Shown here: positions 1-64,000 of the stretch, piece after piece
How positions within the stretch are numbered: position 1 is the stretch's first letter
Layout of the letters: each line of letters opens with the position of its first letter
Source of the DNA: Syncephalis plumigaleata
Taxonomy: Eukaryota; Zoopagomycota; Zoopagomycetes; Zoopagales; Piptocephalidaceae
DNA: 64,000 nt
NCBI GenBank assembly: GCA_025201365.1
Contig: JAIXMF010000013.1
Span: 248,001 to 312,000 of the forward strand
Direction: 5' to 3'
The notes under the pieces: generated by a model
The model's database searches: none
What the model saw: only the letters and a program-made list of their open reading frames with translations
Told to the model about the DNA's origin: nothing
Translations under genes and position numbers: made by a program

Positions 1-49
1 CAATAAAGTAAAATTACGCAAAAATAATACAAATCTGCAGCAAAAACAA

Positions 50-131
50 CGTCAGCGACAGGATTTGAACCTGTGCGGGCAGAGCCCATGTGATTTCTAG
101 TCACACTCCTTAACCACTCGGACACACTGAC
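50..131 (-). tRNA. tRNA-Ser (anticodon AGA)
   Basis: The minus strand folds as an 82-nt class II tRNA. The acceptor stem pairs GTCAGTG with CGCTGAC (one G-T wobble). The D-arm A-box reads CCGAGTGGTTAAGG. The anticodon stem TGTGA/TCACA encloses loop CTAGAAA, giving anticodon AGA for serine UCU codons. A long variable arm GGGCTCTGCCC follows, as expected for tRNA-Ser, then the T-arm with B-box GGTTCGAATCC. There is no intron. A run of five T (positions 42-46 on the complement) lies just 3' of the gene and would serve as the RNA polymerase III terminator. CCA is not encoded, as usual in eukaryotes. Confidence 0.95.
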
Positions 132-292
132 CATAAAATTTTAGTAATTTTTGACATGATGTTTCAGATTTACAAATTTTCATTTGGGCAAAAAATAGGC
201 CAAAATTGCGCGTTATTGCATGTAGTATTCATTATATCGTAGTAATAATGGTATAGAGCATCATGGCGTGTTTATTATAGCACTCTAGCATG

Positions 293-2364
293 TCAAATAC
301 GATGTGGTTGCACTATAAACTTATGGCTCTTAGGTTGTAAAAAAAAGTTATCCACTGGCGTCATATCGTTACCGGGCAAGGGCGTGAGGGTAAAGCGACG
401 TAAAACATCTACGATGACCAGCTTTATCTCCATCCAGGCAAGACTTGATTTATCGAGGGAGAGAAGCTATTAGTATCATGCGATGGCCTTATTACTAGCA
501 TACTTACTTGCGTGCTATACAGACGCGTACACCGGTAGAAAACGGGATAGAGTACTGTTTCATCAGGCCAAGTTGTTCCAGTGTAGTAAACCATCGGTCA
601 GGATTGAACGTGTTCGCATCGGGGAATACAGTCTCGTCAAAGTTCATTACAATCGGTGATGACTTCACTATGGTCTGTGTAGGTCGAGTGTTAGATGACA
701 CTCGCTGTTATCGGTTTGTCATTCAACTTACTCCTTCCGGTAGATAGTATCCACCTAGTGCTACGCCTTCCTTTGGTATTTTGCGGGAATATCCATTACA
801 TACAAGTCCGCGCATACGCATAGATTCCTGAAGGAATGCTTCCAAGTAGGGCAATGACTTGATCTTATCGTAGGCAACTGTCGCACTAGTGTCCGGATAT
901 ATGGTGGTAATTTCCTCACGTAATCTACGTGTATACTCGGGATACTCGGTAATAAAGTGGAATACCCTACACTATAGTTAGCTTGCATTTCATTTTATCA
1001 ATATACGTATATATATATGTATCATTTACCATACAAGCGATAGTGCAACTGTATCGGTGCCAGCAATTCTAAAGAAAATAAAGTTCAGCTACTATACATG
1101 CTAATAGATGAGTAGCTTACATGAGCAAAACTGTTTGTGCAATAATATTGTCATTCGACATGGTGGCATCCGTCTCATCATCGACCGCGTCAATCAGCTT
1201 TTGTAGCGTGTCCGTGTAATGTGTTCCAGAAGCATTTCTTCGTTCTTCCACCGTTATCCTAGCAAACTAATAATCGATTACTATACATGTATATATATAC
1301 TGTTGCAAGTATTATAAGAAGCTACTCCATACATTTACTAGATTTTCTGTCTCCGCGATATCATGGCGTGCCATACTAGAATGAAATAATGGTCCAAGGA
1401 ATAATTTCTACGGCATTTTTAGGTAAATGTAAAGCAATTGAACTATATCTACTCACCTTCATAATTAGCATAGTACTAGCATCGATCCATTCTGTGACTG
1501 GGATACACTTTTCACCAAATGCACCAAGTAGATTAAACAACTTTCCAAAGGCTGCTTTCCCAATAACATCCTGACATAATGACAAGTATAAATAAATATG
1601 AATCATTATCATCAGTATGAATACTTACAAATGCCATGTGTTTGGATAGTAGCATTAGATCGACTGCATCTCCAGCATCGGCATATTGATACAGCTTATT
1701 GACAAATTGTTGCACTCCCACTTCATATACCATCGGCTCCAGTTCTCGTAATGCACTAGGTGTATAGGCATTAGCCATGAGTCGTCTCTACTTACAATAC
1801 ACTTGATTAGTTAGTAGCCAGCCAGCCGTACTATATACTACAACAGTCATACCTGTACACGATGATAGGCGATATCTTGAGTGGCAAACAAGTTATCACC
1901 GAATATTCTGAACTTATCGTAACTATCGGCCTTTCCGTATTTATGCGAACCAAGTATCTTGTGGATCATATCTTTATCGGATATCCAAACAGTCTTTGGT
2001 CCTATATATTCAAATAAACATACATGCTTACATTCATATACCCCCTTAGCACACTAGCATATACTTACCGATGCGCACTATCGGTCCATACTTTCGATGC
2101 AAATCCAGTATTATTTGCGGGTTTTGAACGACAAATTGCTTATAATTCACAGATAGAGAGGCCCATATTGAAGGTCGTGGACCTGGCACTTTTGCCAGTG
2201 GACTAAGCAGCTCGTGTTCGACGAACTAACGAATAATGGGTAAACGCACTATAAATATGCTATTGTATTGCACATACCTTTTGCACTATATATACAAATG
2301 CCAATAGTAAAGGAATCTCCCAATAAAGCTCCACAGAAAACAGCGGCCATGTTATAGAATACAT
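293..2364 (-). CDS. Cytochrome P450 monooxygenase, 11 exons
   Basis: A membrane-anchored haem-thiolate monooxygenase; the substrate cannot be told from sequence. Exons, in transcription order: 2278-2364, 2069-2225, 1853-2001, 1629-1787, 1457-1570, 1339-1407, 1121-1266, 1030-1068, 732-966, 508-704, 293-443. They sum to 501 codons (500 aa), the usual P450 length. The first exon gives a hydrophobic N-terminal anchor (MYSITWPLF...). Visible landmarks are a C-helix RRLMANAYT, the I-helix oxygen-binding AGTDT carried by a 39-nt exon, the K-helix ESMR (ExxR), FNPDRW, and the haem loop FSTGVRVCIA with the cysteine ligand; the last loop Gly is Ala here. Predicted introns are 43-80 nt except one of only 27 nt (705-731). 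The first in-frame ATG (2364) was chosen as start. It is divergent from the MT-A70 gene with 186 bp between them. Confidence 0.88.
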
Positions 2365-2550
2365 AGTTGTTGTTATGTTAACAAGTGAAATAATACGAAC
2401 AAATGGTGACAGCAAGCAGAACAAAGTAGACGTATGTAATATTTGTAAGAGCAAAGAATTGGGTGCCAAGCTATTTATAAGTTGACGCCTGGCTTAATTT
2501 GTGTTACGCGCGTTTTTTACACTTTGTTTTTTCTTTAATCTTATTAAATC
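2365..2550. promoter_or_regulatory. Divergent promoter between P450 and MT-A70 genes
   Basis: The 186-bp gap between two divergent start codons must hold both promoters. The side next to the MT-A70 gene is T-rich (TTTTTTACACTTTGTTTTTTC, just before 2551). No specific factor site was recognised. Confidence 0.4.
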
Positions 2551-4479
2551 ATGTCAGAACGTCGTACTCGACGTAAGAGAAAAACCGCGGAAACAAGGTA
2601 GGTACGCGCATATTTGTATACCACTTTGCTATTAACAATGAGCAATATATGTATATAATGCTGTAGCAACGCTCATTATGTGGGCTACGTGGAAGATGGC
2701 GAATCTGTGGAGGCCATTATGAAGAAGTTTGAAGAGCTAGAACGACTTCAAATGGAATTCGCAGCGGCAGCTTCCAATTCAGGCACGAATACTATTGATC
2801 CTAGTTCAGGCATTGAGGATCCCATGTCACTCGATCCAGAAACGGCAGACATGATTGCAGCAATGACAGCAAGTGATGCTGACATGGACGTGGGATTCAC
2901 TCAGGAGCAACTTGAGGAGGTGTTTAAGCGTACCAGCGCCTTTACCGTTCGGGCAGCCGAGCGAAGAACACAGGACGAGGCAGACATGCTAGACGAGCTG
3001 GATCTATTACGTATGGACATGGATGGTTCTGACTTTGACGGCGACTACGAAGAAAGCGAGTAAGTTCCTACTTGATTGCAATAATAGCATAGCCGTACTA
3101 AAATTATTTGTCATTCATAGCGATTACCTGTTTATGGATGAGGACTACTGGGATGAAGTGTTTGGGCCGGCGGCATTGGCACGACGTCCTCGTCCTATAC
3201 GTCGTAGTGGAGGCGGTGGTAGCGGAGGAGGCGGCAATGGAGGACAAACTGGAGGGCGTATGATGGATCGTGACAGTGTGTTGCAGCGTTATCGCACTAT
3301 GCAGATACGCGTACAGGACCAGCAGGGCAATTATCATTTAGTTAAGAAGAAAGTCAGGCAAGTGACAATGTGTACTAGTCAGATAGGTATGGTATTAACG
3401 AGCGAGTAACGCATACGTCAATAGTACGATAGATCCAAGTCTACCCACATATATTCGTATTCCAAAACCTATTCCATCGACTTGGGCTCATCGTATTGTC
3501 ACTCTAGAGGAGTATGAGAAACCAGTACCAGAAGCTTGTCGGTATGTAAACATGATGTTGTATGGCAACAAGCTTAGTTAGTCTTCATTTCTCTAATTCA
3601 TTATGCTTATATATATATATATATATATATATAATAGATACTATGAAGTGCCCAATGTACTTGATGCGAATGCCGATCTATTAGGCAATCGTTATCAAGC
3701 CATCTATATGGATCCACCACTATTGCTTCCCAATGAGACACCGGTTCCCGGCAAGTTGACAGTGGATCAATTCGTAAGTGTGCAATAATACCATTAACCT
3801 ACACTTATTAACTGTGACTAATGATGATGATGATGATGTTCATGGTGCATATGCTAGTCAACGCTTAAAGTGGAACAATTGATCTCCTATGGATTTCTAT
3901 TTATATGGGCGGAAAAGGAGCTGCTAGCACAAGTAGTACGCGTGGCAATGCGATGGGGCTTTAAATACGTCGAGAATTTCTGTTGGATTAAAAAGACACC
4001 CGATAATCGTATTGTCAAGCAGACATCGGCTCATTTTGCTCGTTCTAAAGCAACTCTACTTATATTCCGTAAGGTACGAAAGAGAGAACAAATGGTGATA
4101 TGGTAGCAACAGTCTATTGACTTGTGTATACATACATATTGATATTGTAGGATGGTGGCGAGATAGATCTACGACATCAACGTAGTCCCGATTGTGTATT
4201 TGATTTCATTAAACCTCGTAAAGATGGTAAGCTAGCCGATAGAATATACTTGCTGTTGGTTGTCATGACATTGACTAATGAATTCCATATCAAATAGGTG
4301 ATCTAACTGAAGAGAAACCCGAGTTCACTTACACAATGATGGAGACAATGCTACCCGGTGCATGCTACAATGAACAGGATGAGGTTGCCGGCACAGTGGG
4401 AACACGTCTACTTGAATTATGGGCACGTAAAGAACCACGATTACGTCGACGTGGATGGACGATGGTATCACAAGAATAA
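2551..4479 (+). CDS. MT-A70 family adenine methyltransferase-like protein (DPPL motif)
   Basis: Eight exons (2551-2597, 2667-3059, 3121-3357, 3425-3541, 3638-3773, 3858-4073, 4151-4226, 4298-4479) give 467 aa. The N-terminal half is acidic and low in complexity, with a Gly-rich linker (GGGGSGGGGNGG). The C-terminal half is an MT-A70 (METTL3/14/4, ciliate MTA1/MTA9) fold: YQAIYMDPPLLLP, then FLFIWAEKELL, WGFKYVENFCWIKK, and a C-terminal LELWAR-type strand. Catalytic members have DPPW; this has DPPL, like the EPPL of METTL14, so it may be a structural partner subunit rather than the catalyst. MT-A70 proteins methylate adenine N6 in RNA or, in ciliates and early-diverging fungi, in DNA at ApT. 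The third intron uses a GC donor (3358). The gene converges on the ABC ATPase, 29 bp between stops; AATAAA lies right after the stop. Confidence 0.85.
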
Positions 4480-4508
4480 CAATAAAGATTTATTCTAGTC
4501 AGTCATTA

Positions 4509-5708
4509 TTATAAAGTTGTCTTCGCATTAGTGGTAGGATCAATAGAAACTACAATATCATTTGTTGATGAGAATGTGCCGTAATAGGCGGATGATGCAC
4601 GATGCACCTCGCCACTGGCACCGCCACCTTCTAGTCGTCGAAGATTAAGCACGCGTGTGGCTACACGATCTGCCTGTAGGGGATCATGCGTGATCCATAT
4701 ACATCCACCTGGTCTAGTCACTAACGTGGCTTCAACTAGTCGACATGTATCAGGATCTAATGCACTTGTTGGTTCTGTAATCACGACAATGAATGAATGA
4801 TTAGCGTTTAGTCGTATATGTCATATACATATATAATAAAGTGAATACCATCAAGGAGTAGAATGTCCGGTTCTAATGCTACTGCAATAGCCAATGCAGC
4901 TCGTTGTGCTTCACCGCCCGATAAACGCGACCATTCAGTGCGCCATATTGACTCGCCTAGATTCCATTTTAATCCCACATCAATCTGACATGATTACATT
5001 GGTGAGTTGCTCCATTCATAGATATATCTTAATAATAATCGTCACCACTTACTGGACTGGTTAATGCCTCATTATCATGAATATCACCGGTAGTCTGTGT
5101 AGCTGGTGCGGCAGCAATGGCTGGAGTAATTGCACTCGGAGTGCGACTGGCAATCAACTGTTTCAAACGTTGTCGTTGTGCGGCGAATGAACATACTCGC
5201 TTGTAAAAATCATAGGGTGTACCAGGCAAGGAGGCTTCATTATAGTTCATGATGACATTAATAAGTGTATTACTAGGTCGACTCATAATATCGCTTACCT
5301 GGTCGTTGTGGCACATAGGCGACACGAGAACGCCAGACTGGAATACCGAAATCATCTGGTGTGCTAATACAACAATCAATCAATAGATAGATAGATAAAT
5401 GATTGCTTCAGTTGATAACCTACCTTCCATCGAGGGTTACTGTACCTTCATCCACTTCATCAAGCTGAGCGATACAACGCAGCATAGTTGACTTGCTACC
5501 GATGTCATATAAGCATAGTGTATGTGTAAGCTAGTAGTTAGCTGGCTAGTCGGTTGGTTCATAGAATGATTTGGCAAACTTACCCAACACCACTTGGACC
5601 ACGAATGACTAGAATCTCACCCTCACCGACAGCGAATGATATATCGCGGAATAGTGGAGTTCCGTCATTCTTGGTGCGAGTTAGATTCTCGGCTTTAAGC
5701 ATAGGCAT
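4509..5708 (-). CDS. Soluble ABC-type ATPase (FetA/YbbL or STAR1-like)
   Basis: Six exons (5584-5708, 5424-5495, 5299-5363, 5053-5234, 4849-4984, 4509-4774) give 281 aa: one ABC nucleotide-binding domain and no membrane segment. Walker A RGPSGVGKST is split by the first intron. A Q-loop region VAYVPQRP follows, then a roughly 50-residue Ala/Thr-rich insert, signature LSGGE, Walker B DILLLDEPTSALDP and H-loop ITHD. The order and size resemble the lone ATPase subunits of bacterial FetAB/YbbLM and plant STAR1 exporters, which pair with a separately encoded UPF0014 permease; no such permease is in this window. Start chosen at MPMLKAENL, directly ahead of the first ABC strand; an upstream in-frame ATG at 5792 is less likely. 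Family call firm, subfamily tentative. Confidence 0.82.
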
Positions 5709-6560
5709 AATGAAGAAGAGATAAAGGAAAAAGAGGTGGTGTTTCCAATGGAATGTGGTAACGAATTTCTCTAAATGATCTGATAAGCACACGATATTAA
5801 GGATGGAACGCTTTCGGTTATGTATTCCATAAAGAACATTCGTATTCGAGTAGCAATATATATATATATATATATAGCTAGCTACAATTATTCATGCTTG
5901 TCTCATCTTCTTATATTGCTAGTGTTTACTATGATACTACTTGTGAAATAACATCATGGAATCATACGTAGAAATATTCTACCTGACAATAACGTAGCAT
6001 TACTACAAAGAACTTTGTATCCATTCCATTCCCATTTAATCTAATGATTTTTACCATGCTTTAGTAATGTTACAGTTCCGTAAAGAACAAATAGATTCAT
6101 CATGGATACCATAGCAGTTGTAATAGAGAGCTTTCTTTGTATGATAATAATATCTGTATATTAGTATACTAAAATAGACACCTGAATAAATACAAACAAG
6201 CATAAGATGATTATCGTAACAAATGTCATCGTACATGGAATACATGAATATAATACTGGTGGATACGATTACAACAGTTAATGGTAGACATTGTTGTTTC
6301 GTTAATATGGAACATATTCATATATGAGTGTGCGTATGAGTATGAATATGAATGCGGAGGAGTCTCTTGGTTACACCGCAAGCCTGTTTATTCCATTTAA
6401 ATGATCTCATGACTTCTTCTTACTGCTTACCTGTAATAATCCTTCTCATTTCACTTGTTGGCCTTTATTATAAGCCTAAAACACACACAACTATCCTCAT
6501 CACTTGTTTCTTCTCCGTATACCGCCTTTCTTAATAGTCTACTAGTAAATCTGCAACATT
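5709..6560. other. Intergenic, divergent promoters
   Basis: An 850-bp AT-rich gap between two divergent genes (ABC ATPase and Iml2-like). It holds an AT dinucleotide run near 5858-5876 and small random open frames without family signatures. No RNA gene or transposon was seen. Confidence 0.5.
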
Positions 6561-9224
6561 ATGGACAAGGAAACTCAAGTGACAACAAATAATACTATGG
6601 TTAACGGGAATGACTGCGGTAACCACGACAAACCAATAACTTCTACAACAAATGGTGTTGGTGTAACCACAACAAATGGGACTAGCCATCAGTATACGGA
6701 CGAGCAGGACGACAGCAATGACCACATGTATGAAGAAGAGGAACTCGCGGATAATATGAATCAATTGGATCTATCGAAACTAGATAATGTTAAGCCCAAT
6801 TTCCGAACACCAAAGGAGCAGGAAGCCTACGGTAATGTGTTGATGATGCCAGTGGAGTAGATGGGCGTATATGCATAACAACCAGTCTAACTAACTAACA
6901 AACTGATTGACTATTTCAATGTGAATGATATTAATAGATGAACTTGTGGCTAATGCAGTAAGTAATACATCTATGCATCTATACATATACATTACAGTTG
7001 AATGATGTAATAGTAGTACTGATTAGTAATATACATTTTTTATAGGTTGTCGAGTACTTTGCAGGTAAATTCGATAAGGCTGAACTGGCATTTTCCAAAA
7101 AAGCAGATATCGATCCATTGTCTGCCTTGACTATTGGTGCAATGAAGTTCTTCAGTGGTATGTTACTGATGACGATTATCGCCATATGATAGTGTATTAA
7201 GTTGTTGCTATTATTTCTACGATTACTTTAGCTGCTATGACATGTGAAGGGGCGGATATTGAAGCTGCGAATAACCAGCTACATTATTGTCAAGCATTGG
7301 CCGAACGTGAATGTGACGAAACAAGGCCTGTATCAACATTGGATTCTGTAGCTAATGCAGTCAGTAGTGTTGGTAAATTCGTTGGTGGCTTTCTCTTTGG
7401 TGGTGGCAATGGCAATGGCAAACATCCATCTAATGGTTCCTCTAAACGAAGACAATCCCATAGTAGTGTCACCAGTAGTGGCAGTAAGGGTAATGCCACC
7501 TCTGTTGCTGACAACACAATGAAACGACACAATTCCGAATTGCGAGATAATGTCATTGTTGCAGAAAGCGTGTTGTTAATTGCGCTAGTTCAACTATTGC
7601 AAGAGAATGTCATTGGTTTCATTAAGGCTGGATTGAACTTGAGAAAAGGTACAATTACCATTGCACATAATGTTACATACTAAAAGCTATCTATCTAGGT
7701 TACAAGCAGTTCGAAGCATTGTGGCAGGAGATAGAGGAGTATGGCGGGCTTGATACATCACTAATTGATCGACACACCTTGAGTGCTGTTTCATTCGGGT
7801 GAGTTTATCGTATAAAAAGAAGATGTATACGATACGATATGATACGAATAACATTATTATCTTAGTATTGGTACGATTAATGTAGTGCTATCCGCACTTC
7901 CCGCCAAGTTCCTTCGTATGGTATCGGTTCTAGGCTATGTGGGCAATCGTGAAGTTGGCTTTAAAATGCTAAACGCATGCTTGGAGGAACAAGGATTACG
8001 ATCACCATTGGCGTTGATGTTGTAAGTGTTGTAGCCTAGCGTAATCTTACTCGTTTATTAACCGCCAGTTATTTGCTAGCTTGATATTCTACTATGCGGC
8101 ACTTGTACCATTTGCACCCGAGGTACTTGAACCGATCAATGGCCAGAAAGCCGATAAATACATAGAATATGCGAATACGCATTATCCAGGCAGTCCATTC
8201 TACGGCGTGCTCATTGCTCGTTATGCACGTCAACGTCGTCAGTTAGACAAGGCGGTCGAGGATTTGACGGCCATATCCAATGTGCCGTGGACCGAACGTA
8301 AGCATTACAAATCAACACCGCTAGCGTTAAAGTCATGGGAGGCACTCTACCATTTGTGCTCGTACGAACTAGGCATGACCGAGTTGTATCGACTTAATTT
8401 CGCCAAGGCAGCCGAACATTACAAGAACCTAGCCGAAGTGCAATACTGGTCGCAAACAACGTGTCGCTACCTGCAAGCTGTGTGTATGGAGGCTGCGGGC
8501 GATGTGGAGGGTGCCGAACTTGCGTTTAAACAAGTGAAGGAAATACCTCTGCGCAAGTATAATGGTCGTGTTATCAGTTCGGATCAGTATGTTCTACGTA
8601 AGGCAAAGGCTCGCGATGAGAATAAACAACGTGGCATCGAGGTGGGTATTCATAGAGTAGTAATAGTAGTAGTAGTAGTAGTATAGCATGCGATATGAAT
8701 GATTGATTGACTGGTTATGCAATGTTATTGTTTTAATAGCGAGACAGTTGGCGAAGTGTATTGGAAGTGATTGTTATTTGGAATGGACACACTTGCATGC
8801 AACGGGGACAGATCGAAAAGTGTCGCGACTGGGCCGAGGAAGCATTGAAGACGGCCAGTGGCGATGATCGTGGCGTCACTCTTTGGATCTCTGGTTGTAT
8901 GCTCAAGGAGTTGGGCGAGTATGACCAAGCAGATGAACGATTAAGCCAGGCGATCAAATGCAAGATGCATCTCGACACGCTTGTTGGCCCGTTTGCACGC
9001 TACGAGCAAGGTGTAGTGGCATGGCTACGTGGTAATAAAGAGGCCGCCAAGAAGCATTGGAGTAAGGCACAGACGGAGAGTAGTGGCTACACTTTTGAGT
9101 TCCGGTAAGCAACTAAGTATCCAGACTACTGATGAATACTGACACTCACTTGAATGCATATAGATTGGCATTACGTTTACATCTATGTCATATGGGTATG
9201 GAGGAGACAACGGCATCTAAATGA
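6561..9224 (+). CDS. IML2: Iml2/TTC39 family TPR protein
   Basis: Nine exons (6561-6831, 6938-6957, 7046-7157, 7232-7648, 7699-7798, 7866-8021, 8080-8641, 8740-9104, 9164-9224) give 687 aa in an unbroken frame. The Iml2/TTC39 (DUF3808) family is recognised by AESVLLIALVQLLQEN followed by VGFIKAGLNLRK, the helical repeat block with PLALKSWEALYHL, and TPR-like helices at the C-terminus (WAEEALKTAS, YDQADERLSQAIKC). The yeast member helps clear inclusion bodies in a lipid-droplet-dependent way; animal TTC39 proteins are linked to lipid metabolism. A Gly/Ser/Asn-rich loop (about residues 185-235, around FGGGNGNGKHPSNG) interrupts the conserved part. Exon 2 is only 20 nt. The first ATG opens an acidic, polar N-terminus. 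Converges on the TTC36-like gene. Confidence 0.88.
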
Positions 9225-9408
9225 TGATCATCTACATGCGCGCTTATCTATTCATGTAGTCATTCATGGTTAGCATATTAATTAGACGCATAATTGCTGC
9301 GACTGTGTTTCAATTATTCAATAATACGTAATAAATAATAGTAATAGTAATAGTAATAGTAATAGTAATAATAAGCTACAGAGATTGTTATGTAAGACTG
9401 CTTTGCAT

Positions 9409-10052
9409 TTATTGCTGTGGTGTTCTCAATTTGTTCATCGCTTCCATAACAATGGCATTGCACATTTTAGCATAGGGATTCTCGTGTACAGCTGCTTCTT
9501 TGGCAATATCGCTGCCTAGACGACCACCACGTTCAAAGTCACGGAAGGCAGCATCGGTATCGCCGCGCGCCTTATGAATAATGCCGCGCTGAGTGTACGC
9601 CTGACGTAGAACTGCCGTGTCACTACCGGCATGCTTGATGGCCGAGTCCAAATCCTCGAATGCACGATCGTTATCGTTCATCAATCGATATACCTGGGCA
9701 CGATTGTTATAGGCGGATGCATAGGTGGACATAGTGTGAGTGCCCCTGTTAACTTCTCGATAGCCTGCGGATAATTGTTGGCTTCGGCCGCCTTCACCGC
9801 TTCAACCTCGAGTGACTTTAACTGAGCAAGTTGCTCGCTTGGTATGGTGCTCTCTTGTTCTGTTGTAACAGGAGTAGCGGCATCATTGCTCTCAACCGTG
9901 CTAGTCTCTTTGTTTGTACCGCTAGCTGGCGACAATAGAGCGTCGAGAGTCAGTTCATTACCTGAATTAAAGATCAGGTCTACAATCTGCTTGTCATGTT
10001 GCGAAATAACCTCAGCAGGTGTTGCTGAAGTAGAGTTGTTTACAGAAGCCAT
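9409..10052 (-). CDS. TTC36: TTC36-like tetratricopeptide protein, one frame slip
   Basis: An intronless gene whose two overlapping frames together match the small TTC36 TPR family: an N-terminal ALQLKSLE-type helix (AQLKSLEVEAVKAAEAN), EKLTGALTLCP, ASAYNNRAQVYRL, AYTQRGIIHKARGD and a C-terminal DFERGGRLGSDIA plus NPYAKMCN. The family normally carries three TPRs in under 200 aa; here an Asp/Thr/Ser-rich N-terminal extension brings it to about 214 aa. The frame changes within the TPR 1-2 junction near 9728, between the codons for LCP and YASAYNN, consistent with one missing base and with no splice signal there. A conserved protein with one slip suggests an assembly indel rather than a pseudogene. 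Start taken at MASVNNSTS (10052). Confidence 0.8.
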
Positions 10053-10731
10053 TTGGTGGAATCAACGAGATAGTACAGGGAAGGAGTGTGAAGAACGTAG
10101 GAATATTCGAAAGAGATGTGGTCTTTATACGAGTAAATTCCCATTCTGAGATATTAATTACGATGTTAATTGTCCTTCAACATTTATCACACAGTGCTAA
10201 TGCAGCATTACCAGATACAAGTTCTGTTGACATTTGCTGTTCTTTCTTTTACTTGGCATATAACCATATTATAATTGCTAATGCATGTTAGAATGTAATA
10301 TGAATTATGACAATGATAGTAGACTCTATGCTCGTAATCTAGTGGGCGTATATTCTTCTTGTGATGATGGCGTAAGCATACATATTCACCATTTCCACGT
10401 TTAATTTACTAACAGATGAAATATCATTACATGATCATTCATCATAACAGCTACTAAATGACTATTATTGTTATGATGTAGTAATGTAATGATTACTATT
10501 AGATATTGCTAATAGATCGAAATGTAAATGGTGCAGCTTTCTGAGATAACCGTCACACCTTCCGGTAAATGAGTCGAATAAATCTTGTTTGACAAATTGC
10601 AACATGAGTTTAGACCAAACCATTTTTATTTTTTATTTTTTTTCATTTTTTTGTTGGTCACAGTCTTCGCCACTTTTCTTTCAGATCCTTGTTATTGGCA
10701 ATTTCTATTAGTAATCATCTTGCCGGTAGCT
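10053..10731. other. Intergenic, divergent promoters
   Basis: About 680 bp of AT-rich sequence between the divergent TTC36-like and Nug1 genes. A T-rich tract at 10620-10650 lies upstream of the Nug1 start. No gene is supported in it. Confidence 0.5.
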
Positions 10732-13042
10732 ATGGTTCCAAAAAGTAGGTACTTGTATGGTAAAGCACATGATACTAATACTGTTGGTTATGCTACAGAG
10801 CGTCAAAGTAAGCGTGTCTCGTGCTCGCAAAAGTACAAAATTGAGAAGCGAGTTCGTGAAGCGCACCGCAAACAGCGCAAGGAAGCAAAGAAGAATGGTG
10901 GTAGCGGCAAGAAGATAAAGAAGGATCCGGGTATTCCCAATTTGTGGCCATACAAAGAGAAGTTGCTGAATCAGATTGAAGGAGCTAAGCGTGAAGTAAG
11001 TATTTGTATTGCTTCTCATTCTTTCCTTTACTAAATTCTAAACTATGATTGCATCGTATAACTAGGTGGAGAAGGAGAAGACACGAGCCAAGAAGTTGCG
11101 CGAGCAAAAGAAGCAACAAGCCAACTCGCTACAGGCATTGGCTAAATCGGCTGCTCAACGGGCAAAGGCATTTGTCGGCGAGGATAACACCGATGCATTG
11201 GCGGGTGTTCGTGAGATGCAAGAATCTGCCGTCACTACCAAGGACAATTCACGTCGTGCTTACTACCGTGAATTCCGAAAGGTAGTCGAGGCAGCCGATG
11301 TGATTCTGGAAGTGTTGGATGCGCGTGATCCACTTGGTTGTCGTGCCAAACACGTAGAACAGTACATTATGGATAGTGGTACACGCAAGCGTATTATACT
11401 CATTCTTAATAAGATTGGTAAGTAATATATATATGTATATTATGTATATGAAATACTAATCGTATTGTCAGATTTGGTACCACGCGAGACGGTTGAACAA
11501 TGGCTCAAATATTTACGTAACGAATTCCCAACTATTGCATTCAAGGCGTCAACGCAATCACAGCGTCAACACTTGGGACAAAGCAATGTGGCCGTGCATT
11601 TGGCCAACGACAATGCGCTGAATCGCAGTGAAAGTTAGGAGCAGAAAACTTGGTCAAACTACTAAAGAACTACAGTCGTAATGCCAATTTGAAGACTAGC
11701 ATTACCGTGGGTGTTATCGGATTCCCTAATGTTGGCAAATCCTCCGTGATCAACTCGCTACGTCGTGCGCGCGTCTGTACAGTGGGTGCCACACCTGGTG
11801 TAACAAAATCACTGCAAGAGATCACCTCGACAAGAATATCAAGCTAATCGACTGTCCCGGTATTGTATTCTCGCGAAATCCCGCAAAAGATAGCATTGAA
11901 ACACTATTGCGTAACTGTGTAAAACTCGAGCTGCTCGATGATCCAATTTCACCGGTTGAAACGGTCATTTCTCGATGTGATCGTCAACAATTAATGATGC
12001 TCTATGGTTTGCCTGTGTTTAATTCAACGCAAGAATTCCTTGTACTACTAGCACAGCAGCGTGGTAAGCTCAAAAAAGGAGGTGTAGCCGATTTGGAGGG
12101 AGCAGCACGTTCAGTACTCCAAGACTGGAACAATGGCAAGATTCCGTTCTACACGGTGCCACCGGCAACACAGCACATTCAACGTAGTGAATTGGTTGCC
12201 ACATGGGGCAAGGAATTCGACTTTGGTGCGGTTAATGAGCTGGATCAATCGGCATTAAGTGCCACCAAGTCAGGTGGTAACAAGGGTATTGCTATGGTAC
12301 GTATAATGTGTTGATGACTAGGTTGATCCTAGCTAACATGTAAATGATATTATAGGTTGCTACCGAATCTACAGAGGCAAATGACGCTATTGATTGGATT
12401 AATGCAAGGTAAGAATGAATGCAGTATCTAAATATACATACATACATGTTAATGCTGTTTATTTGTATGCTTAGTGATGATGATATGGAAGAAGAGGAGG
12501 ATGAGGAGCAGAAATGGACTCGGATGATGCCATGGAGATAGTGATGAGGAAATACCGGTCAACCTGCCATTATGATTCGTGATAATGTAAATAGCATAAA
12601 TGTTGAATGTATTGTTTATTATTTACACTATTACGCATATAAATTATAGGTTATCGCACGAAAGCGGCCAAGACTACTCGCGCAGAGACGAACACACCGG
12701 CCCTGTAGGATATGAGGCCAGCATTAATCCACAAAGCAATCTAGCATTGAAAAAGCAATCAAAGAAACAACGCAAACAAGCCGCACGTTCAGCTGCCTTA
12801 CTCGCCTCATTACCAGGCGATGAAGATGCCGATACAATGGCCATGGACGAGGAAGCATACGACTTTGGCGAATACTACTCAAAACACCTATAGACCAAGA
12901 TGATGAGGAAGATGACGACGACGACGAAGGTAACTAGCGGATAATTGTGGAGTAGTGTACATAGAGATGATAATGATGTAATTAACAACCAAACTATGAC
13001 TATATAGAATTAGTATCGGATGACGAGGATGAAGACCTATAA
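10732..13042 (+). CDS. NUG1: Nug1/GNL3L/nucleostemin circularly permuted GTPase, several frame slips
   Basis: A nucleolar GTPase needed for 60S ribosome assembly and export. A 13-nt first exon (10732-10744) joined to 10799 gives MVPKKRQSKR, the classic start of this family, followed by a basic coiled coil (10799-10995, 11066-11417). The GTPase motifs come in permuted order: G4 LNKID (split by the intron before 11472), then G1 GFPNVGKSS and G3 DCPG, ending in an acidic tail ([10 protein letters not shown]) at 13042. The reading frame slips by one base near 11637 (ALNRSES to LGAENLVK), near 11822 (SLQEI to [12 protein letters not shown]) and several times in the acidic region 12510-12580. Each fits a missing base inside otherwise conserved sequence. 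As the protein is essential in fungi, sequencing or assembly deletions are likelier than decay. Confidence 0.85.
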
Positions 13043-13129
13043 TCAAAGAATAAATATTGCCCACTTTTAGTCCTTATTTAATTTAATCGATTGCGATGCG
13101 TGTAATATTTATTTACCTTTTCTTTTATT

Positions 13130-14055
13130 GTTACCAGTGTTTGGGTAGCGGATCGTGTTCGTACACTGGGTTACGTTGTCTACCGTTTCCAGTTAGACAA
13201 GAGTGTTGACGCTGCTCTCCTTGCCAGCGCGCGACATAACACTGCATCCACGGTAACCTTTCTAGATTAAATACTGCCTAGTTAAATGTACGATAACAGG
13301 TGAATACATGGTATAATACAACTTATTACCATTCTCACCTTTGTACCATATCATACCGTGTCATTTTTGACGCTATTCTATCACTGTTCTATACTATACT
13401 CTAAATACAGCTTACTCGCATCATTATTGAAGAAAAAATACACGTATAGTGAATCATAGCTGTTATTTGATAAGTGGCGACATCACCAATGTGTCGTCTA
13501 TGTGAGTTACGCGAATTTCGCCGCGATTTAAACAATTTGAAAACGCCCAGTATTACCAGTGAATCGTCAGCATCATCGCCAACCAGCTATGATTTCTCTT
13601 GGTGTGACTTTCATGCCGATGAGATCAATAATGACGAGTTGTTATTGGCAGCAACTCAACCGCGCATAACAAATGCACTTCTCATTCGAATGACACATCA
13701 TTAGTGACGGGACAAGCGTACGAGCTAGCGGCTACCAAATGGTCTATGCAAATTCATCCAGCATCCAAGGATCATGTAGTACTAGCGGCACTGAAGAAGA
13801 AGAGGAAGAATATGATGATGATGATGATGATGATGAATACGACAACGTATCATTATCGTCTTCCTATTCTGACGAGGTGAAGTTCGCTTAAATTGTATTA
13901 TTGTTACTTGCTACTTGTTTGTTTATAATTAGCATGCGTGTGTATGTAGGTGCACTTTACGAATGTTACATGATCGTCTTTTTATTGTTACACCACCGGT
14001 TGGTAAACATGAACAACATGGATATATCGTTGATTCCATAATATCAATGATATAG
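13130..14055 (+). CDS. Unrecognised multi-exon gene with acidic stretch
   Basis: Coding sense is supported by long in-frame stretches between plausible splice sites, but no family was recognised. Pieces: an exon from an acceptor near 13138 to a donor near 13254 (WVADRVRTLGYVVYRFQLDK); a second from about 13474 (MCRLCELREFRRDL, a CxxC) running through a Ser-rich part to a Glu/Asp block (EEEEEEYDDDDDDD, about 13795-13845); and a last exon after an acceptor near 13950 (LRMLHDRLFIVTPPVGKH) with a stop near 14055. A one-base slip is needed near 13698 to keep the second exon open. No convincing ATG was found; a short first exon upstream of 13138 is possible. Boundaries are approximate. Confidence 0.35.
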
Positions 14056-14812
14056 TATTATTTTATATTCAAGAACGAAACGAAAAACATAAATATGATG
14101 CCTCTCTTATTTACCATTGTCCTTACTGATTGCTATTTCAATTGAATAAACGACTCCCATAAGAGTCAAGTTGATATTCCTTTCTCTTTCTCTCTCTCCC
14201 CCTTATTGATACGTGTGATACGCTAACTCCTTTAGCAAACGTGATCGATTGAGTGAATATAAATATATACATACGTAATCGCATGGATACCCCTCATTTA
14301 TTTGATCACATATTAATGGCATTTCAAGTAAGAAGATCAGTATCGGATATTCTTTTTAAGCCACCTACAACGTACATGTATGTGCACATGTACGTATGTT
14401 TAAATCGTCGCTGTTAATGTCCGTGTAGCATCTACTACGACAATGCCATTCTGTAGGTATATCTATTGCCCTCTATATATAGTCCTAGCATTAAAAGGAG
14501 CCTTGCTGACGTGTGACTACACTACGTCAAATGCTATTAATCAACTCGATATGGCTAAAAGAAACATCACGATACTAGACCATCACCTCTTCCTATGACT
14601 TGATGTATACTAGCGACTAGTGTTCAACATCACCGCCATCACCACCATCATCATCATCCTCGTCATCTTCATTAGTATCATTAGTATCATCATTGATATC
14701 AGCGTATTCACGTTTGTTCTACTTCTTTTTTATTACTTTTTCCTCTTACAACTGACTATTATTACAACGATTCTAGTTGATCACTCCAGTGACTTGTCTG
14801 TCATTAGATTTG
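14056..14812. other. Intergenic, upstream of SulP gene
   Basis: About 750 bp with a CT-rich tract (about 14180-14202) and a CAT/CAC-rich patch (about 14630-14700) shortly before the SulP start. No gene signature was seen. Confidence 0.45.
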
Positions 14813-17800
14813 ATGACGGTCAAATTCGAAAGTGTACTCGGGGTGCTGAAACGACAAGCACGCCGTATTCCCGGCTGGTTCGCCGACCGAGTGCCTATTG
14901 TGAAATGGCTGCCTCGCTACAATCGTCACTGGATCCTGGGTGATATCGTCTCGGGACTGACTGTAGGTATTATGGTGGTGCCACAAGGACTTGCCTACGC
15001 CAAGGTAGGCTCGCTTCCAATGGAGTTCGGGCTATACACGGCATTCTTTGGCGCAATCCCCTACGTATTGCTGGGCACATGTCGAGATATGAACATTGGC
15101 CCATCGGCCGTACTTGCATTGCAAACTGGCATGATAATCCGTCAAGTGGCGGCGGAGAGTGGCACGAGCGTTACTACGACGGAAATGGCCATTGTGGCTA
15201 GTACACTATCATTTCTATCCGGTCTACTTATCATGCTCATTGGACTGTTGAAACTGGGCATCCTTTTCGATTTTATCTCTAATCCAGTGGTGGTGGGATT
15301 TACCTCCGGTGTATCGTTGAACATTCTAATTGCGCAATTGCCCAGTGCACTTGGCATCAAAGGGGTCAACACGAGTGTAGCGGCCTATCGCGTGTTTATC
15401 AATATGATAGGACGGCTTACCCATTTCAACTGGGCCGATTTGGCCATTTCCGGTGCCACGATCCTAGTCATTCTAGTGTTGCGTGAACTGAAGAATCGTC
15501 TAGGCAATCGATGGGTGTTTTTCGATTTCCTCGGCACAGTACGCATTCCCGTGGTGGTCATCATTATCACGGCGGTGTCAGTGGTCGTTAATCGTCTTAT
15601 GCCCGATGTACCAAGTCCATTTGGTATTCTACGCCGTGTTCCCCATGGATTTCCTGATCCTGTACTACCAAATCTTTCATTGAAATTGCTAGCTAAACTT
15701 GCCACTAGTGTACCGATGATTGCGTTAATCTCTGTTCCCGAGACAATTACCATCGCTAAAGGGATGTGTAAGTAATGCTGCTAATCATCTGATTGATCAT
15801 TGAGTATCGCTAATATGCCATGAATGTCGCTGTCGCTGTTGTTGTTGTTGCTGCTTTTCTTTAATTGTAGCACGTCTTAAAAAGTATAAAACTGATGCCA
15901 ATCAGGAATTGTTTGCACTTGGTGCCATCAATGTTATTGGCTCGTTTTTCCGCGCTTATCCCAACATGGGCACGTTCTCCCGGTCACTGATCAACTCACA
16001 AGCGGGTGCTCGCTCGCCATTCACCAGTCTATTCTGCGGTGCTGTCGTATTATGCGCGCTTTTATTCCTACCACCGGCATTCTACTATATTCCCGATGCT
16101 TGTCTGGCCACAATTATCATTGTTAGTGTGTCCGGATTGATTGTCGGCCCACGTACATTACAACAACTATGGCGTGTGCAGCGTAAGTGATCAAAATCAT
16201 TAGATGAACATCAGCAATGATAATAACCTATACATTATATATTATATATCTACATATTAGCATGGGATATGGTCTCGGCACTATTAGCACTAATACTCAC
16301 GGTGGCGACAAATGTAGCAGTAAGTTAGCAAACAAATAAACAATGGAAATTGCATGCATGTATACTAATTTTATTCAGACAGGAATACTGGCTGCTGTCG
16401 GTTTGTCATTGATAATCATGCTGCATAGAATTGCTCGTCCGCATTTTGTGGTTATGGAACGATTAAAGAGTTCACCGAGTAATTTCGTTGATCGTGACTT
16501 GCCTGGCTACGACACCGAGCCACCACCACCGGGGATTATCGTTATTCGTCTGGAAGAGGCGCTTATATTCCCGAATGCTTACTATTTCCGCGAGAAGATC
16601 ATGAGTACTGTGGTGGAGTTGACACGTTCCGCGATACCGCCACTTTCACGTAGGGACCAGCCATGGTGCGGCAATACCGACTATGATGCACGCGCGAGAA
16701 GACGAGAGCGAAGAGTTAGAATAAAAGCGGAGAAACGAAAGGAGATGCAACAGAGGCAGCAGGCGAATGTGGAGCAACAGCGACATCGGCAACGACATGC
16801 TTTCTCGTATGAAACCGGTGATGATAGCTCGGGATTCACATCTGGCGACATACTCTCTATGGACGACGATGAGAATTCGATGGATTACTTGCCGGAATTG
16901 CCGGAACAGCCGGTGCCACGACATCAGTATAATGCTAGCTACCTGCCACCCTATCATCTAGCCAGTCGATCGATGTACCCACCAACTGTGCTGGAAACGG
17001 TTGAAGAACGTAGTTGCGAAACTGAATCATCGACGGATAATTCAACTAGTACGATGGAGGTGAGCGGTGATGTTGCTTTCACTCGTCAATCGAATCGACA
17101 ACGCGATAATACACCACATAATTGTATTGCTACTAGAGAAGATGCGCTTACTGAGCGTGAAGCAATATCAAATAACGTATTGCGCCATTCGCAAATGCAC
17201 GATGATGTTATTGTTAGTCTTCCCGAACAAGGCTCTAATGCCATTCACTATCAAATGCGTAATACTGGACACTGGACTAATACTCAATCGAATAGAATTA
17301 GAAACGATTCGAGTACTAGTAATGATTCAATTAACGAAGCTTACAAAAGTGAGCAATCACTATCTTACAATAATCGTAGCAATAGTCGTAATTATGAGTT
17401 TACTGAAATTGATAGCAGTAGTAAAATAGAAAGCGACGACGATGACGATGATGATGCCAACACTAATTACGACTCGGATCTTCCATTTCTTCGTGCCATG
17501 GTGTTCGATTTTCGGTCGGTCAACAACATTGATGCCTCAGGACTACAAATGCTGTTCGATTTACGTAAAGAACTATACGAGTATTCTGGAGCGGGACATA
17601 GCCCAGAGCATTGGTTTGAGATGCATTTCGTTGCGGTAAAGCCACATGTACTCAATGTACTTCGATTGTCAGGCGTAACGGCACCCCTATCCCAGGCATA
17701 TCACGTCAAATCACCTGCGCGTGATGAGTTGAGCGAATCAACAATATCAAGCGCAGTGTCATTGGATGTTTCGCAGGTGACGCATCCCACATTGGTGCAT

Positions 17801-18334
17801 CCGAGTATTGCCGATGCAGTCAAGCGTGTCAATGAATCGTTGAACACGCATATCTCCCGACCTAATGTCCGTTTAACTGAACAAGTACGAATTATACCCG
17901 AGGAGGAATGGACCGCCAATGCACTGGGTGGCATTGTAAACACATCAGAAGCGGCAGCGACAGCAGCAGCAATAGCTGCACAACCGGTAAACGCAAGGGA
18001 TAGAACGAACAACCATTCAAATGATCTACAACCGTCGATAATGGCAAATACGCTGCCACCATCAACCGAAATGCCTATAGCACCCCTTTCGAGTATTGAT
18101 CTATTTTTATTGAATAACGACGCCGATGGTACTACATCGACAAGTTCAAGCCTAGAGCATGAATACTGGCTGGAGGATGACAGTAATAGTAGTAGTAGTA
18201 GCAATTACAACGACAATTACAGCAACAATTACAACAACACAATTGTTGGATCACATGAAAATCGAAGAGAACATGAAGAACGTGATGGTCATGCCAGTGA
18301 ATCAAGGCGATTTACTACTGCACGCTCACTATAA
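14813..18334 (+). CDS. SulP family anion (sulfate) permease with STAS domain
   Basis: Four exons (14813-15767, 15871-16182, 16261-16319, 16379-18334) give 1093 aa. The membrane part shows SulP hallmarks: GLTVGIMVVPQGLAYAKVG, LPMEFGLYTAFFG, then NPVVVGFTSG, and the FFRAYPNMGTFSRS helix, with about a dozen hydrophobic segments up to residue 460. A cytosolic STAS domain follows (GIIVIRLEEALIFPNAYYF ... AMVFDFRSVNNIDASGLQML). It is split by a disordered insert of roughly 275 residues (about 530-805), rich in Arg, Gln, Ser, Asn and Asp. A polar tail follows the STAS domain. The family carries sulfate, other anions or H+/anion symport at the plasma membrane or vacuole; the substrate is not fixed by sequence. 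ATG 14813 precedes the conserved KRQARRIPGW region. AATAAA lies near 18551. Confidence 0.9.
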
Positions 18335-21300
18335 CACGACCAGTATGGTTGTATCCTTATTATTATTGGTCTCCACCAACCGATATTCTATTGACGTTCA
18401 AGTCTAATGCAGGGGAACATTTAACGTGTTCTCGCAGACGTACAACTTGTTCATTACCAATGCTGAAATGTCCCGAGAGAATGATATTATTGATACTCTA
18501 TCCAATAGTCCCAATAGTATAATAATAATTAGATTTGTATTTTCCTAACACAATAAAACGATACAATGTCAATAGTGTGCCTCATCATATCATTATAACA
18601 GTTCAAAAGTAGCTTTCTCATCATGTATATTCGATATCTTGGCTTGCAACCATTATTATCATTATCATTATCATTATTGTGCAACCACTCACATACACAC
18701 GCACATGAATGACATGATAATCAATGGACACAACTTGTCAATTTGTCCTCTCTTTCCTACGAAAAAAGACCTTAAGATTTTCCATGATGATGCCGCATCT
18801 ATTTTGGGAAGAGGTGTTGCATGTGGCCATGCGTTAAAGTGCGATTTGCGCACAATGATCCGCAGAATACCCGTAAAACCTGACTCCATATGGCATTTTA
18901 CCGAAATGTATGAGGTACAGGGTTTGCACACCCATGACAATAGTTAGTGATAACACGTTGAACGAGGGAGAGGCAGAGGGGAAGAAGGAAAGAAAGAAAG
19001 AAAGAAAGAAAGAAGAGACGCTTCTGTCTAGTACATATTGCATTCTACGCGGTATATGGCTTGATAGGCCTCATTTCGTTCACTCGTGTATGATGAGGAA
19101 CCCCGCCTGCCTTTTCTCGGCTGCAGTTACTTCTGTCTCCGTAGTTTGTTGTTATTAAGTAAGTGTTGGCCAAGTTTCATGGCTAGTCCAACGTCGACTC
19201 GCTTACGCCTTTCTACTTTAATATTATCATACTCACTTTTGACGTCTTCTTTCCTCTAGTTCGTTATTCTTCGTCGTCATTTTCTTCCTGTTATTGTTGT
19301 TGTTGCACTTGCACTATTCAACTCGTAACGTTCGCTACAACTAAAACAGACGTCTAGACTCATTAATCTCTCTTTCTCCTCTCTCCATCCCTCTCTTTAT
19401 CTATTACGCCTTTTACACCTCGCCTAATTATTAAATCCAAGGTAATTCTTCTATCTATTGGAAGTATTATCATGTATTTGGAGAAGGAAGCGATATGTTC
19501 ATGTTAATGGCGATGGCATATGTTTGAATCATTTTTATTGTTCTGCTTCTATATATCAGTAACTACTACTACTACTACTACTACTATCATTTGAGTAATT
19601 TACTTTATGTATTGCTGCATTACTGCACATATCGAAAGTCATCTGTCGAGATGGCCAGCATTGAGAAAGCCTGTTCCACGTTGAGTTGCCTCAAACCAGT
19701 TGTTATCGTGCTGGTATGCAGCTATTGCCGTGACTGTCGATAACCGACATTGTAACTGACCGTTTCTGCGTATTGTGCAACAACCACGACTTTTACGAAC
19801 AACTTTCTTCTTCTTCCTGCTTATTTACGTGTGTCTATCAAATAAACGTAGTAGATCACGCTCTCTCTTTCTCGCATCTGTTTAGTAGACAATGTTCCAT
19901 ATTGGATACCGCACCTTTGTCGGTCCCTTTATCATTGATCCTAATATGGCGTTGATTAGTGGTTATGGGTACTGCACATCCACACTCGACACTTTCTCTG
20001 TCGGTGCGTACCTACATATATCGGCTATTGATGTGTAACACACGCACACACGCACACACATACACATACATACACATACAGAAAGCGAGAAAGAGAAAAA
20101 GAGAGAAAGAGGGAAAGAGAGAAAACGAAAGATAGGTCGTCCATCTCCTTTACCACCACTAGAAAGGAGACATTGCCACGTGAGTGTAAACAGTGCATGG
20201 ACTATGCATAAGTTGAGAGACAAAGGTTGTGATACTGGTCATCATGTGTGTGCGTGTGTGTCGCCTCTGTGTTCGTTAGTTAAAAGTCGGCTATCCTCCC
20301 CTGATGCGCAGCCATGCTCATTGCAACCGTTTCTCGCCTATTAAGCTTTTCTTCTAAATAGTATTCCATTTTACTCTGTGTTCTCCTTTATCCCATCTAT
20401 CAGTCTTTCTATCAGTATACCTAACTAGCTTGCTAGTTAGCCATTCCATTCATCAATCAATCAATCAATCAATTGATTGTTGGCTATATTGACTCATAGT
20501 TTTTTACGCTGTTGCGTTCAACTCATTGCTTCATTATTATTATTATCATTCCATACATACACCTACAGTACTCACCCTTTGTTGAATAGTTTATCGTTTT
20601 TCTTTCCTATGTTGTCCATTTGATGGATACACACTCCTTATACTCTTAAGAGAATAGCTTGTTTATTTGGATACTATTTATTTAACCGTTCACCAGATCA
20701 ATTGTATTTACTTGTTTGGATTAACGTGTATTACACGCAAACATCCAGTAGTCGTTCTATTTTGCTTTCTTTCTTTCTTTCTTTCTTTCCTTATTCCTAC
20801 AGTATATTGTTTATAGTTTTCTTTAAGGCGAGGTGCTTGATAGGTAAGCACAGCTTGTAGATGGCACAATGAGCAGAGTAGCCTAGTTGAATGGGTACTA
20901 GTCACTATTTGGGGCCTTGACATAGGGGTATGTGTGTGTACCAGCCATTCTGCTCAGTCTCCGTGATGTTACATGATGATAACAGTAGTAGTAGTAGTGA
21001 GATAATGAGTAATTTCACGGGTAGAAAGAATATGTGATGATGGGGCATTATGGAATCAATTGTCATGGACCTATTACAATATGCCACATGGCCATTCACC
21101 ATCTTTTACTAACTCTTTTTGTTATACATCTATATTTATCATTACAACAGAATTAGTATCAATCTATACACCGATAACTATTATAGTCTTGCTCTGCTCT
21201 CTCTTCTCTTCAAGTTTCAGCATTTGCTCGTTGCTTTACCAAGATTAGCAGATTGACATCACACGAAGGTATGTCTGGGGACCGCAATAAGGAATAGTAT

Positions 21301-21850
21301 ATCTCACATGGTAATTACCATATTCGATATGCTGAACTCGATCCCATGCTCGTTATCCATATTTATTATTGTATCCACGTGGGGCTAACATAGTGGCTTT
21401 CCTCTAGTTCTATTTATGTCAAGACAACACGTTATAGTGGCACATTGTTTTGGAATCAATCTTTATCACAGTATCGGCACTTCAACTACAACGAAACTAC
21501 ATAAACCCGATATTAATTGAAGAAAAAACTTGATTGTTGATATCAAGTATTTCAACTACTATCGTACGCTTTGCTTTGTTTTCCTTGTCGATCCATTCCA
21601 TTCCATTTCATTCTATTATCTATTCGATATCACTCTTATTTAGATTACACTTCTTGGGTTACTCTGATTAACACACACGCACACACACACTCATATATAC
21701 ACCTATTGATCTCTCTCTCTCTTTGACATCGTGTTAGTGAGAGTGTTCAAGTCATACTTTTATTAGAGAACACAACGATATAACTAGTACTGTCGTTGTA
21801 TCCTTACACTTACCACTTTCTTCTTTCCCTTCATTATCACTATTGCCGTT
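18335..21850. other. Long intergenic spacer rich in simple repeats
   Basis: About 3.5 kb without a supported gene. It contains an (AAAG)n run at about 18985-19014, a (CTA)n run at about 19563-19586, a CA/CACA-rich patch at about 20038-20080, a (TTTC)n run at about 20763-20789, a repeated AATC motif at about 20452-20475, and several CT-rich tracts. These include one next to the start of the 21851 gene (about 21711-21724), which may belong to its promoter. Open frames here are short and lack family matches. Confidence 0.5.
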
Positions 21851-22671
21851 ATGACTGCAGTGTTCATTGGCGCAGGCGCCGACAATTGCGGACTCAACGA
21901 ATTCGAGTTCACTTATCATTTGCTTAACAACGATAAGCAACACGACGTCTGTACCGATCTAATTGCTAAAATGGAAAAGAAGTCAAATAACAGCAATCAC
22001 TCGAGTCATGGTGTTGATCATTTGACGGGTCAGTTGTGTGAACTAGCTCTAGAGCAGAACAATGACAATGACAATGACAAGTCAACAGCATCTACTTCTC
22101 ATATGGAGAAACCATTAATGTCCACTAACACTGCTTGGCGAATTGCTCCATGTCGTCGTCCTCGCGCTCATGCTTCTTCTTCATCACTTCGTTCATTGAC
22201 CACACCCATGCCAGTATATCGGATAGACCAGTGGTGCCTGCCGTTGTTTCTCGATCATCGGCCATGATGTCTCTCTCGTTCCAGGATATACGACGCCAAC
22301 GTGCTGTTTCAGCACCTACGCCAATTTCACCAAACAATGAACGTAGCGCGTTTATCAATCATGATAAGCAACCACACCAGGATACTAGTCCATCTCACTG
22401 CAACGAACCGGTTTCTAATCTACAACGTAAACGACGACTCTCATTGGATGTCGAGGTGCCAGCCAGTGTATTAAAACGTCGTGGTGCCATCTCTCCGCTC
22501 GTCGTGCCATCACTCGAGTGTTTCATTCGACAAACGCGTGCTCGTCTAGACGCGCAAGCAACAACCACAACAACGCCATCTCCATTGATTGGCTCACCCG
22601 TACTTTCGATGGCTGATGACACATCATGTCCATCTACCGATGATGAATTCGATCATGAGATCTTGTTGTAG
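21851..22671 (+). CDS. Orphan Ser/Thr-rich protein, one frame slip
   Basis: A single-exon gene of about 270 aa starting MTAVFIGAGADNCG. It is polar and disordered, with an Asn/Asp repeat (NDNDNDK), Ser runs, basic patches (LQRKRRLSLDVEV, KRRGAISP) and an acidic C-terminal end DDEFDHEILL. The KRRLS and RRGAIS patches look like basophilic kinase sites. The N-terminal frame (21851-22267) and the C-terminal frame (to 22671) overlap; coding character passes from one to the other near 22200-22230, consistent with a one-base indel. No family was recognised. Codon use resembles the neighbouring genes, which supports it as real. The 3' flank has T-rich sequence near 22840. Confidence 0.5.
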
Positions 22672-24279
22672 CAGATACGCCTTGGGCACTATAAACTTTT
22701 GAGATAAAGCGCGCGTTCTCGTTGCTATATGTTTTAAAAGATAGATAGAGAGAAAAAAACAAAAAGAACCCTCGTGATTTTTCTATTTGTCTATTGTGTT
22801 TTGGTCGTATCTTGTATATTGCTGTCATTGGACTGTCCTTTTTTGTTTTGTCTTTTTTATTATTATTATTTGCGTTCGTTATTCTCATTTCTTAGTAAAT
22901 CATCGTATATCATCATCATCATTATATATATTTATATGAGTATCCTATGCCATGACAGCATTATACTGATGCAGTATAGTAGTAGTAGTAGTAGTAGATT
23001 CATGATGTATTATTATTAATAAATCAATGATTGTTGTTAGACACATTCTATTGAAATAGATTTAAGATATGTTCTGCATGGTTACTATTCTCCATTACCA
23101 TTCCGGGTAGCGTCATCATGTTTTACGCTCAGTATTTGGCACGATGTTATCAGACCATGCGGTCTAATTCAGTCATACTATGTAAGATAAGAAAAGAATC
23201 GTAAAAAGGAGAAAACTTCATTTTGCCACATTGCAACATGTTCTACTTGACGCAATATGATCATTGTATATCATGATAGCGACGATGATGTATATATGAT
23301 GATTATTTATACATAAAATGTATGATGATATTAGTGTCGTACAAATATTGATATTCTGCTGCAGTTACCTGTCTATGGATGTAGACATAATCTATTGATG
23401 CATTTTATTTATTCATAGAATGGAAGGGAACACCTGACTGTTTTTAGAAACGGAGAGACTGTTACATGTCACTGATCATGGAAGTATCGGGTAACAATGC
23501 TTAGAAGGAATGACAAGTTCGGCTCGTGAACAATTCCAAGTCCGCGTTTACGACTATCGTTTTTTTCTCCTTCTATTATTTCACAGCCATGTGTGTAGCA
23601 TACAAGTAGAGGTAGGTCGGGGAACTCTACTACTGTTCCTTCTCCATCTTCTTCTTCATGGGCTACTCGATCCATAAATAGGAGCGATATCATGCCTATG
23701 GGGCTCGTAAGTGATCTATCTTTATCGCTACACTACTCCGATACGATTCTATTTGCTCACATTGATCTACTATATAGGTATAACGACTTATACGACTTAT
23801 ACGATTACTACTGCTACTGCTAGAACTACTTATACTTGTTCGTTTCTATTATTTGCCTTCTTGCTTCCTCTCTATTTTGTTTTGTTCTAGTTTATTTCGC
23901 TCTTTCTCTTTCTCTCTCTTGTTATAGTTGCTAATCATTACGCTATTCAATAGTGTTGCAACTATTACAAAAAGTATCTAGGGCAGTTTATTTGCTGTCT
24001 CTTCGCCTCTCTACTTTTTAGTTTATACATCTTATTATTGATGTATACCATTTATTAAGAGCTGTGTTGTTTACTTTCTATACACATACACACGCAAACA
24101 GAAAGAAAGAAGCATACACGCGATATTGCATTACTGTCGTTTATATCATTTCTGCGATTAGAGTAGACAATTCTTGATCGTATTTTCTTTTATCTTTCTT
24201 TATTAGACGTTGTCTTAGTATTGACAACTGTTTCTCGTCCATTACCGATCAATTATTGTCAAGGTGATCTCATTCAATT
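22672..24279. other. Intergenic spacer upstream of the MscS gene
   Basis: About 1.6 kb, AT-rich, with (TAG)n at about 22978-22995, CT-rich tracts near 23868-23925 and 23996-24018, and no supported gene. A 74-codon open frame on the minus strand (23469-23693) has no recognisable features. Confidence 0.45.
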
Positions 24280-27143
24280 ATGAGTGATCCACCAGTGCCA
24301 TGCAGCCTATGTCTGCTAGTAATACTGCTGGTAGTACTGGACGTACAACTAGTAGTTCTGTCGAACGTAAATCCTCACGTAAAGTGATGCAACTGCTATT
24401 GAAATGGATATGCAGGACATTCATCGTAACTATTACGAGGATAAGGAGATTATCAAGCATGGCTACCAGCGACATGATCCCTACTTTATGGATGTGCCAG
24501 ATGAACATGGCGTGAAACTGACCAAGAATCCAAGTCAACGCTCGCATGTCTCGAATCAGCATAGTTCGACTACTGGCGGTACTACCACCGATCCCGGTGC
24601 ACAATACACGCTTGATGTCGACTACGGCTATGATGTCACTCATCATCCTCATGATAGTGAACTCGATTATGAAGATGTTACCACTGGTGGTAATCTACAC
24701 AAGAGTAGCGAGAATCTTCGTGATCATTCTGCTACAACGGGTGGCAATCATACAAATCATCCATTGCCACCCACCAAGGAATTCGCCTATACTGGTCACA
24801 AGTTGTCCGATATTAAGGATGACGAATCGAAAGATTCAGGCGATGAAGATGACGACGACACACAGTCAGTGTCATCGCATGGCACGGTAAAGCGTAGAAA
24901 AACACCCATAAGTAGCATCAGTTTCTGGTATCGTTTGTCGCCCTTTATGCGATATCTTATTGTGGGTGCACTCGGTGCCATTTTATTTATTATTCCGGCC
25001 ATTCTTATAGCGGTATTGGCGGATGTTAGCGATCAGAAACGATCGAGCTCGATTCTCTACGCTAAATACGTGGCTGTAGACTGGCTTAGTTGGATCGGGT
25101 TTATGTGGATCATTTCTATGTTGAATCACTTTTGTTTAGATCGTGTGCCACGAGCAGTCGTCAAAATCAATCACATGCTATGGGGTGTTTGTACCGAGAA
25201 AACCAAATGGCGTATTGAAGTAAGTTGATTTGCTTGCTTGCTATCCTCTTATAACTGACTAATTTATTATTATTATTTTCTAGTATTATATTGCTATTAA
25301 GTTCTATGTCAAGATTCTTCTATTCTGGGCATGGGCCTGGGGCTCGTTTGCATTCACTCAACTGGTCTATCCTTCCTCGCCTTACCTGACTCAAGATGAT
25401 GTTGCCAATAAACGTGACTTCCACGTTCCCGATTATTACATGACCGTCTACCGTATATTTATGGCTTTATTCTTTGGAGCTGTCCTACTACTAGTAGAGA
25501 AGATGATTCTACAAATTATTGGTAAGTAGATTCATAAGCTATAATCAATCAGCCAGCTAACAATAATTTATGATAGCCATTCGATTCCATCGTACAGCTT
25601 ATCGTGATCGTATTCGTCAGAACAAGAATGAAATTAGGATTATTGATCGATTAAGCGATGCTGCTCGTCGAATGCGTCGTGGTTCGCAGACCAACTATTT
25701 CAACATTCCAATACCAGGACATGCATCGGGTACTAGTACACCTGGATGGTTCGGTACTGGTGGTACTGGTGGTGTACCCAATGGACCTACCAGTCCTGCC
25801 AGACATCCTGGACATGCGCCTCAAGCCTCCGTCTCTACCGTGGCATTCACCGAGGTGCCCACCATGTCTGATGGCACGATCAACGGATCAACACGTCGTG
25901 GTCGTCCCGGTATGCAGCCACCACATCTGATCAGTGCACTCAATCGTAAATTGCAGTATATCGCCATGGCGGATCAACCGCACTTGCAAACGAATCGTAT
26001 CGACATGAGCTCAAATCATCATGCGCGTAAACAAGCCCGCTGGCTCTATGATACACTCTCTGAGGGTACATCACGCGAATTGACGGTCGACGACTTTTAC
26101 AAATGTTTCGAAACACGTGCCGCAGCCGAGGAAGCATTCGCTATATTCGATCGCGATGACAATGGCGATCTTAGTCGACGTGAGATGCGCGATGTAATGC
26201 TACGCGTCTATAAGGAACGAAAAGATCTAGCGGCTGCCCTACGCGATCTATCACAATGTGTCGGTAAACTCGATAACATTCTTTTATCGTTGGCATTGAT
26301 CATCTACGTATTCATGGTGCTCAACATTGTTAGTGGCAAGAATGTCGCCACCACCGTACTACCATTCGGTTCATTGCTAGTGGCACTTTCATTTATCTTT
26401 GGACAAACGGCCAAGAACACATTTGATTCTATCATTTTCGTATTCGTTACTGTAAGTAATTATGCTGATTTGTTTATTTGCTTGTTCGCTAACATATCTT
26501 TATATAGCATCCGTATGATACTGGTGACATGGTTTACATTGATGCAAATCAAATGGTAGTCGACAATATGGGTCTACTTACCACGACATTCCTACGTACA
26601 GATGGTCAACTGGTATACGCGCCCAATATTGTTTTATCCAGTAAATTCATTCATAATATTCGCCGGTCGCAAAATATGAATGAAACCATCGAGATTCAAG
26701 TGGACTTTTACACGCCACACGAGAAGATTGCGGAATTGGCTCGACGCCTTGAAGAGTTCCTTGAAACACAAATGCCACGTGACTTTGTTCCTAAGTTAAC
26801 GATCAATCTTGGTAGTATCGATAATACGAATCGTCTTGCACTTACCATGGTCATCGAGCATAAGAGTAACTGGCAGGATGGTGGACGTCGCTGGACACGT
26901 CGTACTAAATTCATGATGGCACTCAAGGAGATTATCACGGAATTGGATCTACGCTACTATCTACCACCGCAACGTGTGGAGTATTTGTCGCCATCGCGTT
27001 CCGCACCACCAGCCGATCAGCCATGGGCACCGTATCCAGGCAATCCAGATGATGCAGCATCATCAAGTGGCTCGCAAGGATTAAGACAGCGTAATAATGG
27101 CAATCAACAGCTTACAGCAACGAGATGGCTAAACAGGCATTAG
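24280..27143 (+). CDS. EF-hand mechanosensitive ion channel, MscS family
   Basis: Later exons are clear: about 24416-25219, 25284-25521, 25577-26451, 26508-27143. The protein has a polar, acidic cytosolic N-terminus and transmembrane helices (MRYLIVGALGAILFIIPAIL and onward). A Gly/Pro-rich loop and an EF-hand (DRDDNGDLSRREM) follow, then the MscS pore helix region (LPFGSLLVALSFIFGQTAKN) and a beta domain (HPYDTGDMVYIDANQMVV). This is the layout of fungal Msy1/Msy2-type channels of the ER and cell envelope, which gate on membrane tension and handle calcium during osmotic shock. The 5' end is ambiguous. Either ATG 24280 with a 49-nt intron (24367-24415) keeps the frame, or ATG 24300 (MQPMSASNTAG) is the start and a one-base slip lies near 24388. 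The second reads more like a natural N-terminus. Exact topology was not computed. Confidence 0.88.
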
Positions 27144-27278
27144 TCATGAATCAAGTGATGTAAGCATAATCGTATACTATGCTGATACGATACTATTAAC
27201 AAATAAACATTCTGTTATTAATATTATTATTACAATAAGATAAATTAGTTTGAAATGAAGACAATGATTGTTTGCCTA

Positions 27279-27279
<1 letters not shown>

Positions 27280-27310
<31 letters not shown>
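27280..27310. repeat. (ATG)n microsatellite
   Basis: About ten tandem ATG/GAT units in the 3' flank of the MscS gene, directly left of the first MITE copy. Confidence 0.8.
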
Positions 27311-27312
<2 letters not shown>

Positions 27313-27317
27313 AACTA

Positions 27318-27544
27318 CAGGCTTTTTCCATCCAATTTGCGCAGTTAGCATTTTGTCTTTACGAATAAATAATAGTTATCGCTATCAATAAATGATCCAT
27401 TACTAATACTGAATTGTTATTATTATCATACTGTGTCAATTGGTATTTCTACAGTGATAATAATGTTAACAATTGTGTAAATCTGTTTATTAATAAACCG
27501 CAAAAGTTAAAGGATAAATGCGCAAATTGGATGGAAAAACACTG
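27318..27544. mobile_element. MITE, Tc1/mariner type, copy 1
   Basis: A 227-bp non-coding element. It starts CAGGCTTTTTCCATCC and ends GGATGGAAAAACACTG; the two ends are inverted repeats of about 27 nt (matching through CCAATTTGCGCA). It is flanked by TA on both sides (27316-27317 and 27545-27546), the target duplication typical of Tc1/mariner transposition. The ends and the subterminal part (GTTAACAATTGTGTAAATCT) match copy 2 at 30927-31164. No transposase is encoded, so it would depend on one supplied elsewhere. It lies between the MscS and PP2C genes, close to the promoter of the latter. Confidence 0.85.
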
Positions 27545-27734
27545 TATAAATATCGTGTTTGTGTGGAGATGTACCACCACCATCTCTTTCTTTCCCCACT
27601 TTCTCTCGATTTGGCACTTCCCTGTTTCTCACCTCTCTTTTTCTTATTGAACAACCTCGTTACCCTTGTTCATCCTCCATTCTACTGGCAAACTATTAAG
27701 CAATCCGACCATTAGGCATGTTAGTATATATGGT

Positions 27735-29107
27735 ATGCGTGCTAGACCCTATCACTACTTGTTAGCAGCTGCCTGGCGCGGTAAATCCAGCTGGTACACG
27801 TTGGCAGCAAAGCACACGTCTTTGTTGAAACCGCCTACTACCACGTCAAAGTCACCGTCGCTATTGTCCACGGCTACAGAAAAGTCAGTAGCGAATGTCA
27901 GTGGCACAATTACTATTCCGCATAAAATACCAAATATTCACGAGTTATCCGCGCAACATCGTTTGAAAACTCGTCGTCGTGTGGATGCAGGAGGCGATGC
28001 ATTCTTTTGTGCCACGGATCATGATGCAGTAGCATTAGGTAAGATGACATGATTGGTAGTGCTCGTATAGGATGACATTGATGTCTAACAACGTGATTAT
28101 TTGTATAGGTGTTGCAGATGGTGTATCTGAATCAGCCAAGGTAATTATTCTACTAGTACATTGTTGACTATGCAACTAATCACTATATGAATAGTATGGC
28201 GGTAATCCATCAGAATTCTCATGGCTCATGATGGAGATGGCATCAGATCGTTTTCATAAGATACAACAGCAACGATTAAAGAAACAGAATGTAGACGGAT
28301 ATATACCACGAGAATCAGTGGTGGATGCACGTGAGATCATGGAGGGTGCCTATGAAGATATGCTTGCACGATCACCATTGATTACTGGTAAGTAGTAGGA
28401 TGAAGCATAAATAGGATCTATAATAACAGCTATAATCATCATAGGTAGTAGTACCGTATGTTTATTGACATTATGTCAAGAGACTGGTGTACTAGACTCG
28501 GCCACCTTAGGTGATAGTGGCTATGCAGTATTCCGTGATGGTCGTTTACATCATCGTTCAACTGTACAGCAACATCGATTCAATTACCCGTATCAATTAT
28601 CAATTAGAACACTGCAGTCAACAGATATTCATACAACGGATGTTACTCTATCATCTGATGGCGGTAAAGCAATTGAGAAGCACTTGACTGAAACTACTGT
28701 CGCGAATGGACCTATACTGCCTAAAGATGCGGTAACAGATAGTCATCAGTTGCAAGATGGTGATCTAGTTCTACTTGCATCAGATGGGTTCATGGATAAT
28801 ATGCATGAGAATGAAGTGGTACAAGTAATAGAAACGGAACCATCCCTACTGACTGATGCACGACAATGGGATTCGGAATTAGAGGATGCACTGTGTCGTG
28901 TTGCATGGCGACTAGTACAAACATCCTGGACACTCTCGCAGGATCCTAATCGTTTATCACCTTGGGCACAGTCAGCTCGTGACCTTGATGCAAGTTATTC
29001 GATGGGCGGGTAAGTTATTTATCGATTATATACATTACTAATTACTCATTCCAAATAGAAAACCAGATGATATCACATTAATGCTTGCTCTTGTAAGAAG
29101 ACTGTAA
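27735..29107 (+). CDS. PTC7: PP2C-type protein phosphatase, PTC7/PPTC7-like
   Basis: Five exons (27735-28038, 28109-28140, 28195-28387, 28445-29009, 29059-29107) give 380 aa. PP2C metal-binding motifs are present in order: DAGGDAFF, GVADGVSES (across intron 1), GSSTVCL, LGDSGYAVF, ASDGFMDN and KPDDITLML. The order and the short divergent catalytic core fit the PTC7/PPTC7 branch, mitochondrial Mg/Mn-dependent Ser/Thr phosphatases that act on coenzyme Q and import proteins. The N-terminus (MRARPYHYLLAAAWRGKSSW) is rich in Arg, Ala and Ser and lacks acids, as expected for a mitochondrial targeting peptide. ATG 27735 was chosen for that reason. Converges on RRP8. Confidence 0.87.
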
Positions 29108-29422
29108 TCAATACGATATAACTAAGCAATTGAATGATCATTTCTCGATATCATTCAAAGATCAAGTCAACATAAACCAAATTCATTCATGTACTCTATT
29201 TTAGGTTTATAGGCTTGTCTTTCTTTTCGATACACAACAGCGATGCGATGATGATGGTTCATATTGCTTACACTTTTACATCTATTAATAACAATGTATA
29301 CTTTCTAATTCATTAGTGTCTGAATGATTTGATAACTAATCAATGAACATGTTAACATTCTATAATCTCGTATTTTACATGTCAATACGAATAATGGAGT
29401 TTATTAAACCAATGTCTATTTA
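29108..29422. other. Convergent 3' spacer PTC7/RRP8
   Basis: About 315 bp between two stop codons, AT-rich and without coding signal; it must hold both polyadenylation regions. Confidence 0.5.
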
Positions 29423-30795
29423 TTAACGTCGTTTATATATACATGGTTTTAATATGAGTTCATTATCACGTAATGGTCTTGTTTCTTTTGCAGTCTTGTT
29501 CTTATTATTCTTGCTTGATTGATTCGTATCAATTGCTTTTCCTTTCGTAAAATCAAAACATATAAACATTTTGTTTTTATCATCCTACATGTATAATTCA
29601 ATGTTAATGCACATTTCTACTACACTAATCGATTAAACTAGTAGCACTTACCTTATGTTGAAGTTCAAATCCCATAGAAGTTAATATCTTTACAAATCGA
29701 TCAACACTGGTAAATCGACTTTTAACTTCGGCTACCTTCAGTTCACCACTAACATGTGAACAAGGATAAGTTAATATCGTTGCTGTAACATAAATAGCAA
29801 TATCACCTACCCTGGACGTAGTATTCTATAAGCTTCACGTAGGAAATCAATAAAGTTGGTGCCCATGAGCGATAAACAGAATATTACCATATCAGCCGCG
29901 TTATCTGACATGGGCACATTAGCGATATCGCACGCGGTAATCCGCTCATTTCCCGCTACCAAATCAAACGAGTGTATACGATGAGCTTGCCCAACGCGTA
30001 ATGCCAGCATGGCTTCACCGCAACCCATATCAGCTACGGTTAATGGTTCGGTACGCGATTGCAATTCTGCAATATAACGATCAAGTGGATTCTCCGGCCA
30101 TTCCTCCACTTGTGATCGAAATCCTTCGTGATACTATGATAGTCAATATATAGACACATTAACAGAGAAGCATGATTCATTACTACTATTATACTGGTTA
30201 TTCTAGCTTACTTGTTCAAACAGTTCCGGTTGCTCTGAGAATAACTTGAACGACGTATCACCCGATGTCGTATATAATTGCTCGTTAAGCCATCGAAACC
30301 GTGCACCATGCAATTTCTTCTTCATTTGTTGCTGTAATGGTGTTAATCCATCCTTGCTATTGCTACTACTATTTGTGCTATCCTTTGCTATATTACGCGT
30401 TCGTTTTATTGATACTCGCGTGTCTATACTCGTTGCATCCTAAGATTATTGATAAGTTATTCGTTTAGCGTAGTGTATGTATACTACTAGTTTACCTTGT
30501 TCATTTTTCGTTTATTTTTAGTACTTTTATCCGTAGCTTGAATTACATTCGTATGAGTCGGTTTATTTGCACTGTTACCAGACTCGGTTGTTATAGCAAC
30601 ACCGGATTGACGTGCTGCATCTCTAGCGGCACTTTTGGCCAATGCCTAATAATGACTACTGATTAGTATTTATGTTATAGTATGTATTATTACTATTATC
30701 ATGGATATACTATAGTGGTAACATACCTCCTTCAGCTGTTGTTTCTGTCGTGAAGCAAACAGTGAACGTCGCGGTTGTTGTTGTTGTTTAGGCAT
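29423..30795 (-). CDS. RRP8: Rrp8 rRNA-processing methyltransferase
   Basis: Six exons (30727-30795, 30496-30645, 30212-30439, 29811-30133, 29652-29748, 29423-29584) give 342 aa. The N-terminal third is basic and low in complexity (nucleolar-type). The Rrp8 signature follows: KKKLHGARFRWLNEQLY, then YHEGFRSQVEEWPENPLDRY, the SAM-binding VADMGCGEAMLA, the family motif VIFCLSLMGTN and LREAYRILRPGGELKVAEV. Rrp8 methylates N1 of an adenine in 25S/28S rRNA and aids pre-rRNA cleavage; its animal homologue (nucleomethylin) also takes part in rDNA silencing. The terminal strand MFICFDFTK is followed by a short basic tail. Start is the first ATG in frame. Confidence 0.92.
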
Positions 30796-30926
30796 TAGAG
30801 TAGGAATCGTAGAGAAAACAATTTTATTGAATAAAAAAGAAATAAAAAGCTCAAAACAGCAATCAATCTTGTAATCCAATTGATATAGTATATCTAATTC
30901 CTATTCATCATCGTATGATCTATATA

Positions 30927-31164
30927 CAGGCTTTTTCCATCCAATTTGCGCAGTTAGCCATTTGTCCTTACGAATAAATAATAGTAATGTTAACACTTAC
31001 GTATTTAGATGTGAGTAGCAGCGATAATCCTCAATTGCTAGGGCAATGACAACTACTCAATAATAATAGTAATGTGATAATGGTGTTAACAATTGTGTAA
31101 ATCTATTTATTAATGAACTGCAAATGTTAAAGGCTAACTGCGCAAATTGGATGGAAAAACACTG
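30927..31164. mobile_element. MITE, Tc1/mariner type, copy 2
   Basis: A 238-bp element with the same ends as copy 1 (CAGGCTTTTTCCATCC ... GGATGGAAAAACACTG), inverted repeats of about 32 nt, and TA duplications at 30925-30926 and 31165-31166. Its two ends match each other slightly better than those of copy 1 (TGCGCAGTTAGC versus GCTAACTGCGCA), so it may be younger. The middle third differs from copy 1. It is non-coding. It lies 130 bp upstream of the RRP8 start and could affect that promoter. Confidence 0.87.
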
Positions 31165-32277
31165 TAGTATAGATTGTAGTTGATACTTGTCTTATAAATA
31201 AAGAACAAGTAGCTGTAGCTTTATTCTCTTTGTTTGTTACGTGTTGCCACGCTTGCACATATGATAGGTCATTGTTGATGATGATTGGCATGTACAACAG
31301 CTGCATCTACTAATTAGATTGATGGATGAGATGGGATAGGATAGGATAGGATGGGAGGGAAGGTAAGAGTTGCGTGAGGTTTATTACCAATTAAGTTACT
31401 AATGCATAGAGAGAAGCTTGACTACCAAAATAACTGTACAGATACATGCGTACACATCCATATCCATATCCACATACTTGCACATATCTCGTTCTACTCG
31501 CGTGTGTGTGTGTCTACTTTGTATTCTTTGCTTTCTTTTTTGTCATCTTGTTTTTATCATTACTATTGTTATTACTACTACTCTAATATATACTACATTA
31601 TACTACTATTACACTACTACTACTATTAATGTAAGTAGCTACTATTTAGGAATTGTGTTGTGCCTTATTAAAACGAGGAGTCAAGGGGTAGTGGTTTATT
31701 TGTGTTGCTATAAAATGGCATTTCTCTGTAAACTCCGCCTGCTTCACTCTCCTTCACTCCTTTATCCTTGACTGGTGGCGGATATAAATCTAGTCTAGTT
31801 ATGCTATTACTAACAACGCATTATCAAATCATAACAATAGTAACAGCAGCAATAACAATAACAACAATTAGTACAAGGATACATACAGATATACATATAG
31901 AAAACTAGAAAGAACCAAGTAATTTGATTCATAACAACAACAACAACGGCACTCTTCACCAGTGTTTTGATACGAATATTGGTGTGTGTGTACATGCGTG
32001 TGATAGTGGCATCATTCATAGAAGTTATAATAATATATAAAGGCCATTTAGTCACAGTAAGTAACTAGACGGATATCTCATTGTATGCGAGCTTCCCCAT
32101 TTATATGCTTATTCGTATTACATGACTTGAATAGTTTGCTAGTAAGCAAGAGCAATAGTCTCCTATTTATAGATGCTTATTAGCAAGTAGCACTCACTGT
32201 TGTGATTATTGTTATTGATGACTATAGAGACTTGTTATTTTCACCAATTCTAAATCGACAACACCATCACTATTCAT

Positions 32278-32345
32278 CTTTTCTTTCTCTCCTTTCTCTC
32301 GCTCTCTCTCTCTCTCTCTCTCGTTCGCTCTCCCTTTTTTCCTTA
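32278..32345 (+). promoter_or_regulatory. CT-rich tract upstream of GAR-domain gene
   Basis: Nearly pure C/T on the plus strand, including a (CT)n run at about 32301-32322, 240 bp before the start codon. Long pyrimidine tracts are common just upstream of transcription starts in fungal promoters. The role is inferred. Confidence 0.35.
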
Positions 32346-32581
32346 CCTTTCAACAAAAAAGGTCCCACTCGACCTTTCTAACCTCTTGCATATCTGTTCT
32401 ACGTTGTCAACGTTTAGTTTCAACTACTCATCGTGTTAGTCTTCAATTACTTCTTGTGCAACGCTAGTAGTTCACATCTCGAGCTCATCAGCTGTTATGC
32501 ACCATTATTAACGAGTATCTTGATATTTCTTGCATTTATTACAGCCACACCTATAAACACCATTACTCTGCATATCCATCG

Positions 32582-35500
32582 ATGGCACTTGCAGAACCAA
32601 CACCGCAACTGGCCAATATTCTAGGAGCACGGGCGTCATTGTTAATGGAGAGTAACTCGGAAGTATCGAGTCAGGGAAGCAATAGTGACACAGTTACCAC
32701 TGCCACTTCAACCACAATGGCCACCACCACCACATCTACTTCTACCTCTACTACTACTACTACCGCATCTGACACGGCATCGATCATTGCCACGACATCC
32801 CTTGTAGCTAGTGCCAAGCTTAAACTAGAGAATGCGATGGCGGCCAGTAACGCGACTCATACCAGTTCTGTGCGTTCTCTCTCCACCAATAGCACCACCA
32901 CACTTGTTAATCAGCCATTACCGAGTATGCCATCGGCTCCGCCTTCTAGCACGGGTAGTGGCCGGCATCGTCAGCATAAGCGTACGGAAAGTCAAGTGAT
33001 GGTGTCGGCGCGTGCCTTAAACGAGTTAAGAGCCAAATTCGACACTATCGGCGAGACACCCACGCGTAATGAAGTTAGTCTCACGGAACTGATGTCAAAG
33101 TTCCAAATGGGTCAGGAGGAAGTGAATCTATGGCTGGGAGCGACTACGGTCGCGTTAGCCTCGTTGGAAGCGGGTGGGCTTGGCTCGCTAGAGGACCTGG
33201 AGGGTACTGCCGCTTTAGTGGTATCGGTCAATCGTTTCACCCTCCAGATGGAGAGTCTCACCAGTATCGGGAAGGATATTCGACGACGCTTGCAACTCGA
33301 GAGCAGTCCCGATATTGATGCGCAACAAGTCGAGAAGGATTGCGACATGCTCGAACAAAGCTGGCGCGAATTACGTGAGCGTGTAACTGCTGCACGTAAA
33401 ATGGCCGTCGAAATACAGGAGCGAGATCAGGAGACCGAGAATATATTCCGCGTACTTGATGCTGATGTAACACGATCGCTAGGTGCATCCAACACGAGTG
33501 CAGGCACGTTAGATGCACTGGAGCGTCGTCTAATCGCTCTGGAGACGCGTGTCAAGGAGATGGCACCTGCAGATGTACGTGCACGCGAGAGACTTGAGGC
33601 ACGTGTACGATCAGTGCGTAATACGCTTAAAGGGGCACGAGCCGCTGCTAATCGACGACATGATACGTTTACCGCGGTAGCTGGACAATTGGACGATTTA
33701 CTCTCCACCCTACGTACTGTTGCCACACGATGTTTAACATCGCTTCGAGATTGTGAGGAGCATTTCAAAAAGGAACCTACCAATGCAGCTGCCGGTATGA
33801 CAGCCGAGGCTAAGCAACATGTCTCCGAGTTCCAGGCGAAACGTAAACATTACACACCCGCCGTGGAGAAGTTGCTGCAACTATTATCCTCGAGTGTGAT
33901 GGCTACTAAAGCGGCCAATGCTGCTACGGCATCGATGTCGTCGTCATTGGGTGCAACTCATTTAGCAACACCAGATGTGTCAGAAGATGAAGCGGAAGAG
34001 GTGAACGACCGCGAGGATCGTGCGGTAATGCGTCGTTATACCGATGCCGAACAGGCCTGGGAGCAAGTACAGGAGATCATGTGGGATGTTGATACGCTAC
34101 ATCAAGAGTTGGAAACGATGGAGGCCGATGCAAAGAGCAAGAAGAAAATCGCGTCAGATAGCGAGGAGGATGAAACGCATCTCTATCCTGAACTATCCGT
34201 GCTCTCTTCATTGTCACGCGGCGCATCACCATCCCATCGTTCGGATAGCAGCCATGAGGAGAAACCTGTAACGCGTGGCAAACGTCCTAAAACACCCTCG
34301 CGTCTTAAGCAACCGGGATTCATGCTAACGAATCGACCTGCCACTAGTCATGATCTACGTGCACCGCCTAATCCAAATCTGTTAACCGTACCATCTCCCT
34401 TGCCATGCCGTGCACCTACCGCTGCTGCTGCTGCTCATCATCAGCATCGTCAACGCTCGTATACACCTGATGTACCATCCCCGACTAGACGTGCAAAGTC
34501 ACCGAGTGTCGATGTAACAAATCGACGAATGGGTGCAGCCAGAGTTGCATCGCCTGCTCCTACAACTACTAATCGGACTACTGCTAATGCCAGTACTCGT
34601 ACTCGTACTCCACTACGACATCAACCGTCTGCCCATCAGTTACGTACTACGACTAGCGAGAGACCGACGAAGCCTCGTGCCGTTTCACCATTACCGCATA
34701 GTCGTACGACACCAGGTCGTTTCCTGAATGCCACGACATCTGCTCGTGATGCACGTCCATCATCATCGATGGCTCGTTATCAAAGCGCGCCATCTCCCAC
34801 GCCACCGGTGCATACTCGTCGTAGTAGTCATGGTGCCGCCATCACTCGTGCTTCCACTTCCATGGGTGTCCGCTCCTCTGGACCTAGATCACCTCCTTTG
34901 CCGGTACCGCGCGGTGCAGCGGGTACACGTGCAGTGGCCAGTGCAACACCAGCTCGTCTCGCCGCACATACGGCCACCGCTCGACCTGCTTCATCATTAG
35001 GCGGCTATGGTCGATCAACACCGACACCTGTACCGGCAAGTGTTCGTCGCGTTGAACGTGAATCGGGCAGATCTGCTTCCTCCATGGGCCAGTACGATCT
35101 AACACCTATGCCTGCCTCGGAAGGAGTCATTAGTCGACCGGCACCTTCATTGTTGTCGGCTACCGCTCGTTACTATGCTCCGGGTAAGAATGTATCCGCT
35201 GAACGAGCAGCTACACCATTGCCACCACCTACGGCTGATATCAATGATGATGACGACGACGATGGCATGGATCAAAATGGCAAGGGTGATGTATCGCCTC
35301 CTGTATCTAGTCGATCGCAAAGGAGTCGTCGTAGCTCCGATGATAACGTGCCTAGTATCGATGTCACCCAGAGTGCATCGTCCAAGCTACGTGTAAAATA
35401 TGTTCCTGATCGTAAGGATCCACTTGATATTCGTGTGGCGGCTATCGTCAATAATGCACCATTAAGCGTGCCCATACGACGTGTCAACAATGGTCGATAC

Positions 35501-35674
35501 TCCTTCGGTGGCAAGGTGTGGTTCTGTAAGATGGAGCCACCACCACCACCACCAAAGAACGGCTACGGTGCAGGCACTGTAGCGAGTAGACCGCGTGACA
35601 ATGTCAGTGTACGCGTTGGAGGCGGTTGGAAGGATCTTGAAGTTGTACTAATGGAATGTGCTATTGCCGACTAA
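32582..35674 (+). CDS. GAR (Gas2-related) domain cytoskeletal protein
   Basis: A single-exon 1030-aa protein. The N-terminal 100 residues are Ser/Thr-rich. Residues about 135-480 are helical and charged, resembling spectrin-type or coiled-coil segments (ARALNELRAKFDTIGETP, then ARERLEARVRSVRNTLKGAR). Residues about 480-930 are disordered, basic and full of SP/TP sites. The C-terminus (about 940-1022) is a GAR domain: DPLDIRVAAIVNNAPLSVPI, NGRYSFGGKVWFCKM and VRVGGGWKDLEVVL. GAR domains bind microtubules in Gas2 and spectraplakins. A coiled coil plus basic linker plus GAR suggests a microtubule-associated linker regulated by proline-directed kinases; no calponin-homology domain is present. Polyproline (PPPPPP) sits inside the GAR loop. 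The first ATG of the frame was taken. Confidence 0.85.
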   Translation: MALAEPTPQLANILGARASLLMESNSEVSSQGSNSDTVTTATSTTMATTTTSTSTSTTTTTASDTASIIATTSLVASAKLKLENAMAASNATHTSSVRSLSTNSTTTLVNQPLPSMPSAPPSSTGSGRHRQHKRTESQVMVSARALNELRAKFDTIGETPTRNEVSLTELMSKFQMGQEEVNLWLGATTVALASLEAGGLGSLEDLEGTAALVVSVNRFTLQMESLTSIGKDIRRRLQLESSPDIDAQQVEKDCDMLEQSWRELRERVTAARKMAVEIQERDQETENIFRVLDADVTRSLGASNTSAGTLDALERRLIALETRVKEMAPADVRARERLEARVRSVRNTLKGARAAANRRHDTFTAVAGQLDDLLSTLRTVATRCLTSLRDCEEHFKKEPTNAAAGMTAEAKQHVSEFQAKRKHYTPAVEKLLQLLSSSVMATKAANAATASMSSSLGATHLATPDVSEDEAEEVNDREDRAVMRRYTDAEQAWEQVQEIMWDVDTLHQELETMEADAKSKKKIASDSEEDETHLYPELSVLSSLSRGASPSHRSDSSHEEKPVTRGKRPKTPSRLKQPGFMLTNRPATSHDLRAPPNPNLLTVPSPLPCRAPTAAAAAHHQHRQRSYTPDVPSPTRRAKSPSVDVTNRRMGAARVASPAPTTTNRTTANASTRTRTPLRHQPSAHQLRTTTSERPTKPRAVSPLPHSRTTPGRFLNATTSARDARPSSSMARYQSAPSPTPPVHTRRSSHGAAITRASTSMGVRSSGPRSPPLPVPRGAAGTRAVASATPARLAAHTATARPASSLGGYGRSTPTPVPASVRRVERESGRSASSMGQYDLTPMPASEGVISRPAPSLLSATARYYAPGKNVSAERAATPLPPPTADINDDDDDDGMDQNGKGDVSPPVSSRSQRSRRSSDDNVPSIDVTQSASSKLRVKYVPDRKDPLDIRVAAIVNNAPLSVPIRRVNNGRYSFGGKVWFCKMEPPPPPPKNGYGAGTVASRPRDNVSVRVGGGWKDLEVVLMECAIAD

Positions 35675-35872
35675 GTGAAATGAATGTTTTTATGCGTTTT
35701 GTTGAGTATTCTCCCTCCTTTTCTTCATCTTCTTATTCCTCTTCTTGTTATCGCTATCTACATTCATTGATTAGCTATGGTCAGTCAATTGTTATCGAGA
35801 TGGATAATGGAATGTGACACTTGTTTATGGTAACTATTTTTTATTATTATATTAGCATTAATATTATAAATA

Positions 35873-38800
35873 CTACAATTGATTAAAATAAGAAAAATCG
35901 AGCAATGTTTGACGTGATGTACCAGTGGGTTTTGATCGCTTTCTACCTCTACGTGATTTAGTATTAGTAGAAGTGGAAGTGGAAGCAAAACTACTACTAT
36001 TATTAGTGTATTATGTAATGGTAAGGAATAGACGATGGAAATGTTGACTTACCGTTTAGGACGTGAATTATTATTGCTAGTATTATTGCTGGAATGATCT
36101 ACATTATTCGTACTAGTGTTGTCTTCTGGTTGTAATGACGCTTCTGTTTGTCTACGTAAACAATGCTCTACATGACAATAGAGTGCAGCCTCTGAACGAG
36201 CCTCTAATCTCGTATTACACACGGGACAGGTTGACTTGATAAGACCGGAATCCCACACCATGGCTGATATGTTTGTCTACGCGTCATTATCATGAATGAT
36301 TATCATTGACTATAGATGATTTACGATGTAGTCACTTACTGTGGTATTAGTATCGTTGTCATTGATGGAGGGTTTTCTAAAGAACTGTAGTTGTATACAC
36401 GATTATGTAAGTAATGATCTATGCTCTTTGTTCATTACGTATTTACCTTGGTAATCGATTTGTTAATCTGTTTCGTACGCATATCTTGCAATGCCGATAT
36501 ACGCAATCCCATTAGTCGTATATCAATGGGTTGCTCTTGTTCCAATAACTAAAAAGTCATACAGCTTATTAGTATATATATATATGTGGAATAACTATAT
36601 AGATTACCTGTTTGCCCTGAGTGTACAAATCCTCCTCTGTAAATATACACTGGGCTAGACTACGTGATCGTGATAGTATAGTAAAGTCGGATCGTTTAAG
36701 CTTCAAAGTGATTGTCGATCCCTAAATGACATTGAACACAGTTAACGTAATGCTCGATTGTTATGATTATTAAGCCATGTCGATAACTACTTACCTTGAT
36801 TTGTTTACGATCTAGATTACTTGCAAGTTTGTCGGCTATCTTTTTTAGCATTTCCAATTGTTGTTGCGCGTCAGACATGTTGCGGAAAGTACTAATAATA
36901 TCATTGTGGCAATTAGTACAAAATAATAGGAATAAACTAGTCTATTTGCATTGCTTACCGTTCTACACTGATACTTTTACGATCATATTGACTGTATAAT
37001 AGCAATAATGATGATGCTTGTTACTAAATACTAATGAATGACTCGATTGGTACTTACACGGATAGATCGGTTTTACCTAGTCCTAATGCAGCACGCGATA
37101 TAAACTCGAATGATTTCGATGATAGCAGTAGTTTTAGCATAACACGATGCTCATGCTAGATTTATTCAATTAATCCTATTGTTATCTCTCTTACTACACG
37201 CATTTAGCTTACCATGTCATTGCCTGTTGTCACACCAAGTGCACCAAGTAATTGCTCTGTCACTCGACCAATGCCTAATCATCAATTGATTATGGATGCT
37301 GCTATTCTAACTATTATTATCAACTTGCCATTCAGTTGGCGTACAGGTAACTCGCGTACGAACTTCATAATAACATCTTTGTCATTCTTTAGCGTATATT
37401 GACCTGTTTCAATATTCATCAAGTATTTGCCAATGATGACATTGTATTGTATCTCTTACCATTTGGCTTATTAATATCGGAGCAAATCTAAGTACAATGC
37501 ATACATATGTATATATAGTTGTTATTGCTGTACCATCATCATCCTATCAATGATAACACCTACTTTGGCTAGACGTCTAAAACATAAATCTATATTAGCT
37601 GCGATTGTTTATATCTCCATTATCCCTAGTGTTATTACTCACTTGTTGGCTGCAATACCTGCACTAGCTGCATTTGTGACTAGTTAGTTATTACGTAGTA
37701 TGACCATGATTCATATGAAAATACCTGTTAGATTTGTTTTCCTAATATACAGCATTGTTAATCACACACACACAAGTTTTCTAGTCTTGATCAGTACAAC
37801 GACTTACTCGAATATCTCTTGTCTAATCTTGTGTGTCGCCTCCTCTGCAGTCATGCCCGTTTCCTCCATGTAATTCGTAAGGTTTAGATAGGCTAATTTA
37901 GAGTAATATTAGTATACATTAATGGCATTACATTGACAATGCATCAACCTACACTCATCAATGCCTGCCGCTCTAATTAGATAGTAGTTAGCATCCAGAC
38001 TATGGTCGAACAAAGCAGATACACTAATACTTGCAGAAATTGTGGATCATATCTCTATTCACTAGATTAGCAACGAATGAATAATCGAGTATGTCATTTA
38101 ATTACCTCGAGTATAGCTTGAACTTGCTTCGATATTGCCCTAATTATTAGCACTGTTGAGTTATCTAATACAAATAGATCATCGTATCCCATAGCTTACT
38201 TGTATTTGGCTCCATTAACAGGTATGATAATCAACTCTATTGATTATACATTAACTGTTATATTAGTTGAATAATCAACAATGGTTAATACGCTCAACGT
38301 ACCGGGACACAGTTTCTACATATCATCCAAATGATAATGATGATTAGCAGTACAGACAGCGATTCTGACATCATTATTCTTCTATACAATACCTTGGCAA
38401 TATAGCCTGGCATTGCCGATCTAATACCAAATTTGCTATAATTATGTCATATTAAACAATTTGTCATTGTGTATCACTACTGCAGGGATTACCGTGCAAC
38501 ATCTAGCAATCATAGTAACTATTAGTGTTGCCTAACTGTAATGCTTTAATACAAACTTACAATTTGCGGTAGAAAGCATACTATTCCCCTGTAATTCATT
38601 CATTCATTCATTTACGCGTAATATGCTAGTAAGTAAACAGTATCATACATACATATATATATCGCTACCTACTCCAACTGCCATGGGTTTTGTCTTTAAC
38701 TCCGGGTTGTCAAGTTCCTCGACTGCCGCGTAGAATGCTAGTCATTTCCAATAAACACGTCGTTAACAATGGTTAATTTATTATTCATCATGAAGCAGCC

Positions 38801-39390
38801 TCCTCCATTACCATCCATATCTATATGTACTATTGTTTGTGATAAATCGCGTTCTACTTCAAGTTGTCGCCAATCCATATCAACTTGCTTGCGAATCTGC
38901 GTTAAATCACGCCCCTCCAATCGTTTCTTCCTCTCTAGCAGTTGCTCGATTCTCCTACGCAGTGCTTGGTCTTTTCGTCTTTCGTTCTCAAAAAATGGTG
39001 TTCCCTAATAGCGTGTTATGCAATTAATTATTAAACATTCGCCGACGAGTAGGAATGCTATAACATTCTACCTACCTTGGAAGCTTCGTATATAACACGC
39101 GTAATCATGGCTTTATCTGTGCTCTGTAGGCCCGCCTTGTTTGCTGAAGGTCCAAGAATTCGTGCCATAAACGTGGAATTATTGCTGTCATTCTTGCTTG
39201 ATTCCTCGACAGAAGCATCCTCAGCAGTATCCTCGGTAGCTTCTCCAGTATCCTCCCATTCCAAAAAGTCGGCTACTTCGTCCTCGCTGTAATCGTCAGC
39301 CTCACTATCCCAGCCTTGTGTATCAACTGTGATGCTGCTCTTCTCGTTGGCAGTAAGTGAAGGCACCGATTCTGCAGCTGGTAATGACAT
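35873..39390 (-). CDS. POLK: DNA polymerase kappa (Y-family), about 26 exons with micro-exons
   Basis: Translesion DNA polymerase. The N-terminus is acidic (DDYSEDEVADFLEWEDT), then an N-clasp helix (RRRIEQLLERKKRLEGRD) and QTIVHIDMD|AFYAAVEELDNPEL with the catalytic Asp. Next come SMLSTANYVARKFGIRSAMP, the second acidic motif GIDESYLNLTNY, ASAGIAANKRLAKICSDINK, HhH region NGIGRVTEQLLGALG, DRKSISVER|TFRNMS, and little-finger strands to IDIRLMGLRIS. A C-terminal CPVC...HxxxHC zinc finger (UBZ-like) and a PIP-box-like QTLLDFSYF end the protein. First exons: 39076-39390, 38812-39004, 38673-38737. Several exons are tiny: 38561-38588 (28 nt), 38493-38502 (10), 38303-38315 (13), 37725-37741 (17), 37564-37576 (13). 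One junction before the DE motif (near 37980) is off by one base, probably an indel. One intron near 37350 has a GC donor. Confidence 0.88.
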
Positions 39391-40190
39391 GGCGCGAAAT
39401 ATGAGTAGGGATAAAAAGAAGAAATTGTGACTCAACATGTCAAAATGAGCGCAATGGTAACGATGCTCGTTTGTCATTACACAATAATTGACTGATTTAT
39501 TCACCAAAACAAAACAAACAATAACAATAACAGTTACACTGCAAGCGTACACGCATTGTTCCATGTCACAATGGAAGAATGCTAGCAATCAACATATGAA
39601 TCTACACGTTCCTTTTTATATGTGTCTTGCTAGTTGATGATTGTTTTCTATGTTTATTCTCAAGCTATACAAAAGCACTAATGATTGCGAATTAGAGAAT
39701 AAATGCTATGGAAGCAAGCATGCTACTATCAAACAAGCTACTGCTCATTACGGCGTGTTCTGATCCATGTTTGTAGGTAGACATGCTTTCGCCTTACCAA
39801 ACATGTAACATCCACAAAAGTGATAGGCCAATGTTACGACTGTTAAGCTTTATTTGCGAGGACATAGACCTACAAAACACTTTAGTTCTATCCTGTTTCG
39901 TCATTATTTTATTTGGAAGGGCAAAAAAGAAAGATCACTACGCCGTATTTGTAAGTGGCACGACTCGGACTCGTGTTTCAAACCATCGTTTATGCGCATT
40001 TTCATGGTCCGAACATACGGGATTAGACCATCAAGCGAGCAGAAGAACACTGGATGATTGCTTAGCGTATTCTACTATAAATACTATATTATTTGTTGTA
40101 ATCTTCTGCATACTTTATTTTTGCCTTATTCATCCACTTATTTACTTACGTTTGATACTATTCCGTTTATAAGTTACATTTTACGATATT
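39391..40190. other. Intergenic, divergent promoters
   Basis: About 800 bp between polymerase kappa and the secreted orphan. A 129-codon plus-strand open frame (39783-40172) reads as hydrophobic and cysteine-bearing without a family match; it is not called as a gene. Confidence 0.4.
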
Positions 40191-41342
40191 ATGTTTACGC
40201 AATCGAAAGGTACTCTGGCCCTGATGGCCACCTCCTTGCTGGTAGTAATGACATCGATGGACGTGGTTTCCGGAGATGTACACATGTCCTCGCATGTTCG
40301 ACGAGGTGATTCAGGGTACAAGCCATCGGTCACCGGTCCTATTGGTTATGATGAAGGTAAGTGTGAATGGTATTGCTATTATTAACGACTAATCATTTGA
40401 ACTCAATGTAGCAACCAATACGTTTTACGGACAGAAACTGCAGGAAGCAAATGCATTTGGTAAAGGAGGATTGATGCTTGAGCAGCCCGTAAAGAGCACA
40501 GATCCCAAGATACGTAAGGTCAAAGGCTCGTACCACGGGGAGAAAGTGGAGCTCGGATGTATAGAGCCAATGCAGTCTAATGCTCCACCGTCAGACAGTT
40601 TAGTTCGACTACTTAAATTCTACCAACGCTGCCTGACGACCGAGAATACCGTTGCTAATCTGCTCAATAAGCGCATGGTTGGATGTCCGGTGTTCAAGAT
40701 TGATGCGAATCAGGGCCACACCTGCTACACTATCTCCACGCCCACTTTCTTTGCTCCACCAGATAAAAAGATCATTCTCACTCGATTTGTGGAGAACATG
40801 AGGGTCAATGCCAAATTCATAAACGATATTGCAGAGCGATTCGTTCACAGTAAGTAGTACAAAGCGTATTGCTGTTGCTAATTAAAAAACTAAGAACTCA
40901 TCGATTAGGTGTCGCTTTCCTGGCATCACTTGGCTTTTATTTTGATTTCTACAACGATAAGAGTAAGTTAACAGGGGAGTCATTAGACGACTATACTAAC
41001 CAGCTATCTCGCCTAGGTGTTCAGATTTCCAAAGTTAAATACAGTACAGTAGCTATGCCTTTGGTTACATTTACCGATCCATCAAAATATCAACCCATCT
41101 TAAATATCAAGGATGTTCAGTATCTTACGATAGCAAAGAGATTCTTGATCAGGTTCTATATGAGCAATAAGGATTACTTTGATCCAAGTGTTAAGGAAGC
41201 CCTGGTCGAGAGTATGGCTGAGCAAATGATTGCAGGCATTACACCACAATCATTGCAGGATAAACTTCAGCAGGGCGCCTCCTTGAACAATAGAGAACCA
41301 GGTAGTTCTCCACTAAAAACCATGAACTTTCCATCGCAATAA
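40191..41342 (+). CDS. Secreted orphan protein
   Basis: Three exons (40191-40356, 40412-40849, 40909-41342) give 345 aa with an intact frame. The N-terminus MFTQSKGTLALMATSLLVVM looks like a secretion signal, probably cleaved near VVSGDV. The mature part has a few cysteines (LGCIEP, YQRCLTTEN, VGCPVF, HTCYT), a central helical region (RLLKFYQRCLTTENTVANLL) and no transmembrane anchor. The last 30 residues are polar. No family was recognised. It could be a lineage-specific extracellular or host-interaction protein, but nothing in the sequence fixes a role. The AATAAA-like TAATAAACC follows the stop at about 41360. Confidence 0.7.
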
Positions 41343-42303
41343 ATTGCTTAATATCTTGTCTAATAAACCTATATCGAGGCTTTATTCCAGTCAGTACGAG
41401 TGTAGTCGTCATATTGTCGATTAGCCTACAAGTTTACTATCGTTTTTTTTTTGGTGTATACCGTCAAGTTTCAATGCTATAAGGTTAAACAAAAGGAAAA
41501 GTATGCAATGGCTGCATTTTAGCCAAGTGAGACATATCTTGTGTAATGATGATATATATGGCTAGTTCGAACCACAATATACGATGTATTTGCGGTATAC
41601 TTCACGTATACATATTGCAGTGTTGCGGGTGTCGTGAAAGCATTGCACGGTACGCTGTGCAAGGGTTTTAACGATATCCCCATTGTAATGCGCATATTGC
41701 ATCGGTGGTAATGATCGCAACAAGGATTTCGACCGTTTTGGTCGGTTGCGCAACTACAATTGATCTGAACATTGATATGTTGAATGTAATGCAACAGGAA
41801 AAAGCTTTTTATAGAGAATTATGCTATTTTCAGATAGTATGAGATAAGCAAATGACGCAGACGACATAGGCCGTACATTCTATTATTCTATAAAGAAACG
41901 TGGAACTACTATTGAGATGTAAATGAAATTACGATGAGAAATTTACAGATTTAATGTACCATTTCAAGGTAGCGGTTGAAACACCGATCATACCGGGTTA
42001 ATTAAGCAATATGAAAGATCTACAGCAATAAGATGAACTGACGATAAACGATGTGTACCTCCGTTGTATCTCTTGCACTTTCTATCGCATTCGTCACTTG
42101 TCGTTGTGTTATTTTATCCAGTACATTCCATTCTCTTAGTAAAGAAGGTCTACATTCACTAGTCATTGCTATTTCATTTACACATTAGCGTGCGTGGTTG
42201 ATTTTATTTATTGCGCTTATACATGCATAACTGTCGTTGCCTTGCATCGTAATAGGTTATACAGTGTACACGATTGCCGTAACAAAAAAAGAAACAAGTC
42301 AAC
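41343..42303. other. Intergenic spacer
   Basis: About 960 bp. A slightly more GC-rich patch at 41560-41780 carries small open frames on the minus strand without family features. The rest is AT-rich. The sequence just before the methyltransferase start contains an A-run (AACAAAAAAAGAAACAAG). Confidence 0.45.
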
Positions 42304-43490
42304 ATGGGAAGCGAGGGTTCAAAGTTAGCCGAGCGTGTTCAACGACAAAAAGGTCGTCGTGGATCCAGTGCCACTATTGCAGGTGCAAATAGCATTCGTG
42401 TTGTGGAGCAGTATGGTCGTCTCTACCTGGACATGGATCGGGTGGCTTATCGTTTGCCTGTCGACGCGGAGGAAATGGACCGGTTAGTAGAATGTTGGCA
42501 GGATTATCATGCTGCGATACTAATATGACAGATAAGACTGGATGCACTGCATTACTTACTACGCTCCATCACCGGTGTCAACTATTTCGCGCCAACCGAC
42601 AAGATGACCCGTTGCATTGATCTTGGTACAGGTTCTGGTATATGGCTTATGGTAAGCGTGCTGTTTTACGTGAGAAATGCGCTATACTGCTTGCTAAAAC
42701 GCAAACCATGCTCATGCTTAGGAAATGGCCTCTGAACATGCGAACTGCGAGTTCGTCGGAGTGGACATTGTCTTGCCGCCCACACTTGACTTGAAGCCGG
42801 CAAACTGCGAATTTGCCGTGGCGAACATACTTGAAGGTAGGCCAATAAAGACTTGCTAATCATCTATCGTCATCTACGCAAAGATTAGTCGATAAGAACG
42901 AACGAGTAGATATGCGGATGTTTGTTTATGCGGTATAGCTAATCGCTAAATAATGATGGCCATCTATTGTTATAGGTCTGCCGTATCCGGATAACAGTTT
43001 TGATTTCGTACATCATCGTTTTCTTAATCTTGCCATACCGGATCAAATGTGGCCGGTCTACGTGCACGAATGCGCGCGTATTTGCGCACCTAATGGATGG
43101 ATAGAAATGGTGGAGACCACAGGGACACTAACCAATGTGGGCGTACACGGGGAACGCTTCAATACGTGGCATCATCAGTTGATGCATCCGTGTGGTGTGG
43201 ATTTATTCGCCGTGGACGAAGTACCGACCCGTATGCAGGCAGCACGACTGAGCGATGTACGCACGGAGCAGTACATGATTCCCGTTGGGGATTGGGCGGG
43301 TGAGATGGGCAAACGCGGTTGGAGTTGTCTACGTGCCAACATTGAAGCGGTACGTCACCTGCTGACACAGGAAGTGGGACTTTCCAGCAATGATGTCGAT
43401 GTATTTCTGAAAAAGCTAAACGAAGAAGCAAACCGTCTAAAAAGCTACTGGACAGTACGTGTCTATTGTGCACGGAAACTCATTCAATAG
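42304..43490 (+). CDS. LaeA-like SAM-dependent methyltransferase, paralog 1
   Basis: Four exons (42304-42482, 42537-42651, 42722-42836, 42976-43490) give 307 aa. A class I SAM methyltransferase fold is clear: motif I CIDLGTGSGIWLMEMA, an acidic strand end EFVGVDIV, motif with ANILEGLPYPDNSFDFVHHR, and a post-motif ICAPNGWIEMVE. This pattern is that of the fungal LaeA/TAM-type family (Methyltransf_23/25), whose members include regulators of secondary metabolism; the substrate here is unknown. The N-terminus MGSEGSK matches an N-myristoylation consensus, suggesting membrane attachment. The gene at 46192 is a paralog with the same three intron positions and phases. The first ATG was chosen. Confidence 0.85.
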
Positions 43491-46191
43491 TCCGTGACAT
43501 CGCTTTTATATTTTAATCCTTTAGTGACACTATTCTCCATTATGCTTAATATGAATCATTATCCTCTTTAATTAATTAATATTAATAAATCTCATGCTAT
43601 AAAACGACATTAATTTGTCAGTTAAACTGACGCAAGCACATTACTAATCCTGATTAGCCAGCGTAGTTTCAGCAGCGTGATGATATGTTTCAATGTTAGG
43701 AATAAACCTGCTCGACGACATCATGTAATAATAAATGAATACATGCTCCCTTGTGCTACTGAGAAGATAATCAGCTGTCATTATGCATGACGAGTGAAAG
43801 TAACGACAGGTAACTGCAGACTATGCCACCTATTAGCGTGAATAAACATGCACCATGGAAGGAAGTGTAGACAGAAAAATATGCTGACACGAAAAGCTAG
43901 GCAAACAGACATGGGAAGTGGCGACTGACTGAGCAAACGGATGAACGAGTAAGGAAGTAATTGACGATGAACTAGAATAATGTAGAGCAGCTCATATGAC
44001 GCTGAATGAATGAATGAATGAATGATTGATTGGTATTCCATACCTTTGAATTTAACCGTTTCACAAGAATGCAATTGCCATGCCTACTTGCATATGAGCC
44101 ATTTTTCTCCTAGTTCAAACCAAAAAAGCAAAGAGAAAAGCAAAGGAATGCAGGTCAAACATCGATATGGCCATTGTCTATTGAAGACAATTATGCCGAA
44201 TTTATTCCATAGTATTTTTGACATGAACAACGTTAAATGTATACGAATATGGAAAGTAGATTGAAGGTCTATGCTACATATATACACATCTAGAACACGG
44301 AACTAAATGAGATAGCTGTTAGTTTATCCATTAGCCGTTGTCAATGGCGTACGTGTGAACATGAGCTACATTATGACTTTGGCATCATGGACATGCCATG
44401 CTCAATGGTCACTTATGGTTGTGACAAACTAGCATCGCGATGATGATGATGAGGATGATGATGCTGATGTGAGTTTACTAGCATGCTTGCATATGTCCGT
44501 GTTTGTCCGTGTCCGTGTGCACGTAGTATGTAGTGCGTCTAGTATGGTGGCGTCACGACACATGGGCTAGAACAAAAGTGTGAACCAGTTAGTCGACAAT
44601 ACGTATGAGTGTACATATTACACCGCGTGAACAACCATTAGCATGAATGAATAATGGCGATGCTATTGTTACTGCTATTGTTACTGCTGTTATCGGCATA
44701 ATAGTGGCACCTTCTTCCAAGCAAGTGTTCCTTCAACTTGCTATCAATGACTACTCTTTCTGCATGTGTACTTGGTGCATCTTACATCATGCATTACAAT
44801 AGGGGAAAATGGCAGCAGCTACGCCAGTGCTACGTAAAAAAATAAATCAATGACTAGTATGGTTACGCGAGTGGCTGCACCATAGCAAACGGGATAATAA
44901 CGACGATCTTTTCTTTCTTCCTTTCTTTGCTATCCTTCCTTTCTACGGTGACTGACTAGTAGCGAGAGAGAGAGAGAGAGAGAGATGATGAGGGTACTCA
45001 CTTTTGCGTGTCCCTCCCCCATTTTTCTTCGTTTCTCCTCTCCTATTCCAGTTCTACTTTGATTGCTACGTGGTATTAATGGCACGGTTAGCATCGATGC
45101 CACTCCTACATGATGTCCACCATAACCGGTAGATGGTGTTTATCTGTCACTTCCTTGTGGAATGGACCGTTCGCGCCATTTAACACGGAGCACAATTTGA
45201 AACATGTAACATCACCACGATTGGCTATTTGCCGATAAAACATTAAAACGGAATAACTCATCATGGCATAGACCATCTTCATACGGTCAATGTACAACTC
45301 TATTAGTGTGGGTATGTTACAAGAACAAAGAATGTCGCGACATAGGATGAATGTCTATGCGTGTATGTACATACGTACGTGTGTGTGTGGTCACGAACAT
45401 ACCATTGTTCTCCTACTATCTCAGAGTGCCAAAGATACGCCTAAATACTGACGCATGCGTCATACTTTGGCCTATGATGCGACATTGTTAGACTACCGGT
45501 TTGATTCAGTCCCAATTTGTATTCATGTGTCGGCGGCATGCGGATTCAACGATTCTATAGTATGCTATTCGAGTGGCTTTTTCTCTTTCCTTCATTGATT
45601 CATTCATTCATGCTGGTCTAATGGAATAGAAGCCATTTTGACGTAGCACAAATGTTGATCGATACACACACACACATACACACGTACAAGCGCACATATG
45701 CGAACATGCCGTCACTGTCAATGAATGATAGTGGACGTCTCATTTACGCCGTCATTCATGCTCTCTCTCTCTTTTGCGTGCTTCTTGATTGTTCACCTGT
45801 TTGTCGCATGCAGCTATCACTCCCACTCACTCACTCACCATTTATTCATTCATCCATTCGCTCATTCGCTCATACCTGACACGGGCCGTTTTACAACGAA
45901 ATAACTACATAATAAGCGACAGTTAAATAAAGACATTGCTCGCTTTACATTTCATGACCCTTTCGATTTGTATGTTGATAACACGCCATCATCTTTGTAA
46001 TTATCAGATATATCCCGCCTGATAATTATTCTTCTTTCAACCTGCGGTTGTCGCAATTGCTATTGTTATCGTTGTTATATTGCATTCTAGTCAATCCTTT
46101 TTTTTGCTACTGGCATCTTTACTTTTTTTCTTTACTAAAATTGATTTGATTTTCTATTATTATTATTATCATCCATATTATCATTATTATT
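43491..46191. other. Long intergenic spacer between methyltransferase paralogs
   Basis: About 2.7 kb with no supported gene. It contains (GAAT)n at about 44006-44024, a GAT-rich patch near 44439-44470, (AG)n at about 44963-44984, CA/ACAC near 45664-45685 and CTCA repeats near 45827-45840. Random open frames stay under 100 codons and lack motifs. Confidence 0.5.
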
Positions 46192-48470
46192 ATGGGCAGT
46201 CGACTGTCCAAGTTAAAACATGCCAGTAGCGCAGTGGTGCTCCTACGAGGAAAGCGTCGATTTAATCACCGTCGTAGTATGAGCAATGACACGGCACTGA
46301 CGCAAGTCAGCCTTTCCTCTGAGACATCGGCGGCTACACGACCTCTTAAAATCCGCAGCAAAAAACGTCGACGTTCAGACACGATGCCCGGCAGGTTGAC
46401 GTATCTAGTAGTCATCCTCAGCATCAGCATCATCACGATGCTTCCCATCGACTATCCCAAATGACTGCACGCACCTCGACCACTGATCCAGATACTGTAC
46501 TCAAACGATTCTCCACACCGGAGGAATTATCCGAAGCTGATCGGTAAGGTTTACGTTTTTAATTCTTCGTATATGACGATTTCTTCCTTTGATATTAACG
46601 ATACCGTGAATGCCATCCAACTGAAATGATATAGATTTGATCATCAGCACTATTTTCTGCAGCAGGTAACTGGTCTTACCATGCACGTTCCCATTGAACG
46701 ACCACGAAGATGTCTTGACTTGGCTACTGGCACAGGAATCTGGGTACTGGTAAGCACAAAGCAATCAAATAAACAAAGCAACCAAATAAACATGACAATG
46801 ATGGAGGCAGGGTCTCTCTTTCCCGCATATCCATATTGTCCAACTCGATTCAATTTCATTCATATTCATTTACTGACTAAATTATATGTGCATCATCATC
46901 ATCATCATCATAGGAAACAAGTGGTCTATTTCCAAAATGCGAGTTTCTGGGAGTTGATGTCAACTCACGCTCACTACCAGGAGATTTGATGCCGTCCAAC
47001 TGTCGCTTCGAACAGGTCGATATTACGAAACGTAAGTTGGACATTTCTTTGTTTATGCACGCAACTAATTGCTTTGTTTATTCTAAAACATCCTGTACCA
47101 CCATTGATAGACCTCCCATTTGCCAATGATAGCTTCGACTATATCCGACACCATTGGTTGCCTCTCAGCACGATACCCATCAGGAATAGTTCGAGTTGCC
47201 ATCACAACTGTAGCGGATCCTGTCATGGTGCCATGCTAGAACGCAAGTTGAATCGTAGTGGAACGACACCCGCCACGCAACGGCAATCATCGTCCAACGA
47301 CTGGGAATTGCACCTTGGTCGTTGCTATAATGTGTGCGCACCCGGTGGCTGGCTCGAATTGATGGGTACAGACGCCTACATTCATAATGGATCGTTTGTC
47401 GCTCATCGATTCAACAATTGGATGAACGCTATCGAACAGAAACGACGTGCTCGCCTACGTCGGAATAGCGGCGTAAAGGAGAAACGAGGCAGCAACTCGT
47501 CTGCAAAATATGGTGGCAGTATACCGGGAACTACCGCGACCGCATGGCCGGCATTCTATTCGCCGACCACGCCGTCCGTTGATTCCGCATCATCAACACC
47601 GGTTATGTCCTCGTCATTGCCCACTGCTGCGCCTATCTCATCGATCGCCATAGCCTCTAGTGAGTTGCCCTCGGCTGCCGGTTCCAATCCTCATATCACC
47701 ACCACCAACACGACCACTACCGCGGAATCGACCGCATCATCAAGGCTTATACTCCAAATGTTGGAGGGTGGCTGGCGTGATATACGTCATCGCAGCTGGT
47801 CCGTACCACTTGGTGGCAGTGATTCATTGGGCATGGCAAGCTGGCGTTATATCACTAGTCTAGTGGCGAGTAGACGCTCCGAATTCATCGAGCTTATACG
47901 CGAGGAAATCCAACGGAATGAGGCCAATCTAGCCTCGCTCATGGCGACCAATGTTCAACGACCCATGCAAGCTCAAACGGATCCACCCCGTTAAAAACAT
48001 CCTCGTCATTCGATAATATGTCCACTAAGGCGCAGGCTGCCCCCATTTCCCGACGTTTATCGCATATACCGCCCATTAACACACAAAACATACCGGTGAT
48101 CACAACCACGGAGACGACCTCACCGCTACCCTTGACCCCATCGACAAGTGGTAATCCTAATGATCAGTATCACTACCACTCAAATGATCCGTCATTGTCG
48201 CAGGGCCTACCTCCTACACCGTTCACGACACTTGCCACAGCCATGGTCAAGCCAAGCTCCTCCACATCCGTTAAAGCGATGAAACACTGAGTATTCGCTT
48301 ATGGAGCGAGCACGCACTCGACTACTAGGTCCGACACGAATAGTGCCCTCAATGAAGTGGCCGAAGACGAATTGAACCGAATGGTCATGCATTGGAACAG
48401 AAGTAATGCGTGCAAGTCGTACATTGTACTTACCATCATTATTGGTCGTAAACGAACACGAGATGCATAA
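46192..48470 (+). CDS. LaeA-like SAM-dependent methyltransferase, paralog 2, frame slips
   Basis: Paralog of the 42304 gene. Exons about 46192-46543, 46635-46749, 46914-47031 and 47111-48470 share its intron phases (2, 0, 1). Matching blocks: MGSRLSK at the start (myristoylation-like), FDHQHYFLQQVTG, motif I CLDLATGTGIWVLETS, EFLGVDVN, LPFANDSFDYIRHH and CAPGGWLELMG. It differs by a Ser/Thr-rich insert of about 105 residues (about 47430-47750) inside the C-terminal half and a second low-complexity region (48000-48330) before the closing block SYIVLTIIIGRKRT. The frame slips near 46395 and near 47992, and one TGA at 48288-48290 stands in frame. The pattern suits base-calling indels, but early decay of a duplicate cannot be excluded. 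Confidence 0.72.
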
Positions 48471-49410
48471 TCTGTGTTCTCATTGTTTTACGACATTTTA
48501 TCATCTTTATTGTTTATAACACTATTTGCGTATATACTCATCGTTCTTTACCTATGATTGCTCAACCAGTCTATTCTTTTTCATTCCTTTATTTGTAACT
48601 CATTCCATTCCTTTATAACGATTATTCCATTTAACAGACATCCTTTTTTTGTTGTAGTACTTTTTGTTACTTCGCGTTTGTTTCGTATATCTTTTTAGTG
48701 AAAAATAAATATTAGCATTTCAGTGATAAGCATCTCAAATATTAGCTAGCTAGAGAATACATGTCTAAACACAATATACCCTTAGCATACTACCTTGTAT
48801 ATACAGCTAGTGCTACTGATGATGGACATCCACCATTGTTCAGTGGTGGTACTGACATGTTCTGCCAGAGTTAAGGCATGGGGCATCATGGGTCATACAG
48901 TATCACTGGCCTAATACACAAGTAGAACATATTACGGCTGTTGTTGTAACATGGCATTGTGATAGATGTTACCAGTGGTGTATTTCCTTTGTTCATCTAT
49001 TATGAAAACCGAATGAGAGGAATGTCGCTATAGATGATTCAGTATGGCATAATATTACAATCGTGGAAAGTGACTGCTTATTATCAGGGGTAACTGTTGC
49101 TGCACATTTTTACATCATTGCGTCGTTGATCATGTTGTTCCCTGCCAGCAATTGTATTGATGTAGTAGACCTCCTTACAGATGGGCTACTTTCCTCCCCT
49201 TGAACCATGCTCTGATGGATTCTACTGCTGCATAAAAATGTCGGGTAGCTGACCGCACATCTCGAGCAATGCATACTGGTTTATTTCTTGTTTTTTCCTC
49301 GTTCACCTCGCATATATAGCTTTTTTGGTTTTCTTTAAAGTAATTGCCATTGCACTTCGTAAGACTATTTTTTTCTTCTTTATTTTTCCCTTAGTTTTAA
49401 CGTAGTACTC
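48471..49410. other. Intergenic spacer
   Basis: About 940 bp, AT-rich with T-runs. No gene, RNA or repeat with clear ends was seen. Confidence 0.45.
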
Positions 49411-51283
49411 ATGGATAACTCGAACTGTTTGGTAGATGGGTGTATTATGACTTGTCAACAAGCACATTAACTCGACAATGTTCGTATCGCATTGATAATG
49501 TGGATCGATCATTCGGGAATCGAGTAACAAATTATCAACGTGATGATGATGCTGCTGCTGATAATGATGATCAGCATTTTTGTCCAACCTCCATCGACAA
49601 TACCAATATTCATTGTCAAGAAGTGTTTGATTCCTCCATTGCGTCAACTTCCATGGCAAATGACAATGAACAATCAACGTTTGCTACATGCTTAGCATAC
49701 GAGCGTACTGGGAATGTGCAAGTATCCTTACCGTCAAGCGAGGTGGCCAATTCGATCCATTCTCACCACGAGGAAAATATGCAAGCGGGTACTGTGACCA
49801 CTGCATCTATGATGCAGCTGCAGTGTCTGCTTAGTATACCATCCGTCGAGTGTTATCGAGTGTTCCATGGCCATCAACGCCTTCTGGCATCCGGTTTACT
49901 CGTGGTACGGCATGGTTACATTTACAGCAATGATGCCTCGGATGCTCCCCCGTCCTACGATGTTGTACTCGTAAATATTGGTGAGCATTTCCAAATTCCA
50001 CTGGTGTATCGTGGTCGTGCATGGCGATGCGGACGAATGCAATGGATGGTCTCGGTATCGGGAGAAGAGTTCCCAGTTAAACTTGTATTTGACATGCAGT
50101 AAGTGTTACTATGATAACGAAGAGAAGAATAGACAGAAAGCAGGTATATAGTTCCTCCCATTTACAATATTTTCTATTTCTATTCTATTCATTCCTGTTA
50201 GAACTTGCAAGGAGCATATCCTTGAATGGCATCAATTATTAGAGCGATATACTATCTATGATCCTGATGCATGGGAGGAACTCATATTTACGGATGATAT
50301 AGCCGCAATACCGACGGATCCATTGCCCTCCTATGAATATGTGGTATGTGTAACACTGTCTAGTACAATATCCAGTCGTTCTAACGATTAGTGTTCAGCT
50401 GATGGAGATAGTGTTCATGGCGTATAGCAGGTCAGTGAGCAACTGGATGATTGGCGTGTCTAATGCGGCAGCGGATAAACTACGCCGCGTTGGTGGTACA
50501 ATTGGCACAATCGCCTATCTGTAAGTTAACATCATGTAATAATGATTATTATGACATTGGTTATGTAACCTTTTTCTATCTACACTAGCACCACTCGTAA
50601 TATACGACAACGAAATCGTATCACGATAGACGAGGCGACGAGCAAGACCGTGTAGTAAATGTACATCCACTGTTGATGACCATCACACCACAGTGGCACC
50701 ATGTACTTCTTTGAAGGCCATTCCCATCCAGACTAACAGGATATATACCGCTTCCGGTAATATTCAAGGACATGTACTAGCTATGGCACAACATACTGGA
50801 CAGCTCACGAATGGTAATGCATCGTCATTCATCGTATACCTATTGCTAATTAGTATATTGTATAGCTATCACATCCATTGGACAGTCTGCATTGAAGGGT
50901 CTATCGCAACTACTATTTGGACAGGAACGTGAGATTATGGTAAGTGATTTTATTGTTGATATAATTGAAATGCAATTAGCTTATGTATCACATCATGTAA
51001 AGGCATACTCATCATCTCTACATCGTGTACGAGGTCAAACGGGAATTGCCGTCGATATTCTATGTCAAGGTGTAATGGAAGGCGCTCAGTCGGCCACCAG
51101 TAGTGTTTTCGAAAGCTTTGCCACGTTTGTCGAGTATAGGTAACAATGATGTAATGAGCATTAATCCCTACATACTTACACATTCATTATTTATACATAA
51201 TTTGTAGATATGGTACAAATACTGAACAGTTCATACGACAAGTCGTACACAATATTACACAAAGGGAATCAATCGAGGATTAG
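49411..51283 (+). CDS. Spartin-like protein with senescence domain, frame slips
   Basis: The N-terminal part (to 50098) holds LLSIPSVECYRVF, LLASGLLVVRHGYIY and PSYDVVLVNIGEHFQIPLV, the beta-rich region seen ahead of the senescence domain in fungal spartin homologues. The later exons resemble the senescence/spartin domain: VSNWMIGVSNAAADKLRRVG, IYTASGNIQGHVLAMAQ, IGQSALKGLSQLLFG, then VMEGAQSATSSVFES and VEYRYGTNTEQFIRQVV, ending at 51283. Spartin-type proteins sit on lipid droplets and endosomes. Exon edges: donor near 50099, exons from about 50202, 50591, 50865 and 51208. The start ATG 49411 (MDNSNCLVDG) needs a one-base slip near 49440, and two further slips lie between about 50650 and 50705. 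The assignment is moderate and rests on the C-terminal block. Confidence 0.65.
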
Positions 51284-51877
51284 TATAATTGTACTCCTCT
51301 CCATTCACTTGTAACAGTATCGATTATTAGATATTTCTTGGTGATAACTAGTTTATTAATAGAAATATATAGATTTATTATTTCATTACTATCATATGTT
51401 AGTATTATTAATGAGTATACACATGTCTTTGTAGTGATAATGGCTTATAGTGTGTTGATTGAAATTACTATTGTTTGTCTTGCAAACTATCATTGTAGTA
51501 CAAATTCACGTGGATGCTATCCGACCAATCAAAAGTCATGCTCAAAACAGTTCAGGTATTACTGCGTTCTTCGGTGACGTTTTACCGCTTCTTCTTGCTA
51601 CAAATATTTCATTCGTATCGACTTCTTTAACCGTTCGTTTGTCTTTGTCCCTACCTGCATTCCCTTCCAGCTCACACTCTTTCCTCACTCTTGAAAGCAA
51701 CTAGTGTGCCACTTCCTCTACTTCGTATTATATCCTGCGTTACCTAGTGACAAGTACAGCGACGGTTGATAGGTAGCTTCTCTCGTTCTTTCCCTTCTCT
51801 TCTTTCCACTTTCCACTGCTTCATTTCAATTCCTCACTCTGTCTATATTGAAATAAGCAAGCAAGCAAGCATACAAC
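51284..51877. promoter_or_regulatory. Pyruvate carboxylase upstream region with CT-rich tract
   Basis: About 590 bp upstream of the carboxylase start. A pyrimidine-rich stretch (about 51776-51843) precedes a short AAGCAAGCAAGCAAGC repeat just before the ATG. This fits a housekeeping fungal promoter; no named factor site was recognised. Confidence 0.35.
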
Positions 51878-54800
51878 ATGCAACCAACACTCGAGTGTCT
51901 TCGTCGTGGTAGTATTGGCGCTAACGCTAACTCTAAGGTGCTCGTGGCCAATCGAGGCGAGATTGCTACACGCGTTTTTCGGTCGGCACACGAGATTGGA
52001 CTACGTACCGTGGCAATTTACAGTCATGAAGACCGGTTCTCCCTGCATCGCTCTCATTCCGACGGTAGTTTTCTTATTGGCAAACCAGGCGAGTACAGTC
52101 CAGTTGGTGCCTATCTCGCGCAAGATGAAATCATTCGTATTGCCCTGCAACAAGGTGTCGACGTTATCCATCCTGGTTATGGTTTTCTGTCAGAAAACGC
52201 AGAATTTGCACGCAAGGTCGAGCAAGCCGGTATTGCATTTGCCGGTCCATCCGCAGATGTCATTGAGAAGTTGGGCGACAAAACACGCGCTCGTCAAATT
52301 GGTAAGTAATAGAGAGAAGAGAAGAGGAGAAAGCGGAATACGGCAAGTCAACCTTCCGGATGTAGAGGATACTGCTTAATAATAATAATAATAAGTACTA
52401 TTATTGCCTGGGGCCAAAAACTTTATTGAAAATTTGTTAACTATGTGAGCTAATGGGGGGTGAAAGGGAATATTAGTAGGCTAGTGAGCAAAGAGGAAAC
52501 CGACAATAAAGGAGAAAAGTTAACTCTCCGCACCAGGCATAAGGGTCTGTGGATGGGTGGGAGAGATGGCCAACAAACGAATAAAGGAGAAAAGTAGTGG
52601 TCGCCGGTGAGCTGGACTCACCGGCTCCTTTATAAAGATTTTTGGCCTCTCATCAATAAAACGCTATTTAAAATTAAAATAGCGCTATTATTGCCTATTG
52701 TCCGGAGGTCTTATAACATGAAGTTATAAAAAGCATAGTCAAATGGATGAGGGACATATTCTGGCCGCGCGTACCTTTGCATCGAGCTTATGGTCTCCCA
52801 TAGACCATAATGCATGATTCGCGAAGCGTCTACACCAATACTGTGTGTAGCTGAAGTGAATGTACGTCGAATGCTATGGGACATCATCGAATTAGCAACG
52901 GCTGCTGGCACGCCCGCTTGCTTTAACACCTCTCTTAGAATCCCCGTAACTGTAACACTGCTCCTAAATATCTCTTTAGAGGAGAACACGGGAACCCAAA
53001 ACGTTGGTTCCGTGTTGTTGATGTATGATGCCGACTCCAGGTATCGGCGAATGAGGGGGGCGGCGATGGTTTTAGTGGTGTCGATGTTGATAGGCCGTCC
53101 AGGTTCATGCGTATGACGCTTAGAACCATGAACCACTACCCGTAGGGTAGGGCCTACCAATTGCACGTCACTCTTCTGAAGTTTCATCAGAGAGGACGCG
53201 CGCAACCCACACAATAAACCTACTAAAACCACCACCAGGTCGCGCAGCTCCTTTTGGCTTGGAGACTGCGTATCCCCCGACACCAATGGGGCCAGCCAGG
53301 AGGATGCGAAAAAGTTGTGATTGGAGGATACGGTGGGTCGTTCAGTGTACGACCACGACGCGTATCCTCTCGTTAGTTGTGCAACCAACGAGCCCTCGAT
53401 TTCCGGGAAGCCGAGATGCTCGTTGATTGACCGTAGCGCCGAAAGGCGCGATTGAATTGTGGATGGAGCCAGTTCTCGCAGACTGGCTGTGGCGATGTAA
53501 GCTGCTAATGTACCCACCTGCAAAGGGAATGGCGGCTCGTTATGTAACTCACAAAAACGCGTATAATTAGTCACATGCGAAGTGTATGTATTCCACGATG
53601 CTGCTGTATACTGCCGTTCGAATAACAACATAAGCCGCTCACGCTGCTCATCGCTCACGTTGACAGGTAGATTCAGTTGTTGCATCCAACTTCGCACCAT
53701 CTGGGCGCGCAAAGTCTCGCTCCGTCCAACCGGGCTACCAATATCTTCCAAGCGGGATTGACGAGAGGCTCCGGCATTACGTCGGTGTTGGACAATATGT
53801 TCGCCCATACCCGAGGTGAGTCTACCTCCAATGTGGAAACCATCAGCTTGAGCACCAACGGCCACCAAGGTTGACTGGTCCATCTGGGCAATATGACGGT
53901 AGCCTGCGCCTGATCTCTTACCAGCTTGTTGAGGATTACCCCGATGAGTCCGAAAGGAGGGTTGATGAAGTTGTTCTCCCCTTTCCATGACCACTGTAGA
54001 GCGTCCACTCCTTCGCAGCCATCGTTGACGTTGAGCGAGTTGTAGCGCGGTAGCTGTGCGTTCCACCCGGCTGCGAATCGATCGATTGTGTGAGGTCCGT
54101 ATGCGTCTTCTATCTCTTGAAACATTGCTTTGGGTAGTTGCCAATCTGATTTTTGTATTATTCGCGACAAGAAATCCGCTTCTACGTTGTATCTTCCTGG
54201 CAAATATTGAATCAACCCCAATAGCTGTATCTTGTTTCGTTGACATAGCTCCCATACGCGTCTCACGATGCTGTGCAAGGAAGCGCTGGAAGATGCGTGT
54301 GCATTTAGCGCGCCAATCGATGCCTGCGCGTCCATTCGGGCCTGTGCTGTGGAATTGTGTAGGAAAGTCTTGAAGGCCGTTACGCCGTATAAAAGCCCCA
54401 ACGCCTCTCGATGGACAATGTGCAACTCTTTCTCCTCCTCTGACCACTGACCGTAAGCTAATCTTTCCCGTCCTCCTTCTTCCACCATTGTCGCTCCCCA
54501 CCCTTCGTCTGACGCGTCGGTAGTAATGGTGAACTGTGCTGGACGTTGCTTTATCGGTGCGGCTGGCTGATCGCTCACGATTCGTAAGATTCGTCGCATC
54601 TCCCGTATACTGGCGTTGCTGACCTTGACTTTGACCTTCCAACTTTCCTTTCCGCGTAGATCGTTGTATAGCGCTCTGAGATGTATCATGATGTATGGAA
54701 TCGCGTGTCGTGCGGCTATGACAATGCCTGTAACCTGAGCTAACTGCTTTGCGTCGAGCTTTCGCGTCTTCTTGGCACACTCTTTTAAGGCGTGTAATAA

Positions 54801-57800
54801 GGTAAGCTTTATTTTTTCGCGATACGCGTCGGTTAATTGAAACTCCATCTTTGCAAAATCTAACCGATAACCGAGATGATCTATGACTTGCGTAGGTGTC
54901 CAAGTACATTTTGTTGGATGCGCTCGTAGACCTAAGCTCCTCAACAGTAGCTGTACCTTTTGTGGCCATCCTTCCTTCTTCTGCTGCTGGTCGAGTAGGA
55001 TCAGAAAATCGTCCAAGTAAGCTAGACATCGCAAACCTAGCCCGCGCAAATACTGTACCATGGGTCGCATTACCTTGACGAAGAAATAAGGAGACAGGTT
55101 CCAACCGAACGGTAGAGTCTGATACTGGTAATACTTTCCTAGTATCTTCGTTTGGAAGTACTGTTGCTGACTGGGCCTGATTCCTACTGCTAGATAGCCG
55201 TCCTTTAAATCGAAGGCGATAGCGGAGTCGTTGGGTTGTGCCAGATATTTTAACACGCGCAGGTCTTCGTATCGCATAGGCATTTCCTGACAATGCTGAT
55301 TCAAATAACGTAGGTCGATTATCAGTCGATAGCCTTGCGGTTTGCGAGGAATCAAGAAGGTTGGTGAGACGTATTTGGCTTGACTCTCTGGGATTTCGAT
55401 TATTGCACCGGCTTGCAACAACCGTTGAACTTCCAATTCGAGGAACTGGACTTCCGCTGGGTCGCGGGCCTGGTAGGATTGATGATGAAAAGGTGAGGGC
55501 GCGCCTGCTGCTGCCCAAGGTACCGTCACACCACGCCGGATCCACTTCAACACTCTTCCGTTCGCCCCTATATGATGCCACCGTTTCCAGGCCGATCTTA
55601 CACTTAAGTGCAGGGGCCGATCGCCTGGAGGTGGCGAGTTCGAATCAGGCATGACCGGCACCGCCCGCCGGACCGCCATTTCGAGTTGTATTGGCGGGTT
55701 TCTTGGCGTCGGTAGCCGTTGAAGCCTTTGATTTGCTGCTAGACGATTGGTTTGCAGTTCGATGAGCCTGCATACTTTCCTTCTTCCTCAGCGCACGGAG
55801 TATCTCAGCTTGGGTATTGTGTGTGTATCGAATCATACCGACCGAATCCAATCTAGACTCCACCTGTCGAATAGCGTCGTCGCTCAAATCCAAACGAGCT
55901 CTCACCATCGAATAGCGGGTAAGTACGGTACGCTCTATCACCTGTAGGATGCTGGCTACTATCAAATACCCAGGCGATCCTTTTTTCAACTCAACGTTCC
56001 AAGCTGACCACGCCTGCATGGTTCTGATGATGTACAAAACCAGCGATAACATCGCGCGTCCCTCTCGCTGTCCTTCTCCCGTTAACTTTGGGAAAATTTC
56101 ATCGTGAATGGTTGAGAGATTTTGCGGCCGTGGATCCACATAATTAACAACGGGAATAAAACCCAAGAAGGGAGTCAATAATTCATGCGACTGAGCATAT
56201 TCCGACGGCGATTCATAGAAATGTGTAATCCGAAGCAAAAATTCGACAAATTGCGGCGATGTTGGATCGAACTCCACTGGAACTTCCGCTTCTTTTTCGT
56301 TTGTAATTTTTATATTCCCACGAGGGTCCTCGTCCTCGGACGCTTCATCAGGGTCTAGCTGATTCTCGCTCGCCTCCCGCTGTTCCCTCTCGCGTTGCAT
56401 AATCTGTGCAACCTGTCGTGCCCGTTCAACATCTTGGACACCCTCCTGTATTAGACCGGGTGCTTCGGCCTCCTGACTAGCACCTGCCCTCGTACCGTTC
56501 GCCTGCAGATCATTATTGTTTGCACGATCCGAAGCTCCAGTTGGGCGATGGGGGTTCTGTAACATCCTTTGAGACACTAGATCTGCTATTGCGGCCATAT
56601 CCTCCTGACATATGCGCACAGCAGCAGGCTCTTCGTCTTCGAAATTCTGTTGACTTGACCCGTCCGACATGTTATAAAATAAAATATATGGAAATATAGA
56701 TAGATAAAGGTAAGAATATTCTTCAATAAAAAATTTTGACTTGCTAGAACGCTTTATTCAGTTGTTTGCCGAGAGAGATGGCCAACAAACGAATAAAGGA
56801 GAAAAGTAGTGGTCGCCGGTGAGCTGGACTCACCGGCTCCTTTATAAAGATTTTTGGCCTCTCATCAATAAAACGCTATTTAAAATTAAAATAGCGCTAT
56901 TAATAATAATCATTACTACTTGATACTCTGCCTATTAGCCATTGAATGTGGTGTACCGGTTATTCCCGGAACACCCGGTCCAGTTGAAACATTAACACAG
57001 GCCGAAGCATTTTGTAACGAGCATGGATTCCCCATTATCATTAAGGCGGCCATGGGTGGTGGTGGTCGTGGTATGCGCGTGGTTAATAACAAGTCTGAAC
57101 TAGCCAGTGCATTCGAACGTGCGCAAAGTGAAGCATTGGCCGCATTTGGTGATGGCACCGTGTTCATCGAACGCTTCCTCGCTCGTCCACGTCATATCGA
57201 GGTGCAACTCTTGGCCGATAACGCAGGCAATGTTATTCACTTATTCGAACGTGACTGCTCCGTGCAACGTCGTCATCAAAAAGTAGTTGAAATCGCACCT
57301 GCTCGTTTCCTCGATGTAAGTGAATATTCATTATGATAATATACGCGTATGATACTAATTCATTCCATGATAATGAATAGGAAAAAGTACGACAGGCCAT
57401 TTTAGATGATGCAGTCAAGATGGCTCGCTACGTCAAGTATCGAAATGCAGGTACAGCCGAATTCTTAGTCGATCAACAAGGTCGACACTATTTCATCGAG
57501 ATCAATCCTCGTATTCAAGTGGAGCACACTATCACAGGCAAGTAATCACAATGATGTCATGATAATAAATGAGCATTAGCTAATAGATTATCATTATCGT
57601 AAATATATAGAGGAAATCACGGGTATTGACATTGTAGCCGCTCAATTACGAATTGCCTTTGGTATGACACTACCGGAATTGGAGTTAACGCAAGAGTCTA
57701 TTCAAATACGTGGTTATGCCATCCAATGTCGTATTACTACTGAGGATCCACAGCAAGGATTCCAACCGGACACCGGTCGAATTGAAGTGTATCGATCTGC

Positions 57801-60606
57801 CGGTGGTCCCGGTGTACGATTGGACGGTGCTAGTGGCTTTGCCGGCAGTATTATTACACCACACTACGATTCCTTGTTGGTTAAGCTCACTTGTCGTGGT
57901 ACCACCTATACCGCCACGGTTGGTCGTGTATTCCGTGCACTTACCGAGTTCCGTATTCGTGGTGTTAAAACGAATATTCCCTTCTTGCAACGACTCATTA
58001 TGCATGATACCTTCCGTCATCATATTTGCTGGACGACATTCATTGACGATACGCCCGAGCTATTCCAATTGATTCGTAGTCTTAATCGTGCACAACGATT
58101 ACTAAGCTATCTAGGTGATTTGGCGGTCAATGGCAGTAGTATCAAGGGACAAATGGTAAATATATATATATGTGTGTGTGTATGTAGCAGTTTATTAATG
58201 CAATCTCACTAGGGTGAACCAACTTATTGTGAAGCATTACGCGTTCCAGTATTGCCACCACCATCTACGTCAAAGAACAATGCCAATGAACCAGTACCCG
58301 ACACTACACAATCATGTAAGGAGGGTTGGCGTAACTTGTTGTTGGAGCAAGGACCCGAGGCATTTGCTCAAGCGGTTCGACGTCATCCCGGTACATTGAT
58401 CATGGACACTACGTGGCGTGACGCGCATCAAAGTCTACTGGCCACTCGATTGCGTACCATTGACATTACTCGTGTGGCGGCAGTGTCATCGCATGCATTC
58501 AAGAACGCGTTTAGCATGGAGATGTGGGGCGGTGCCACATTCGATGTTGCCATGCGATTCCTTCATGAAGATCCATGGGATCGTTTGAAGAAGCTACGCG
58601 CCCTATGTCCCAATATTCCCTTCCAAATGTTATTACGCGGTGCTAATGCCGTCGGTTACACCTCCTATCCCGACAATGTCACCTACGAGTTTTGCAAGAA
58701 GGCGCGAGACTACGGTATAGACGTGTTCCGTGTATTCGACAGTCTCAACTACATGGAGAATCTCAAACTTGGTATGGATGCGGTACGTCAAGCGGGCGGT
58801 GTTATCGAAGCAGTGATTTGTTATACCGGTAAGTGTCGACTAATAGGAACGGAATAATTCACCAGTTTACCATAATCATCATGTACTAGGTGATGTGTCG
58901 AATCCCAGTAAAACCAAGTACAATCTCGACTACTATCTTAATCTGACGGGTGAACTCGTCAAGGAGGGTGCTCATATCCTTGGTATTAAAGATATGGCCG
59001 GTTTATTGAAGCCGAAAGCGGCCACTCTACTGGTGAAGGCCATAAGGGAAAAGTTCCCCGATCTACCCATTCATGTGCACACGCATGACACGGCCGGTAC
59101 AGGTGTGGCGAGTATGCTAGCGGCAGCAGAAGCAGGAGCAGACGTGGTTGACGTTGCCGTCGATAGTAAGTGATGCACACATCAACAAATAATGGTAGTA
59201 GTAGCGATATTAATGGCAGCCATGATTAGGTATGTCCGGTTTAACGTCACAACCATCCATGGGCGCACTAGTAGGAGCACTACAAAATACACCATTAGAC
59301 ACGGGTATTAGACATGCCGACGTGCTAGCCATCAATGCCTATTGGGAACAGATTCGTATGTTGTACAGCTGTTTCGATCCAGGCCTCAAGAGTGGTGACT
59401 CTGGTGTATATGACCATGAAATGCCTGGTGGCCAGTACACGAATCTACTATTCCAGGCTAGAACATTGGGATTAGGCGAGCAATGGGAAGAGGTGAAGCG
59501 AGCCTACCAAGAGGCCAATCAATTATGCGGCGATATTGTCAAAGTGACACCATCCTCGAAGGTGGTCGGTGATCTGGCTCAATTCATGGTGTCCAACCAA
59601 TTGACGGCGGAACAAGTCAAGGAGAAGGCGCGTTCCTTGTCATTCCCCACGTCGGTGGTCGAGTTCTTCCAGGGACATTTGGGTCAACCGGTGGGCGGAT
59701 TCCCTGAACCACTTCGATCCAATGTAGGTGTACATCATTCGTCTATTCATGAGATAGAACAATCACTAATGCCATTGGCAATCCACTATAGATTATTAAG
59801 GGATTACCCCCTATCGATGGTCGTCCCGGTGCATCTATGGAACCATTTGATTTCGAAGGACTACGAAGTAAACTCGAGAAGACCCATAATGGTCGTCAAG
59901 TGCGTGATGTCGATCTTATTAGTGCTGCACTCTATCCAAAGGTGTATGAGGAATTCCAGAGTACAGTGGAGAAATACGGCGATCTATCCATCTTGCCTAC
60001 GCAATACTTTTTGGCCAAGCCTCATGTTAATGAGGAATTCGAAGTGGAACTGGAACCGGGCAAGATGCTCATTATTAAGCTGCTTGCCATCGGTCCATTA
60101 AACGTGCACACAGGTATGCGTGACGTGTTTTTTGAGCTGAACGGCGAGACTCGTATGGTTGGCATTGAAGATAAGGGTGCAGGCAAGTGTTGACACCATA
60201 CTAGTGATAATAGCGATCACCATATAGCTAACTATTATTGTTATTGAATTACTATAGCGGTCGAGCATGTACAACGTGTCAGGGCTGATACCAACGAACC
60301 TGGTGATGTCGGTTGTCCCATGTCAGGTGTAGTGGTCGAGGTGCGAGTCAAGGGTAAGTGTACACGTACACGCTAATAGTCCATCGTGTCTCTCCTTCTC
60401 TTCCACGAATCGTTGACTAATGATATAATATGCACGATACAGAGGGTGTACACGTTAATGATGGCGATCCTATCTGTGTATTGAGTGCCATGAAGATGGA
60501 GACAGTAGTGTCGGCACCTGTATCCGGTCGAGTGGAGCGTATAGTAGTGGCTGCCAATGATTCACTAGTGGCCGGTGATCTTATCGCTCATATCGTCAAG
60601 GATTAA
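51878..60606 (+). CDS. PYC: Pyruvate carboxylase, 10 exons, intron 1 carries a retroelement
   Basis: Biotin-dependent conversion of pyruvate to oxaloacetate. Exons 51878-52301, 56939-57315, 57381-57537, 57611-58155, 58213-58828, 58890-59165, 59230-59723, 59792-60182, 60258-60353 and 60443-60606 sum to exactly 1180 codons (1179 aa), the normal length. Biotin carboxylase domain: [40 protein letters not shown] and [11 protein letters not shown]. Carboxyltransferase domain: [30 protein letters not shown]. Biotinyl domain: SAMKME, with the biotin Lys near residue 1143. No mitochondrial leader is evident, so it is probably cytosolic as in most fungi. Intron 1 (52302-56938, 4.6 kb) is about 60 times longer than the others and contains an antisense DIRS-like element; both its splice sites are intact. 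The introns after exons 3 and 8 use GC donors. Confidence 0.96.
52561..52690 (-). repeat. DIRS-like element direct repeat, internal 3' copy
   Basis: A 130-bp block beginning GAGAGATGGCCAACAAACG (plus strand) and ending AATAGCGCTATTA. It includes a GC-rich palindrome CCGGTGAGCTGGACTCACCGG. It is identical, as read by eye, to 56773-56902. It is followed on the plus strand by TTGCCT, which is also found at the outer left end (about 52405-52410), as a split-repeat arrangement predicts. Confidence 0.9.
52711..53710 (-). CDS. DIRS-like element: tyrosine recombinase region
   Basis: The C-terminal third of a long open frame (reaching up to 55581) codes a phage-integrase-type tyrosine recombinase. 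It has a SAM-like N-terminal core-binding part ([16 protein letters not shown]) and a catalytic part with [11 protein letters not shown] (first Arg), SHSIRRTF (HxxR) and a C-terminal MQRYARP (Tyr). The upstream part of that frame runs antisense-free over the reverse transcriptase region and looks like overlap rather than a separate domain. In DIRS-group elements the recombinase inserts a circular DNA copy, so no target duplication is made. Retroelement gene, not host. Confidence 0.85.
53673..55679 (-). CDS. DIRS-like element: reverse transcriptase, RNase H and adenine-methylase-like domains
   Basis: A 668-codon open frame. The reverse transcriptase domain shows [19 protein letters not shown]-type [31 protein letters not shown] and the active site [10 protein letters not shown]. 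RNase H follows with [14 protein letters not shown]. The C-terminal part ([17 protein letters not shown] ... [11 protein letters not shown]) is the domain DIRS elements share that resembles DNA N6-adenine methylases, with NPPF in the catalytic position. The order RT-RNase H-methylase is diagnostic of the DIRS group. Confidence 0.88.
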   Translation of the reverse strand: MAVRRAVPVMPDSNSPPPGDRPLHLSVRSAWKRWHHIGANGRVLKWIRRGVTVPWAAAGAPSPFHHQSYQARDPAEVQFLELEVQRLLQAGAIIEIPESQAKYVSPTFLIPRKPQGYRLIIDLRYLNQHCQEMPMRYEDLRVLKYLAQPNDSAIAFDLKDGYLAVGIRPSQQQYFQTKILGKYYQYQTLPFGWNLSPYFFVKVMRPMVQYLRGLGLRCLAYLDDFLILLDQQQKKEGWPQKVQLLLRSLGLRAHPTKCTWTPTQVIDHLGYRLDFAKMEFQLTDAYREKIKLTLLHALKECAKKTRKLDAKQLAQVTGIVIAARHAIPYIMIHLRALYNDLRGKESWKVKVKVSNASIREMRRILRIVSDQPAAPIKQRPAQFTITTDASDEGWGATMVEEGGRERLAYGQWSEEEKELHIVHREALGLLYGVTAFKTFLHNSTAQARMDAQASIGALNAHASSSASLHSIVRRVWELCQRNKIQLLGLIQYLPGRYNVEADFLSRIIQKSDWQLPKAMFQEIEDAYGPHTIDRFAAGWNAQLPRYNSLNVNDGCEGVDALQWSWKGENNFINPPFGLIGVILNKLVRDQAQATVILPRWTSQPWWPLVLKLMVSTLEVDSPRVWANILSNTDVMPEPLVNPAWKILVARLDGARLCAPRWCEVGCNN
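55645..56670 (-). CDS. DIRS-like element: gag-like frame
   Basis: A 341-codon open frame at the element's 5' side, starting [15 protein letters not shown]. It has an acidic, Gln-rich first half, a helical second half, and a Lys/Ala/Ser-rich tail ending near the RT frame, with which it overlaps slightly. Position and composition fit the gag-like first gene of DIRS elements; no zinc knuckle is visible. Confidence 0.7.
   Translation of the reverse strand: MSDGSSQQNFEDEEPAAVRICQEDMAAIADLVSQRMLQNPHRPTGASDRANNNDLQANGTRAGASQEAEAPGLIQEGVQDVERARQVAQIMQREREQREASENQLDPDEASEDEDPRGNIKITNEKEAEVPVEFDPTSPQFVEFLLRITHFYESPSEYAQSHELLTPFLGFIPVVNYVDPRPQNLSTIHDEIFPKLTGEGQREGRAMLSLVLYIIRTMQAWSAWNVELKKGSPGYLIVASILQVIERTVLTRYSMVRARLDLSDDAIRQVESRLDSVGMIRYTHNTQAEILRALRKKESMQAHRTANQSSSSKSKASTATDAKKPANTTRNGGPAGGAGHA
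56773..56902 (-). repeat. DIRS-like element direct repeat, 5' terminal copy
   Basis: The terminal copy of the 130-bp repeat, same orientation and sequence as 52561-52690. It ends 36 bp upstream of the exon 2 acceptor of pyruvate carboxylase, leaving the presumed original intron end (TAATAATAATCATTACTAC onward) in place. Confidence 0.9.
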
Positions 60607-60841
60607 AGAAGAAGAATAGCTAATCGGTATCTTTTATTAAAAATAGCTCTGTTGTTATTTCCGTCTATTTATTGTACACCAATAGTAGTAGTAATATGAT
60701 ATCATGGAATGTATATGACAGAAAAAAGAACACAATACAGTCATTAACTAACTAACTAATTCATTCATATCATATAAGAAACTACTAGTAATTCATCGAG
60801 TAGCATGGATTTACTCATACAAAGAAAGCATGCCCATTGAA
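60607..60841. other. Convergent 3' spacer PYC/ArgJ
   Basis: 235 bp between two stop codons; AT-rich with ACTA repeats near 60745. No coding signal. Confidence 0.5.
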
Positions 60842-62329
60842 TTATGATCGATAATCTGCATTAATACTAACGTAATCATGCGAGAAATCACATGTCCACA
60901 TTGTCGCCGACTCTTGTCCTAAACCCAAATCAATATGAATCTCGATATCCTCATTGCGTAGTAGTTCAGCGGCGAATGTCTCATCTACTGGCACCGGTTC
61001 ACCATGACGCAACACGGGTAGTGGCTGTTCAGGCTGAGCAGTTGCCTTGAAGGTGACACTTACACGCTCGGGATGAATGGTCGTCTCGCTACCAGGAGCG
61101 TAGCCAATAGCACATAATACACGACCCCAATTGGCATCTTGACCGTAGAGTGCCGTCTTCACTAGAGCACTCGTACAAATGGTGGATGCAATTGTCTTGG
61201 CTTGATCGAAATCATGAGCATTCTAATAGTTCACTCGTCATTAACATTGCTTGTGCTATTGTGATATGCTTACCTTTACCGCTACCGTAATAAACTTGGT
61301 GGCACCTTCACCGTCACGTACCACCAGTTGAGCTAGTTCCGCCGAGAATTCAGTCAATTGATCGCGGAATACCGGATAGTCGGTATCATTCGTAGTCAGT
61401 GAATTGCTAGATGTCCAGGCAGCACCGTTAGCCAATAGTGCCACCGTATCATTAGTACTTGTGTCGCCATCCACGCTAATGGCATTGAATGATCGATCGA
61501 CGGCATGACTTAGTGCCCGCTGTAGAGTGTCAGCCTGTATGGCAGCATCGGTACACATGAAGCTAAGCATTGTCGCCATGTTAGGATGAATCATACCGGC
61601 ACCTTTGGCTATACCGGCCAAACAATACTCACGACCCGAAGGTAGTTGATAGCGTTTACTACGCAATTTAGGGAATGTATCGGTGGTGCAAACACCTTTA
61701 GCGGCAGCTAGCCAACTTGCATGATCATAGCCCAAATGATGTTCATATAGATTGGGCACACCTGCACTAATACGATTCATCGGTAGATGCTGACCAATAA
61801 CACCGGTTGACATGATGAATGTGGCATCACTAGTCGAGTTGTTCGTGGATGAGGACAGTTGTTGATTGACGGCTGCCGCCATAGCAGCTGCATCTTTATC
61901 ACCTTGCGTGCCAGTGACAGCATTAGCACAACCTGAATTAACGAGAATCGCCTGAATGGGATGACGCGTAGGATTGGCGTGGTGTCGAGCGAGTAGTGCA
62001 CGATCAAATTGAACGGGAGCAGCGGGGAATGCGTTACGCGTAAATACAGCCGCGGCAGTACATGGTTTATCCGCCACCAACAGGGTGAGATCGAGTCCTG
62101 ATTTTTTAACACCGCAGTGTACGGCACCTAACCGATAACCCTGCGGATAAGTGCCGCTACTGGGAATAAATCGATCCTTTGACGATACGGACGCTTGTGT
62201 CTGTGCCATACGAACTATCGGTGATGTCGTATATTGTCTAGCGTAGAATAGACTATTAGGAGAAGGACCACGACGACAAGTAGTGGCAATACGCGTAGAG
62301 TACTGCGTAATGAATAGTGTAGACTTCAT
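60842..62329 (-). CDS. argJ: ArgJ, bifunctional ornithine/glutamate N-acetyltransferase
   Basis: Two exons (61274-62329 and 60842-61222) give 478 aa. The enzyme moves acetyl groups between N-acetylornithine and glutamate, closing the acetyl cycle of arginine synthesis in mitochondria. Family motifs: [44 protein letters not shown], then [14 protein letters not shown], where the precursor cleaves itself ahead of the catalytic Thr of [28 protein letters not shown] and [16 protein letters not shown]. The N-terminus [20 protein letters not shown] is basic and hydroxylated, a good mitochondrial presequence; ATG 62329 was chosen for it. Confidence 0.95.
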
Positions 62330-64000
62330 ATTACTAATAATTGGAAATGACACAACAAGAAAAAGAAGAATTCGTAATGGATAATAGATAGATAGATAGC
62401 TAGGTAGATAGCTAGGTAGATAGATAGACAGATATGGTAGTTAGGTTATTCAACAATCTGATTTGTATTGTATGGAGAGTGAGTGTGTTTTTGTTGTAGT
62501 TAGTAGAATGATTTGATATGGAATAAAAGTGATGACACCAATCAGCGAGCAACATCTGATCAATGGAATAGATGATGGATATCTATCAATTCATCTTTCG
62601 ATCACATCTAAATGTTACAATCATTCAAAACATCAGCATCAGCATCTATAGCGTCATCTGTATTAATAGTTATTCCATATTAACTGGTATAATAATGGTG
62701 TAGACATATAAAAGAGGTACATGATCGTGCAAGTGACCAACAAGCAATATCGTTTTATCTTTGCCTTCTTTATTACATTTGCTCTCTTTATTCCTTCTAG
62801 TATTATTGACAAACATAATAGTAAAGGTAATAGCCCATATTAAACTAGAATATATGTCACTACGAATAGGTAAGTAAGGAATACTCTCCTTCTTATATAA
62901 CCAATCGATAACTATGTAGGTAATCATACTAGAATATTTATTTAACTAATTCTTCGGCAAATTACATGCTATAATAGGGCACAACTTTAGTATGTTAACA
63001 CATAGAGCAATCCTACACCAGTCATTTATCCATATCAGAACATGATGGACGTATAGCAACATTTATACAAATGATAAGCAATCACGTTAGCAGTAACATG
63101 AGCAACTATCATATCATATCAACTGATAATTCATTCATGATAAGCATGGACTTGTTCTGGCTATTCATACACATGAGGTACACCTTGAGCTGAATTGGAC
63201 AGAGTAGGTGAAGGGGAATTTTACTGCTCACCTCTCTTCCTCTCTTCTTGACAAAACATTTCAATGTCGTCATTGCTACACCGACAATCATTGGAGAATG
63301 AAACCGGATGGAAATTGCAGCGACCATTGTATTTCACGAGCATGTGTGCGAATGTACGTTGCACTCGTTTGCTTGCTTGTTGGCTTGTTAAGTTTCATGA
63401 CATTCCTTCTTCTTCTGTACGAACATAAGAAGGGAAAAAGCCACATATAGTACAATCACATTGTTGCGTAAAAGAGGCGTTTTACTCCAATGTAACAGGT
63501 AAGTATGAAAGTGTTATCCGATTTATTCCGAATAATCCATACGAGCAATGGCCTCGAAATATACGTGTTTCTTCTATATCCTACTTGAGTAGATTGAGTA
63601 CCATTATGCCTGTCATTTCTCGTATTCTACTTGTAGACAAGTGTCGTCATAAGTTATCGCTATTAATGAACGAGGTAGCCATTGTTGATAATGTTCGCTA
63701 CTTGCTATACAGACAATAACGTACCAATCCACATTTACTGACCGGCATATGCGCGTAATGTAGTCACGTAGAAGCGGGCGTTAAACCAATAGCCGAGCAA
63801 CCGTTGACAATTATCACATGTCACGTCTAGGCAAACTACAATCCGACCGGTTTGGCAATGGCCGATTAAGAAACAACAGGCAACACGTCGTAGTAAGAAC
63901 CATTGCAATTTAGCGTGTGTACAAGTGTGCGTGCGTGTGTACGTGTGTACGTATACGTATACGTGTGCAACTCCCAAGAGGAATAGAGAGATAACAGCGA
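62330..64000. other. Gene-poor right end
   Basis: About 1.7 kb upstream of ArgJ and on to the window edge. It holds GATA-type repeats (TAGATAGATAGATAGC near 62384-62425), GT-rich repeats near 63915-63965 and small open frames. One minor frame ending at 63450 encodes a possible single transmembrane segment (VALVCLLVGLLSFMTFLLLL), but nothing else supports a gene. Confidence 0.45.

Follow-up and report, generated by a model that had tools for sequence, protein, structure and literature searches.

Probable recent insertion of a PAT-like tyrosine recombinase retrotransposon into one haplotype of the pyruvate carboxylase gene of Syncephalis plumigaleata

An oversized first intron

Does Syncephalis plumigaleata tolerate a 4.6-kb, retroelement-filled intron in its pyruvate carboxylase (PC) gene, or is the insertion a recent one that another version of the gene does not share? 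The locus lies in a window of 64,000 nt (the whole stretch analysed; contig JAIXMF010000013.1, positions 248,001 to 312,000), in which Rfam and tRNA scans matched only a tRNA-Ser at 50-131. The sequence-only reading that raised the question held that the PC frame spans exactly 1179 codons without interruption after removal of intron 1, that donor and acceptor are kept, and that the host evidently tolerates an intron roughly 60-fold longer than the others.

Splice modelling placed ten PC exons on the forward strand (51878-60606). Removal of intron 1 (52302-56938, 4637 nt) yields 1179 amino acids followed by one terminal stop, and the first of these claims is correct to the base. The second also holds, as the GTAAGT donor and the TATTAG acceptor are both intact. 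Exon 1 (51878-52301) matches the N-terminus of Syncephalis fuscata PC (P0024, 88% identical), a protein that reads uninterrupted across the join between exons 1 and 2. Exons 2-10 (56939-60606) are separated by eight introns of 57-89 nt, two of which are GC-AG introns; the earlier statement that all of these are shorter than 80 nt fails for one of 89 nt. The deposited PC protein of S. plumigaleata has 1000 amino acids, begins within exon 2 and lacks exon 1. This model exposes an annotation pitfall, namely the omission of an exon that precedes an element-filled intron.

Architecture of the intronic element

As proposed previously, intron 1 contains a whole-looking tyrosine recombinase (YR) retroelement in antisense orientation. 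It occupies 52400-56901 on the reverse strand (4502 nt, including a core AAT, in element sense, at each end), is an exact match of copy L002, and has ends that are common to 11 copies. Its two sides are bordered by 98 and 37 nt of remaining host intron. The left insertion junction (52396-52402, forward strand) reads TACT followed by the core, and the corresponding element-free sequence is TACTAAT.

Three frames are open on the reverse strand. ORF1 (55645-56670; 341 amino acids from a first ATG at 56670) is Gag-like by position; it has no Pfam match above cut-off and, with a single Cys in frame, no CCHC pattern of a Gag zinc finger. Its frame overlaps by 143 nt with ORF2 (53673-55787, stop to stop), which encodes a reverse transcriptase with a YLDD motif (PF00078, 70.9 bits), an RNase H (PF17917) and a Dam-type methyltransferase (PF05869, 34.3 bits versus a cut-off of 28.1), all above cut-off. 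The recombinase part of ORF3 (52711-53703), whose open frame continues upstream to 55644, carries R...HxxR...Y motifs and matches PF00589 above cut-off (41.7 bits); within it, residues 12-110 resemble the N-terminal region of Cre (E 2e-6). A protein search with this part gave no match at E <= 0.001, and no integrase family matched any of the three frames in Pfam at E <= 0.1.

The ends of the element are split direct repeats. Repeat A1 (56773-56901, reverse strand, 129 nt) forms the 5′ end and is identical to A2 (52561-52689). Adjoining A2 is B1 (52690-52696; AGGCAAT), a short copy of the element's outer 3′ end, and the 3′ end itself is formed by the B2 segment (52400-52560), which terminates in GGCAAT-AAT. 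Beside the core, B1 and B2 have only AGGCAAT in common. The complete layout, A1-[Gag, RT-RH-Dam, YR]-B1A2B2, is PAT-like. C374 carries a solo A2B2 copy that is bounded by AAT on either side. Three inverted pairs were detected in 51800-57400, none of which connects the two ends of the element.

Relationship to known YR retroelements

A reverse transcriptase and a tyrosine recombinase without a DDE integrase, together with integration at a short core that leaves no target-site duplication, place the element in the order DIRS of YR retrotransposons. The earlier label ‘DIRS-like’ is sound at the level of the order, but the ends are split direct repeats rather than inverted repeats of DIRS1 type. 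DIRS1-like elements, as described in PMC3266345, share the RT-RH-methyltransferase-YR set, overlapping ORFs and a 3-nt core without target duplication, but membership was rejected because the PC element has no inverted ends. The same test had a positive control in L060, a separate family of this genome with inverted terminal repeats and an internal complementary region; its RT and Dam domains pass, and its recombinase is backed by PF02899 only, below cut-off (19.3 of 22.3 bits).

The PC element shares with Ngaro elements the A1-[ORFs]-B1A2B2 ends and the occurrence of solo AB copies, both reported in Cafeteria (PMC8547959). However, Ngaro elements have no methyltransferase, and the Dam domain (PF05869) rules out membership. 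Muszewska et al. (2013) report Ngaro among fungi in Dikarya only, and give early-diverging fungi DIRS elements, defined there by inverted repeats, and no Ngaro.

We assign the element to the PAT-like group on layout and domains. As defined in PMC4157794, Pat1 and Toc3 have the same A1-B1A2B2 split direct repeats, RT-RNase H, Dam-type methyltransferase and forward YR, and Toc3 likewise lacks a Gag zinc finger. Differences are the absence of the zinc finger found in Pat1, a B repeat of 7 nt plus core, and a host among the early-diverging fungi.

An element-free version and matched empty sites

The same assembly contains a second, element-free version of the locus. Contig C239 is colinear with 51257-63996 at 97.4-98.3% identity and encodes an intact PC of 1179 amino acids with an intron 1 of 141 nt. 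The two coding sequences differ at 39 of 3540 positions, with 34 of the differences synonymous. Given this counterpart, the insertion looks like a recent polymorphism. The filled intron is 33-fold longer than its element-free allele, and because an intact PC without the element exists, neither tolerance of the long intron nor a working inserted allele is demonstrated.

The family comprises 11 full insertion sites with an identical pair of ends and differing flanks, which speaks against a chance match. All three ORFs are open in every copy, divergence is 0-2.11%, and the PC copy and that on C351 show no substitution over 4502 nt, compared with 1.23% divergence of the flanks between haplotypes. 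A search for second loci, in which 40 of 133 candidates were scored, succeeded for 10 of the 11 sites, and all ten second loci are empty; the site left out (L007) lies within a repeat, where no allele is assignable. Apart from PC, the empty core is AAT in nine of nine loci, and in eight of these exactly 3 nt separate the two flanks (L003 adds a 6-nt repeat difference). The PC empty site fits in length, but its core is ATT (element sense), which calls for a SNP or a mismatched core. Taken as a whole, the sites fit a family that has recently undergone a burst of insertion, each at a 3-nt core and without duplication of the target. We consider it very probable that the insertion in PC intron 1 is recent, sits on one of two haplotypes, and represents a young, structurally intact PAT-like YR retrotransposon.

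Some sites are less regular. Second loci of L004 and L010 are colinear over short stretches only. Three contigs meet at L004, where C112 and C289 are filled with an identical 1189-nt flank and C30 is empty; this may reflect redundancy or a third copy. The contig-edge copy L012, whose flank is identical to the L004 flank over 1189 nt, was not counted as a site, and the 41 gaps in its element part (97.6% identical) are perhaps contig-end noise. Identity between copies may also have been raised by assembly polishing of repeats. A possible second-strain origin of C239, both L004 peculiarities, the short colinearity at L010, the unscored L007, possible polishing, the PC core mismatch, a B repeat of just 7 nt plus core and the heuristic branch-point scoring (see below) are counted against the explanation that we favour.

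Ten ORFs selected from the surroundings of other sites were compared with Pfam, and no further insertion within a gene came to light. An IMP dehydrogenase ORF ends 374 nt from L009 and a protein kinase ORF starts about 210 nt from L010, both with Pfam matches above cut-off.

Consequences for PC splicing

A heterozygous insertion is compatible with a long intron that is spliced efficiently and an element that is a harmless passenger, which we regard as possible, if somewhat unlikely. The preserved splice sites and the open frame speak for such tolerance, as does a TATTAAT motif 35 nt upstream of the acceptor that is also the best match in two of the eight other PC introns. However, tolerance is unnecessary because an element-free PC version exists, and a copy with no substitutions relative to another is so young that nothing can be learned from its being intact. 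Furthermore, exon 1 is missing from the deposited protein model, and AATAAA occurs nine times in PC sense, whereas 500 Markov shuffles average 1.5. These signals are brought in by the antisense element, the first of them 203 nt into the intron.

According to a branch-point score that is our own heuristic, applied here in an AT-rich microsatellite, the top-scoring branch-point-like motif of intron 1 is interrupted by the insertion, and the junction recreates a somewhat weaker one. With acceptor distances of 38 and 35 nt, both intron 1 motifs are more remote than the best motif in seven of the eight other introns (14-27 nt, with the eighth at 46 nt). Because this motif is split and AATAAA signals enter the PC transcript, the inserted allele may be spliced less efficiently or be impaired. 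A bolder proposal, which we hold to be rather improbable, makes the antisense element an allele-specific and in principle reversible PC switch: the broken branch site and early polyadenylation in intron 1 would silence the inserted allele, and scarless excision via the AAT cores would be possible. In that case PC would be functionally hemizygous in this isolate, and the ten filled and empty pairs would be ready-made controls for effects of YR retroelements on host genes.

Alternative origins of the empty sites

It is improbable that C239 represents a paralogue created by segmental duplication or derives from a contaminating strain, even though a second strain in the culture could be its source instead of a sister chromosome. 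Both other window stretches tried also have one second copy (98% along 1456 nt of one 2501-nt stretch, 96% along the 2501 nt of the other), as do nine other insertion sites, which fits a second haplotype that extends genome-wide. Moreover, three of four Zoopagomycota were non-haploid by single-cell sequencing, according to PMC6784888, a study that included S. pseudoplumigaleata and not S. plumigaleata.

Precise YR-mediated excision, by which empty sites would have lost the element instead of never having received it, is very unlikely. Recombination between two AAT cores would leave a single AAT, and empty sites are observed. Yet empty and filled flanks differ at 1.23% of aligned positions overall (262 of 21311), which marks them as separate haplotypes rather than the same chromosome after excision, and at PC the empty site has a core other than AAT. 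An assembly chimera, a possibility raised by the sequence-only reading, is rejected with near certainty, since the same ends occur with differing flanks at 11 sites and ten matching empty loci exist.

Proposed mechanism and significance

For a recent insertion on one haplotype, the published model of YR retroelements suggests the following course. Copying of the element via RNA would yield a circular form, and the internal B1A2 copy would retain, as template, the sequence at which the two ends meet in that circle (GGCAAT-AAT-AGCGC). The recombinase would act on the circle's 3-nt core and on an identical chromosomal triplet, and this recombination would insert the whole circle without target duplication. 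Meanwhile, the intact element-free version could supply PC.

The account of a tolerated giant intron is thus replaced, very probably, by that of a young YR family caught on only one of two haplotypes, and the matched empty loci disclose the target core of this family. With filled and empty pairs in one genome, both the chemistry of YR insertion and the effect of an antisense element on splicing become testable allele versus allele. Finally, the early-diverging fungi gain an element that combines a methyltransferase with split direct repeats.

An element-free version of the interrupted gene

The pyruvate carboxylase (PC) gene occupies positions 51878-60606 of the forward strand in ten exons, and splicing of all nine introns yields a protein of 1179 amino acids with one terminal stop. 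Under this splice model, the 1179-codon count and the coordinates of intron 1 (52302-56938, forward strand, GTAAGT...TATTAG) proposed by the sequence-only reading are exact. Its statement that the other introns are shorter than 80 nt holds for seven of the eight, whose lengths are 65, 73, 57, 61, 64, 68, 75 and 89 nt. Two of the nine introns are of the GC-AG type with GCAAGT donors (57538-57610 and 60183-60257, forward strand). Support for joining exon 1 to exon 2 comes from the PC of Syncephalis fuscata, which is 88% identical, covers the full query and continues unbroken over the junction. The deposited S. plumigaleata PC (P0025) matches 85% of the query with 100% identity. This 1000-amino-acid protein, with the first residues MGGGGRGM, starts within exon 2, and the deposited gene model therefore lacks exon 1. 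The missing exon is the one that precedes the element-filled intron. Downstream of PC, open frames at 60842-62440 on the reverse strand presumably represent an ornithine acetyltransferase (ArgJ) gene.

A search of the assembly with the PC sequence revealed a second locus on another contig (C239), which is colinear with 51257-52394 (98.3%) and 56897-63996 (97.4%) and has no element sequence between these blocks. The PC gene at this locus also encodes 1179 amino acids with one stop, its intron 1 is 141 nt long, and its coding region differs from that of the window at 39 of 3540 nt (34 in synonymous codons, five not). Two other window stretches, picked irrespective of the element, each have one second copy, with identities of 98% (1456 of 2501 nt) and 96%. 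These second copies and the C239 locus suggest that a second haplotype is present in the assembly. The second locus may also stem from a culture in which two strains were mixed. S. plumigaleata, a mycoparasite, belongs to the Zoopagomycota. A single-cell study reports three of four Zoopagomycota to be non-haploid; it used S. pseudoplumigaleata, not S. plumigaleata (PMC6784888). The earlier proposal that the host tolerates the long intron is not established, because an intact, element-free PC is present in the same assembly.

Architecture and classification of the element

The tyrosine recombinase (YR) retroelement spans 52400-56901 on the reverse strand (4502 nt including an AAT core at each end). 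Read in its own sense, it carries repeat A1, a Gag-like frame, an overlapping frame for reverse transcriptase (RT), RNase H and a Dam-type methyltransferase, a tyrosine recombinase, and repeats B1, A2 and B2. A2 equals A1 over 129 nt, B1 and B2 have only AGGCAAT in common, adjoining the core, and no inverted repeat joining both element ends was found. The recombinase residues R, HxxR and Y are present in order, and residues 12-110 match Cre in its N-terminal part (E 2e-6).

PAT elements are defined by a methyltransferase and split direct repeats (PMC4157794); inverted repeats are present in DIRS1-like elements, and a methyltransferase is absent from Ngaro (PMC4157794, PMC3266345). The window element shares both PAT features, lacks the inverted repeats of DIRS1-like elements and, unlike Ngaro, has a methyltransferase. 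Its Gag-like frame, with one cysteine and no zinc finger, resembles that of Toc3-type rather than Pat1-type elements. The designation PAT-like used here is a structural one.

DIRS-type YR retroelements are known in early-diverging fungi, and the same survey reports fungal Ngaro with A-B-A-B ends solely from Dikarya (Muszewska et al., 2013; PMC3783388). Since that survey classified elements by protein domains, PAT layouts could be among its DIRS. The literature searched, which leaves most subscription journals outside, yielded no account of the insertion in S. plumigaleata PC or of an early-diverging fungus with a PAT-layout element.

A young family and a control family

The assembly contains 11 full copies of the element, one copy at a contig edge and two 379-nt fragments (91-93% identity). 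The three frames are open in all 11 full copies, and substitutions between copies range from 0 to 2.11%. The PC copy and the copy on contig C351 differ by zero substitutions, although assembly polishing of repeats could lower such figures. A near-identical copy (0.04% different; G000:C35:215720-219709) sits outside the window, on the same contig and some 80 kb away from the PC copy. Both fragments (L013 and L014) are incomplete pieces of the recombinase region in stretches that are 97-98% alike, and their two contigs have an allelic appearance. Their truncation and divergence indicate that the lineage predates the current burst.

The A repeat occurs 25 times: 22 occurrences are in the full copies, one is in the contig-edge copy and two stand alone. 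One of the latter belongs to a complete solo A2B2 that is 290 nt long and carries AAT at either end (L063, G000:C374:8000-8900, positions 250-539; 99.7% identical over a 293-nt alignment), which probably arose by recombination between A1 and A2; the other, on C90, is partial (95%). Solo AB repeats have been reported for Ngaro in Cafeteria (PMC8547959).

A second family served as a control. Its polymerase is 28% identical to that of the window element, and its ends and internal complementary region were read in one copy of the 711-amino-acid polymerase type (L060, G000:C329:325600-330200). This copy has a DIRS1 layout: its inverted ends span 147 nt at 97% complementarity, and a segment in its interior is complementary to each end. 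Its RT and Dam Pfam matches are above cut-off and its recombinase match is below. Including the type of L060, two related polymerase types beyond that of the window element occur with open frames, of 711 (nine equal-score places) and 702 amino acids (six equal-score places).

Empty counterparts and the target core

Second loci were sought with the left flank of each other full copy; with 40 of 133 candidates scored, nine of these ten copies yielded one, which makes 10 of 11 sites when PC is added. The remaining site (L007), situated in a repeat, was left out of scoring. The contig-edge copy, whose flank is the same as that of copy L004, was left out of the site count. All ten second loci are empty, including that of the near-identical copy on the window's contig. 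In eight of the ten pairs the aligned flank measures 684 nt or more on each side; alignments are shorter and less certain for L004 (right, 268 nt) and L010 (229 and 358 nt). At L004 one contig is empty and two are filled, the latter sharing an identical flank; this reflects either redundancy or a third copy. Filled and empty flanks differ at 262 of 21311 aligned positions (1.23%), and the empty loci are therefore other haplotypes rather than excision products.

At all nine non-PC sites, AAT in the empty locus corresponds to AAT-element-AAT in the filled one. Flanks are exactly 3 nt apart at eight; at L003 a short tandem repeat contributes a further difference of 6 nt. The L001 target is AATAAT, leaving its core ambiguous by one unit. 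The empty PC core is ATT (element sense), one base off AAT, and the adjoining (TAA)n also differs in length between versions. This mismatch is likely a SNP between haplotypes; insertion at a mismatched core is possible.

In the published model for DIRS1-like elements, the 3-bp junction of a circular intermediate recombines with the same sequence in the genome, and the target is not duplicated (PMC3266345). The empty loci carry the AAT predicted by this model, and the internal B1A2 junction (GGCAAT-AAT-AGCGC) is the exact product expected from end-to-end joining of the element. That the element is copied and forms a circular intermediate is inferred.

Possible consequences for PC expression

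Ranking of branch-point-like heptamers by our own score gave TACTAAT, 38 nt from the acceptor, as the best in the element-free intron 1. The insertion point falls between TACT and AAT of this motif, and the junction of element end and host AAT yields TATTAAT, 35 nt from the acceptor, a heptamer that is the best match in two of the eight other PC introns. Two considerations weigh against this picture. Both heptamers lie farther from the acceptor than the best motifs of seven of these introns (14-27 nt; the remaining one is at 46), and if the inserted haplotype was already ATT (PC sense) at the core, it had no TACTAAT before insertion. The PC-sense strand of the element also contains nine AATAAA motifs (the first at 52505, seven within the non-coding ends); 500 first-order Markov simulations gave 1.5 on average and never reached nine. 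Because of the split branch-point-like motif and this excess, impaired splicing or early polyadenylation of the inserted PC allele is plausible from sequence. Pairs of filled and empty loci within one assembly constitute a useful natural experiment.
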